From NCBI GenBank assembly GCA_011052815.1, contig DRIG01000048.1:1-44918 (forward strand): a stretch of DNA of 44,918 nt. Reading direction: 5' to 3'. This stretch comes from a candidate division WOR-3 bacterium (GTDB lineage Bacteria; Hydrothermota; Tepidihabitantia; SM23-42). A program made the position numbers and the translations under genes. Below the pieces are notes generated by a model, which was given only the letters and a program-made list of their open reading frames with translations, was not told the origin of the DNA and made no database searches. Positions 1 through 44,918 of the stretch are shown here, piece after piece. How positions within the stretch are numbered: the first letter of the stretch is position 1; each line of letters starts with the position of its first letter.

Positions 1-218
1 AAAGAATCAGCGAATCTTCTGTTTTTATAAATATATTCTTCAATCTCACAGCGGGTCCGTCTGAGCCTTTCAAAAGCTTTATCATACAGTAAAGACTCTG
101 CTTTTATATACAGATCACTCTCCTCTATTGTCACATTGAATGCAACAAGGTCTCTTGAGATACAGATATCCCGATATCTTCGCGGTTGGAATAAATAAAG
201 CGGCTTCGCAAAAATCAT
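1..218 (-). CDS. COG2122 / UPF0280 (ApbE-like) protein, N-terminal part, cut by window start
   Basis: The minus strand has an open frame of about 72 codons that starts with ATG at 218 and runs off the left edge. The N-terminus reads FQPRRYRDICISRDLVAFNV, followed by an acidic TIEESDLYIKAE segment and a basic helix ending EEYIYKN. This matches my memory of the UPF0280/COG2122 family, an ApbE-fold group. COG2122 proteins of methanogens take part, with COG1900 and a ferredoxin, in making homocysteine from aspartate semialdehyde and sulfide. The start overlaps the stop of the ferredoxin gene in an ATGA, so the two are translationally coupled and this is the third gene of the riboswitch-controlled operon. 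The catalytic part lies outside the window, so the call rests on the N-terminal motif and strongly on gene order. Confidence 0.8.
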   Translation of the reverse strand, partial: MIFAKPLYLFQPRRYRDICISRDLVAFNVTIEESDLYIKAESLLYDKAFERLRRTRCEIEEYIYKNRRFADS

Positions 219-436
219 CCGTTTACTTCCTGCAGAAAAGAACTCTCGATCGCTTTATACGGACAGACTGTCACACATTCTCCGCATTCGATGCAGCGTG
301 ACGGCTCAAAGTCAACGCACATGGTCGCCTTCACAATGAAAAAAGCCCGGGTGGGGCATATCAGTGAACATAAACCACAGTGGGTGCACTCTTCATCGTG
401 CCGTATTATTTTCGGCTTTGATAATCCGAGCTTCAT
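215..436 (-). CDS. Small dicluster ferredoxin, 2x[4Fe-4S]
   Basis: This 73-residue protein has two CxxCxxCxxxCP motifs, CTHCGLCSLICP near residues 17-28 and CIECGECVTVCP near residues 48-59, the pattern of a bacterial-type 2[4Fe-4S] ferredoxin. It follows the COG1900/DUF39 gene by 3 bases and overlaps the COG2122 start by 4 bases. In methanogens the COG1900 protein works with a partner ferredoxin domain in the reductive sulfur transfer that forms homocysteine; that is the likely role here. The protein is short and has no NIL domain, so it is ferredoxin only. A general electron carrier is the alternative, but its place inside this operon makes a dedicated function more likely. Confidence 0.9.
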   Translation of the reverse strand: MKLGLSKPKIIRHDEECTHCGLCSLICPTRAFFIVKATMCVDFEPSRCIECGECVTVCPYKAIESSFLQEVNG

Positions 437-439
437 AAT

Positions 440-1636
440 CTACTTATATCTCCCTCTAAACGGTCTGAACCTGACGCCGTTTTCGTACTGGGGCAGAGTC
501 ACAACCGGTTCAGTAAGAAAGAACCTTCCCGCCTCAATCCATTCCTTCAGGATCCGGCAGATCTCCACTGCCTTTGGATAACTTGAAATCGGATAGGTCG
601 GCACCTTACGATCTTTGATGGTAATCACCCCGCTTTTCAGTGAATGATAATCAACCTCTGATATCACTCTATCGATTGCTTCAGGATAATCATAGGAATA
701 ATCGGCCACCGGTGCAAGAATATCTCTGTCAGTGACGCAGGTATGCTTCAGAATCTCCTGATCAAGTATGGGGATGGGAATACCGATTCCCACGGTAAGG
801 CTGACTCCCTAGCCGACGATTGAAGTACCCCTCAACCATTCAGGCTTCATCTGTTTAAGGTCCCCGATCACAGCGATGGTGCCGGCACCGGATTTTGGAA
901 TCCCCTTTTCATTTCGGGATACCGCGGGATCATGCTGGGTTCCATGCCATGCCACATAACCGACACCACCCGCTAAAAATATTCTCGTACCGAGTCCGAT
1001 CGTTCGATAATAAGGATCATTGAGCAGGGGTGAAACCTGACCGGCTGAACAATAATTTGCATTACCCAGATCCGGGTTCAAAGGACCCATATAGGTATAT
1101 ATCGTTTCCCTGCCGGTATTCACCGCCACATTGTAGTTCTGATAGCAGTTGCGGGGGTTAAAGAGAAAAGCGTCGTTAATTTCATCAATCGTGAAGCTAC
1201 CCAACAGTTCCTTCCTGGGATATTCATCAGTTCCGTATGAAGACGCCTTGAGTTCAATCCTCTTGCCGGCGACAAGATCCTCAATCAAATGACCACCGTC
1301 GTATTTAAAGGAGCGTGGAGATCGGGTGTTCACCAGGATATCATCAGAAATCCGGGTCGCTCCGATATAGAGATCGACCGCAGCGAGGCCGCAACATGCC
1401 TCCACGCCGTTCAACCATGCCTTAGTGATTTTGATCTTCGGTTTGGTGTGACCCAAATTCAAAAAAACACCGGATGAGCACATCGGACCGAATGTACCGG
1501 TTGTCACCACGTCTATCTTTTTCGCAGCGTTTTTCAATCCTTGTTCTTTTACAACATCGATGATCTCTTCGGCGGTACAGACGATCGCCTTACCTTCTTT
1601 TATCTTTTTGTTGATCTCTTCAATGGTCTTTGCCAT
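440..1636 (-). pseudogene. COG1900/DUF39 homocysteine biosynthesis protein interrupted by an in-frame TAG
   Basis: One continuous frame of 398 codons runs from ATG at 1636 to TAG at 440-442 and is broken only by a TAG at 809-811. The part before the TAG has 275 codons; the part after has 122 and resumes in the same frame with GVSLTVGIGIPIPIL, a strongly conserved DUF39 stretch. There is no frameshift. Family members normally have an aromatic residue, often Tyr, at the TAG position (from memory), so one base change from TAT or TAC would explain it. Cys53 in TFGPMCSSG and a Cys in NPRNCYQNY are kept, as expected for sulfur chemistry. ATG 1636 is chosen over GTG 1642 because the GTG lies inside the Shine-Dalgarno AGGAGGTG. 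No C-terminal CBS domains are present. The gene may be recently inactivated, read through, or a consensus error of the assembly. Confidence 0.85.
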
Positions 1637-1689
1637 ATTCACCTCCTGTTTTTATAATCTACGAAAAGCCGGAGGTGATGAGTGAATTA

Positions 1690-1722
1690 AAACAAAAAAC
1701 TTTCCCGAATTATGGGAAAGTT
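1690..1722 (-). terminator. Intrinsic terminator of the SAM-I riboswitch
   Basis: On the minus strand AACTTTCCC pairs with GGGAAAGTT (9 perfect base pairs, 7-base loop, positions 1722-1714 and 1706-1698) and is followed by TTTTTTG. It lies between the aptamer and the DUF39 start. The upstream arm can instead pair with GGGAGAG at 1746-1740 (7 pairs, one G-U), giving a plausible antiterminator that needs the 3' side of the aptamer. That is the usual logic of a SAM OFF switch. Confidence 0.85.
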
Positions 1723-1734
1723 CTTTAGAGAACA

Positions 1735-1827
1735 CTCATCTCTCCCTTTTCGGGCGGGAATTGGCACCCGCCCTGAGCGGGTTGCCGAGGCGTCATCGGG
1801 CCCGTTCCCTCGACCTTTCTTGATGAG
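1735..1827 (-). promoter_or_regulatory. SAM-I (S-box) riboswitch aptamer
   Basis: Read on the minus strand, the segment starts CTCATCAAGAAAGGTCGAGG, continues with the core GGCCCGATGACGCCTCGGCA, has GGTGCCAATTCC in P3/J3-4, and closes with AGATGAG. P1 is CTCATC (1827-1822) with GATGAG (1740-1735). All invariant SAM-I landmarks are present: GAGGGA, GGCCC..UGA, CC..GGCAACC, GGUGC.AAUUCC. Downstream lie a terminator and the homocysteine operon, so high SAM should stop transcription of homocysteine synthesis. This is a direct sequence match to the consensus I know and leaves little doubt. Confidence 0.95.
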
Positions 1828-1855
1828 ACTCAACTTTTCAAAGAACAGATTATTT

Positions 1856-1883
1856 ATTATACAGAAAAAATTCAATCCGTCAA
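1856..1883 (-). promoter_or_regulatory. Promoter of the homocysteine operon
   Basis: TTGACG (1883-1878), a 16-base spacer and TATAAT (1861-1856) on the minus strand. Transcription would start near 1849, about 20 bases before the riboswitch P1 helix, which fits a riboswitch leader. Confidence 0.85.
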
Positions 1884-1901
1884 CCCCCAAATCCACTGAC
1901 T

Positions 1902-2358
1902 CCTCTCCATTCTTTGTAAACAAACCAGAATCCAGTATTCAGTCATTCCTTCATTCCATTCAGGACGACGTCTGAATCCGCCGCTCCCAACGACCCCAAC
2001 GTTTCCCCGTTTCTCCCTTTCCCCCGCTCCCCGTTTTCCCATTTCTCTCCTTCTCCGTTTCTCCCATTCCCCGTTTCCCCGTTTCTCCCTTTCCCCTCCG
2101 CCCTTAGCCCTCCGCCCTTCGCCCTTTTCCTCCCCCTTGATGGGGGAGGATTAAGGTGGGGGTGATCTTTCTTCCAGCACCGCTCCTAACGCTCCAAACG
2201 ATCTCAACGCTTCTAACGTTTCCCCGTTTCTCCCTTTAGAAAAGAAGGAAGGATAGGAGAATAGAGATTCTTCGTCCACCCGCCAAAAAAAACGTCGGGC
2301 AGACTCAGAATGACGGAGAAAAGGAGGGTTTTTAATCAAAAAGAAAAAAGTGGAGCGG
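1902..2358. repeat. Decayed copy (C) of the TIR-bounded dispersed element
   Basis: The left end, cctctccattctttg at 1902-1916, and the right end, aaaaaagtggagcgg at 2344-2358, are degraded versions of the 15-bp terminal inverted repeats seen perfectly in copy B at 37511-37732. Inside the left end, 1939-1976 (cagtcattccttc, then caggacgacgtctga) matches the same part of copy A; inside the right end, 2305-2345 (gaatgacggagaaaa, then caaaaagaaaaaagtgg) matches copy B. Both ends therefore derive from the same end of the element, in opposite orientation, with a polypyrimidine tract between them. No protein is encoded; open frames here are not convincing. It fills the gene-free stretch between the riboswitch promoter and the cassettes. 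Confidence 0.6.
1979..2241. repeat. Degenerate polypyrimidine tract with short repeated words
   Basis: About 260 bases on the plus strand are almost only C and T, built of variants of 'ccgtttctccctttcccc' (near 2001, 2041, 2081, 2223) and of 'cgctcctaacg'-like words (1981-1999, 2181-2219). A local GC-rich hairpin cctcccccttga / tgggggagg lies at about 2131-2149. It interrupts repeat element C. I see no coding signal in it. Confidence 0.6.
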
Positions 2359-2461
2359 AATCAAATTCAGTCAAACTTGACTTTTTGATTATATTTACTA
2401 TAATTACAATAAAAAATAGAAAAATGATGATTGAAGATGGAGAAGTTCGACCAGAGGGAGG

Positions 2462-2486
2462 TATATACGAACTATGTTCGGATATA
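2462..2486. other. Inverted repeat with a direct-repeat copy, upstream of the first cassette
   Basis: TATATACGAAC (2462-2472), 3-base loop, GTTCGGATATA (2476-2486): 10 of 11 pairs. A second copy of gttcggatata follows at 2516-2526, just before the GTTATAC box, and could pair with the same left arm. It may be what is left of an attC upstream of the first cassette, but no convincing R'' box is seen. Confidence 0.4.
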
Positions 2487-2531
2487 TCGAAAAATTGGAG
2501 GGATATGCGAAATGAGTTCGGATATAAACAA

Positions 2532-2538
2532 GTTATAC
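2532..2538 (+). other. Integron core site (R'-type GTTATAC), left boundary of cassette 1
   Basis: GTTATAC fits the core-site pattern GTTRRRY loosely. Together with following bases (GTTATACGCC) it is the exact reverse complement of GGCGTATAAC at 3012-3021, the R'' region of the attC that ends this cassette. In a circular cassette R'' must complement the cassette's own 5' end, so this pairing independently defines cassette 1 as about 2533-3082. Confidence 0.65.
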
Positions 2539-2642
2539 GCCATTGGATGAAAAGGGAAATAGGATTATGCTTAGCGATTTTATATTAATTGCAGGGATTT
2601 CTGAATATCATTATCTGGAAGTGCTAAAAGAAAGGAGGAGAT

Positions 2643-2999
2643 ATGAAACCTCGTAGCCTAATTACATTCATTTTCGGAATAACCTTAGTTGTAATTGGTG
2701 TAATTTTGATCATAAAAATCGGATGCCCAATTCCAGTGATTGTTGGAGGTGCACTTTGTTATTTGGGTTGGAGTGGTGGTCGCACCGCTACTATCCTCTT
2801 TGGTCATACCTGTGTCGTACTTGGCTGTTACTTGATTACTTGGGGAATGTATCTATTGCCACACTGGAAACCGACTCCAACATACATCTTCGGGCGACCA
2901 CTTTTTTGGGGATTTTTTTCGCTTATGGGTGGTATATGTGCAATTTACCACGGGTTCTGCAAGTGTATCGGTGGACAAAGAGATGCGAAAAATAAATAA
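2643..2999 (+). CDS. Small four-helix membrane protein of unknown function (cassette 1)
   Basis: A 118-residue protein starts at ATG 2643 after a strong Shine-Dalgarno (AAAGGAGGAG). Four hydrophobic segments are visible, at about residues 7-27, 29-46, 50-71 and 84-104, with a basic, Cys-containing tail (CKCIGGQRDAKNK). I recognise no family. It is the only gene between the core site at 2532 and the attC at 3012-3088 and reads in the direction usual for cassette genes. Composition is more AT-rich than the operons at 1 and 8 kb. No promoter of its own is seen. Small integral membrane proteins of unknown function are common cassette cargo. Confidence 0.75.
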   Translation: MKPRSLITFIFGITLVVIGVILIIKIGCPIPVIVGGALCYLGWSGGRTATILFGHTCVVLGCYLITWGMYLLPHWKPTPTYIFGRPLFWGFFSLMGGICAIYHGFCKCIGGQRDAKNK

Positions 3000-3011
3000 A
3001 AGTGAACCAAC

Positions 3012-3088
3012 GGCGTATAACACGGTGTTTGTGGCTCACTTCGTTCGCCCAAATGCTTCGCACTTCACAAACACCGAAACCGTTAGCC
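3012..3088 (+). other. attC site 1 (integron cassette recombination site)
   Basis: R'' is GTATAAC (3015-3021) and R' is GTTAGCC (3082-3088), so TAAC pairs with GTTA and flanking CGGC with GCCG. The inner arms CGGTGTTTGTG (3023-3033) and CACAAACACCG (3066-3076) pair over 11 perfect bases. Arms are separated by a short unpaired spacer on each side and a variable loop rich in 'cttcg'. This is the standard architecture of an attC folded as a single-strand hairpin. It sits 12 bases after the membrane-protein gene and 29 bases before the next gene. Confidence 0.82.
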
Positions 3089-3116
3089 GAAACAATTTAA
3101 TGGAGGTAGGTAATTT

Positions 3117-4217
3117 ATGAATTCAAGGGAAATGCCAAAATTAAAGATAGGCGAACTTGAGGCTAAAATACCAATTGTTCAAGGCGGAATGAGTGTTGGT
3201 ATCTCTTTGTCAGAATTAGCTTCGGCTGTGGCGAACGAGGGTGGTATTGGAGTTATTGGTGCTGCTGGGATTGGTATGATTGAATCCGATTTCAGTACAA
3301 ATTTCAAAGAAGCAAACAAAAGAGCATTGAGAAAAGAAATAAGAAAAGCAAAGGAAAAGACGAACGGCATTATTGGAGTCAATATAATGGTTGCTCTCTC
3401 AGATTTTGATGAGCTTTCGCTTGTGGCAGTAGAAGAAGGTGCAGATCTGGTTTTTCTTGGTGCAGGGCTTCCACTAAAGAATCCAAAAACATTATCATTG
3501 GATAAATTGAGAAATGTTTCTACAAAGGTTATCCCTATTGTGTCTTCTGCAAGAGCTGCTAATATTATATTTCAATATTGGGCAAGGAATTATAATCATG
3601 TTCCTGATGCTGTAGTTGTTGAGGGACCTTTAGCTGGAGGGCATCTCGGTTTCAAAAAGGAGCAAATAAATGATCCTAATTATACATTAGAGAAAACACT
3701 CTCTGAGGTTATTTTAGCAATGAAAACTTTCGAGCAACAATTTAATAAAAGTATTCCAGTAATTGCCGCAGGAGGCATATATACTGGGGCAGATATTTAT
3801 AAAGTTGTGCAGCTAGGAGCTCACGGAGTGCAAATGGCAACCAGATTTGTAGCCACAGATGAGTGCGATGCAGATGTAAAATTCAAAAAGGCATATATAG
3901 AGTGTAAAAAAAAAGATTTAATTTTAATTGATAGTCCTGTTGGATTGCCGGGAAGGGCAATACGAAACAAGTTTCTTAATGATGTAGCAATAGGGATGAA
4001 AAAACCTTTTAAATGTCCCTGGCAATGTCTGAAAACCTGCGATTTTAAAAATTCACCATATTGTATTGCCCTTGCATTAATCAATGCCAAAAAGGGAAAC
4101 CTGGATGAAGGGTTCGCTTTTGCAGGAGCTAACGCTTATAGAGTAAACAAAATCGTCTCTGTTAAAGAATTGATTGAGACCTTATTGACAGAATATAAAG
4201 AGGCAACATTTATATAA
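3117..4217 (+). CDS. Nitronate monooxygenase family flavoprotein (cassette 2)
   Basis: A 366-residue TIM-barrel protein of the nitronate monooxygenase (2-nitropropane dioxygenase)/FabK family. Signatures: IPIVQGGMSVGIS near residues 19-31, GGIGVIGAAG near 42-51, EGPLAGGHLG near 168-177 with the catalytic-type His of the AGGH motif, and the FMN phosphate-binding IPVIAAGGIYTG and GVQMATRF strands. A Cys cluster in CPWQCLKTCDF near residue 300 is typical of the clostridial-type branch. These enzymes bind FMN and oxidise alkyl nitronates; FabK relatives are enoyl-ACP reductases, so the substrate is uncertain. The start has a Shine-Dalgarno GGAGG at 3102. The gene is bounded by attC 1 and attC 2 and is AT-rich relative to its neighbours, consistent with acquisition as a mobile cassette. 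Confidence 0.88.
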   Translation: MNSREMPKLKIGELEAKIPIVQGGMSVGISLSELASAVANEGGIGVIGAAGIGMIESDFSTNFKEANKRALRKEIRKAKEKTNGIIGVNIMVALSDFDELSLVAVEEGADLVFLGAGLPLKNPKTLSLDKLRNVSTKVIPIVSSARAANIIFQYWARNYNHVPDAVVVEGPLAGGHLGFKKEQINDPNYTLEKTLSEVILAMKTFEQQFNKSIPVIAAGGIYTGADIYKVVQLGAHGVQMATRFVATDECDADVKFKKAYIECKKKDLILIDSPVGLPGRAIRNKFLNDVAIGMKKPFKCPWQCLKTCDFKNSPYCIALALINAKKGNLDEGFAFAGANAYRVNKIVSVKELIETLLTEYKEATFI

Positions 4218-4225
4218 ATTGCTTC

Positions 4226-4305
4226 GCCTAACACGGTGTAAAAGGCTTCGCTATGCTTCGCCCAAATTGCCTTCGGCAACTTCTTTTATCCGCAAGCCGT
4301 TATAT
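4226..4305 (+). other. attC site 2 (integron cassette recombination site)
   Basis: R'' is GCCTAAC (4226-4232, a perfect RYYYAAC) and R' is GTTATAT (4299-4305). The arms CGG-TGTAAAAG (from 4234) and CTTTTATCCG (4283-4292) pair with one or two extrahelical bases. The loop contains the sub-hairpin TTGCCTTCGGCAA. The R'' reverse complement GTTAGGCGA matches the start of this cassette (GTTAGCCGA, 3082-3090) at 8 of 9 bases, as expected for a cassette's own attC. Start is 9 bases after the nitronate monooxygenase stop. Confidence 0.85.
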
Positions 4306-4327
4306 AACATTGTGCATAGGAGGTAAA

Positions 4328-4504
4328 ATGGCTGATGATAAAGTGAATAAAAAAAACGAACCCTGTTGCAATGTTCCAGCAAGTGAAGAGACATCCATTT
4401 GCAGGGAATGCGGCAACAAAGGAAAATCTGTCAAAGATTATAGATTCTTTGATTATCTTGTTGCTTACACCCTGATGGTTGGTAAACTTAATGCCCTCTC
4501 GTAA
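4328..4504 (+). CDS. Small Cys-rich protein, possible CopZ-type zinc ribbon (cassette 3, truncated cassette)
   Basis: A 58-residue protein begins at ATG 4328 after AGGAGG. It has NEPCCNVPA and then CRECGNKGKSVKDY, a CC...CxxCGxxGKxV arrangement reminiscent of the N-terminal zinc/iron-sulfur domain of CopZ-like copper chaperones; this resemblance is from memory and weak. The following residues (FFDYLVAYTLMVGKLNALS) do not look like the rest of that domain, so the C-terminus may be altered. The gene starts 23 bases after attC 2, but no attC follows: the expected R'' (ATATAAC-like) is missing and a promoter for the next gene begins 42 bases downstream. The cassette therefore seems to have lost its 3' end. 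Confidence 0.55.
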   Translation: MADDKVNKKNEPCCNVPASEETSICRECGNKGKSVKDYRFFDYLVAYTLMVGKLNALS

Positions 4505-4545
4505 AAAGTGTAACCGAGGTGTGTTCATACTTGCAGGGGTGCGTC

Positions 4546-4573
4546 TTGACACAGTGACAAAATTCATTATTAT
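4546..4573 (+). promoter_or_regulatory. Promoter of the tldD-like operon
   Basis: TTGACA (4546-4551), 16-base spacer, TATTAT (4568-4573), about 24 bases before ATG 4598, leaving room for the Shine-Dalgarno AAAGGAGG at 4585-4592. It marks the end of the cassette region. Confidence 0.7.
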
Positions 4574-4597
4574 AAAAAAACTGAAAAGGAGGTTTAA

Positions 4598-6304
4598 ATG
4601 AAAAGATTTTCAACCGGAATATTTTCACTCGGAGTTTTACTCTTCATAACCTTCTCTTTTGCCCAACAGGAGAATATCCTCAAAGCGATGAAAGAAGAAC
4701 TGCATCGGTCATATAACGCCTTAAGCCGTGTAAAACCTGTTTCTCTGTATTTTCTGGAATATGAATTGTGGGATGAGTATAAAAAAGAAATCAGCGCCGT
4801 CCTCGGAGCTTTATATAATGACAGCGAAGAACGACATATCTACGCCGACATCGATGTCCGGGTGGGCTCGCCCAGACTCGACAATACGCATGAAATACGG
4901 GGGGGCACGGAACTGGACTTCCTCGACTGGATTCCATCGATTGTTGAAGTACCCGTGGACCATAACCCGCAAGCCCTCAAAGCGATTCTCTGGGCGGAAA
5001 CAGACCGCCGTTTTAAAAAGGCTCTGGAAAAATACACCAAGGTTCTCGCCGAAAAACAGGTTAAGGTCGTAGAAAGCGACACCTCACCGGACTTTTCCAA
5101 TGCATCGGCCCAGAAGTATTACGCCGACGACGTCGATATAACCCTGGATTTCAATCCCTGGAAAGAGAAGATCCGCCGCTTCTCTGAAATCTTTAAAAAT
5201 TTTCCCTGGATCTACAATTCTTATGTATCACTAAGCACAACGCTCCTTACAAAATATCTGGTGAACACCGACGGGACAGAGATCAAGGAAAACCGCCTCG
5301 CCTATCGCATCAGGATTTATGCTGCAACAATGGCTGACGACGGTATGGAGCTTTATCTCGTAAAAACCTTCTATGCCACGGATCCGGAAAGATTACCTGA
5401 TGATGCAACAGTATCCACGGCGATCGATTCATTGATTGGGCGCCTTGATGCACTGAGAAAGGCGCCTCTTGTCGAACCTTATACCGGACCGGCGATCCTC
5501 GTCAACGAGGCGAGCGGCGTATTCTTCCACGAAATATTCGGACACCGCATTGAAGGACACAGGCAGAAGAGTGAATTCGAAGGTCAAACATTCACCAAAA
5601 AAGTCGGCAAACAAATCCTTCCCTCTTTTATCTCGGTATATGATGACCCGACGATGAACTCTTTTGAAGGAACCGATCTCAACGGGTTTTACCGTTTTGA
5701 CGACGAAGGTGTTCCCGCTCATAAGGTGACCGTCGTGGAAAACGGAATACTTAAAAATTTCCTGATGAGCAGATCACCGATTGCGGGCTTTCCCGAATCA
5801 AACGGCCACGGAAGAAGATCGTACGGTCATCAGGTGGTTTCCAGACAAGGAGTGTTGTATATAAAATCGGATAAAGAAGTTCCGTTTCCTGAATTACGTC
5901 GGGCTCTGATCAATGAATGCAGGAAACAGAATAAGGAGTACGGATTGATTTTTTATGACATATCAGGTGGATTCACAAGTACGGGACGGAGTGGAACCCA
6001 GACATTCAAGGTCATTCCTCTCTATGTAAAAAGAGTTTATGTGGACGGACGGCCCGATGAAGTGGTTCGAGGAGTCGATATCGTCGGCACCCCCCTGCTT
6101 TCTTTTTCTAAAATTGAACTGACAGGAGATGACTACAAAGTATTCAACGGAACCTGCGGTGCTGAATCAGGCTGGGTCCCGGTCTCCGCCATATCGCCGT
6201 CGATCTTCGTTTCGGAAATCGAGGTCGAGAAAAAATCCAAAGGTCAGGAAAAACCACCCATCCTTCCGTCTCCGGTACAGAGTTCAAAAGAGAGGAGGCA
6301 GTAA
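4598..6304 (+). CDS. Exported TldD-like zinc metalloprotease
   Basis: A 568-residue protein with an N-terminal signal peptide (basic MKR, hydrophobic core to about residue 22, ending SFAQQ). The TldD/PmbA core follows, with the zinc site HEIFGHRIEGHR near residues 311-322 (HExxxH) and the third-ligand region NGTCGAESGWVPVS near residue 512, which keeps the Cys. Typical family segments DDEGVPAHKVTVVENG and SNGHGRRSYG are present. Cytoplasmic TldD acts with TldE as a protease on unfolded or leader peptides; the signal peptide here suggests a version acting outside the cytoplasm. The length exceeds E. coli TldD by about 90 residues, mostly N-terminal. The stop overlaps the next start (TAATG). 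The C-terminal EKPPILPSP tail is shared with the next protein. Confidence 0.9.
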   Translation: MKRFSTGIFSLGVLLFITFSFAQQENILKAMKEELHRSYNALSRVKPVSLYFLEYELWDEYKKEISAVLGALYNDSEERHIYADIDVRVGSPRLDNTHEIRGGTELDFLDWIPSIVEVPVDHNPQALKAILWAETDRRFKKALEKYTKVLAEKQVKVVESDTSPDFSNASAQKYYADDVDITLDFNPWKEKIRRFSEIFKNFPWIYNSYVSLSTTLLTKYLVNTDGTEIKENRLAYRIRIYAATMADDGMELYLVKTFYATDPERLPDDATVSTAIDSLIGRLDALRKAPLVEPYTGPAILVNEASGVFFHEIFGHRIEGHRQKSEFEGQTFTKKVGKQILPSFISVYDDPTMNSFEGTDLNGFYRFDDEGVPAHKVTVVENGILKNFLMSRSPIAGFPESNGHGRRSYGHQVVSRQGVLYIKSDKEVPFPELRRALINECRKQNKEYGLIFYDISGGFTSTGRSGTQTFKVIPLYVKRVYVDGRPDEVVRGVDIVGTPLLSFSKIELTGDDYKVFNGTCGAESGWVPVSAISPSIFVSEIEVEKKSKGQEKPPILPSPVQSSKERRQ

Positions 6305-8061
6305 TGAAATCATTTATTATCTTTATCCTATCTTTAATCACCACCGCAGGAGCCGATGGATTTAATAGAACAGTTCTGTATAAAGCGGCGTACGATGAAT
6401 TGAATCGCAGCATTAATAAACTGCGGATAAAGAACCAGGCACCGCCGTACTATATTTCCTATCGTATCGAAGAGGTCGATAAGATAGAAATTGGAGCGGA
6501 ATTCGGCGGCCTTCTCTACAATAATAAGGAAAAAAGAAGAACTGCTTATGTAGATCTGCGGGTCGGGGATTATAATTTCGACAACAGCAATTTCATGTGC
6601 CAGACCCGATCTTCAAGAATCATCGGTTCTGAAGATACTGACCTCCCGATCGAAGATGATTACGACGCAATAAGGAATGCTCTCTGGCTGGTCACCGACG
6701 GCACCTACAAGAAGGCGCTTGAAGAACTCTCCCGTAAAAAAGCCACTCTCCAAAACCGACCCCGGCAGGAACAAATACCTGATTTTTCCAAAGCCCCATC
6801 CTGCCCGGTCGATGAACCGAAGATCGAACTTTCACTTGATAAAGAACTCTGGGCAGACAGAATCGTTGAGCTCTCAGACATCTTCAAAGACTTTCCGGAA
6901 ATCAAAGAATCAAAGATAAAATTCTCAATCACGACAACAACCCGCTTATTTCTGGATAGTGAAGGAAATCAAAATCAAAGTGCCGCTGTTCTCACCGGGA
7001 TTGAAATATCGGCAAAGGCGCAGTCCGACGACGGCGATCCGCTTGATTACTGGCGCGGCTTCTATGCACCCCGTCCTGAGGAGCTGCCTCCTTTTGATTC
7101 ATTGAAAAAAACAATCCGGGCGGTGGCGGAAACCCTCTCAATGCAGACGAAATTGAAAAAAGAAGAGGATTATTCAGGACCGGTGCTCTTTCTGGGCAAA
7201 GCCGCCACCCAGCTGTTTTTCAATCTCCTGGGTAAAGGAGTATCTTCTCCAAAATCTCCTGTCTATGAAAATGAAATGCTCAGTCAGAGAAGTTCTGGAA
7301 AAGATCTTGGTCGATTAAGCAAAAGATTGGGACACAGGGTGATGTCGAAGTTCCTCTCAGCCTATGATGATCCGACCACTACAGCGTGGAAGAACAATCC
7401 CTTGATCGGACATTTTTCAGTAGACGATGAAGGGGTGTGCGCCCGGCATGTTGACCTTGTGAAAGAGGGAAAACTGATCTCTCTCTTGATGAGCCGCAGC
7501 CCCATTAAAAAAATCAGGGAATCAAACGGTCACGGTCGATTCCGCAGTGAAAGTTACGGCAGCCGGGTATGTGGTATGGTCGGTAATCTCTTCATCACCT
7601 CTAAACAGAGCAGTTCAACGGAACAATTGATCGACACCCTCCTTGCCATCTGTCGCGATTATGAAATTCCTTATGGCATAATAATCACCTATCTCGAACC
7701 GACCAAGCCCCAGACCCTGAAAGACCGATATATGCGTTATTTCCGTTCTTTGACCGGAGTCACTGAAAAACCTCTGCTTCCCGCTCCGATAACCGCGTAC
7801 AGAGTGGATACGGCGACCGGAAAAATCAGTTTAATCAGGGGGCTCGACTTCTCTTCAATCACTCCCCGTGTCTTGCGTGATATCATAGGAGCGAGTGACG
7901 AAGTCTACGTCGATAATTTCATCTACTACGATGATGAAGGCAACAGTTATCCGATGTCGGTTGTGGCACCGGCTGTTTTGATTGAAGAGATGGATTTGAC
8001 GACCAAGGAAACGAAACCTGAAAAGCCGCCGCTTCTTCCTCATCCTTATTTCAAGAAATAG
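6304..8061 (+). CDS. Exported TldE/PmbA-like paralogue lacking the zinc motif
   Basis: A 585-residue paralogue of the preceding protein, also with a signal peptide (MKSFIIFILSLITTAGADG). Shared segments are DDEGVCARHVDLVKEGK, LLMSRSPI, ESNGHGR and the C-terminal EKPPLLPHP tail. At the position of HEIFGHR the sequence reads LFFNLLGKGVSS, and the late Cys-containing segment is replaced by YYDDEGNSYPMSVVAPAV, so neither zinc ligand set is present. In the known TldD/TldE heterodimer only TldD is catalytic and TldE is the inactive partner; the same division of labour is inferred here for an exported pair. The start ATG overlaps the previous stop by one base, so the two should be made in a fixed ratio. 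Confidence 0.88.
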   Translation: MKSFIIFILSLITTAGADGFNRTVLYKAAYDELNRSINKLRIKNQAPPYYISYRIEEVDKIEIGAEFGGLLYNNKEKRRTAYVDLRVGDYNFDNSNFMCQTRSSRIIGSEDTDLPIEDDYDAIRNALWLVTDGTYKKALEELSRKKATLQNRPRQEQIPDFSKAPSCPVDEPKIELSLDKELWADRIVELSDIFKDFPEIKESKIKFSITTTTRLFLDSEGNQNQSAAVLTGIEISAKAQSDDGDPLDYWRGFYAPRPEELPPFDSLKKTIRAVAETLSMQTKLKKEEDYSGPVLFLGKAATQLFFNLLGKGVSSPKSPVYENEMLSQRSSGKDLGRLSKRLGHRVMSKFLSAYDDPTTTAWKNNPLIGHFSVDDEGVCARHVDLVKEGKLISLLMSRSPIKKIRESNGHGRFRSESYGSRVCGMVGNLFITSKQSSSTEQLIDTLLAICRDYEIPYGIIITYLEPTKPQTLKDRYMRYFRSLTGVTEKPLLPAPITAYRVDTATGKISLIRGLDFSSITPRVLRDIIGASDEVYVDNFIYYDDEGNSYPMSVVAPAVLIEEMDLTTKETKPEKPPLLPHPYFKK

Positions 8062-8113
8062 AGAGTACGGTTATTTTAGTCCCTTCTGGCTGATGAATTA
8101 AAGGAGTATTTTT

Positions 8114-9187
8114 ATGAAACCGATAATCCTGGTAATCAATCCCGGCGCCGGTTCGACCCGTGTCGCCCTCTTTACGGAGAAAACCCCTCTCTTTGAGGAA
8201 AACATCCGACATAACGCCGCTGAACTTTTGAAATTCGAGAAGATCATTGATCAGTACCAGTGGCGTAAGGATAAGATTCTGGAACTCCTGAAAGATAAGG
8301 AAGTGCCGCTGGATTCAATCACCGCGGTCGTGGGCAGAGGCGGACCCTTCAAGCCTTTAAAAAGCGGCACCTATCTGGTCAATGAGTCCCTGATCAACGA
8401 CATAAAATCCGGTAATTATCAATCCGAACACCCTTCACTCCTGGGCGCCTTGATTGCAAAAGAGCTCGCCGATTCACTGAAGATCAATGCTTATTTCGTG
8501 GATCCGGTATCGGTCGATGAATTCTGGGAACTTTCCAGGTATTCAGGGCTGAAACAAATAAAAAGAAAAGCGTTGAGCCATGCCCTTAATGTCAGGATGG
8601 TCGCAAAAGAAACAGCAAAAAAACTCGGAAAACCGTATTCTCAATGTAATTTCGTCATTGTCCATCTCGGTACCGGCATCACCGTCGCCGCCCACTTACA
8701 AGGAAAACAGATCGACTCATCCAACGCCAATGAAGACGGTCCGTTTTCCCCCCAGAGAACCGGCGCCCTGCCGACAATGCCCCTTGCAAAACTGTGTTGT
8801 TCTGGTGAATATACCTATGACGAGATCAAAAAGAAACTGAACAGAGAAGGCGGCTTGCTTTCGTATCTGGGCACCGATGATATTCAGGAGATTGAAGAAC
8901 GTATCTCAAAAGGCGATCGGGAAGCAGAAGAAGTATATCACGCTATGATCTATCAAATCGCCAAAGAGGTCGGAGCGTATGCGGTCGTCCTCAAAGGGAA
9001 AATCGATGCGATAATAATCACCGGCGGCATCGCACATTCAAAAAAGTTTGTCGGCGCCTTGAGAGAGTGGATAAATTTTCTCTGCCCTCACTTTTTCATA
9101 TACCCCGGTGAAGGAGAGATGAAAGCCCTTGCGTTCGGTGTCCTGAGGGTGCTCCAGGGAGAAGAATCCGTAATGACTTACGAATAA
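8114..9187 (+). CDS. buk: Butyrate kinase
   Basis: A 357-residue acetokinase-family (ASKHA fold) enzyme that converts butyryl phosphate and ADP to butyrate and ATP, or the branched-chain equivalents. Signs: N-terminal ILVINPGAGSTRVALF with the phosphate-1 loop, VGRGGPFKPL near residue 77, YFVDPVSVDEFWELSRYSG near 124-142, VHLGTGITVAAH near 184, DGPFSPQRTGALP near 209, and the adenosine-side IIITGGIAHSKKF near 300. The length is that of the family. Start has Shine-Dalgarno AAAGGAG. It sits between the tldD pair and iorAB; butyrate kinases close to 2-oxoacid oxidoreductases often serve branched-chain or aromatic acyl-CoA fermentation, so the natural substrate may not be butyrate. No phosphotransbutyrylase gene lies in the window. 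Confidence 0.93.
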   Translation: MKPIILVINPGAGSTRVALFTEKTPLFEENIRHNAAELLKFEKIIDQYQWRKDKILELLKDKEVPLDSITAVVGRGGPFKPLKSGTYLVNESLINDIKSGNYQSEHPSLLGALIAKELADSLKINAYFVDPVSVDEFWELSRYSGLKQIKRKALSHALNVRMVAKETAKKLGKPYSQCNFVIVHLGTGITVAAHLQGKQIDSSNANEDGPFSPQRTGALPTMPLAKLCCSGEYTYDEIKKKLNREGGLLSYLGTDDIQEIEERISKGDREAEEVYHAMIYQIAKEVGAYAVVLKGKIDAIIITGGIAHSKKFVGALREWINFLCPHFFIYPGEGEMKALAFGVLRVLQGEESVMTYE

Positions 9188-9198
9188 AATCTGGCTCA

Positions 9199-9226
9199 TT
9201 GACAACCGCTGATTTTTCTGTATAAT
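9199..9226 (+). promoter_or_regulatory. Promoter of iorAB, predicted leaderless
   Basis: TTGACA (9199-9204), 16-base spacer, TATAAT (9221-9226): a perfect consensus. Only 9 bases separate the -10 box from ATG 9236, so transcription should begin at or within a few bases of the start codon, and no Shine-Dalgarno is present. Confidence 0.85.
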
Positions 9227-9235
9227 AGATACTGA

Positions 9236-10993
9236 ATGAAGAGACTGCTCTCAGGAAACCAGGCGGTTGCACGCGGAGCATGGGAGGCCGGTTGTAATGT
9301 TGCCGCCGCCTATCCAGGAACACCTTCAACTGAAATTTTAGAAAATATCAACAGGTATCCTGAAATATATACCGAGTGGGCGGTTAATGAAAAAGTCGCC
9401 CTTGAAGTCGTCGCCGGAGCGTGTTTCACCGGTGCCAGAGCACTTACCGCGATGAAACATGTCGGCGTGAATGTCGCTGCAGACCCGATGTTTACAATGG
9501 CTTATTCAGGTGTAACCGGCGGCCTCGTGATCGTCACGGCTGACGATCCGGGGATGTGGTCATCCCAGGATGAACAGGACAACCGCCATTATGGCAGGCA
9601 CGCCAAGATACCTGTATTGGAACCGTCGGATTCAAACGAAGCGAAGCTTTTCACGATTCTGGCCTTTGATATTTCGGAAAAATTCGATACGCCGGTCCTG
9701 CTGAGGCTCACGACAAGGATCTGTCATTCCGTCACCATCGTGGAATTTGGTAAAAGAAAAGAACACAAGATAAAGGGATATGTAAAAGATATAAAAAAGA
9801 GGCTCGTACTGCCGGCCCATGCACGCATTCGGCACAGGATCGTAGAAAAGCGCCTCATACGATTGAGCCGGTACAGCGATATCTTTCCGTACAATAAGAT
9901 TGAGTGGGGAAAGAAAAGTTTGGGAATCATCACATCGGGGATTTCCTATCAATACGCAAAGGAAATTTTCCCAGATGCGAGTTTTTTGAAACTTTCATTC
10001 ACATATCCTGTTCCGATCAAATTAATCAGGAAATTCGCAAGGCAGGTGAAGAGGCTGGTCGTTATTGAAGAAGGCGATCCGATACTGGAGAATGAAATAA
10101 AGGTATTGGGAATAAAGGTTACAGGTAAAGACAAAATTCCTCTGTGCGGTGAACTGACCCCTAAGGTCATCAGGGACAGTCTGAAAAGACCTTATAAAAG
10201 AACAAAAAAACCGTTGCGTGCGCCGGCAAGACCACCGGTCTTATGCCCGGGATGTCCCCACCGCGGAGTTTTTTATGTCATTAATAAATTAAAATTGACC
10301 GCGACCGGTGACATCGGATGCTACACCCTGGGAGCCCTGCCGCCTTTAAACGCCATGGATACCTGTATCTGCATGGGAGCCAGTGTAACCAATGCCCATG
10401 GAATGGAAAAAGCCCTGGGTGCAGAATTCAGTCAGAAAACCGTCGCCGTGCTCGGTGACTCAACATTCTATCACTCCGGAATCACGGGTTTGGTGAACGC
10501 CGTCTATAATAAAGGAAATTTAAATCTTTTTATTCTCGACAACCACACCACGGCGATGACCGGACATCAACCGCATCCAGGAACCGGCAGACTGGCAAAA
10601 GGAGAAGCCGGAAAAAGAGTCCCTCCTGAAGACATTGTAAAGGGAGCCGGTGTCGAATTCGTCAAGATAATCAATCCGGATTCTCTGAAAGAAGTGGAGG
10701 AAGCCATAAAACAGGCCCTTGCCTTCGACGGCGTCACGGTATTGATATTCCGTAAACCGTGTGCCCTCCTCACAAAGCCAAAACCTCCTTTCAGAATCGA
10801 CCCGGAATTATGCAACGGCTGTAGATTGTGTCTGCGTCTCGGATGTCCTGCAATCAGCCTGACCTTTCCGAAAGAGAAGAAAAGACCGCTTGCGGTAATC
10901 GACCAGGGACTGTGTGTGGGCTGCGGTCTATGTGTTCAAATGTGCCCGCGTAAGGCAATCGTGCTTTCAAAGGAAAAGGAGAATGGAAAATAA
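9236..10993 (+). CDS. iorA: Indolepyruvate:ferredoxin oxidoreductase, alpha subunit
   Basis: A 585-residue subunit that oxidatively decarboxylates aryl pyruvates (from aromatic amino acids) to acyl-CoA with ferredoxin as acceptor. The N-terminal half is the pyrimidine-binding domain (SGNQAVARGAWEAGC, AYPGTPSTEI; GVNVAADPMF near 77). The TPP-pyrophosphate domain holds CPGCPHRGVFYV near residue 337, TGDIGCYTLGALPP near 355, the GDSTFYHSGITGLVNAVYN motif near 405 and the NHTTAMTGHQPHPG segment. The C-terminus has two ferredoxin motifs, CNGCRLCLRLGCP and CVGCGLCVQMCP, near residues 526 and 562. It overlaps iorB by 11 bases. An in-frame leaderless start at 9236 is supported by the promoter placement. 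Confidence 0.95.
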   Translation: MKRLLSGNQAVARGAWEAGCNVAAAYPGTPSTEILENINRYPEIYTEWAVNEKVALEVVAGACFTGARALTAMKHVGVNVAADPMFTMAYSGVTGGLVIVTADDPGMWSSQDEQDNRHYGRHAKIPVLEPSDSNEAKLFTILAFDISEKFDTPVLLRLTTRICHSVTIVEFGKRKEHKIKGYVKDIKKRLVLPAHARIRHRIVEKRLIRLSRYSDIFPYNKIEWGKKSLGIITSGISYQYAKEIFPDASFLKLSFTYPVPIKLIRKFARQVKRLVVIEEGDPILENEIKVLGIKVTGKDKIPLCGELTPKVIRDSLKRPYKRTKKPLRAPARPPVLCPGCPHRGVFYVINKLKLTATGDIGCYTLGALPPLNAMDTCICMGASVTNAHGMEKALGAEFSQKTVAVLGDSTFYHSGITGLVNAVYNKGNLNLFILDNHTTAMTGHQPHPGTGRLAKGEAGKRVPPEDIVKGAGVEFVKIINPDSLKEVEEAIKQALAFDGVTVLIFRKPCALLTKPKPPFRIDPELCNGCRLCLRLGCPAISLTFPKEKKRPLAVIDQGLCVGCGLCVQMCPRKAIVLSKEKENGK

Positions 10994-11573
10994 GAAAGTC
11001 ACGAACATTGTGATCTGTGGAGTCGGGGGTCAGGGTATAATCCTCGCCTCAAATGTACTCTGTAACGCCGCTTTCAATGAAAGACTGGATGTAAAGAAGA
11101 GCGAAGTGCACGGTATGGCGCAACGCGGTGGAAGTGTCATAACCCACGTGAGGTTCGGTGAAAAAGTATACTCACCTTTGATTGAAGAAGGCAAAGTCGA
11201 TTTCATCCTTGCCTTTGAAAAACTCGAGGCGTTCCGATATCTCCATTATTTAAAAGAGAAGAACGGTGTCATTATCGTCAATGACCGTGAAATTCCTCCG
11301 ATGAGCGTGCTCGTCGGAGCCGATACTTATCCGGCAGACATTACAAAAAAGTTGAAAAATTACGGAGAGCTGCATCTTGTTCCGGCGGAAAAGACCGCCC
11401 GGGAACTCAAGAACAGCCGAACGGTCAACATCATCCTTCTCGGTGTGCTCTCCACTTTCCTGAATTTCAAAACACGTTCCTGGCACAGTGCCCTTAAATC
11501 GTGCATCAAAGAGAAGTTCGTTGAATTAAATATCTCCGCTTTTGACAGAGGCAGAGCACTACGCCGGGAATAA
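10983..11573 (+). CDS. iorB: Indolepyruvate:ferredoxin oxidoreductase, beta subunit
   Basis: A 196-residue gamma-domain-type subunit (pyruvate ferredoxin/flavodoxin oxidoreductase catalytic domain). N-terminal ICGVGGQGIILASNVLC near residues 10-26 is the family signature, followed by KSEVHGMAQRGGSVITHVRFG near 40-60. ATG 10983 is chosen because it is preceded by AAGGAGA and leaves an 11-base overlap with the iorA stop; an upstream extension in the same frame would just be a shadow of the iorA ferredoxin motif. Together IorA and IorB form the heterotetrameric enzyme. Confidence 0.94.
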   Translation: MENKKVTNIVICGVGGQGIILASNVLCNAAFNERLDVKKSEVHGMAQRGGSVITHVRFGEKVYSPLIEEGKVDFILAFEKLEAFRYLHYLKEKNGVIIVNDREIPPMSVLVGADTYPADITKKLKNYGELHLVPAEKTARELKNSRTVNIILLGVLSTFLNFKTRSWHSALKSCIKEKFVELNISAFDRGRALRRE

Positions 11574-11591
11574 CTTCTCCGTCACCCGTTC

Positions 11592-11619
11592 TTGACTTAT
11601 TCCATATCATATTTATAAT
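11592..11619 (+). promoter_or_regulatory. Promoter of recO
   Basis: TTGACT (11592-11597), 16-base spacer, TATAAT (11614-11619); ATG 11640 follows after 20 bases, giving a leader of only about 13 bases with no Shine-Dalgarno. Confidence 0.8.
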
Positions 11620-11639
11620 GAATCGGATAGATTCAATTT

Positions 11640-12386
11640 ATGCCTGATATAATAAAAACAAAAGGATTCATTTTAAAAACCGCGCCGTTTAAGGAATCAA
11701 GCCTCTTCATTACACTTCTGACAAACGACTGCGGGAAGATCAAGGTACTGGCGAAAGGTGCGCGTCGACCAAAAAGCAAGTTTTGCGGCACCATGGAAAT
11801 CTTCAATCTCGATGAAATCATATTTTATAAAAAAGAAACAAAAGAAGTATATACCTTGAGTGACGCCTCAGTCATCGAAGACTTTAAAACACTACGTCTC
11901 TCACCCCGAAAAGTGAATGCCGGCATGGTACTCTGTGAATTTTTCGAGAAAACACTTCCCCCGGAGGAATACAGCAGAAGTGCTTTCAGATTGCTCTTCG
12001 GCTTTTTAAAAGATCTTCAAAGAGCAAGTGTCTCCCGGATAAAACCTCTCACCATCTGTTATTTGATCAAAGCCCTTCCTGAAAGCGGTGTCCGTCCGCA
12101 CCTCACCGATTGTGTAAGATGCAGCAAAAAAGTTGTTTACGATGATAAAAAGATTGATTTCAGTATCGCCGCCGGCGGGGTCGTTTGTGAAAAAGACTAC
12201 GATGATACCGTAATCTTTCTAAAAAAAGAGACAATCAATCTCCTGGACGGCATTCTGAGCGGTAAGCGGATCGACATCGAGGACACTGCTTTTCTGGAAC
12301 TCGAAAGGATCATCCCTGACTATCTTTCTTATCATCTGAACAATCTCGTGCTCAATTCACTACGACATCTTGAACAGAACCGATAA
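11640..12386 (+). CDS. recO: DNA repair protein RecO
   Basis: A 248-residue protein acting in the RecF pathway, loading RecA on SSB-coated DNA. The N-terminal OB-fold reads KTKGFILKTAPFKESSLFIT and LAKGARRPKSKFCG, which is characteristic; the central zinc-type segment is CVRCSKK with a third Cys in AAGGVVCEKD, and the C-terminal helix is LSYHLNNLVLNSLRHL. Length is normal. The last ligand of the classical four-Cys site is not obvious. The gene has its own promoter and is the last plus-strand gene before a strand switch. Confidence 0.9.
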   Translation: MPDIIKTKGFILKTAPFKESSLFITLLTNDCGKIKVLAKGARRPKSKFCGTMEIFNLDEIIFYKKETKEVYTLSDASVIEDFKTLRLSPRKVNAGMVLCEFFEKTLPPEEYSRSAFRLLFGFLKDLQRASVSRIKPLTICYLIKALPESGVRPHLTDCVRCSKKVVYDDKKIDFSIAAGGVVCEKDYDDTVIFLKKETINLLDGILSGKRIDIEDTAFLELERIIPDYLSYHLNNLVLNSLRHLEQNR

Positions 12387-12701
12387 AGTCCACTGCTCTG
12401 GAAAAACAGCCGTCCGGTCGGTCCTGGAGACTAAAAACTGTATTTCATCCGAAAACTGTCCGTCACATTACCCACGCTCAATCCCGGGGGTTCTGGATAG
12501 GGTGACCGAAAATAGTTCATAATATATACAGTATGACTTTAAGACTAAATTCAAAGTTTCCATGCTACAGATTCACTCAGATACAAAAAATCAAAAATAA
12601 ATCTTTTTAGCCCACGAATCAAAAAAGAAATACACGGTATATGGCAAATAGAAACACCTAATTCTTTACATAGTCTGATAATCGCAACAAAATACCTTTT
12701 T
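12387..12701. other. Intergenic region between convergent recO and radical SAM gene
   Basis: About 315 bases with no convincing gene. It becomes distinctly AT-rich from about 12510 onwards. I see no strong intrinsic terminator for recO. GTCACATTACCC (12460-12471) and GGGTGAC (12498-12504) are loosely complementary but do not make a clean hairpin. Confidence 0.4.
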
Positions 12702-12725
12702 ATTGAACATTAAACAATGTTCAAT
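12702..12725. other. Perfect 10-bp inverted repeat at the end of the radical SAM gene
   Basis: ATTGAACATT (12702-12711), loop AAAC, AATGTTCAAT (12716-12725). It overlaps the TGA stop of the minus-strand radical SAM gene. On the minus strand the hairpin is followed by AAAAAGG rather than a T-run, so it is not a textbook intrinsic terminator; mRNA 3'-end protection or a terminator of another kind is possible. Confidence 0.5.
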
Positions 12726-14178
12726 GTCGACTATCTTTAATATATTCTTCACACCAGAAACTCCCGACTTTTTCTTTTAAATTGCGATCAAACTCTATCA
12801 TTTCATTAGTATACCTATCAGATTTCATAATCGGGTCATTACCGTCAATCAGTCGTGCATTGTACTTATTAACTAATTTCAACGCAGTAGCATAATGGTC
12901 TCTCATTGGACAGGGCCTGAGCCAATCTGTCTCCGCATCCAATTTTGCGTTTAGACAACCGTAATTCTGCTGCCAGGTTCTTATTGCCTTAAAGAATGGA
13001 TCCTCAAAGATCGCATCTATTGTCTTACCGCTCTTGTATATGTCATTGATATTCATTGTTGAATAGGGAAAAAACGCGCAGGGCGCAATATTGCCGCTCC
13101 AATCAATATAAAAATAACCGCCAGGTCTTGCTGCTGAAATACATCCATTACTAACTGTACCGTGGTTCCAAAAGTCACCTAACATGATTTTTTCTTTGCG
13201 GACAATATCCCAGGAGCGTTGCCACATCCAGAGACGCTGTTCAGGTGTTGGCATGAGTGAAGGGTTAGGCTCTCTACCAATGGGCATATAATGGAATAGC
13301 CAGCCAAAACTTGCACCCAATTTCTTAAAGAAATAATCGATAAATTCATCAGAAAGTACTTCTCGATAATTCTCCTTTGTAGCGGTAACCGAAATTCCGA
13401 ATGCAATATTTTCATTTCTCAAATTATTCATTACCTTAACGATTTTCTTGAATAATCCTTTTCCTCTCCTCGCATCAGTTGCTTCTTCCATACCTTCAAC
13501 AGAAATCGCTGGTAAAATATTGCAGAGTTCTGAAAGCCTTTTCAAGGTATCACCATAAATCAAGGTTCCATTAGTATAAACTAGAAATAGACAATCCTGA
13601 TTTCTTTCTGCAATATCCAGAAGCGTATATTCTTCATCCCTCCATAAAAATGGTTCACCACCAGTAATAACAAAAAAATGTGCTCCCCAATTATCTTTGG
13701 CTTCTTTAATGATTCTTGAGAATGTCCTATATGACAACTTTTCCTTACCAGTTGAAGCATTGGCGTAGCAATGCAGGCATTTAAGATTACACTGTTTACC
13801 CGGAGCTATGTTAATAAAACCTGGTGGTATAAAACCATGTTTCATTTGAAACTCATACGCCTTTGATTTAGCTTCTGGATTCAGAAATACGTCTTTCATT
13901 AATATCTGGACTGTTTTCTTATGGATATTGGTTCGTAGTGCCGAGTATATTACTGCCATCATCATATCGGTTTTGTCTTTTAGAATTCTTTTGTTCATAA
14001 TCTTTTTCTGAGAAAGATATACTGAACGTTCCACCACCGGAGTAAGAAATTTAAGTGTTATCTCCTTTAACGTCTTGCTTCCTGAAAAAACGATTGCAAG
14101 ATCGACTAATGATGAATAAATTCTTTTAAATATTTGCTCCTTGACTATTTGTCTTTGATTCTCTAATTGTAAACTCAT
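12721..14178 (-). CDS. Radical SAM protein with C-terminal auxiliary-cluster region
   Basis: A 485-residue protein. Residues 1-115 are a helical N-terminal region without a recognised fold. The radical SAM core starts at NIAPGKQCNLKCLHCYANAS near residue 122, with the CxxxCxxC cluster motif and ITGGEPFLW near 172. The C-terminal region has CISAARPGGYFYIDWSGNIAPCAFF, a NYGCLN and a RPCPMRD Cys, which looks like a SPASM-type arrangement that binds an additional cluster. Such proteins often modify peptides or carry out other radical chemistry, but no peptide substrate is seen beside it. Start ATG 14178 has AAGGAGG 7 bases upstream. It lies downstream of a TetR gene and may belong to its regulon. 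The specific function is unknown. Confidence 0.82.
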   Translation of the reverse strand: MSLQLENQRQIVKEQIFKRIYSSLVDLAIVFSGSKTLKEITLKFLTPVVERSVYLSQKKIMNKRILKDKTDMMMAVIYSALRTNIHKKTVQILMKDVFLNPEAKSKAYEFQMKHGFIPPGFINIAPGKQCNLKCLHCYANASTGKEKLSYRTFSRIIKEAKDNWGAHFFVITGGEPFLWRDEEYTLLDIAERNQDCLFLVYTNGTLIYGDTLKRLSELCNILPAISVEGMEEATDARRGKGLFKKIVKVMNNLRNENIAFGISVTATKENYREVLSDEFIDYFFKKLGASFGWLFHYMPIGREPNPSLMPTPEQRLWMWQRSWDIVRKEKIMLGDFWNHGTVSNGCISAARPGGYFYIDWSGNIAPCAFFPYSTMNINDIYKSGKTIDAIFEDPFFKAIRTWQQNYGCLNAKLDAETDWLRPCPMRDHYATALKLVNKYNARLIDGNDPIMKSDRYTNEMIEFDRNLKEKVGSFWCEEYIKDSRH

Positions 14179-14200
14179 GATCCAACCTCCTTATTAGTAT

Positions 14201-14233
14201 TTAAAACTATAATTGATCTTAAGATAAATTTTA
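14201..14233 (-). pseudogene. Relic of the 3' end of a DUF1302-like porin gene
   Basis: The minus-strand sequence encodes KIYLKINYSF and is nearly identical, base for base, to the last codons of the intact porin at 18809-18840 (VYLKVNYSF, stop). About 30 of 33 bases match, with one A deleted where the intact gene has its stop. It lies directly before the Shine-Dalgarno of the radical SAM gene. The simplest explanation is that a second TetR-RND-porin cluster once stood here and was deleted except for its ends. Confidence 0.55.
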
Positions 14234-14284
14234 ATTTAATCCATAGTTCTAAAAATTTCGACACTTTTAAATTCTAAACCATAA

Positions 14285-14297
14285 GACCAATTTGGTC
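14285..14297. promoter_or_regulatory. Palindromic TetR-type operator candidate
   Basis: GACCAA-T-TTGGTC, a perfect 6+1+6 palindrome, 28 bases downstream of the first tetR gene and about 107 bases upstream of the radical SAM start. It matches GACCAATTTCGTC at 23873-23885 in 12 of 13 bases, and related half sites lie at 23212-23240, next to the paralogous tetR. Confidence 0.55.
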
Positions 14298-14324
14298 ATT
14301 TGGTTCGATTCGTGGAAAAAAATT

Positions 14325-14951
14325 TTATCTTTTATCTATTCCACTAAACAAAATTCCTAATAAGCCACTAATACTTTGGTTAGTATTTAACATCCTGCTT
14401 TCGGCAATCAGAGGATGTTCTAATCCTTTTAAGGCAACAACAATCATACATGCAGTCAATTTTAAATCGTTTATCACAAAAGCGCCTTGATCAACGCCAT
14501 TTTTCAAAATTTTCGTAACCGTATCGATTTCATGCTTAAGATATTTCTTCCTCATCTTTTCAATAAAGACAAAATGATCGAGATGTTCATCCCGGAGTGC
14601 ATTGTAGAAATTCGGTAAATCCTCGAGAACCCGCATTCTTGTAATAACATAACTAAACAATTTCTTTTTGGGGTCATCCTGCAGATTAATCACTTTTTTT
14701 ATTTCCTCTTTCAATACCTGACTTTCTTTTTCCACGACAGTCTGGAAAATTTCTTCTTTACTTTTGAAGTATTGGTATATTGTGCTTTTTACCTTATGCG
14801 CGGCTCTAGCTATATCATGTACAGTTGTTTTCTTATAACCAAATTTGGCAAAAATATCTTGAGCAACTTTGATAATAACAAATCGGGTATCTTTTAATGC
14901 TATATTCTTCACAGCATCCAAATTCGAACTAAATGACCTTTTTGGTTTCAT
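14325..14951 (-). CDS. TetR/AcrR family regulator (first copy)
   Basis: A 208-residue repressor-type protein. Residues 22-70 form the TetR helix-turn-helix (AQDIFAKFGYKKTTVHDIAR, then AAHKVKSTIYQYFKSKEEIF), followed by a helical ligand domain. It is a clear paralogue of the TetR at 23274-23840: shared blocks include YFKSK, VVEKE, FYN, YE/HEID and LKGLEHP / MKGLEYH. It has its own consensus promoter only 8 bases before ATG 14951, predicting a leaderless mRNA. The sequence downstream (operator palindrome, then AAAAAAATTTTAT, then a porin relic) parallels the tetR-to-porin order of the second cluster. Ligand unknown; acyl-CoA or lipid-type effectors are possible because the paralogue sits by an RND transporter. 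Confidence 0.88.
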   Translation of the reverse strand: MKPKRSFSSNLDAVKNIALKDTRFVIIKVAQDIFAKFGYKKTTVHDIARAAHKVKSTIYQYFKSKEEIFQTVVEKESQVLKEEIKKVINLQDDPKKKLFSYVITRMRVLEDLPNFYNALRDEHLDHFVFIEKMRKKYLKHEIDTVTKILKNGVDQGAFVINDLKLTACMIVVALKGLEHPLIAESRMLNTNQSISGLLGILFSGIDKR

Positions 14952-14959
14952 CGTATTGT

Positions 14960-14987
14960 ATTATACTCATTATCTGCAAAATGTCAA
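14960..14987 (-). promoter_or_regulatory. Promoter of the first tetR, predicted leaderless
   Basis: TTGACA (14987-14982), 16-base spacer, TATAAT (14965-14960), then 8 bases to ATG 14951. There is no Shine-Dalgarno. Confidence 0.85.
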
Positions 14988-15010
14988 GAGGTTAATTTTT
15001 CATTTATTTT

Positions 15011-15045
15011 CAATGCTTCGCGGGATTCGTCCCGGCAAAGTATTG
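15011..15045. other. Long hairpin with TTCG loop
   Basis: CAATGCTT..GCGGGA (15011-15025), loop TTCG, TCCCG..GC..AAAGTATTG (15030-15045). About 13 pairs with one bulge and one mismatch. It lies between the first tetR promoter and the decayed TPR gene, and has no T-run on either strand. Confidence 0.5.
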
Positions 15046-15082
15046 CTAAATAATAATTCGCTGTCGTTCGTGCAATTTGCGT

Positions 15083-15589
15083 TTAAAATATGCGGCTGAG
15101 CAGATCATATGCTTCACGGCAATACTCCTTGATTTGAGAATAATTTTCAGAATGTATTCAGAACCCTATCACATTTTCCAGTGCTCCTTTTGCCCTTTCA
15201 TTCTCTTTTAATTCATAGAAACATTTCCCTATAAGAAGTTTGCACTTTGATAGAGGTTTGTATAATTTTTATCATTGTGTACATTAATTTGGAAAAAAGA
15301 TTGCTATATAAATAAGCAGCGTTACAGTAATTCTTCTTTTTGAATTCCAATTTAGTTCCACTTCAGGGAAATATTCTTGACTCTGTAGAAACACAGCTTT
15401 GAAAAAATATCCTTCGGGATTTTCAGAATAAAGTCTAATAACCTCGTCAAAATATATTTAAGCACTATCAAATTCTTTTACATAAGAAAATTTAAGCCCT
15501 GTTTGAATTAAAATTTGAATCTCCGGCGGATTGAGGTTATATACAGAAGAAAATAAAAGCTAACAAATAATTCGTAGAGAATAAATCAT
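15083..15589 (-). pseudogene. Decayed secreted TPR-repeat protein
   Basis: On the minus strand an ATG at 15589 opens a frame with a signal-peptide-like start that is stopped after nine codons by TAG, continues YNLNPPEIQILIQTGLKFSY, reaches a second stop (TAA), and goes on YFDEVIRLYSENPEGYFFKA, a good TPR motif. After a frame shift the frame KCKLLIGKCFYELKENERAK, then a further stop, then YCREAYDLLSRIF ends at 15083, again TPR-like. Several stops and at least one frame change show it is a relic. It directly follows the unknown gene at 15598. It fills most of the otherwise gene-free 14952-15597 stretch. Confidence 0.7.
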
Positions 15590-15597
15590 TTATATGA

Positions 15598-16098
15598 CTA
15601 CTTCGCTGATTTTCTTTTTTCTAATACCTTTTCAATTGCCATAATTAGAAATTCGTTAAATACTATTTTCTGTTTTTCAACCAATTTGTGAAATTTTAGA
15701 TTTTTGAATTTCGCTGGTTTTTTATTTAAATAAAAGGCTAACTTGCTCTGCTTCTCGACTATATCTGCAAGATAATTTATAAAATCATCTCGTTTAAAAG
15801 CATTAAGCACTTCAGGTACAATAATATTTTTTTCGATTGTGCTTTTTGTTACACTCATTCCATTACCAATTTTAAAGGCGATGGCTACTGACTCAATAAC
15901 CGGACCTGAATTTTTAACTTCAATAACAACAGGATATCTGAAAGTATTACTGAATTCATAGGGTATCTCTATTTCAAGAAATCCGCTGTGAACTACCTTA
16001 TCTTTAACTGTCTGAATTGTACTAAGTAACTCAGAACCTTTTCCCTGCCAATTCGGTTCTTCTGTTGTATTATTCACACTTTTGCTATCTATAATCAT
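15598..16098 (-). CDS. Hypothetical protein, possibly cytoplasmic
   Basis: A 166-residue protein with no signal peptide, no membrane segment and no motif I recognise. It has an N-terminal Ser/Thr/Asn-rich stretch, a beta-rich middle (FLEIEIPYEF, YPVVIEVKNSGPVIESVAI) and a Lys-rich helical C-terminus (LAFYLNKKPAKFKNLKFHKL, EKVLEKRKSAK). Its ATG lies 14 bases inside the end of the upstream beta-barrel gene, so the two are coupled. It is AT-rich like the surrounding 13-18 kb stretch. The overlap is the main reason to accept it as real. Confidence 0.6.
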   Translation of the reverse strand: MIIDSKSVNNTTEEPNWQGKGSELLSTIQTVKDKVVHSGFLEIEIPYEFSNTFRYPVVIEVKNSGPVIESVAIAFKIGNGMSVTKSTIEKNIIVPEVLNAFKRDDFINYLADIVEKQSKLAFYLNKKPAKFKNLKFHKLVEKQKIVFNEFLIMAIEKVLEKRKSAK

Positions 16099-16771
16099 AC
16101 TTTAATTTTTTAAAACTCTGTGCTGAGAGTATAATACCGCCACTAAACTTTTTGTCCATGCTTGAGTACTTACCTGCGAGCTTGATTTTACCAAAGGTTA
16201 ACTCAGTTCCAGCGTTCCAATTAAATTCTTTATCCGCGTGGTAGTTGAGTTGCACACCATCTAAAGGCTGAATCATTGCTCCATAATAGTAATTGAGAAT
16301 ATCATTAATTCCCTCGTATTCAATATCACAACTTAGTGTAAGAAACTTCTTTAAAAGTTTTATGCTGATTCCTCCGAACATATGATATCTACTACCTAAT
16401 GTTGTTTTATAACCGAGAGAAAGGTCTGGACTGGGTCGACAAATAAAACCGAAGATATGACTGGAGATGCCATAGTCTTTAATGTCAAATTGATAGGCAT
16501 AACCCAGTGAGAATGCGCCGGGTAATTTTAAACCAACTCCTATCTCATAATATATTATACTGTCAATTTTTGTCATTCCAAATCCCAAATTGCCCATTGA
16601 CGCACCTGTTATTGTTATATCAGGATGATATGTGGAAAATGACTCGGCACCACGATGGATTCCCAAACCCGCAGGATTTGAAAAGACACTTATTGAACGC
16701 ATAGATAAAGAAGTAAAATTCGCCTTATAAAAGGGATTTACAGATAACACAAAAATTAATATTTGTATCAT
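16085..16771 (-). CDS. Outer-membrane beta-barrel protein
   Basis: A 228-residue protein with a short signal peptide (about residues 1-17) and alternating amphipathic strands to the end. The segment SMRSISVFSNPAGLGI near residues 23-38 resembles the N-terminus of PorV/FadL-like and SppA-associated barrels in other diderm phyla (from memory), in which a conserved 'NPAGL' follows the first strand. Repeated Gly/aromatic strands such as YEIGVGLKLPGAFSLGYAYQ support a small barrel. Start ATG 16771 has AGGAGTG just upstream. It is coupled to the 15598 gene by overlap and lies 66 bases after the ABC1 kinase. A periplasmic or surface role with the RND cluster is possible but not shown. Confidence 0.65.
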   Translation of the reverse strand: MIQILIFVLSVNPFYKANFTSLSMRSISVFSNPAGLGIHRGAESFSTYHPDITITGASMGNLGFGMTKIDSIIYYEIGVGLKLPGAFSLGYAYQFDIKDYGISSHIFGFICRPSPDLSLGYKTTLGSRYHMFGGISIKLLKKFLTLSCDIEYEGINDILNYYYGAMIQPLDGVQLNYHADKEFNWNAGTELTFGKIKLAGKYSSMDKKFSGGIILSAQSFKKLKYDYR

Positions 16772-16837
16772 AATTCACTCCTAATCAAATCGCTGTTCAG
16801 TTGAGAACACACTTCATCTGAAGACATAAAATAATCC

Positions 16838-18445
16838 TTACTTCATTATTGATACCACGATTTGTGCAACAAAAATTATGAATGAAAATACAAGACCAAG
16901 AATAGATAAGATTTTAAGAAAGGGCAAATTTGTAACGAGAAAAACAAATATCGATAGTATCATTATTCCAAATCCATCTAGAAACCAATTAATTTGATTG
17001 TTAGTCTTCTTTTCTGATTTATTAATCTGCGTTATTTGGTGATTAAAGTCAAATAATCTATTCAAATTTTCAGGCAAATCCCTAAGGATTGCCAGCATAT
17101 CCTTTAACCACTTCTTCCCTTTTACAAAAGATTCTTTTATTGACACCGCGTTGATATGATTTTTAATTATAAACTTTTTTAAAGATCTAATCGTATCAAA
17201 ATCCGGGTTGAGTTCTTTACCGATTGATTCAATCTGAGATATAGATTTGCCAAGATAAAGAAGGTCTTGCGGTATTCTGATATGATGAGTACGGATGGTT
17301 CTATTTATATCATGAACAAAATCAGATACGGAAATCTGAGTAAGGACTCTTCTTTCAAGTTTATCCAGAATATAAAGAATATCCTCTTTTAATGACTCGA
17401 ACCCAATTCCATTTTCCACAGCGCCAATCTTTGTGAGAACTCGAACTATTGTATCTGGGTCGCGATCAACAACACCAACAAGGAGGTTGGAAATTTGTTC
17501 TTTCAAACGATGGTTAATCCTTCCCACCATGCCAAAGTCAATTAGGGTGATTACATTACCTTCTTTCACAAAAATATTGCCTGGATGTGGGTCCGCATGG
17601 AAAAAGCCATCTATAAAGATTTGTTTCAGGAATATATCAGCACCATTTTCTGCAACAATTTTAGGATCAATTCCTTTTTTTTGCATTGTTTTTATATCGC
17701 TTATTTTAATACCATCAATATATTCTTGAATCAGAATTTTACGCGTAGAAATGTCCCGATATATTTGAGGAATATAAATCCGTTTATCTTCACGAAAATT
17801 TTCCCTAAATTTCTCAGCATTATTCGCCTCGTTTAGGAAATCCAATTCCCGTCGGATAGTTCGTGCGAATGTATCAATTAACTTTTCGGGTTCTCCTTGT
17901 TTTATTGCGGGAATATTCTTTTCAACCACCCTTGAAATCATCTTCAAAATTTCAATATCGGTCTCGATCATCTGCTCGATCTTTGGTCTTCTTACCTTAA
18001 CAATAACCGGTATACCTTTATACTTTGCAAGATAAACCTGAGCAATGGAAGCCGAACCAACTGGTTCTTTTTTGAATTCATCAAAAAAAGTCCCGATCGG
18101 TCCAATCTCTGATTCAATAACCTTCCTTATTTCTGAAAATGGTTCTGGTTTTACTTTATCCTGAAGTTTTGCTAATTCATTGGTAAACTCTTCGGGTAAA
18201 AAATCACCCCTTGTTGATGCAATTTGACCAATTTTGATAAACGTGGGACCTAATTCTTCTAATGCAAGCCTTAATCTCTGAGCTAAAGGACGGAATACTA
18301 TTCTTTTTTTACCCAGTCCGAGCCGAGCAAGTAAAAAGGCTGGATGGAGTGTTTTTATATACTCTCCAAAACCATATTTGAGCAATACTCGACTGACCTG
18401 GACATAACGGCCAAAGTGCTTAATAGGATTTGAAGTAACAAACAT
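16838..18445 (-). CDS. ABC1/UbiB-family atypical protein kinase
   Basis: A 535-residue member of the ABC1/ADCK/UbiB family. Seen: the KxGQ motif as FIKIGQIAS at residues 69-77, the Ala-rich nucleotide loop VGSASIAQVYLAKYKG near 126-141, VIVKVRRP, HADPHPGNIFV near 272, and LIDFGMVGRI near 287. Two hydrophobic segments near the C-terminus (about 487-506 and 510-533) anchor it in the membrane. UbiB homologues support isoprenoid quinone metabolism and lipid transport; the substrate here is unknown. It directly follows the phasin-like gene, a frequent pairing for this kinase subfamily, and lies downstream of the RND/LolA/porin genes on the same strand. Confidence 0.92.
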   Translation of the reverse strand: MFVTSNPIKHFGRYVQVSRVLLKYGFGEYIKTLHPAFLLARLGLGKKRIVFRPLAQRLRLALEELGPTFIKIGQIASTRGDFLPEEFTNELAKLQDKVKPEPFSEIRKVIESEIGPIGTFFDEFKKEPVGSASIAQVYLAKYKGIPVIVKVRRPKIEQMIETDIEILKMISRVVEKNIPAIKQGEPEKLIDTFARTIRRELDFLNEANNAEKFRENFREDKRIYIPQIYRDISTRKILIQEYIDGIKISDIKTMQKKGIDPKIVAENGADIFLKQIFIDGFFHADPHPGNIFVKEGNVITLIDFGMVGRINHRLKEQISNLLVGVVDRDPDTIVRVLTKIGAVENGIGFESLKEDILYILDKLERRVLTQISVSDFVHDINRTIRTHHIRIPQDLLYLGKSISQIESIGKELNPDFDTIRSLKKFIIKNHINAVSIKESFVKGKKWLKDMLAILRDLPENLNRLFDFNHQITQINKSEKKTNNQINWFLDGFGIMILSIFVFLVTNLPFLKILSILGLVFSFIIFVAQIVVSIMK

Positions 18446-18469
18446 TCTTTTTTATTTATCGCAACGCCT

Positions 18470-18754
18470 TTAGCGTAATTTTGCTTTTTCTAAAAGTTTC
18501 TCAATCTTTTTATTCAATTCATCAAGTTGACTTTTAGTGGCAAGATTTGCCTTCTCTATTATCCTTACTGCTAAATCTTCTGCTTTCTCAGAAGCAACAT
18601 CCAGTTTCTTCCAATGCCTTTTCAGAAATTCACTTTTACTCTTTGCTGCCTCACCTTCTTTTATCAAATTCTTATACACCTTCAGCAATTTCTTTTTACC
18701 TAATGAAGCAATCCCCAATCCTGCCAAAAGCCCATTTTTTATTCTTTCTGCCAT
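18470..18754 (-). CDS. Phasin-like coiled-coil protein
   Basis: A 94-residue, highly charged helical protein with a short apolar Gly-rich N-terminal stretch (LLAGLGIASLGKKKL) and long Lys/Glu-rich helices. The C-terminus LDELNKKIEKLLEKAK is a heptad coiled coil. The pattern resembles the polyhydroxyalkanoate granule-associated (phasin, PhaF/PhaI) family. Small genes of this kind often precede ABC1/UbiB kinase genes, as here with a 24-base gap. No PHA synthase is in the window, so a granule role is not supported; an accessory of the kinase is more likely. Start ATG 18754 is preceded by AAGGAGGTG. Confidence 0.65.
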   Translation of the reverse strand: MAERIKNGLLAGLGIASLGKKKLLKVYKNLIKEGEAAKSKSEFLKRHWKKLDVASEKAEDLAVRIIEKANLATKSQLDELNKKIEKLLEKAKLR

Positions 18755-18808
18755 TTTTCACCTCCTTATTTAAAACATGAAAAAGGTAACTTTGTGTATT
18801 CAGCTACC

Positions 18809-20161
18809 TTAAAAACTATAATTGACCTTGAGATAAACTTCGTCACTTTCTTTTACCCTACCAAATGTTGTGTTATCTGTTCCGTCTATTAACATTATCC
18901 CGATTTTGATTTCAGTATTATCTATAGGATAATATCCAATTTCAGGTGAAAATATATAGGCATAATTGTTTTTAAAATCGCTGAAGTCTTCGATTTCTGC
19001 ACCTCCACCGGTAGTGATTTTTAGTTCCTCATTAAAAAATTTCTTCTCGATACTAAAGATAAAGTAGTCCGCTAAATTACCTTCTCCTCTTTCATGAACA
19101 AAACCGTGCAAATACTGTCCGTTTATGTATATCCCATTCTTGAAAGTATAATCTGCACCAATTACATATTTCACATAAGGATCGTCAGCTAAGGCAATTG
19201 AGTCTTGAATACCCATTCCTAAGGCAGAGAGGTCAATAACCATTTCAATCTCCTTCGGGAAGAAGACCGCGGCCTCAGCCCATATTCCAATATCTATAAT
19301 TGAACCTGCCATATCCATACCCAGAATATGCATTCTTGGAAAAACGAGTTCGCTATGTATATCAACCTCTCCTGGAACCGAAGTAGGCGTGAAGACAATC
19401 TTATTAGCCAAAGGTAGATAATCCCGGCCATAGACATAACTGAAAGAAAAGTCAAAGCCAAAAATCTTGTTTGCAGCTTTGATCCCGACGGTTGAACTCT
19501 CTTCAGGGTTGTACGCTGGCATAGTAATCGAATCAGTCAGATTTCTCAAGGTTAATCCATCAGGAAGCCCCATAGGCGGTGATAAAACAGCAGACCAATC
19601 TCCTCGTGGCAATACTGCAGGTGTAAATATTGGAACATAAACGCCGGTAAAAGTGAAATCACCCAAGTAATAGGAACCTTTTATTCCATCAGCCCCCAGA
19701 TGTCTACCGAAATCCCAGATGTCTTCAAGATCAGGCGGATTCAGGTTATCTGTCGGATTAAATTTATCTGCAGTGCCCCAGGCAATGCGCTGTTTTCCTA
19801 TACGAAGATCAAAGTTATCAGAAATAAAGCCGTAAAGGTCAAGATACGCTTCTCTAAAAGCCAAATTCCAGGGCGAAATTTTATCTTTATTTAATAAATC
19901 AGAACTACTTTGCACTATAGGAAAACCCCATGACCTGAGCCAAACTTCACTGTACAGTTTTACCTTTTCAAAAAGCTTTAGTTTAAGTTCCAAGTTAAGC
20001 CGACATTCCTGCCAGGAAAATTCATAATCTCTGTTCAACCCGAGACGATTGTCGACATGCAGATACCCGTTCCACTCAACACCGTATCCCTGTCCGTAAG
20101 ACAATACGGCTGAAATCAATAATAAGCATAAAACAACAACGGCACTCTGTTTTTTGTCCAT
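18809..20161 (-). CDS. Outer-membrane porin-like protein (DUF1302-like)
   Basis: A 450-residue protein with signal peptide (residues 1-23, ending SYGQ) and a beta-barrel that ends in a C-terminal Phe (VYLKVNYSF), the usual signal for outer-membrane assembly. The segment LRIGKQRIAWGTADKFNPTD near residue 120 is typical of DUF1302-like/alginate-porin-like proteins. In many diderms such a barrel is encoded with a LolA-like protein and an MMPL-type RND protein, as here, suggesting a trans-envelope system for lipids or hydrophobic compounds. Start ATG 20161 has AAGGAGG. A copy of its 3' end survives as a relic at 14201-14233. Confidence 0.82.
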   Translation of the reverse strand: MDKKQSAVVVLCLLLISAVLSYGQGYGVEWNGYLHVDNRLGLNRDYEFSWQECRLNLELKLKLFEKVKLYSEVWLRSWGFPIVQSSSDLLNKDKISPWNLAFREAYLDLYGFISDNFDLRIGKQRIAWGTADKFNPTDNLNPPDLEDIWDFGRHLGADGIKGSYYLGDFTFTGVYVPIFTPAVLPRGDWSAVLSPPMGLPDGLTLRNLTDSITMPAYNPEESSTVGIKAANKIFGFDFSFSYVYGRDYLPLANKIVFTPTSVPGEVDIHSELVFPRMHILGMDMAGSIIDIGIWAEAAVFFPKEIEMVIDLSALGMGIQDSIALADDPYVKYVIGADYTFKNGIYINGQYLHGFVHERGEGNLADYFIFSIEKKFFNEELKITTGGGAEIEDFSDFKNNYAYIFSPEIGYYPIDNTEIKIGIMLIDGTDNTTFGRVKESDEVYLKVNYSF

Positions 20162-20185
20162 CTTTACCTCCTTATTATGAAAAAA

Positions 20186-20938
20186 TCAACGCATTAAATA
20201 TCTTTCCGTAAAGAGATCATCCTTCAACTCCGTGTCGAATTCCACCTCTTCCAGGATCATTCTGGTTTTGTGCTTCGCTTTCAGATCATACATCTCGGAT
20301 TCTTCGGCGACCCAATATCCTTTGATCTGTTTTATCTTGGTCCGTGTCATAATCTTTCTTAAACTGCCTTTTTTGTCGTAATATTCGATTCTCGTCACGA
20401 AGAAATTGTCAGGATCAACCCAGATCTTCAATTTCGAATATTTGGTTTCTGTCCCCTCTTTCGGCAAAAGCTGCAGAACAAATGACTCTCCGTTGTTCTC
20501 TACCAATTCAGGATTCCATTTCTCGGTATACCGCCCCGCCTCCATATCCTCATAGGTGAAATCAGTCCCGGCGAATTTATTATTTCTCACATGAGAAGCA
20601 ATCCGCCTTACCTTTTCATAGGCGGGAAGATATAAGTACATAACTCCGTCCGGCAGAGACAAAAAGGCGATTCCCTTCTGGTCTGCCGGAGAAAGAAATT
20701 TCGCCAGACGTTTTTCGCTTCCTTTTTGATAGATGCGGATGGAACGCGTTTTTTCATTCCCGTCTTTATCAATAAGGAGCAACTTCATCAAAAGCTTCTG
20801 ATCCTTAGGGCTGAATAATGTATCATCAACTTTCTTGAGAATTTCCACGGCGGAAGGCGTTTCAACATCCGCCCGGATGTAATTAAAGGGATTTATCAAA
20901 AAAATCCATAGAAATCCCAGTATCAATCTTCTTTTCAT
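20186..20938 (-). CDS. Outer membrane lipoprotein-sorting (LolA-like) protein
   Basis: A 250-residue exported protein with signal peptide (MKRRLILGFLWIFLINPFNY). The family signature is the segment from RLAKFLSPADQKGIAFLSLP through MYLYLPAYEKVRRI and FAGTDFTYEDME, near residues 80-135, found in periplasmic LolA-fold proteins encoded beside RND transporters. The C-terminal half has LKIWVDPDNFFVTRIEYYD, the usual second part of the fold. The ATG overlaps the RND stop by 4 bases, so the two are coupled. It probably carries a lipid or lipoprotein substrate across the periplasm between the RND pump and the outer-membrane barrel. Confidence 0.88.
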   Translation of the reverse strand: MKRRLILGFLWIFLINPFNYIRADVETPSAVEILKKVDDTLFSPKDQKLLMKLLLIDKDGNEKTRSIRIYQKGSEKRLAKFLSPADQKGIAFLSLPDGVMYLYLPAYEKVRRIASHVRNNKFAGTDFTYEDMEAGRYTEKWNPELVENNGESFVLQLLPKEGTETKYSKLKIWVDPDNFFVTRIEYYDKKGSLRKIMTRTKIKQIKGYWVAEESEMYDLKAKHKTRMILEEVEFDTELKDDLFTERYLMR

Positions 20939-23196
20939 CTTTCTCTCCTTTCTTTGATGAAATGAATCCGGCTCAGGACGATCACCGCAGGGATAATAAC
21001 AACGGCGCCGAATCCTGAACCGAGCATTGTAACGGCGATGAGCACTCCGAATCTCTGCAGGGGGATGAGATTTGCAAAAAGCAGAACCAGAAAACCGATT
21101 GTTACTGTTAAGACGTTTATGACGATCGCCTTCCCCGTGGTCTGCAGAGTTTTGAGCACGGCGGCGTTGACTTCTTTTTTCTTACGGAATTCGAGTCGGT
21201 AGCGTGCCAAAAAATGTATGGAATAATCAACACCTATTCCGATACAGATGCTGCCGACGAGCACCGTCGCGATATCAAGAGGGATATTGAAATATCCCAT
21301 GGCGCCGAATACCACGGAAAGAGAAAATCCGATCGGAATAAGACCGATCAGTCCTCCGCTGAGAGATCGAAGTAAAAACAACAGAAGAATGAATATTGAA
21401 ATAGCGGCGATGGCCAAACTTTGGAGCTGGCTCTTCCTGATGCTCTCATCAAGTTTAAGGTGCACCAGGGGCATACCGGTCTGCTCAAAAGAACAAAACG
21501 GACTGTTTTTTTCTTTGATATAACCGTCGAGTGCCTCGACCAATCTTTTGACCTTATGTATCTCAAGACCGCTGCCGAGTGTCGCTTGAATCACGGCTTC
21601 GGTATATTCAGGATCGACGAGCTGCGCCATTATCTCCTCACCCTCAAGAAGAAACCAAAGGTTGGTCACCTTCGCCCTGGTGTCGGGGATCTTTCTTCCT
21701 TCACCGATGACATAACTCATCTCCTCGATTAAATCCGCCACGGATTGAATGTTGTGTACTCCATCCTGGGCATCAAGAAATCTTTCCATCTCCTTCATCG
21801 CCTTCAACACTTCAGGAGATTGAATCTCACCTTTGACAAGGATCTGGATGGGCATCGACCCGCCGAACTTCTGTTTTATGACCTCCTCGCTCGACCGGAT
21901 CGCGGTTCCTTTCTTGAAATAATCGAGCAGGTCGACTTCTCTCTGTATCCGCGGTATCCCGAACAGTGAAGCAACAACGAAAATAATCCCGAAGAGGATA
22001 AATGGCAGAGGTCTTTTTATAATCATTTCAGTCAATCTGTTTTTCCGGATAAGTAATTTCTGCTTTTCATCCTTCAAATGTCCCGCGGCGTCTGATCTTT
22101 TCAACACCGAAAGGGCAGCCGGAATAAACGTCACCGAAATAATAAAAGAAGAAAAAATACCGACACCGGCGAAAATGCCGAATTCCTTGATCATATTTAA
22201 ATAAGAACCAAGGATAAAAGAAAGAAAACCGATGATTGTCGTTGATGCAGCAAGTGCAACAGGAAGAATCACGCTCTTGAGTCTTTCTTTATAATAATCT
22301 TCTGGGGTGACACCCGAAATCTGGTCCTGCTCACTGAGTTTGCTGATTACGTGGATACTGTATGCACTGCCCACAGCGAAAAGGATGATCGGAATGATGT
22401 TGGTTATAATGGTAAGGGGAATCTTGAGCAGAGACATCAAACCAATGGTCCAGACACAGCTCATCAGGACCGAAATAAGAGGAAACACCACCCCTCTTAC
22501 GGTACGAAAACTTATAAAGAGAGCAAAGATTATTAAAAGGCCGACGAGCGGCAGAAGAAAGAGCAGATCTTTGACAACGATATTGTTTATATCGAGCATT
22601 AAGAACGGTAAACCGCCGAAATAGATCTTTTCTTTCAATTCCTTCTCTCTCACCACTTCTTTTATCGCCCGCGCTGTCTCAACCTCATCCGCATCGCCCT
22701 GAAGCCTGCAGACAATCAAAGTTGCCTGTGCATCATCAGAGACGAGCGACCCCCGATAGATATTTTTTGAAAGAACATATTTCTTCAATCTTTTCAACTC
22801 CTCAACAGTTGTCGGTAAATCGTACTCATCAATCAAGGGCCTTATCTCTATCCCTTCATCACCCGCCCGGATATCCAGGATATTACTCAAACTGGTGACC
22901 GATGATACGCCGTCGAGCAATAGAAGCTCCGACGTCAATTCACTGATCTGTTTGATCGTTTCCCGATTGAAAAGATCATCGGTCTCGATAACGACCATAG
23001 CCAAAAGATTTCCACCGTACTCTTCACCGACATAATTAAACAACCTGACTACTTCTTCGTCTTCAGGCAGGTAACTGGTAATATCCGGATTAATTCGGAT
23101 ATCTTTCAAAAAATATCCAAAGACCGCGGTGACGCAAAGAGTCACGACGATCACCCATTTGTTGTATTTGATAACAAAATCAACGATATACTTCAT
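20935..23196 (-). CDS. RND/MMPL-family transporter
   Basis: A 753-residue inner-membrane protein with the duplicated RND plan: TM1 (residues 12-30), a large periplasmic loop, TM2-6 (about 212-365), TM7 (about 395-413), a second loop, TM8-12 (about 600-745). It is of the shorter MMPL/HpnN type. The signatures TSYLPEDEEVVRLF near 38-51, FAVGSAYSIHVISKL near 272 and the repeat-half match CIGIGVDYSIHFLARYR near 648 show the two sterol-sensing-like halves. Proton-relay acids are plausible in these helices. It leads a tetR-controlled cluster with LolA-like and porin proteins. Substrates of such systems include hopanoids and other lipids; none is proven here. Confidence 0.9.
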   Translation of the reverse strand: MKYIVDFVIKYNKWVIVVTLCVTAVFGYFLKDIRINPDITSYLPEDEEVVRLFNYVGEEYGGNLLAMVVIETDDLFNRETIKQISELTSELLLLDGVSSVTSLSNILDIRAGDEGIEIRPLIDEYDLPTTVEELKRLKKYVLSKNIYRGSLVSDDAQATLIVCRLQGDADEVETARAIKEVVREKELKEKIYFGGLPFLMLDINNIVVKDLLFLLPLVGLLIIFALFISFRTVRGVVFPLISVLMSCVWTIGLMSLLKIPLTIITNIIPIILFAVGSAYSIHVISKLSEQDQISGVTPEDYYKERLKSVILPVALAASTTIIGFLSFILGSYLNMIKEFGIFAGVGIFSSFIISVTFIPAALSVLKRSDAAGHLKDEKQKLLIRKNRLTEMIIKRPLPFILFGIIFVVASLFGIPRIQREVDLLDYFKKGTAIRSSEEVIKQKFGGSMPIQILVKGEIQSPEVLKAMKEMERFLDAQDGVHNIQSVADLIEEMSYVIGEGRKIPDTRAKVTNLWFLLEGEEIMAQLVDPEYTEAVIQATLGSGLEIHKVKRLVEALDGYIKEKNSPFCSFEQTGMPLVHLKLDESIRKSQLQSLAIAAISIFILLLFLLRSLSGGLIGLIPIGFSLSVVFGAMGYFNIPLDIATVLVGSICIGIGVDYSIHFLARYRLEFRKKKEVNAAVLKTLQTTGKAIVINVLTVTIGFLVLLFANLIPLQRFGVLIAVTMLGSGFGAVVIIPAVIVLSRIHFIKERRER

Positions 23197-23211
23197 TATT
23201 TAAATCCTTTA

Positions 23212-23240
23212 GACCAATAGACCAAATTCGTTTTTTGGTC
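23212..23240. promoter_or_regulatory. TetR-type operator candidate upstream of the RND gene
   Basis: GACCAA at 23212-23217 and 23220-23225 and the inverted half TTGGTC at 23235-23240, between the second tetR stop and the RND start. The same half sites form the palindrome at 14285-14297. Confidence 0.5.
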
Positions 23241-23273
23241 GATAACAGACAAAAAAATTTTATAACTGGATTA

Positions 23274-23840
23274 TCATATAATTCCATAGAACAGAATTTC
23301 AAGTAAACTATCCGCTTTTTCCTCAAGCTCTTTGATATCTTCTTCAAACGCCCAGTGATACTCCAGTCCCTTCATCGCAGTCACAATGGCGAAAGCCGTA
23401 AGTTCAAGATCCTTTATTGAAAAGATACCCTGGTTGACTCCCAGACGCAATATTTTTTTTATCATATCAATCTCATATCGGTCATAATTTCTGCGTAATC
23501 TCTGGATAAATGCATACTGCTCAAGGTATTCGTCTTTGAAAGAGTTGTAAAAATTCGCCAGTCTTTTAAAGGCGACCATTCGCGTAACGACATAAGCACG
23601 CAACTTTCCCTGCGGCGTCTCCGCCTTATCCAGGGCGTCGTTTAATTCCTTCTTTAATATCTTCACCTCTTTTTCCACGACCGCCTGAAAGACTTCTTGT
23701 TTGCTCTTGAAATAATGGTAGAGTGAGCTCTTCGCCTTATGGGCAGCATGTGCAATATCGTCCATGGTCGTCTTTTTGAATCCGTAGCGGGCAAAGATCG
23801 ACCTGGCGGCGTCAATAATCTTCTCTTTTACATTCTTCAT
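23274..23840 (-). CDS. TetR/AcrR family regulator (second copy)
   Basis: A protein of about 188 residues, with helix-turn-helix AHAAHKAKSSLYHYFKSKQE near residues 31-50 and a helical effector domain. ATG 23840 is chosen over GTG 23852 because GGTGGAG lies just upstream of it. It is paralogous to the TetR at 14325 over its whole length. It precedes the RND/LolA/porin genes on the same strand, separated by 77 bases containing operator-like half sites, and likely controls itself and them. Another operator-like sequence (23873-23886) lies between its own promoter and start. Confidence 0.87.
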   Translation of the reverse strand: MKNVKEKIIDAARSIFARYGFKKTTMDDIAHAAHKAKSSLYHYFKSKQEVFQAVVEKEVKILKKELNDALDKAETPQGKLRAYVVTRMVAFKRLANFYNSFKDEYLEQYAFIQRLRRNYDRYEIDMIKKILRLGVNQGIFSIKDLELTAFAIVTAMKGLEYHWAFEEDIKELEEKADSLLEILFYGII

Positions 23841-23872
23841 CGAACTCTCCACCGCAATCTTTTAGACTTTTC

Positions 23873-23886
23873 GACCAATTTCGTCC
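23873..23886. promoter_or_regulatory. Operator candidate upstream of the second tetR
   Basis: GACCAATTTCGTCC lies just downstream of the tetR -10 box, and differs by one base over 13 from the palindrome at 14285-14297. A neighbouring imperfect palindrome CCAATGTTCCATATTGG (23885-23901) abuts the -10 box. Binding here would give autoregulation. Confidence 0.5.
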
Positions 23887-23902
23887 AATGTTCCATATTG
23901 GC

Positions 23903-23930
23903 ATTATAAGGGAAAAATCCACTTTGTCAA
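23903..23930 (-). promoter_or_regulatory. Promoter of the second tetR and RND cluster
   Basis: TTGACA (23930-23925), 16-base spacer, TATAAT (23908-23903), a perfect consensus directly after the end of mnmA. The leader to ATG 23840 is about 55 bases and contains the operator candidate. Confidence 0.85.
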
Positions 23931-23940
23931 GGGGTAACTT

Positions 23941-24972
23941 TCAACTAATGACCTTCTCGATAATTCCGCCGCCGAGGACAAAGCCGTCCTGATAAAAGAC
24001 CGCTGATTGTCCAGGCGCCGGTGCCCATTGGCGTCGGTTAAAGAATACCTGCACCCGTTTCTTTTCCAGGGGTTCAATCACCGCTCCGGCAGCTCTCGAG
24101 ACATAGCGTACTTTGACGTTCACCTGCAATCTTTTCTTCAAACGGTCGAATGGAATAAAATTTAAATCACTGACAATCAACTCAGAACTGTATGCCTCTT
24201 TCTTCGTTCCGATAACAAGGATATTCTTCTTTGCATCGATTCCCACGACAAAATACGGATATGGACCACTGACACCGATACCCCGACGCTGGCCATAGGT
24301 GTAGAAGATCGTACCCCGATGATAACCGAGCAGGTCACCTTGCTTGTTGAGAATAGGACCGCGCTTTTCCGATAACACTTTTTTCAGATAAACACCGTAT
24401 TTCTGCCCCGGAATAAAACAGATATCATGACTCTTCTTGCTCTGCTGTGACGGCAGCCCGAGATCGCCGGCGATCTTTCTCACCTTTTTCTTAGTGTAAA
24501 AGGCAAGGGGCAAAACAGTCTCTGACAACTGTCTTTGCTTGAGCCGATACAGAAAATATGACTGTTCATTTCTACCTCTCCCTTTTTTCAAAAGATAACG
24601 TCCGTCTTCTTTCACTATCCGTGCATAGTGGCCTGTCGCAATCTTTGTAAACCCGATTCTCTTCGCCTCTTTCAGAAAGAGATTAAATTTGATGTATTCA
24701 TTACAGAGTACACAGGGATTGGGTGTCCTGCCGTTCTTATACTCTTTTATGAAATTGTTTATGATCTTTCTTTGAAATTCGACCGTGAAATCAAACACAT
24801 AAAAAGGGATGTTGAGATGTTGAGCGACTGCCCGCGCCCTGCCTACGGTCTCACAGGGAATTCCCTCAAAAACCATGATCGCACCACCGACTTCATATCC
24901 CCGTCTCTTTAGGAGAGCCGCCGCGACCGACGAATCAACTCCTCCACTTAAAGCGACAAGCACTCTTTCCAT
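23941..24972 (-). CDS. mnmA: tRNA-specific 2-thiouridylase
   Basis: A 343-residue enzyme that forms 2-thiouridine at tRNA position 34 with ATP and persulfide sulfur. The P-loop-like ATP-pyrophosphatase motif is ALSGGVDSSVAAALL (residues 7-21). The catalytic Cys is in GRTPNPCVLCNEYIKF near residue 100, and the second in KSHDICFIPGQ near 185. TGHYARI and the C-terminal PGQSAVFYQDGFVLGGGII barrel segment are standard. It lies 42 bases after the cysteine desulfurase, the likely sulfur donor. The start has no clear Shine-Dalgarno. Confidence 0.93.
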   Translation of the reverse strand: MERVLVALSGGVDSSVAAALLKRRGYEVGGAIMVFEGIPCETVGRARAVAQHLNIPFYVFDFTVEFQRKIINNFIKEYKNGRTPNPCVLCNEYIKFNLFLKEAKRIGFTKIATGHYARIVKEDGRYLLKKGRGRNEQSYFLYRLKQRQLSETVLPLAFYTKKKVRKIAGDLGLPSQQSKKSHDICFIPGQKYGVYLKKVLSEKRGPILNKQGDLLGYHRGTIFYTYGQRRGIGVSGPYPYFVVGIDAKKNILVIGTKKEAYSSELIVSDLNFIPFDRLKKRLQVNVKVRYVSRAAGAVIEPLEKKRVQVFFNRRQWAPAPGQSAVFYQDGFVLGGGIIEKVIS

Positions 24973-25014
24973 AAACGCGAAGTCGGGCGTTAAGTCAGAC
25001 CGAATACCACCGGT

Positions 25015-26178
25015 CTATTTGTTCTTACCCATCGGAGAAATCTTCCGAAGCTCTTTAACAATTCGGGGAAGTTCCTCAGCGACATAATCGATCTCTTGTT
25101 CAGTCGTGAACCGCCCCACAGTCAATCGCAGAGAACCATGGGCGTCTTCTGGAGAGATGCCGATCGCCAGCAGAACATGGGACGGCTCCAATGAACCTGA
25201 AGAGCATGCCGAACCCGTAGCGACCTCGATACCCACTGCATCGAGCTTCAAGAGCATTGATTCTCCTTCCACATATTTTATTATGAGGTGGCAGTTATTG
25301 GGCAACCGCTTTTCCGGATGGCCGTTCAACTTTACATCATCTATTCTGTTTAAGATTAAATTCAATAATCTATCGCGCAGAGAAGTGTATTCCTTCACCC
25401 TCTCTTCGCGTTCCGTGGTTGCAAGCTGTGCAGCTGTGGCAAGTCCCACAATTCCGGGAAGATTATGCGTGGAAGCGCGCTTCTTATATTCCTGACCTCC
25501 CCCGTGTATCAAAGGCGTTATTCTTGTTCCTTTTCGAATATATATCGCTCCCACCCCCTTGGGACCGTAGAATTTGTGGGCGGAGATTGAAAGTAAATCC
25601 ACCCCCAGCTGTTCCACATCGATCTCCACGGAACCATATGATTGAACCGCATCAGTATGCAGATAAACACCTTTACTCCTGCATACGGCGCTGATCTCTT
25701 TAATGGGCTCGATGGTTCCGATTTCATTGTTCGCATGCATGATTGAAACAAGAATGGTTTTATCTGTAATCGCTTTTTTCACATCGTCGGGGTCGACCAT
25801 CCCATATTTATCAACCGGCAAAAAGGTAATATCAAATCCAAGTTTCTCAAGAAAATGGCAGGGCTCAAGAACGGCATGGTGCTCGATCTTCGAGGTGATG
25901 ATATGATTACCTTGATCTCTGAGTGCGAAGGCGACTCCTTTGACAGCAAGGTTATCGGATTCAGTTCCGCCGGAAGTGAAAATCACCTCTTCGGGTTTGG
26001 CTCCTATGGTCTTTGCCACCGTGATGCGTGCCTTTTCCACTGTCTTTCTGGCATCCTGTCCGATCGAATGGAGACTCGATGCATTGCCGAATCTTTCAGA
26101 GAAATACTCCTGCATTGCCTCTAAAACATCAGGATGCGTCGGAGTCGTTGCGGCATAATCAAGATATATTCTTTTCAT
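25015..26178 (-). CDS. Cysteine desulfurase (NifS/IscS family)
   Basis: A 387-residue class V PLP enzyme that releases sulfur from cysteine as an enzyme-bound persulfide. N-terminal YLDYAATTPTHPDVLEAM, GGTESDNLAVKG near residue 70, the PLP lysine in SISAHKFYGPKGVGAIY near residue 202, and the persulfide loop ATGSACSSGSLEPSHVL near residue 324 are all present. The active-site loop resembles the longer, IscS/NifS-like (group I) form. The gene precedes mnmA, so supply of sulfur for tRNA thiolation is the most direct inference; Fe-S cluster assembly is also likely. Start ATG 26178 has AGAGGAG upstream. Confidence 0.94.
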   Translation of the reverse strand: MKRIYLDYAATTPTHPDVLEAMQEYFSERFGNASSLHSIGQDARKTVEKARITVAKTIGAKPEEVIFTSGGTESDNLAVKGVAFALRDQGNHIITSKIEHHAVLEPCHFLEKLGFDITFLPVDKYGMVDPDDVKKAITDKTILVSIMHANNEIGTIEPIKEISAVCRSKGVYLHTDAVQSYGSVEIDVEQLGVDLLSISAHKFYGPKGVGAIYIRKGTRITPLIHGGGQEYKKRASTHNLPGIVGLATAAQLATTEREERVKEYTSLRDRLLNLILNRIDDVKLNGHPEKRLPNNCHLIIKYVEGESMLLKLDAVGIEVATGSACSSGSLEPSHVLLAIGISPEDAHGSLRLTVGRFTTEQEIDYVAEELPRIVKELRKISPMGKNK

Positions 26179-26228
26179 GGTTTTATGCTCCTCTTTTAAC
26201 TGAAAAAAATGTTAATCCTATAACATTA

Positions 26229-27656
26229 TTATCTGATCAGAACAACCGGAACGACGATCTTTTCTTTATCAGTCTTTAATTCTACAAAATAAACGCCGTT
26301 CGGCAAAGCAATCTCATTGAAATCAGTACCATCCCAGGATAGATCAATTGACCGGTTGCCGACCGGGATAGAAAACTCTTTAACCAACCGACCTGAAGGA
26401 TCAAAAACAGCCACGTCATGATTTATCCCACCCGGTGGTAGAGAACAAGAAATATTGAGTCGCGTGTGAAATGGATTGGGATAACAGTCCAGAATTCCTT
26501 TGACACCGTACTCTTCTGGTGACTCATCTATTCCCGTGGTAACCGTGAACCGGTAATAGGTGCTCTCAGGAGCACAAATAGGATCCGTATTCCAGATATC
26601 AACTCCGTTCGCCACACTGAAAGAATCCTCTGCCCAGATAAAATAACCGAGTGTGCAGGTCTGAGCCACCTGGGGAATCGTATAATAGTAAAGGCTGTCA
26701 ACAACACTATCGTGTGCGACACCGATGAATTGTCCGCCGTCAATATTATAGAACAGAGAGTCTGCTCCGATACCCGTGGAATCGGTGATTATGGAACTCA
26801 CGATAAAAGGGCCTGCAAAGGTGGTGTCGGGCCAGATTGTCGTATTGCTGAAATCAGGACAGCGTAAGTCCCAGCCCGGCACATACAGGTCGGTCAGTTT
26901 AAAGAAATTTTCAACGAGTACGAAGTTTTGATTTGCTCCGTTGGTGCTCTGGGCTGCGGCAACACCATTACCGCCGCCGAATCTTCCCGGTACCACCCAT
27001 TCATAAATCCAGCGGATCTCCTGGGAACCGAAGTTGTCACTGAAACCCATGGAATCCTGAATTACAAGACAGGGCCAGAATTGATCGCCGCTGAAAGGTA
27101 CCTTCACTTTGCCCATCGCCACAACCCGTTTGTGATGTGTCTCATTTGCAGAATACGGTAACCCGGGATAAACTTCATAGGTCCAGGTCCAGGCGGTCAG
27201 CCAACTTGCACCGTCATAAATGGGATAGACATAACAGTTGTAATCGGGCCGATAATTGCCGATAAATCTAAAACCCCCCTGTTCCATATCGATTCCTTGG
27301 ACATAAAAAAAGTAAGTGGTATCTGATAAATAAGACCAGACCACCTCGCCGGAACCCATTGTGTCGAGCTCCACAATCTTCGCATCAGGAAAGGTATCCG
27401 GTGCCGGTGGAATTCCCTGGTTCGGTGCCAGAAGGTGAACGCGTGCCGTGTTGCCGCCCGGATAATCGGTCAAATCCCACCACAGTCGTGTTGTATCAAA
27501 AGGCTCCCACTGAAAGATATCCGTATTCTGATCATATCTCGCCCACTGTCCGATCACAAAAGGAACATCATCCCGCTCAATGTATACCTCGGGTTGTGCA
27601 AACAGAACCATCATTAAAGCCGTAAAAAAAATTCCACAAACGATTTTTGAATTCAT
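26229..27656 (-). CDS. Secreted protein with C-terminal sorting-tail domain
   Basis: A 475-residue protein. ATG 27656 is chosen because AAGGAGG precedes it and a signal peptide follows at once (MNSKIVCGIFFTALMMVLFAQ). The middle is rich in Trp, Tyr and Asp (WTWTYEVYPGLPYS; IWPDTTFAGPFIVSS) with repeated beta-strand patterns but no catalytic motif I can name. The last 80 residues, with DCYPNPFHTRLNISCSLP, DPSGRLVKEF, LPNGVYFVELKT and a final VVLIR, form a T9SS-type/FlgD-Ig-like C-terminal sorting domain. This points to export across the outer membrane and surface display or release. It ends about 50 bases before the cysteine desulfurase start. Confidence 0.8.
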   Translation of the reverse strand: MNSKIVCGIFFTALMMVLFAQPEVYIERDDVPFVIGQWARYDQNTDIFQWEPFDTTRLWWDLTDYPGGNTARVHLLAPNQGIPPAPDTFPDAKIVELDTMGSGEVVWSYLSDTTYFFYVQGIDMEQGGFRFIGNYRPDYNCYVYPIYDGASWLTAWTWTYEVYPGLPYSANETHHKRVVAMGKVKVPFSGDQFWPCLVIQDSMGFSDNFGSQEIRWIYEWVVPGRFGGGNGVAAAQSTNGANQNFVLVENFFKLTDLYVPGWDLRCPDFSNTTIWPDTTFAGPFIVSSIITDSTGIGADSLFYNIDGGQFIGVAHDSVVDSLYYYTIPQVAQTCTLGYFIWAEDSFSVANGVDIWNTDPICAPESTYYRFTVTTGIDESPEEYGVKGILDCYPNPFHTRLNISCSLPPGGINHDVAVFDPSGRLVKEFSIPVGNRSIDLSWDGTDFNEIALPNGVYFVELKTDKEKIVVPVVLIR

Positions 27657-27672
27657 ATTACCTCCTTGATTA

Positions 27673-27701
27673 ATTATAAGAAAAAATACGATATTAGTCA
27701 A
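27673..27701 (-). promoter_or_regulatory. Promoter of the sorting-tail protein
   Basis: TTGACT (27701-27696), 17-base spacer, TATAAT (27678-27673), then a short leader with AAGGAGG before ATG 27656. The only recognisable promoter here whose spacer is not 16. Confidence 0.75.
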
Positions 27702-27719
27702 GTTCTTTAACATCTGATT

Positions 27720-27919
27720 CCTCTCCACTTTTTTCGTTTTTATTTAAAGACTCTTCTTCTCCGTCATTCCTTCGTTACACTCAGGACAACGTCTGAGTTT
27801 ACCTTCTTTCTCTGTCATTCTGAGTGAAACGAAGAATCTTTATCAGTCATTAGTCATTGAGATTCTTCAGTCGTCTGCTTGGGGCAAACTCCTTCAGAAT
27901 GACAAAAGAGCGGGAGAGG
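27720..27919 (+). repeat. Dispersed element, copy A (right end truncated)
   Basis: The 15-bp terminal repeat cctctccactttttt is intact at the left (27720-27734). The internal sequence is nearly identical to copy B at 37511-37732 read on the opposite strand, including tctgtcattctgagtgaaac and cgtctgcttggggcaaactc. The right terminal repeat is reduced to gagagg by a small deletion. It occupies the divergent promoter region between the sorting-tail protein and the 27985 gene, which is otherwise gene-free. It encodes no protein. Confidence 0.8.
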
Positions 27920-27951
27920 GATCAGCTTTAACATCGGTCGTCAAGCACCCC

Positions 27952-27979
27952 TTGACATTTTTAAAATTTATGATACTAT
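27952..27979 (+). promoter_or_regulatory. Promoter of the 27985 operon, predicted leaderless
   Basis: TTGACA (27952-27957), 16-base spacer, TACTAT (27974-27979), 5 bases before ATG 27985. No Shine-Dalgarno. Confidence 0.75.
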
Positions 27980-27984
27980 ATACC

Positions 27985-28935
27985 ATGAAATTTCCCAAAG
28001 GGAGAGTGATCTTAGAGAACACGCGTTTGGAATTCATCAATCTCGACAATGTTCTCAGTGCCTCGAAGAGAGAACGAGCGCACCGGATTTCCGGTTATAT
28101 CTCCATTATCTATCCTGACGCAGTGGAACTGATCTTTCTGAAACAGGGAGAGCCGTTCAATGCCGCAAGAGTGACTCAAAAGGAACGAAAAATAATACCG
28201 ATAAGTGAAGTCATCGAAAAGGCGAAAAAAGCGACGTCCGGCATCCTCTCTGAGTATGCAACCGATGAACTTCTTGTGAATCTGATCATCTCCTCGATCG
28301 TTCTCGAACCGATAAAGGCGAATGTTGATTTCACACACCTCCAGCCCAAGATATTCATAGACAAACTCAAGACTACAAAATTCTCGGGTTTTATCTGGAT
28401 AAAAGCAGGGGTCGAAGAATCCTTTATCCATTTTGACACCGGCAAGGTCACTGGATGCTATGTCGCCGGCAGCAATAAAAAACTGAAAGACAATGACGTC
28501 ATCACATTCCTGATGAAGCCCAATATTAAACTTTCTATATTCGATCATGTTGAAGATACCTCCATAACCCAGGCGACCCCTGCTCAGGTCGAGATGTTCT
28601 GTAAGATCTTCTCTTCATTACTGAAGAACTATGCTCACCCCATCGGTGAAACACTTGTATTAAAAACTTTTATGATTTCAAAAGCCACGGCGCAGAAAGA
28701 ATTTCCGTTCATCGAGCAATTCAAGCTCGAAAAGGATTTAAAACTCAAAGGAAAATTGGTCGTCGAACCAAAACTTTTTGCCCAGGGGATGGCACGCTGG
28801 TTCGACCTTATCTATGAATCTTTCTCTACATTTCTGGGTAAAGAAAGTGAAGTGATAGCAAAAAAGGTTTTGAATGACTACCGTTTCGCATTAAAATCAT
28901 TGAACTTTTTTAACTACACCAAGATAAAGCTTTAA
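27985..28935 (+). CDS. Protein of unknown function with two similar beta segments (DUF4388/PATAN-like?)
   Basis: A 316-residue soluble protein with no signal peptide. Two stretches resemble each other: [20 protein letters not shown] (about residues 36-55) and [20 protein letters not shown] (about 128-147), each followed by a strand. The pattern 'SGYI...FL..G' recalls DUF4388/PATAN-type domains of regulatory proteins, but this is only a resemblance. The C-terminal third is helical ([20 protein letters not shown]). ATG 27985 is chosen over an ATG at 27970 because the latter falls inside the promoter. It leads an operon with rsmI (1-base stop/start overlap), a CDP-alcohol phosphatidyltransferase and hflX. 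Confidence 0.7.
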
Positions 28936-29606
28936 TGCCCCTTTTTATCGTGGCAACGCCGATCGGCAATCTTGACGACATCACTTTCCGGGCTGTTAAA
29001 ATCCTCAGTGAAGTGGAATTTATCGCCTGTGAAGACACCCGACGAGCCAGTATTTTACTAAAAAAATACAACATTCACAAAAAACTTATTTCTTATTATG
29101 AACAGAATGAAAAAAGAAGATTGCCTGAGCTAATTAATTTATTAAAAGAAGGCAACGACATCGCCCTGATCTGTAATGCCGGTACGCCTCTGCTTTCTGA
29201 CCCCGGCTATCTCCTTGTCAGAGAGTCCCTGGCGAACAACATAAGGGTAATTCCGATACCGGGTCCTTCAGCGATTATCACATCCTTGAGCGTATCAGGC
29301 TTACCGGTTCACAACTTTGTCTTTGAAGGATTTTTACCGAAAAAACCCGGCCGTCGGGCAAAAGCATTAGCTGCATTAAAGGCTGAAAAAAGGACTATTA
29401 TTTTATTTGAATCACCAACTCGCGTGAAGAAATTATTGAAAGAAATATTAGAAACAATGGGTGACCGCCGTATTGCGCTGTGCCATGAATTGACAAAATA
29501 CCACGAAAAAGTTCACCACGGAAAGATAAGTAATGTCCTGAAGAACATCAAAAAGCCGAAAGGCGAATACACGATTGTCCTTGAAGGAAGCAATGGGAAA
29601 GATTAA
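28935..29606 (+). CDS. rsmI: 16S rRNA (cytidine-1402-2'-O)-methyltransferase
   Basis: A 223-residue tetrapyrrole-methylase-fold enzyme that methylates the ribose of C1402 in 16S rRNA. Landmarks: [19 protein letters not shown] at residues 3-21, [17 protein letters not shown] near 33-49, [16 protein letters not shown] near 75-90, [20 protein letters not shown] near 103-122 and [12 protein letters not shown] near 156. It is slightly shorter than the E. coli protein because the C-terminal extension is missing. The ATG overlaps the upstream stop (TAATG). Confidence 0.94.
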
Positions 29607-30174
29607 AGACCTGGGACGAAGATTTTTCGTGAAACCGATTGTAAGAACGCTCATAAAATTGAAGATCCATCCCAATGTGATCACGGCAGTCAGTCTTATC
29701 TGGGCGGTGGTTGCTTTCATCTTTTACCGACGGGGCATCTTCTGGGCCGGAGCCGTCTTTCTCTTTCTCTGCGGTATATTCGACACGTTTGACGGAGAAA
29801 TCGCTCGTCAAACAAAAAAGGTGACAAAACTCGGCGGATTTTTGGATTCGACAGTGGACCGCATAAATGAATTCATAGTCTATCTCGGCTTGTTCTGTTA
29901 TTACTATAACCGTGAACCGTATGTTCTCTTCTGGGTATTCCTCGCGATGTTCGGTTCCATGATGGTCAGTTATACCAGGGCACGCGGTGAAGGACTCGGA
30001 ATCTCACCTCAGGTGGGTATCTTTGAACGGTTCATCCGGTTTCTGCTCTTGATCATCGGCTCGGTACTGGGAGATCAATTTATGATATATGTATTGGTGA
30101 TTCTCACCTTCGGAACCGCGCAAACAATGATACAGAGAATCATCTTCACCAGAAAACAGTCTTTAAAGAATTGA
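29593..30174 (+). CDS. CDP-alcohol phosphatidyltransferase family membrane protein
   Basis: A 193-residue integral membrane enzyme. The family motif Dx2DGx2ARx8Gx3Dx3D appears as [14 protein letters not shown] followed by [14 protein letters not shown], near residues 63-91, with all four acidic residues kept. About six hydrophobic helices are visible. Such enzymes transfer a CDP-linked lipid to an alcohol such as glycerol phosphate or inositol phosphate; which one cannot be told. ATG 29593 is chosen (GGAAG upstream), giving a 14-base overlap with rsmI; its own stop overlaps the hflX start. Confidence 0.9.
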
Positions 30175-31283
30175 GAGCGAAACAGATTTCTGTTCAGAAA
30201 GATATCACAAAAGAAAGGATTCTGCTTGTAGGAGTAGCCAAATCCCAAAAAGAACGGTGGCGCGTCATTCAATCACTCGAAGAACTCGCCAATCTCACGC
30301 TCACCGCAGGTGGGAAAATAATTGAAAGTTTTATCCAGATCAAAAAACGCTTTGACCCCGCCACTTTAATCGGCATCGGAAAAGTAAAAGAACTGGCGCA
30401 CATCAGCAATAACTTCGACATCGATTTAATCATCTTCGATATTGAATTGACTGCAGCGCAGATAAGAAACATTGAAAACATCACCGGAGTCCGCATAATC
30501 GACAGAACGATGTTGATTCTTGATATCTTCGCCAAACACGCCCGCACCAAAGAAGCAAAATTACAGGTGGAATTAGCCCAGCTGGAATACCGTCTGCCGC
30601 GTCTTGTCGGAATGGGGCTCGAATATTCAAGATTGGGAGGAGGGATTGGAACACGAGGGCCCGGTGAGAAGAAGCTGGAAGTGGACCGACGGAGAATTCA
30701 ACAACGTATTTCAACATTGAAAAACGCCCTGAAGAAGATTGAAAGAATCAAAAAGATCCAGCGCAAGGGGCGGAAAGGCCTGCCGAAGATCGCGGTGGTG
30801 GGTTATACCAACGCCGGAAAATCGTCCCTTGTCAACGCCCTGACCAAGGCGAAGTTGAAAATTTCCGAACATCTCTTCTCAACCCTTGACTCCAATACTT
30901 CAATCCTTTTCGTCCCCCCGAAATACAAGATGTTGATAAGCGATACTGTGGGTTTTCTGAAAAATCTTCCGCATAATCTCATCGCGTCGTTCCATGCCAC
31001 ACTGGCGGAAGTGCTTGAAGCCGACATTCTCATCCATGTCGTCGATTCGACGGCTGAAGATATTGATGCAAAAATCGCAACGGTCGACGACGTGCTGGAA
31101 AAACTCGGTTCTCATAGAACACCGAAGGTCGTGGTGTTGAACAAAATCGATCGATTATTTGAAGAAGAAAAAGAACGCTTCAAACAGAAATACCCGAATG
31201 CTTTCTTCGTCTCGGCAAAAGAAGGGCTGGGTCTCACCCCTTTAAAGGACTATCTGAAAAACTATTTTTTCAGGACCACTTGA
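30171..31283 (+). CDS. hflX: Ribosome-associated GTPase HflX
   Basis: A 370-residue GTPase that splits stalled ribosomes. The N-terminal HflX domain includes LIGIGKVKELAH near 64 and RIIDRTMLILDIFAKHARTK near 107-126; the linker is the signature GGIGTRGPGEKKLEVDRRRI near 158-177. The G domain has P-loop GYTNAGKSSLVNAL near 211, DTVGFLKNLPH near 262 and NKID near 325. The proposed start is TTG at 30171 in ATTGA, overlapping the upstream stop; no better start exists nearby. Length is in the compact range of the family. Confidence 0.93.
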   Translation: MRAKQISVQKDITKERILLVGVAKSQKERWRVIQSLEELANLTLTAGGKIIESFIQIKKRFDPATLIGIGKVKELAHISNNFDIDLIIFDIELTAAQIRNIENITGVRIIDRTMLILDIFAKHARTKEAKLQVELAQLEYRLPRLVGMGLEYSRLGGGIGTRGPGEKKLEVDRRRIQQRISTLKNALKKIERIKKIQRKGRKGLPKIAVVGYTNAGKSSLVNALTKAKLKISEHLFSTLDSNTSILFVPPKYKMLISDTVGFLKNLPHNLIASFHATLAEVLEADILIHVVDSTAEDIDAKIATVDDVLEKLGSHRTPKVVVLNKIDRLFEEEKERFKQKYPNAFFVSAKEGLGLTPLKDYLKNYFFRTT

Positions 31284-31307
31284 CCCCTGATGATTTTCTG
31301 TTATAAT
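31280..31307 (+). promoter_or_regulatory. Promoter of the delta-prime gene, predicted leaderless
   Basis: TTGACC (31280-31285), 16-base spacer, TATAAT (31302-31307), then 5 bases to the GTG start at 31313. The -35 overlaps the end of hflX. Confidence 0.8.
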
Positions 31308-31312
31308 AAGTC

Positions 31313-32260
31313 GTGAACAACCGTTTTGATGAAATTATAGGACAGGACACCGCCAAAAGATTCGTCTCCACCGCCGTTAAAAAAGATAACTTATATAATT
31401 TTCTCTTTACCGGGCCCAGAGGTGTGGGCAAACGGGTTTTCGGTTTCGCACTTGCGAAGATCCTCCACTGTCCACCCGGCTCTCCTGGTTTCACCCTGAT
31501 CGTTCCCATTCCTTCGAAAATAAAAAATAAAGAAGAAAAAATTCAGGAATACACAAATCGTTACCTGCCGGAAAATCCCGTAGTGGAATTTGAAGACCGT
31601 GCGGCGATACTCATTGAACAGATACGCAATCTCATCATGAAACTGATGCATATGCCTCAAAAAGGCTCCAGGCGGGTCGTTCTGATTCTTGAAGCGGATA
31701 AAATGACTGATGCCGCGGCAAACTGTTTTTTAAAAACCCTGGAGGAACCACCCCTTGATACCTTCTTTATTTTAACATCGTCGCGCCCTAATTTTTTACT
31801 GCCGACGATCCGCTCACGCTGCAGAAAGATACCTTTCGGCTATCTGAGCAACGAACAGATAAAAAACATCATCTTCGGCGAAGAAGATAATTTTCTGCTC
31901 GGCAGTCCCGGAGAAATTCTCGCTCTTCAGCTGAACGATTCCATTGACTACGCCTTCTCGATTCTGAAAAAAACACCTTTGAGTGAGAAAACAGCCGCGG
32001 CGGCGGCGAGGGAATACGAAGGAAAGAAAATTATAGACTTACTCTATCCTCTGCTTCTTTTCTATCGTCTTGTCCTCTACAGGAAATTCAATCTGTCGCT
32101 CAACACCCCCTATGAAAAGATAATCAAGAAAAAAGCAGAGAGTCTTTCCGTGAAAACCATTATAGAAACATTGCTGATGTTGAACAACAGCATCAACGCC
32201 CTGGAGCATAATCCCAATCAACTGCTCCATCTCTTTTCAATCTTTTCAAAACTGCCTTGA
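31313..32260 (+). CDS. holB: DNA polymerase III delta-prime-type clamp-loader subunit
   Basis: A 315-residue AAA+ protein. FDEIIGQDTAKRF opens the domain; the degenerate Walker A is FTGPRGVGKRVFG near residues 32-44, the Walker B region is RVVLILEADKMTDAAANCFL with LKTLEEPP next to it, and the sensor-1/SRC region is FILTSSRPNFLLPTIRSRC near residues 148-166. The loss of the Ser/Thr in Walker A fits a delta-prime subunit that does not hydrolyse ATP. The zinc module of E. coli delta-prime is missing: after LHC the region reads PPGSPGFTLIVP. Start is GTG, placed 5 bases after a -10 box. Confidence 0.87.
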   Translation: MNNRFDEIIGQDTAKRFVSTAVKKDNLYNFLFTGPRGVGKRVFGFALAKILHCPPGSPGFTLIVPIPSKIKNKEEKIQEYTNRYLPENPVVEFEDRAAILIEQIRNLIMKLMHMPQKGSRRVVLILEADKMTDAAANCFLKTLEEPPLDTFFILTSSRPNFLLPTIRSRCRKIPFGYLSNEQIKNIIFGEEDNFLLGSPGEILALQLNDSIDYAFSILKKTPLSEKTAAAAAREYEGKKIIDLLYPLLLFYRLVLYRKFNLSLNTPYEKIIKKKAESLSVKTIIETLLMLNNSINALEHNPNQLLHLFSIFSKLP

Positions 32261-32718
32261 TGGACGATTACGGCAAAAGATTCATCTGTGACGGGATGCT
32301 CGGGAAATTATGTAAATTGATGAGGATGTGCGGAATCGACACGGCGTACTCCAACAGAGGCAGGTCGATAATAATTGAGGCAAAAAGAGATAATCGGATA
32401 GTATTGACAAAAAACACCCTTTTGAAAAATAAAAATGGAGTACACTTTCTGGAATCAACCGATCCTGCGGTCCAATTGAAAAATATCCTTATATATTATT
32501 CTCTGCGGAACGAAATTAAATTGTTCAGCCGATGTATCGAATGCAACTGCAGACTGCAGGTTGTCGACAAAGAAACAGTTAAAGACAAAATTCCTTACTT
32601 TACCTATAAAAACTTCAAAGAATTCGCGCAATGCCCTCAATGCCGAAAGGTCTACTGGAAAGGAAGCCATTATAAAAATATGAAGAAAAAAGTCGATGAA
32701 ATCATCGGTGGGCTTTAA
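32260..32718 (+). CDS. Mut7-C RNase-domain protein with zinc ribbon
   Basis: A 152-residue protein of the Mut7-C (DUF82) family. The N-terminal part is PIN-like: RFICDGMLGKLCKLMRMCGI near residues 7-26, an Asp-containing start typical of the fold, followed by RIVLTKN near 46. The C-terminal part is a four-Cys zinc ribbon, CIECNCRLQ and CPQCRKVYWKGSHYKNM. Mut7-C proteins are predicted ribonucleases; substrate unknown. The ATG overlaps the upstream stop (TGATG). The stop lies 23 bases inside the next reading frame. Confidence 0.88.
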   Translation: MDDYGKRFICDGMLGKLCKLMRMCGIDTAYSNRGRSIIIEAKRDNRIVLTKNTLLKNKNGVHFLESTDPAVQLKNILIYYSLRNEIKLFSRCIECNCRLQVVDKETVKDKIPYFTYKNFKEFAQCPQCRKVYWKGSHYKNMKKKVDEIIGGL

Positions 32719-33850
32719 TTTGAACTCCCAGAAAAAATATATCAAAAAGATAGGGCTCGCCGCTTCGGTGATCATCATGACAGCCGCAGTGAACTGCTTT
32801 CCATATCTCAAAAGTATAAGAAAAAATGTTCTGGTAAGAATAGCTGTTGTATGTAGAGCGGACAGTGTCCGGATCAGCGGGTTCAAAGGAAAAAGATTCT
32901 GTAAAAACTACACTGTATTTCCAAACAGTAAACTGCCGCTCTATTTTTCCGCCGGAGACGACGCGGTCGTGGTCAATGGCAAAAGATATCGAGGTGCAGT
33001 TGAAGTCGAAGAAATAGGCGGTAAACTCTGGGTGAGGAATATCGTAAATATTGAAGATTATCTAAAAGGAGTTGTTCCCTGTGAGATAGGAAAGATCTTC
33101 AGTAAAACGATTGAAGCGGCAAAGGCACAGGCTGTGGCGGCGCGAACCTATGCCTATGCACATCTTGGACAGCATGAGGAACTGGGATTCGATCTCTACG
33201 CGACGGTCCAGGACCAGGTCTACAACGGAATTTCTTGTGAAAGCGATTTCACCACCCTTGCGGTGGAACAAACAAAAGGACAAATTCTGGTATATCACAA
33301 CAGGCCCATTGAGGCGAAATATCATTCGACATGCGGCGGAAGAACCGCGGACTTCAATGATGCCTGGCCCGGTACACCTCCGCCTTATCTGCAAAGTGTA
33401 AAATGCCCATACTGCAAAAAAAGTCCCCATTATGCCTGGCAAAAAATATTCACCAGGAAAGAGTTTTTCATTCACCTGAGAAACGGGCTGAAAAAGATCA
33501 GCAGGGACATTCCGGATGACGAATTGATCAAGAAACTGCTCTTTGTGAAGAACAAGAGAAGTAAACGTGTAAAGAGAATGATTATCCTTACAGAAAAAAA
33601 CAAATATACCATTCCGGGATATGAAATCCGACGGGTTTTCGGAGATGATCATGATCCCGGCGGTTTATTAAAATCAAATTTCATAGAATTGAAGAGCAGA
33701 GGAGACAGTATAATAATCGAAGGAAAGGGATTCGGTCACGGCGTGGGGATGTGCCAATTCGGTGCCCTTGAAATGGCTGAACAAGGAAAAACTTACCGGG
33801 AAATACTCTATCACTACTTTCCGGGAACGAAGATCATCAAGATAAGATAA
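32696..33850 (+). CDS. SpoIID/LytB-domain protein
   Basis: Up to 384 residues. An N-terminal hydrophobic segment (KKIGLAASVIIMTAAVNCF, about 18-36) anchors or exports it. The SpoIID domain has VNIEDYLKGVVPCEIGK near 116-132, AKAQAVAARTYAYAHLG near 140, HSTCGGRTADFNDAW near 209, and the C-terminal GKGFGHGVGMCQFGALEMA near 341-359, in which the usual Ser of GMSQ is Cys. SpoIID-type proteins are lytic transglycosylases or amidase enhancers acting on peptidoglycan. ATG 32696 overlaps the previous gene by 23 bases; TTG 32720 is a possible alternative start that removes the overlap. Confidence 0.88.
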   Translation: MKSSVGFNLNSQKKYIKKIGLAASVIIMTAAVNCFPYLKSIRKNVLVRIAVVCRADSVRISGFKGKRFCKNYTVFPNSKLPLYFSAGDDAVVVNGKRYRGAVEVEEIGGKLWVRNIVNIEDYLKGVVPCEIGKIFSKTIEAAKAQAVAARTYAYAHLGQHEELGFDLYATVQDQVYNGISCESDFTTLAVEQTKGQILVYHNRPIEAKYHSTCGGRTADFNDAWPGTPPPYLQSVKCPYCKKSPHYAWQKIFTRKEFFIHLRNGLKKISRDIPDDELIKKLLFVKNKRSKRVKRMIILTEKNKYTIPGYEIRRVFGDDHDPGGLLKSNFIELKSRGDSIIIEGKGFGHGVGMCQFGALEMAEQGKTYREILYHYFPGTKIIKIR

Positions 33851-33880
33851 TAGCTACTCAGTATCCTTTCAAATTACCTC

Positions 33881-33908
33881 TTGACAAATAAAAAATATTG
33901 AATAAAAT
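33881..33908 (+). promoter_or_regulatory. Promoter of the lipoprotein gene
   Basis: TTGACA (33881-33886), 16-base spacer, TAAAAT (33903-33908), followed by a leader with AAGGAGG at 33924-33930. Confidence 0.75.
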
Positions 33909-33934
33909 TGTTAAAATATGAAAAAGGAGGAATG

Positions 33935-34453
33935 ATGAAGAAGTTTCTGGTACTTTTAGGAATCATAGTGCTTTTTGTTGCATGTGACTATGCAAAGGAG
34001 TCGACTGAATTATACCCCGATGTAGAAATAACCTATATGAATCCAATAGGCTGGTATACCTCAGATGGTGATACGGTAGTTGCCGCAACCATTGAACAGA
34101 TAAACTTTGTCCCGGAGAACTCAGTGGACTGCTATTTAACAAAAGTAATCTGGGAATATTACGATGAAGGAAACAATATCTTCTATGGTCCAGAAGAAAT
34201 GGCGCTCTATCTGAAAATCGAAGGTAAAGTCGATGAAGAAAGTTGTTCCGACACCTTCTATATCTATAATCTACAATTACCCCTGGCGCCGGTGTGGTAT
34301 CATCTTGATGCTGGTCAATCAGCTGAAGCAAGATTACATTTTGTCTTTGTGGATGAATATTGGGGAAGCAGAACTGATACTGTAACCGCATGGTTCGGAT
34401 TCTACATGTGGCCTGACTCAACAGGTGCAATCGTTCCTGAACAAATTCACTAA
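33935..34453 (+). CDS. Lipoprotein of unknown function
   Basis: A 172-residue protein. ATG 33935 is chosen: it is 4 bases after AAGGAGG, and the lipoprotein signal peptide MKKFLVLLGIIVLFVAC follows directly, with lipobox LFVAC (Cys17). The mature part is acidic and rich in Tyr and Trp (GWYTSDGDTV, KVIWEYYDEGNN, WFGFYMWPDSTG) and is probably a beta-sandwich; no family recognised. It has its own promoter and a strong terminator, so it is a single-gene unit. Confidence 0.8.
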   Translation: MKKFLVLLGIIVLFVACDYAKESTELYPDVEITYMNPIGWYTSDGDTVVAATIEQINFVPENSVDCYLTKVIWEYYDEGNNIFYGPEEMALYLKIEGKVDEESCSDTFYIYNLQLPLAPVWYHLDAGQSAEARLHFVFVDEYWGSRTDTVTAWFGFYMWPDSTGAIVPEQIH

Positions 34454-34486
34454 AAAAATTCATCAGAAAAAGGAAAGATAAAAATT

Positions 34487-34516
34487 AAAGGGCTGCTTGA
34501 AGCAGCCCTTTTTATT
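34487..34516. terminator. Bidirectional intrinsic terminator
   Basis: AAAGGGCTGCT (34487-34497), loop TGA, AGCAGCCCTTT (34501-34511): 11 perfect pairs, followed by TTTATTTTT on the plus strand and by AATTTTTATC on the minus strand. It separates the convergent lipoprotein and aminotransferase genes. Confidence 0.92.
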
Positions 34517-34527
34517 TTTGGAAAGGT

Positions 34528-35859
34528 CTAAGCGGCATGAAACATCTTCTTTAATGCCTTCTCCAGGATATCCAGACCCGTCTGCATCTCATCCTCATTA
34601 ATAACCAGGGACGGAATCAACCTGACCGCTGATTCACCCGCTCCCAACAGCAGCAATCCCTGTTTGAACGCCTCATAGACAACTGCATTACGCTTATCTG
34701 TAACCGGGGTTCTGGTATCTTTATCAGCGACAAGTTCTATGCCGATCATCAGTCCTTTGCCGCGCACCTCACCGATGAAATCATATCTTTTTTCCAATTC
34801 TTTAAGCCGCTGCATTGCAAGCAAACCGATGCGGTGTGCGTTCTCAATCAAACCGTTCTCCAAAAGTTCGATCGTCTTCAACGCCGCTGCGCAGGAAACA
34901 GGGTTTCCGCCGAAAGTGGAACCGTGGGACCCGGGCTGCCAGTCCATAATCCCGGCATTCGCCACACAGGCGCCGAGTGGCAGTCCTGAGGCGATTCCTT
35001 TAGCAATACAATAAACATCCGCTTTGGTGTTGAAGTGCTCGATAGCAAACATCCGGCCTGTCCTGCCCATACCCGCCTGCACCTCGTCATCGACGAGGAG
35101 AATATCGTATTTCCTGCACAGTTTTCTTATGGCCGGGATGAATCCACCCGGCGGCACGATATATCCTCCTTCTCCCTGAATCGGTTCAAGAAAGAGGGCG
35201 GCGACTTCTTCGGCTGGTATGATTTTTTTGAAAACGACATCTTCTATATATTTTACACACTCCAGATTACAGGAAGGATACTTGGAGTGAAAAGGACACC
35301 GAAAACAATAGGCATAAGGAATATGAGTCACTTCCGGCAACAGCGGAGCAAAGAATTTTCTCTGGATTGATTTTGAACAGGTCAGGGATAAAGCGCCGAA
35401 GGTCCTGCCGTGAAAAGCACCGGTGAAAGCAACGTATCTGGGCCTTCTGGTATGATAACGGGTGAGCTTCATCGCACACTCGACCGCCTCGGCACCCGAG
35501 TTACAGAAAAAGACTTTTTTATTCTTGGCTCCGGGAACTATCTCGGCAAGTTTTTCCGCCAGGGCGGTTTGAACAGAATAATAAAAGTCAGTGCCTGACA
35601 TATGGATAAACTTTTCCGCCTGTTTCTTGATGACCTCGGTTATCAACGGATTACCGTGACCTGAAGCAAGAACTCCGATGCCTGATGTGAAATCAAGAAA
35701 AAGATTACCGTCCACATCAGTAACCCAGACTCCGTCCCCACGCTCAATGACGAGCGGGTAACCCCGCGTATAAGACGGCGATACGTACCTGCTGTCTCGA
35801 CGTAGCACATCTTTTGCTTTTGGACCGGGTAATTTGGTCTTTATTTTAGGTCTCTTCAT
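34528..35859 (-). CDS. Class III PLP aminotransferase (ornithine/4-aminobutyrate/acetylornithine group)
   Basis: A 443-residue fold-type I enzyme. Landmarks: LDFTSGIGVLASGHGNP near 55-71, FFCNSGAEAVECAMKL near 117-132, the LFLEPIQGEGGYIVPP strand, LLVDDEVQAGMGRTGRMFA near 255-273, and the PLP lysine in CIAKGIASGLPLGA near 285-298. A Cys-rich insert, CFRCPFHSKYPSCNLEC near 185-201, is typical of a branch shared with archaea that includes omega-aminotransferases and amino-acid racemases (from memory), so substrate is unsure. It follows an aldehyde dehydrogenase by 30 bases; the pair suggests breakdown of an omega-amino acid such as GABA, ornithine or lysine to a semialdehyde and then an acid. 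Confidence 0.85.
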   Translation of the reverse strand: MKRPKIKTKLPGPKAKDVLRRDSRYVSPSYTRGYPLVIERGDGVWVTDVDGNLFLDFTSGIGVLASGHGNPLITEVIKKQAEKFIHMSGTDFYYSVQTALAEKLAEIVPGAKNKKVFFCNSGAEAVECAMKLTRYHTRRPRYVAFTGAFHGRTFGALSLTCSKSIQRKFFAPLLPEVTHIPYAYCFRCPFHSKYPSCNLECVKYIEDVVFKKIIPAEEVAALFLEPIQGEGGYIVPPGGFIPAIRKLCRKYDILLVDDEVQAGMGRTGRMFAIEHFNTKADVYCIAKGIASGLPLGACVANAGIMDWQPGSHGSTFGGNPVSCAAALKTIELLENGLIENAHRIGLLAMQRLKELEKRYDFIGEVRGKGLMIGIELVADKDTRTPVTDKRNAVVYEAFKQGLLLLGAGESAVRLIPSLVINEDEMQTGLDILEKALKKMFHAA

Positions 35860-35889
35860 ATTATTTTTTCTCTCCGTCTTTCCTTCAAA

Positions 35890-37377
35890 CTAATCCCAGG
35901 TGTCGATCTGTGCCTTCTGCAGTGTTCCTGAATAGTCGATATAGATTGATTTTATTTCAGTGAATATCTCATAAGCTGTCCAGCCGCCTTCCCGATGGCC
36001 GTTACCCGTGTTCTTCATGCCGCCGAACGGCAGATGGCACTCCGCACCTATTGTCGGCGCATTAATATACACAATTCCGGTTTCCGCGAGCTCAATCGCC
36101 TTGTGCGCCTTTCTTAAATCATTGGTATATATGCTCGATGACAGACCATAAACAGTTCCGTTGAGTATCTCCATGGCATTTTCGAAATTCTTTGCTTTGA
36201 TTACCGAAAGTACAGGACCGAATATTTCTTCCTGTGCTATCCTCATTGTGGGCAGGACGTCGATGAAGATCGTCGGTTTATAAAACCAGCCTTTGGCGCA
36301 CTCTCCCTCGTTATAGCTCTCACCTCCGGTAATAAGTTTTGCTCCCTCTTTCTTGCCAATTTCGACATAAGAGTGAATACTGTCACGCTGAGACTCACTG
36401 ACCACCGGACCGACATCAACCTCTTCATTCAAACCGTTGCCTAGTTTCAAAGACTCTGCTTTATGTTTCAACATCTCTATGAATTTATCATAGATCGGCT
36501 CTTCAAGGATCAATCGGGACGTCGCGGTGCAGCGCTGTCCTGTAGTACCAAAAGCACCCCATAAGACACCTTCAAGGGCGAGTTCTAAATCCGCATCCTG
36601 TAATACAACCTGACCGTTCTTACCGCCCAGTTCAAGTGAACATCGCTTTAATGTCTTGCCGCATACCTCACCGATTCTCCTGCCGATCTCCGAAGATCCG
36701 GTAAAAGAAATTCCCACGATCTCTTTATGATTCAAAAGAGCCTCTCCGATTTCACCACCACCACCGTAAACCACATTGAGTACACCATCGGGAACACCTG
36801 CTTCCTGTAAAATCTCAGCAAGTTCTCCGACACACGCCGGCGTATATGTCGCAGGTTTGATCACCGCGGTATTTCCACTCAGGATGCAGGGAAAAATCTT
36901 CCAGGATGGTATCGCAATAGGGAAATTCCAGGGCGTAATCAACCCCCAAACCCCCATCGGCTCACGCTTTGTGATGCAGGATTTATCTGATAATTCCGAA
37001 GGTAATGTATACCCGAAGTATTTCCTTCCCTGAACCGAAGCGTAGAGTGCCGTATCGATTCCTTCCTGAGTGTCGCCGCGTGTCTCTTTGATCACCTTGC
37101 CCATTTCACGGGTCATAAGCTGAGAAAGTTCTTCTTTCTTTTCGATCATCTTTTCAGCAACACGCCGCATGATTTCAGAACGCTTGGGCCAGGGTACGGC
37201 ACGCCATTTTTTATATGCCTTCTTCGCCGCTTCAACTGCCATATTAAGATCTTCCACATTGGATTTAGGAAATAGACCGATAACCTCATCCCAATTGGCT
37301 GGATTCCGATTCTCAAATGTCCTGCCTGAACTGGAATCGACTAATTTACCATTAATAAAATTTTTATATGTTTTCAT
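35890..37377 (-). CDS. NAD(P)-dependent aldehyde dehydrogenase
   Basis: A 495-residue ALDH-superfamily enzyme. Seen: GVWGLITPWNFPIAIPSWKI near 142-161 with the catalytic Asn in PWN, FTGSSEIGRRIG near 226, the general base Glu in KRCSLELGGKNGQVVL near 248-263, the catalytic Cys in TTGQRCTATSRL near 280-291, QEEIFGPVLSVI near 384, and PFGGMKNTGNGHREGG near 456. Full length. Operon position before the class III aminotransferase points to a semialdehyde of amino-acid origin as substrate. Start ATG 37377 has AAGGAGG. Confidence 0.92.
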   Translation of the reverse strand: MKTYKNFINGKLVDSSSGRTFENRNPANWDEVIGLFPKSNVEDLNMAVEAAKKAYKKWRAVPWPKRSEIMRRVAEKMIEKKEELSQLMTREMGKVIKETRGDTQEGIDTALYASVQGRKYFGYTLPSELSDKSCITKREPMGVWGLITPWNFPIAIPSWKIFPCILSGNTAVIKPATYTPACVGELAEILQEAGVPDGVLNVVYGGGGEIGEALLNHKEIVGISFTGSSEIGRRIGEVCGKTLKRCSLELGGKNGQVVLQDADLELALEGVLWGAFGTTGQRCTATSRLILEEPIYDKFIEMLKHKAESLKLGNGLNEEVDVGPVVSESQRDSIHSYVEIGKKEGAKLITGGESYNEGECAKGWFYKPTIFIDVLPTMRIAQEEIFGPVLSVIKAKNFENAMEILNGTVYGLSSSIYTNDLRKAHKAIELAETGIVYINAPTIGAECHLPFGGMKNTGNGHREGGWTAYEIFTEIKSIYIDYSGTLQKAQIDTWD

Positions 37378-37464
37378 AAAGCCTCCTTTTTATGAATTCT
37401 ATAAGATATTACATAGAACGCACTCAGCCGATTTCTTCTCTTCTTCTCTCCGGTCTTGAGTACC

Positions 37465-37492
37465 ATTATAGCTATTTTTCAGAGTAAGTCAA
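37465..37492 (-). promoter_or_regulatory. Promoter of the aldehyde dehydrogenase-aminotransferase operon
   Basis: TTGACT (37492-37487), 16-base spacer, TATAAT (37470-37465). Leader of about 80 bases before ATG 37377; no riboswitch consensus recognised in it. Confidence 0.82.
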
Positions 37493-37510
37493 CGACTTTC
37501 AAAACTGGGT

Positions 37511-37732
37511 CCTCTCCACTTTTTTATCATCCCTCCGCCCGCTCTTTTGTCATTCTGAAGGAGTCTGCCCCAAGCAGACGACTGAAGAATCTCAATGACT
37601 AATGACTGATAAAAATTCTTCGTTTCACTCAGAATGACAGAGAAAGAAGACAAACTCAGACGTTGTCCTGAGTGTAACGAAAGAATGACGGAGAAAAAGG
37701 GTCTTTAAATAAAAAAGAAAAAAGTGGAGAGG
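37511..37732 (-). repeat. Dispersed element, copy B (222 bp, perfect 15-bp terminal inverted repeats)
   Basis: Left end cctctccactttttt (37511-37525) and right end aaaaaagtggagagg (37718-37732) are exact inverted repeats. The interior matches copy A (27720-27919) in opposite orientation with only scattered differences. It contains ctgccccaagcagacgactg, a tight local inverted structure, and ttcactcagaatgac-type words of a kind that recurs in many genomes from uncultured bacteria (from memory). It is non-coding and MITE-like in form. It separates the ALDH promoter from the flippase end. Confidence 0.85.
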
Positions 37733-37753
37733 AGTCAGCTTTCAAAATGGTAA

Positions 37754-39175
37754 TTATGTTATCTCTTTCCTCTCCTCGCCGAAAACGGCTTTCATTTTTC
37801 TGTATTCGCTGCGGGAAAAACCTTTAATCAACAACATTATAATTAGATATCCAAAAGCACCCACCGGAATCCGAAGCAGAAAGTGAATATTCTGCAACCA
37901 GTATAAAAGAGCCGCCATGAACAAAGCCGCCGTCGCCGGTTTGACCGCCGCCTTGAGGGTATTGAACGCTATCTTCTTCTTCAATTCCCGATTCATGAGG
38001 ATAACACCCAACAGTTCACTCACAAAGATCGCAGCGGCTGCCCCCTGTGCTTTGAAATAAATACCGAGTACTACAATAAGAAATAAATTTATTAAAGAAG
38101 TAATGAAAATCACTTTCAGAAATTTCCTCTGTTCGTCCACCGCCACCAGGCCGTAACCGAAGATCGTATTTAGAGGAGTTACGATAAAATACAACAGAAG
38201 AAGTTGAAGAACCGGCGCGGCGTCAGCAAACTTTACACCGTATATAAAACCTATCATCTCATGAGACAAAAGAATCCCTCCCGCTGCAATCGGTATGGTG
38301 ACGGCGAAGAGCAATTTTGAAATGAACATGAAACTGCTCTTCAGCTTTGTCGGTTCGCTTCTGTACTGCCTGGAGAAAATAGGAAAAAATACGAAATAAA
38401 AGACCCTTTCGATTATCAGGAACATCAATATAATCTTGAAAGCGGCGCTGAAGAGTGCAACCTCTTCTTTACAGTGAAAAATCCCGAGGATAACAGGAGG
38501 GAAATTCAGCAGGAGTTGATTGAATATCGTTGCAAGCCCGACAGGAATTGAAATTCTTAAAAGATCATACCAGCGCCGCCGGGCAAAACGGAGCCGCAAT
38601 AGACCGTACCTGTTCGAAAAAACAATCAGCAGAAATCCTGTTCCCAAACCGTAACCGAGGAAATAAGAAATGGGTACTTTTGCAACATCGCCGCTTCCTT
38701 TGACCAGAAGAAAGATGAACACGAAATAAACGAGATAATGAATGAACCGCGACGCCGCGATATACTCCATATCTTGAGTGCCCTGAAAAACGAATTCCAG
38801 AAGAATAGTGAACGGAAACAGTGAAAAGAGGTAGATGAAAATTATTTTCTTCGTAAGCGGGTCTCCGGGAATTAAAATAAGTCCGACTGCAAAAACGACG
38901 AAAACAACGAAACCGATGGTCATCTTCAAACCGATGATTTCTTCTACAAGTTTTTTATTCGAGTGGTTCTTTGCTATTTCGCGGGCGCCGATCGTCGTCA
39001 AGCCGGGATTCACAAACAAGAGGGCGTATGTCAAAAAAGCCAGCCCGTAACTGATCAACCCGAATCCTCTGATCGTAAGCACCCTTGCGAGATAGACCGT
39101 TACGATGAAACCGAATCCTCGACTGACGATATCACTCAAAAACAAGGAACCGATATTTCTGGAAAGTTTCGCCAT
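37754..39175 (-). CDS. Flippase of the MATE/Wzx (polysaccharide transport) superfamily
   Basis: A 473-residue protein with about 12-14 hydrophobic helices. The opening NIGSLFLSDIVSRGFGFIVT, VYLARVLTIRGFGLISYGLA and NPGLTTIGAREIA is the classic Wzx-type N-terminus. ATG 39175 is chosen over an upstream frame extension because that extension runs through the -10 and -35 boxes; ATG 39175 is 11 bases after the -10 box. It would move a lipid-linked oligosaccharide across the inner membrane. No glycosyltransferases are beside it. Confidence 0.87.
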   Translation of the reverse strand: MAKLSRNIGSLFLSDIVSRGFGFIVTVYLARVLTIRGFGLISYGLAFLTYALLFVNPGLTTIGAREIAKNHSNKKLVEEIIGLKMTIGFVVFVVFAVGLILIPGDPLTKKIIFIYLFSLFPFTILLEFVFQGTQDMEYIAASRFIHYLVYFVFIFLLVKGSGDVAKVPISYFLGYGLGTGFLLIVFSNRYGLLRLRFARRRWYDLLRISIPVGLATIFNQLLLNFPPVILGIFHCKEEVALFSAAFKIILMFLIIERVFYFVFFPIFSRQYRSEPTKLKSSFMFISKLLFAVTIPIAAGGILLSHEMIGFIYGVKFADAAPVLQLLLLYFIVTPLNTIFGYGLVAVDEQRKFLKVIFITSLINLFLIVVLGIYFKAQGAAAAIFVSELLGVILMNRELKKKIAFNTLKAAVKPATAALFMAALLYWLQNIHFLLRIPVGAFGYLIIMLLIKGFSRSEYRKMKAVFGEERKEIT

Positions 39176-39186
39176 TCTACAGTTCC

Positions 39187-39214
39187 AGTATATCAGATAA
39201 ATCAAAAAGGTCAA
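39187..39214 (-). promoter_or_regulatory. Promoter of the flippase gene, leaderless or nearly so
   Basis: TTGACC (39214-39209), 16-base spacer, TATACT (39192-39187), 11 bases before ATG 39175. Divergent from the hutH promoter 18 bases away. Confidence 0.75.
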
Positions 39215-39232
39215 CCCTTTAGCACAAAACAG

Positions 39233-39260
39233 TTGACTTTTCGGTATAGTTGATTATTAT
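39233..39260 (+). promoter_or_regulatory. Promoter of hutH
   Basis: TTGACT (39233-39238), 16-base spacer, TATTAT (39255-39260); leader of about 65 bases with AAGGAG before ATG 39330. Confidence 0.78.
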
Positions 39261-39329
39261 TACTTTTGTCAAAATATTTATCTGAGAATTTGTTTGGCTG
39301 TATAGGGTATTCATTAAAAAGGAGTCTTT

Positions 39330-40853
39330 ATGGCGATTAAACTTGATGGAAGCAGTTTAACCATTGAAAAAGTTGTAAGAATTGCCCGGCATAAAGAAAA
39401 GGTCGAACTTACCCCGGAAGCAATAGAGCGGATAAAAGAATGCCGTAAGATGCTGGAGGATAAAATAGAAGCACGTGAAATTATGTACGGCGTCAACACC
39501 GGCATCGGTGAATTCTCTGAAGTGATATTGACCGAGGAACAGACCAAACAGTTCCAGAGATATCTTATATATAATCACGCGGCAGGCATAGGCGACCCCG
39601 CTCCGATCGAACATGTAAGAGGCGCCATGGCGGGCAGGATAAATGTTCTTGCCAAGGGTAAATCGGGTTGTCGACCCGAAATCGCAATGACTCTTGTCGA
39701 GATGTTGAATAAAGGTGTAACACCGGTCGTCTGTCAAAAAGGGTCAGTCGGCGCCTCGGGTGACCTCGCTCCGATGTCACAGATTGCTTTACTCCTGCTG
39801 GGTGAAGGCGAAGCATACTACAACGGCGAAAGGCTGCCCGGCAAAACGGCGATGGAACGGGCGGGAATCCCCATCCCCGGGTTGAAGGCACGGGATGGTT
39901 TAGCCGTGATCAACGGTTCGAATCTACTCACCGCAATCAGTGCCCTGCAGTTGTACGATATAAATCGCTGGTTGAAACAAGCCGAGATCGCCTGCGCCAT
40001 GACCCTGGAGGCGCTGTTTGCAAATATGAAACCCTATGATGTACGCCTGCACAAAGCACGTGGATTTCCCGGCGCTGTCAGATCCGCAACGGCGATAATG
40101 AAATGCATCGAAGGCAGTGACCTGCTTTCCGGCAAAATTAAAGTAAAAGTCCAGGATGCATATTCAATGCGCTCATCTCCCCAGGTGATCGGCGCTGCAC
40201 ACGATGCAGTAGCCTATGCACGAAAGCAGGTGGAGATTGAATTGAACGGTGTAGGAGACAACCCTGTATTTTTCCCGGAATATAAGTTGACTCTCACCGG
40301 TGCCAATTTTCAGGGAAGCCCGATTTCATTACCGATGGATATGGTCGGTGCAGCCGTAACAATGGTCAGTGTCCTCTCTGAACGGCGCTTTAATCGTTTA
40401 AACAATCCCGCTCTAAGCGTCGGTTTACCGGCATTTCTTACAAAAGGAGCGGGAATGATGTCCGGTATGATGCTGAGCCAATACACCGCTGACACATTGA
40501 TCGTCGAGCAGAGGATACTCTCAATGCCTGCATCCATTATGTCCATACCCGCAGCCGCAGACCAGGAAGATTTCGTCTCCATGGGAATGAACACCGTCCT
40601 CAAGAACGCCCAGATCCTGGATAACGCCTACGGCATACTGGGGATAGAATTCATGGGAGCAGCCCAGGCATTGGACTTCCGTGATCTAACTCCGGGCAAA
40701 GGCGTGCTGGCGGCTAAAAAAGTCATCCGTAAATATATCGAGCATCTTGATGAAGACCGACCTTTACATAATGACCACACAAAGATGAAAGAACTGGTCA
40801 AATCGTGTGAAATTCTGCAAGAGGTGGAGAATACCGTAGGCAGTCTCGGTTGA
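39330..40853 (+). CDS. hutH: Histidine ammonia-lyase family enzyme
   Basis: A 507-residue aromatic amino acid lyase. The MIO cofactor triad Ala-Ser-Gly lies in GSVGASGDLAPMSQ near residues 138-151. YGVNTGIGEFSE near 53-64, INGSNLLTAIS near 194, QDAYSMRSSPQVIGA near 275-289 and QEDFVSMGMN near 413 are all in place. These fit histidine ammonia-lyase (histidine to urocanate and ammonia). No other hut genes are in the window, so use of histidine, or a related lyase/mutase activity, cannot be settled by context. Full length, own promoter, Shine-Dalgarno AAGGAG. Confidence 0.9.
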   Translation: MAIKLDGSSLTIEKVVRIARHKEKVELTPEAIERIKECRKMLEDKIEAREIMYGVNTGIGEFSEVILTEEQTKQFQRYLIYNHAAGIGDPAPIEHVRGAMAGRINVLAKGKSGCRPEIAMTLVEMLNKGVTPVVCQKGSVGASGDLAPMSQIALLLLGEGEAYYNGERLPGKTAMERAGIPIPGLKARDGLAVINGSNLLTAISALQLYDINRWLKQAEIACAMTLEALFANMKPYDVRLHKARGFPGAVRSATAIMKCIEGSDLLSGKIKVKVQDAYSMRSSPQVIGAAHDAVAYARKQVEIELNGVGDNPVFFPEYKLTLTGANFQGSPISLPMDMVGAAVTMVSVLSERRFNRLNNPALSVGLPAFLTKGAGMMSGMMLSQYTADTLIVEQRILSMPASIMSIPAAADQEDFVSMGMNTVLKNAQILDNAYGILGIEFMGAAQALDFRDLTPGKGVLAAKKVIRKYIEHLDEDRPLHNDHTKMKELVKSCEILQEVENTVGSLG

Positions 40854-40892
40854 AAAATCAACGTCTCTTGAGAAAAAGTGGCTGAAAAAGAT

Positions 40893-42683
40893 TTATAAAA
40901 CCATCTGGATCCTGGCGATAAAATATTCAATGTCCGTAATCATCTGTTCGACAATTGAAGGAAAACCGGAAATTTTAAACCGCCGAATCTTCTTACCATC
41001 AGTCATTATGTAAAAGCCGTTTGTTCCATCATCACTCTCGAATTTTTTATTCAACACCACTTCGGCGTCTTTGTATCGAATAAAAATCTTTTCTGATATC
41101 TCCACTGTTGTTTCATCAAATTTTAAAAACTTATAATGCAGTTCATCCGGCATAAGGAAAAAACCTTTTTTCGCAACACCGCGGTCACCATATCCTATTA
41201 GATAATCTATTCTTCTGATATTATGCGCCTTTAAAAAAATGTTTGAAAAAGAACCGATCTTTTTCCGCTCAATCAGGATATTCTCACCGGCAGGAGTTGT
41301 GACCAGGATGTCCGAAGAAATCGTCCTGATACTCAACGGTTCGGATAAAGAAAAAAGAGAGACGAAGCACAGTATTCCGATGATCGAAAAAACAGCATAT
41401 TTTCTGACTCGGATATTGAAGAGCAGATAGAATAAAATCAGAAAGACCGGCGGAACATAGAGTGTAAGGACGGCAAAAGGAAGATGGGTGAAGAAATTCG
41501 TCACACCGACCAGTGCTTTAAGCGGAATCGTCGTGAGGAACATTATGAGCCTGGCGCCGGCAGCGTAAAAAAGCCCTGTAAACAGAGCGATGAAGAGTAA
41601 AAAAATCACCACAGAAGCAAGCGGCAAAACAATAAGATTGGAAAGGACCGCGAACACTGGAAGTCGATGGAAATAATAGATGAGAAAAGGCGCGACGAAA
41701 ATCTGAGCGGAAAAAGAAACAACCATCGGTAATATAATAAATTTGTATATTCTCCTGTTGTTTATCCTATTTAAAAACCGTTCATCAAATTTAGGATATA
41801 AAAAAAGAATGCCGTATACTGCCGCGAATGAAAGCTGGGTGCCGGGATCGAACAAAAGAAAAGGATTAACAAGAAGAAAAATGAGCGCGGTGATATTCAC
41901 GATGTGCATCCCGTCCACATTCCTTTGATACAGTAGAGCCACTCCGAACAGCAGGAACATCATTCCGGCGCGGCAGACACTCGGACGGAATCCAGTTACG
42001 GCGATATACAACAGGAGGATCAAAGCCATTATAATGAACTTAATCCGTTGCGGAAACGGTATAAAAAAAAGAAAAACAGCAGTAAAGGCGCACACGAAGC
42101 CGACGTGCAGACCGGAGACGGCCAGAAGATGGAGAACCCCGGCCCGGCTGAACGCCTCCTTTAATTCTCTTTTCAAACGACCGCTGCCGCCGATGAGCAG
42201 ACCTATTCCGAGATCACTGAATTCTTGGTCCAAAAGATTTTCAAGTGTGCCTATAATGTATTTTCGAACTGAATAAAGAACATCCCCCCAGAAAATTTTA
42301 CCTTTTTTCTCTCCCACGATAGTGCCGGCGAGCAGATACGAGTGCCTTTGATACTTTGAATTCCTGATCTTCCCTTTGACGAAAATCCTCTTCCCCAAAA
42401 ATGTACCGCCGCCGGGAACAAACAGCTCAGCTCTGGCTCCGCAGCCGATTCTTTTATCATCAACAATCACATTGTCCAGTTCAAGTGATAATTTTGTATA
42501 CTCTTCGCGGGGTTCTTCTCCGATTACCGTTCCTTCAAAAACCAGACTGCGGTCATTCGGAGACAAGGGTATTGATGTATGAAAAGAAGTGTTTATCGCC
42601 GATAGAAAAATAATAAGGAGATATAAAAACCAGCGCCGCCACACGGAAAGGAGTGCGGCGACAATGCAAAAGATGACATTCAA
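40893..42683 (-). CDS. ComEC/Rec2-related DNA-uptake channel protein
   Basis: At least 596 residues. An N-terminal OB-like domain (LVFEGTVIGEE; GGGTFLGKRIFVKGKI) is followed by the competence domain with LGIGLLIGGSGRLKRELKEAF, the hallmark GVLHLLAVSGLHVGFV near 185-200, many membrane helices and TGFRPSVCRAGMMFL. The C-terminal region (ILVTTPAGENILIERKKIG) recalls the start of the metallo-beta-lactamase domain but has no HxHxDH and is short, so nuclease activity seems lost. The annotated start is TTG 42683, but coding continues upstream in frame to about 42764 (KKTGIAVLCAVAAGIITQ, a fitting first helix) with no ATG, GTG or TTG; an ATA at 42764-42762 sits right where a start after GGGGGG would be expected. 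Confidence 0.85.
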   Translation of the reverse strand: MNVIFCIVAALLSVWRRWFLYLLIIFLSAINTSFHTSIPLSPNDRSLVFEGTVIGEEPREEYTKLSLELDNVIVDDKRIGCGARAELFVPGGGTFLGKRIFVKGKIRNSKYQRHSYLLAGTIVGEKKGKIFWGDVLYSVRKYIIGTLENLLDQEFSDLGIGLLIGGSGRLKRELKEAFSRAGVLHLLAVSGLHVGFVCAFTAVFLFFIPFPQRIKFIIMALILLLYIAVTGFRPSVCRAGMMFLLFGVALLYQRNVDGMHIVNITALIFLLVNPFLLFDPGTQLSFAAVYGILFLYPKFDERFLNRINNRRIYKFIILPMVVSFSAQIFVAPFLIYYFHRLPVFAVLSNLIVLPLASVVIFLLFIALFTGLFYAAGARLIMFLTTIPLKALVGVTNFFTHLPFAVLTLYVPPVFLILFYLLFNIRVRKYAVFSIIGILCFVSLFSLSEPLSIRTISSDILVTTPAGENILIERKKIGSFSNIFLKAHNIRRIDYLIGYGDRGVAKKGFFLMPDELHYKFLKFDETTVEISEKIFIRYKDAEVVLNKKFESDDGTNGFYIMTDGKKIRRFKISGFPSIVEQMITDIEYFIARIQMVL

Positions 42684-42806
42684 AAAGAGAGAAAAAGGTA
42701 TAATATGCTGAGTAATAATGCCTGCGGCGACCGCACAAAGAACCGCTATACCTGTTTTTTTTATCTTACCCCCCTTCTACAAACAACTGGTTCTACTCTT
42801 GGTTTT

Positions 42807-43178
42807 TTACGGGTAAATTATTTTACGGATCACCTCTTTTACTTTGTTCAATTCAATTCTCGCCACCCCCGGATTTGAACCGCTTGATTTCAAACAGGCG
42901 TAAATAAAGAAATCATCACCGATCGGGTGGATGATAAAAAAGGAATTCTGCGTAAGCCAGATAAGTTCTTTCTCCGCACCCAGGTCTAAACTTTTTCTGA
43001 CCTCTCTTGATGCCAGCATAATCGAGGAAAGTTCCGCATCATACAAGCTCACATCGAAATTCGCCTCTATGATATGTTGAGCGACAGTGATACCGTCATA
43101 ACCGACAAGACTCACATAAGAGCAACCAGGGATTTTTTCGGCTGTTTTTTTAATCTCCTCTTGCATATCATCAGCCAT
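42807..43178 (-). CDS. Roadblock/LC7-domain protein
   Basis: A 123-residue cytoplasmic protein with the roadblock/LC7 alpha-beta fold: an N-terminal helix (EIKKTAEKIPG), strand CSYVSLVGYDGITVAQHIIE, helix with ELSSIMLASREVRKSLD, strands KELIWLTQNSFFIIHPIGDD and FFIYACL, and a final helix. Bacterial members act with small Ras-like GTPases (MglA type) or as sensors. No GTPase gene is adjacent. Start ATG 43178 has AAGGAGG. It follows efp by 17 bases. Confidence 0.85.
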   Translation of the reverse strand: MADDMQEEIKKTAEKIPGCSYVSLVGYDGITVAQHIIEANFDVSLYDAELSSIMLASREVRKSLDLGAEKELIWLTQNSFFIIHPIGDDFFIYACLKSSGSNPGVARIELNKVKEVIRKIIYP

Positions 43179-43195
43179 CTTACCTCCTTATTAAC

Positions 43196-43753
43196 TTATA
43201 CCCTTTCAACATATTCACCTGTTTCTGTATTAACCTTAATGAGTTCACCCACTTCAATAAAAGGCGGCACCTGACAGGTATGACCACCTTCAAGTTTCGC
43301 GGGTTTTGATTGAGCCTGGGCAGTCGCGTCTTTGATATAAGCCTGGGTCTCAATCACTTTTAAAACGACATATTTCGGCAGGACAATCCCGAAGGGCTTA
43401 CCTTCATAGAATTCGACCTTGACCTTGGTGTTTGCCTGCAGAAATTTCGCCGCATCACCGACAAGTTCCTCACTTAAAGGAATCTGCTCATAGCTCTCCA
43501 GATCCATAAAATAATAATGGCCGTCAGCGAAATAGATATACTCCATCTCTATCGGCTCAATTTCGGCTTCTTCCACTCGATCGCTCGAACGGAATCTCAT
43601 CTCTGTTGACAGACCGGTCTGTAGATTGCGCAGCGTACTTTGAATAATCCCCCGTTTATTACCAGGGGTGATGTGGGTGACACTCAATACGACATAAGGG
43701 ACGTCTTCTATCTTTATAAGCATCCCTCTTCGGATTTGTGTCGCCTGAATCAT
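43196..43753 (-). CDS. efp: Translation elongation factor P
   Basis: A 185-residue three-domain protein that relieves ribosome stalling at proline runs. Domain I has the tip loop ITPGNKRGIIQSTLRNLQTG near residues 28-47; the E. coli-type PGKG is replaced by PGNKRG, with a basic residue still at the tip. Domain III has KVIETQAYIKDATAQAQSKP and TCQVPPFIEVGELIKVNTET. The ATG overlaps the cysS stop (ATGA). No EF-P modifying enzyme is in the window. Confidence 0.95.
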   Translation of the reverse strand: MIQATQIRRGMLIKIEDVPYVVLSVTHITPGNKRGIIQSTLRNLQTGLSTEMRFRSSDRVEEAEIEPIEMEYIYFADGHYYFMDLESYEQIPLSEELVGDAAKFLQANTKVKVEFYEGKPFGIVLPKYVVLKVIETQAYIKDATAQAQSKPAKLEGGHTCQVPPFIEVGELIKVNTETGEYVERV

Positions 43754-44918
43754 TTCGCCTCCAATCGATATGTAGTAATCTCCATTCCTTTATCCTGAAT
43801 TTGAATATGGTGTTCTGCAAGACGCTTTCTGATATAGTCAGCAAATTCATACTTCTTTTCTTTTCGGAATATATTCCTTATCTTTAAAAGTAAATTCACC
43901 ACCATGGGGAAGACAAAGTCCGGCCCCTGAAATTTATCCAGACCACCCCAAAAATCATCTTTGATCTGTTCAAGAAGTTCCCTTTGATTCTCCTTCTCGA
44001 TCCTGGCACAGACCTCTCTGAACAACTGCATAACCTCAGCAAACGGCTCTTCTATTTTCTCCCGATTGAATCCCAGAATGTCCAGGTAGAGCCTCACACT
44101 GGCGCCGATGTCGTGACCTCCTTCTTCGTATCCTCTTGTGATGAGATCATATATAACACCCAATGCCTTCGGTGTATTCAAATCATCATCCATCGCCTTG
44201 CTGAATTCCTCAAACATCAAAGGGGTATCAATGTCAGGCAGATCATTAAATCCCTGAATATATGTTTGAATTCTCAGATACGCCGCTTTTGCCTCTTTCA
44301 ACCTCTCTTCTGAAAATTCAAGTTGATTCCGATACTGAGTCTTTAAAAGATATAATCGAATGACATTGGGATTGTATTCCTTAAGGAGATCCTCGATAAG
44401 GAAATAATGGCCGGTTGACTTCGCCATCTTTTCACCACCGAGGGTGACCCATCCGTTATGTATCCAGAACCGGGCGAATTCTTTACCTGTTGCAGCCACA
44501 GACTGGGCGATTTCATTCTCATGATGAGGAAAGATAAGGTCTTCTCCTCCCATATGGATATCAAAAGTTTCACCGAGATAGTGCATTGACATTGCAGAAC
44601 ATTCAATATGCCAACCCGGCCGTCCTTTACTCCAGGGGCTGAACCAGTACGGCTCGTCCGGTTTTGCCGCCTTCCACAGGGCGAAATCCAACGGGTCTTC
44701 TTTATGCTCGGTGGGTTCAATCCTCGCGCCGGCGATCAATTCGTCGATACTCTTACCTGATAATCTTCCGTATTCTGAAAACCGTCGTACGCGGAAATAG
44801 ACATCTCCCCCTTTTTCATAAGCAAACCCTTTATCAATCAGCCGTTGAACAAGGCCGATGATCTCTTCGATATGCTGGGACGCCCTGGGATAGAAATCCG
44901 CACGTTTGATATTGAGCG
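43750..44918 (-). CDS. cysS: Cysteinyl-tRNA synthetase, C-terminal part, cut by window end
   Basis: The frame is open from the right edge to TGA at 43750 (about 389 codons). It starts inside the catalytic domain (RADFYPRASQHIEEIIGLVQ), then zinc-site segments GRPGWHIECSAMSM and GGEDLIFPHHENEIAQS, and the second signature loop GGEKMAKSTG (KMSKS with Ala for the first Ser). The anticodon-binding helical part and the C-terminal IRKRLAEHHIQIQDKG follow. The HIGH motif lies beyond the window. The stop overlaps the efp start by 4 bases, so cysS, efp and the roadblock gene form one operon. Confidence 0.95.
   Translation of the reverse strand, partial: LNIKRADFYPRASQHIEEIIGLVQRLIDKGFAYEKGGDVYFRVRRFSEYGRLSGKSIDELIAGARIEPTEHKEDPLDFALWKAAKPDEPYWFSPWSKGRPGWHIECSAMSMHYLGETFDIHMGGEDLIFPHHENEIAQSVAATGKEFARFWIHNGWVTLGGEKMAKSTGHYFLIEDLLKEYNPNVIRLYLLKTQYRNQLEFSEERLKEAKAAYLRIQTYIQGFNDLPDIDTPLMFEEFSKAMDDDLNTPKALGVIYDLITRGYEEGGHDIGASVRLYLDILGFNREKIEEPFAEVMQLFREVCARIEKENQRELLEQIKDDFWGGLDKFQGPDFVFPMVVNLLLKIRNIFRKEKKYEFADYIRKRLAEHHIQIQDKGMEITTYRLEAK

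Follow-up and report, generated by a model that had tools for sequence, protein, structure and literature searches.

The window, which is the whole stretch of DNA analysed here (44,918 bp), is the entire contig C48 of a candidate division WOR-3 MAG (2.39 Mb in 111 contigs, 97.6% complete). Between an HcyBio gene and a TldD/PmbA-family gene it carries an insert, which consists of a promoter-like site, an attI-like site, two attC-bearing cassettes, and the beginning of a third cassette, which has no attC. The features are as follows:

440-1642, minus strand: HcyBio gene (homocysteine biosynthesis family, PF01837), left host flank
1733-1829, minus strand: SAM riboswitch (RF00162) in the HcyBio leader
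2377-2404, plus strand: promoter-like site TTGACT-16-TATAAT (11/12 consensus matches), a possible cassette promoter upstream of attI
2455-2541, plus strand: attI-like site, two dyads (2463-2487 and 2502-2526), then AAACAA followed by GTTATACGCC
2533-3082, plus strand: cassette 1, ends set by the R boxes GTTATACGCC and GGCGTATAAC; ORF 2643-2999 (118 aa, hydrophobic, no family in the Pfam search)
3012-3091, plus strand: attC of cassette 1 plus R' of the next cassette; 81 bits with our own covariance model, which was trained on this site among others
3083-4299, plus strand: cassette 2, R boxes complementary with one mismatch; ORF 3117-4217 (366 aa, nitronate monooxygenase family, PF03060, E 4e-56)
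4223-4308, plus strand: attC of cassette 2; 73 bits with the same model, also a training site
4300-4504, plus strand: start of a third cassette without attC, beginning at GTTATATAAC after the second attC; ORF 4328-4504 (58 aa, no family in the Pfam search)
4546-4573, plus strand: promoter-like site ahead of the TldD/PmbA-family gene
4598-6304, plus strand: TldD/PmbA-family gene (PF19289), syntenic in G002 and G008; with the promoter-like site it makes up the right host flank (4546-6304)

The gap between HcyBio and TldD is 2,955 bp in the window versus 310 bp in G002 and 541 bp in G008, two WOR-3 genomes of the same family, in which HcyBio adjoins TldD without an insert. A sequence-only reading of this DNA had proposed an integron cassette array at 2532-4515 and had named invariable synteny in relatives, with no empty site, as grounds for rejecting it; these two empty loci remove that objection. 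The cassettes within that extent stand, but the attI-like site was overlooked and the feature is larger, with the attI-like site, two cassettes and two attC sites spanning 2455-4308. As for the left flank, the HcyBio gene contains an in-frame TAG (809-811, minus strand) where the G002 and G008 homologues encode tyrosine, which is either a pseudogene mutation or an assembly error. Low-complexity tracts of repeated cccgtttctcccttt lie at 1920-2240, between the riboswitch and the attI-like site, and have no counterpart in the short spacers between the genes in G002 and G008.

Cassettes and their attC sites

The first R box, GTTATACGCC at 2532, is complementary to GGCGTATAAC at 3012 in all ten positions, and GTTAGCCGAA at 3082 is complementary to TTCGCCTAAC at 4223 in nine of ten, so the proposal that each R'' complements the 5' end of its own cassette holds for both. 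A test that combined a 10-mer R'' match to the own 5' end with a hairpin returned five hits in 136 kb of block-shuffled sequence and four sites in 353 kb of unrelated loci, compared with 32 reports in WOR-3 loci, where some sites were counted once per strand. In addition, at least five of the six outer R positions match in 22/34 consecutive site pairs; when the boxes within a single site are compared the figure is 7%, and for randomly chosen pairs it is 13%. The sites might otherwise be a dispersed palindromic repeat (MITE or REP-like) lying between genes, as their scatter across many contigs of WOR-3 genomes would suggest; since such a repeat is not expected to match the 5' end of the preceding segment, nor to have an attI at the array start, we regard this explanation as extremely improbable.

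The R''/R' and L''/L' arms pair in both window sites, as had been proposed, and both helices covary over the 21 WOR-3 sites from which our covariance model was built. The model consists of a 4-bp R helix and an 11-bp L helix, in which 94.6% of the cells are paired (23-41% when the structure is slid), and its covariation score was reached by none of 500 shuffles. Sites outside the training set reach 79 bits, and two sites on contig C10 of the same genome score 68 and 63 bits. The model matches 67/147 WOR-3 genomes but only 1/119 genomes of a control phylum. Two further single attC sites of the window genome are located near contig ends, on C45 (30566-30661) and C81 (10887-10979).

The bottom strand folds better in 81 of the 87 unique attC sites, including the first window site (-14.3 versus -11.7 kcal/mol for the top strand) and the second (-12.1 versus -6.8 kcal/mol). 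The strict RYYYAAC box is found in only 30/87 sites and the GTTRRRY box in only 26/87. A distal hairpin, AAAY..RCTT, is present in 58 sites. In every one of them the third pair consists of A and C on the top strand, which corresponds to G-T on the bottom strand, even though the search demanded no letter at that position.

Homologues of cassette 2 occupy other positions elsewhere. In the window array the nitronate monooxygenase gene comes second, while homologous DNA directly follows the attI-like site in G128 (contig C264) and G010 (contig C94), and follows attC-like DNA in G016. This comparison is only suggestive of cassette movement, because no recognised attC was detected downstream of the copies at the attI-like DNA of G128 and G010; the G128 copy may be decayed, as its junction reads ACATTA instead of the expected GTTA. 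The third cassette of the window is decayed or truncated and has lost its attC, and the covariance model detected no further attC for it within the window.

The attI-like site and a recombinase without I2

The window array starts at the attI-like site, where the crossover is expected after position 2532. This site aligns with attI-like sites that follow recombinase genes in further WOR-3 genomes, as well as with a site on contig C10 of the own genome. Among 13 WOR-3 loci, the attI motif lies 9-156 bp past the recombinase stop codon in ten, and in two of the other three less than 200 bp of contig is left. The two dyads within one attI are more alike than dyads across attI (0/20,000 permutations, which ignore relatedness). 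The promoter upstream of attI would be expected to read the remaining window cassettes, although promoter-like sites around the array, including the candidate Pc at 2377-2404, are no commoner than in shuffled sequence.

The recombinases at these loci belong to one family, which an alignment search detected in 15/147 WOR-3 genomes, or 14 after G003 was set aside, where a transposase-like gene comes after the recombinase (L123/L295). They score above or near the cut-off of NF040815 and below the IntI cut-off of TIGR02249. The sub-cut-off TIGR02249 matches were ruled out as weak IntI, as they skip profile region 180-230, and an NF040815 match was dropped as a sole integrase marker, as that model covers archaeal XerA. 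Aligned with the solved VchIntIA (2a3v), 19 residues of the query face 61 of IntI, thus the I2 region is absent, and the spacing from KG to HxLRH is 59-69 residues versus 106 in IntI (measurable in 24 of the 28 extracted IntI). The missing piece is the region of about 40 residues that holds the I2 helix in IntI, so that the WOR-3 recombinases do not qualify as I2-helix integrases. A phylogenetic tree groups all I2-bearing enzymes in a single clade (100/100) and seven WOR-3 enzymes in a separate one (100/99), and Xer lies far away from both; among the I2-less lines, its branching order is compatible with IntI either nested inside them or beside them.

Most of these recombinases also carry an additional N-terminal domain, which was found in none of the extracted IntI sampled. 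Because a fold search with the full-length recombinase returned recombinases only, the domain was folded and searched alone (mean pLDDT 90). Its top fold match is the SMARCAL1 HARP domain 4o66 (probability 0.96, E 0.057), which was also its best natural PDB match in a profile search (E 0.067, likewise short of the cut-off). The best score against Pfam HARP (PF07443) is 20.6 bits, whereas the gathering cut-off is 25; for this reason the predicted domain is termed HARP-like only, despite 4o66 topping the fold matches. The similarity to SMARCAL1 is weak, and the fusion partner of the WOR-3 domain is a recombinase rather than a helicase.

No integrase gene is visible in the window, as the sequence-only reading had it, and a search for intI across the genome returned only XerC/XerD-like recombinases plus a stub on C10. 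This contig carries an attI and two cassettes whose R boxes match exactly; directly before the attI lies the 3' end of a recombinase gene, at most 29 codons of which match the C-terminus of the WOR-3 clade (best E 6e-8). Such a stub ahead of an attI indicates that the lineage of the window genome once had this I2-less integrase. A search for a comparable stub ahead of the attI-like site of the window found none, and no intact copy of the recombinase is present in the assembly, which is not closed; as the MAG is 97.6% complete, an unbinned integrase is possible. The coupling between sites and enzyme is also visible at the genome level, where attC occurs in 13/14 genomes with the recombinase versus 54/133 without it. 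Counting against the coupling, no recombinase of this family was detected in most of the attC-bearing WOR-3 genomes (54 of 67).

Taken at face value, the window is a CALIN, which is defined by at least two attC and no integrase: it has two attC sites and lacks an integrase gene. An ordinary CALIN would imply that canonical IntI with I2, encoded by other bacteria, made and moved the cassettes, which then ended up in WOR-3, with the I2-less recombinases as chance neighbours. CALINs are known to be widespread (PMC9668308), and canonical IntI is common in the phylum of the Ignavibacteria genome G189 (105/396 genomes). However, IntI above the TIGR02249 cut-off was found in 0/147 WOR-3 genomes, the sites form a WOR-3-specific family with conserved motifs of its own, the window array begins at an attI-like site that matches that of the I2-less recombinases, and the C10 stub documents integrase loss at a sister array, all of which make this origin quite improbable. 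The CALIN reading is therefore correct as to an integrase-less cassette array, but this is not a plain CALIN, because the array starts at an attI-like site that follows an I2-less recombinase gene in other WOR-3 genomes. We consider it likely that the window holds the attI end and the first cassettes of an integron that has lost its integrase gene, and that the cognate integrase would be an IntI-related tyrosine recombinase, usually with the HARP-like domain, which is set apart from canonical IntI by its missing I2 region.

Relation to canonical integrons and distribution beyond WOR-3

The WOR-3 arrays resemble canonical integrons in having an attI beside the integrase gene, cassette arrays, R boxes of the form ..AAC/GTT.., R-box complementarity within the own cassette, bottom-strand folding and an expected crossover between G and TT, and the closest solved structure of the enzyme is VchIntIA (2a3v). 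Unlike in canonical integrons, the integrase lacks I2 and mostly carries the HARP-like domain, the attI sits 3' of the integrase gene, which reads towards the cassettes, and the attC has an 11-bp L stem and the conserved distal AAAY..RCTT hairpin. The array belongs to an integron-like system and, as far as sequence can tell, behaves like an integron; it is not a member of the integrons by the strict definition, because an I2-bearing IntI is required. According to previous studies, I2 is the acquisition that enabled integron integrases and is found in no other protein (PMC7790495), and the insertion is not fully conserved in an integron-like subgroup, yet was called essential for integron function (PMC8138268). 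Open-licence PMC texts, preprints excluded, yielded no description of integrons in WOR-3 or of integrons without I2, so that the host range of integron cassettes is extended, as had been proposed, as far as that literature goes.

In the proposed mechanism, the I2-less recombinase would join the folded bottom strand of attC to double-stranded attI between G and TT. In place of I2, the choice of strand may come from the conserved distal hairpin, which would close with G-T on the bottom strand and meet an A-C mismatch on the top, and the HARP-like domain perhaps helps in this choice. Alternatively, the recombinases might act in the manner of Xer on double-stranded attI and attC-like sites, with the hairpin a by-product of palindromic core sites. 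A double-strand reaction is the default without I2, and the WOR-3 enzymes resemble XerA/NF040815 recombinases in their catalytic domain and in scoring above or near that XerA-type model. They differ from these in being coupled to attI and cassette arrays, in the extra N-terminal domain, and in a C-terminal SPLD motif common to IntI. Moreover, neither the covarying 11-bp L stem, which lies outside the core, nor the better folding of the bottom strand in 81/87 sites is needed for double-strand recombination, and we hold a Xer-like reaction to be fairly unlikely.

Beyond WOR-3, I2-less recombinases adjoin sites with cassette logic in 10 of 13 loci from the phylum of G189 (29 site calls in 141 kb), in G189 itself, in the Cloacimonadota genome G149, on Chryseobacterium and Rufibacter plasmids (Bacteroidota), and on one IMG/VR contig. 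Cross-use of sites by canonical IntI is possible in the phylum of G189, as canonical IntI is common there. It is conceivable, albeit somewhat short of an even chance, that an unrecognised class of integrons without I2 exists in WOR-3, Bacteroidota, Ignavibacteria and Cloacimonadota, in which the strand would be chosen via the bottom-strand hairpin and the HARP-like domain would dock the folded site, and within which IntI possibly originated. If IntI did arise within such a class, single-stranded cassette recombination would predate I2. A natural attI/attC cassette system without I2 would make the account of I2 as the founding innovation directly testable. The I2-less arrays of the relatives suggest that integrons are more varied than the textbook definition. 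Some of the numerous CALINs in taxa that lack IntI could be accounted for by this class, whose integrases could escape tools that rely on the extra IntI region for detection.

There may be consequences for the capture of resistance genes as well, because I2-less relatives of these enzymes are present on plasmids of Bacteroidota and, on Acinetobacter plasmids, immediately upstream of tet(X3). In plasmid pHH1107 (L400, 5043-7064), tet(X3) comes directly after an I2-less recombinase, 'TpnF', which shares 51% identity with a WOR-3 integrase, and an attI-like dyad with GTTATGTGCC. On the attC side, the site that follows tet(X3) was rejected as attC, since it is too damaged. A BLASTN search of the first window attC against plasmids returned only a 22-bp match, and a pattern scan of viral contigs was uninformative, as chance matches were estimated to dominate. 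On the IMG/VR contig, which is filed as viral (L318, IMGVR_UViG_3300000568_000548), an I2-less recombinase is accompanied by five or more cassettes, each with an R'' box that matches the 5' end of the same cassette.
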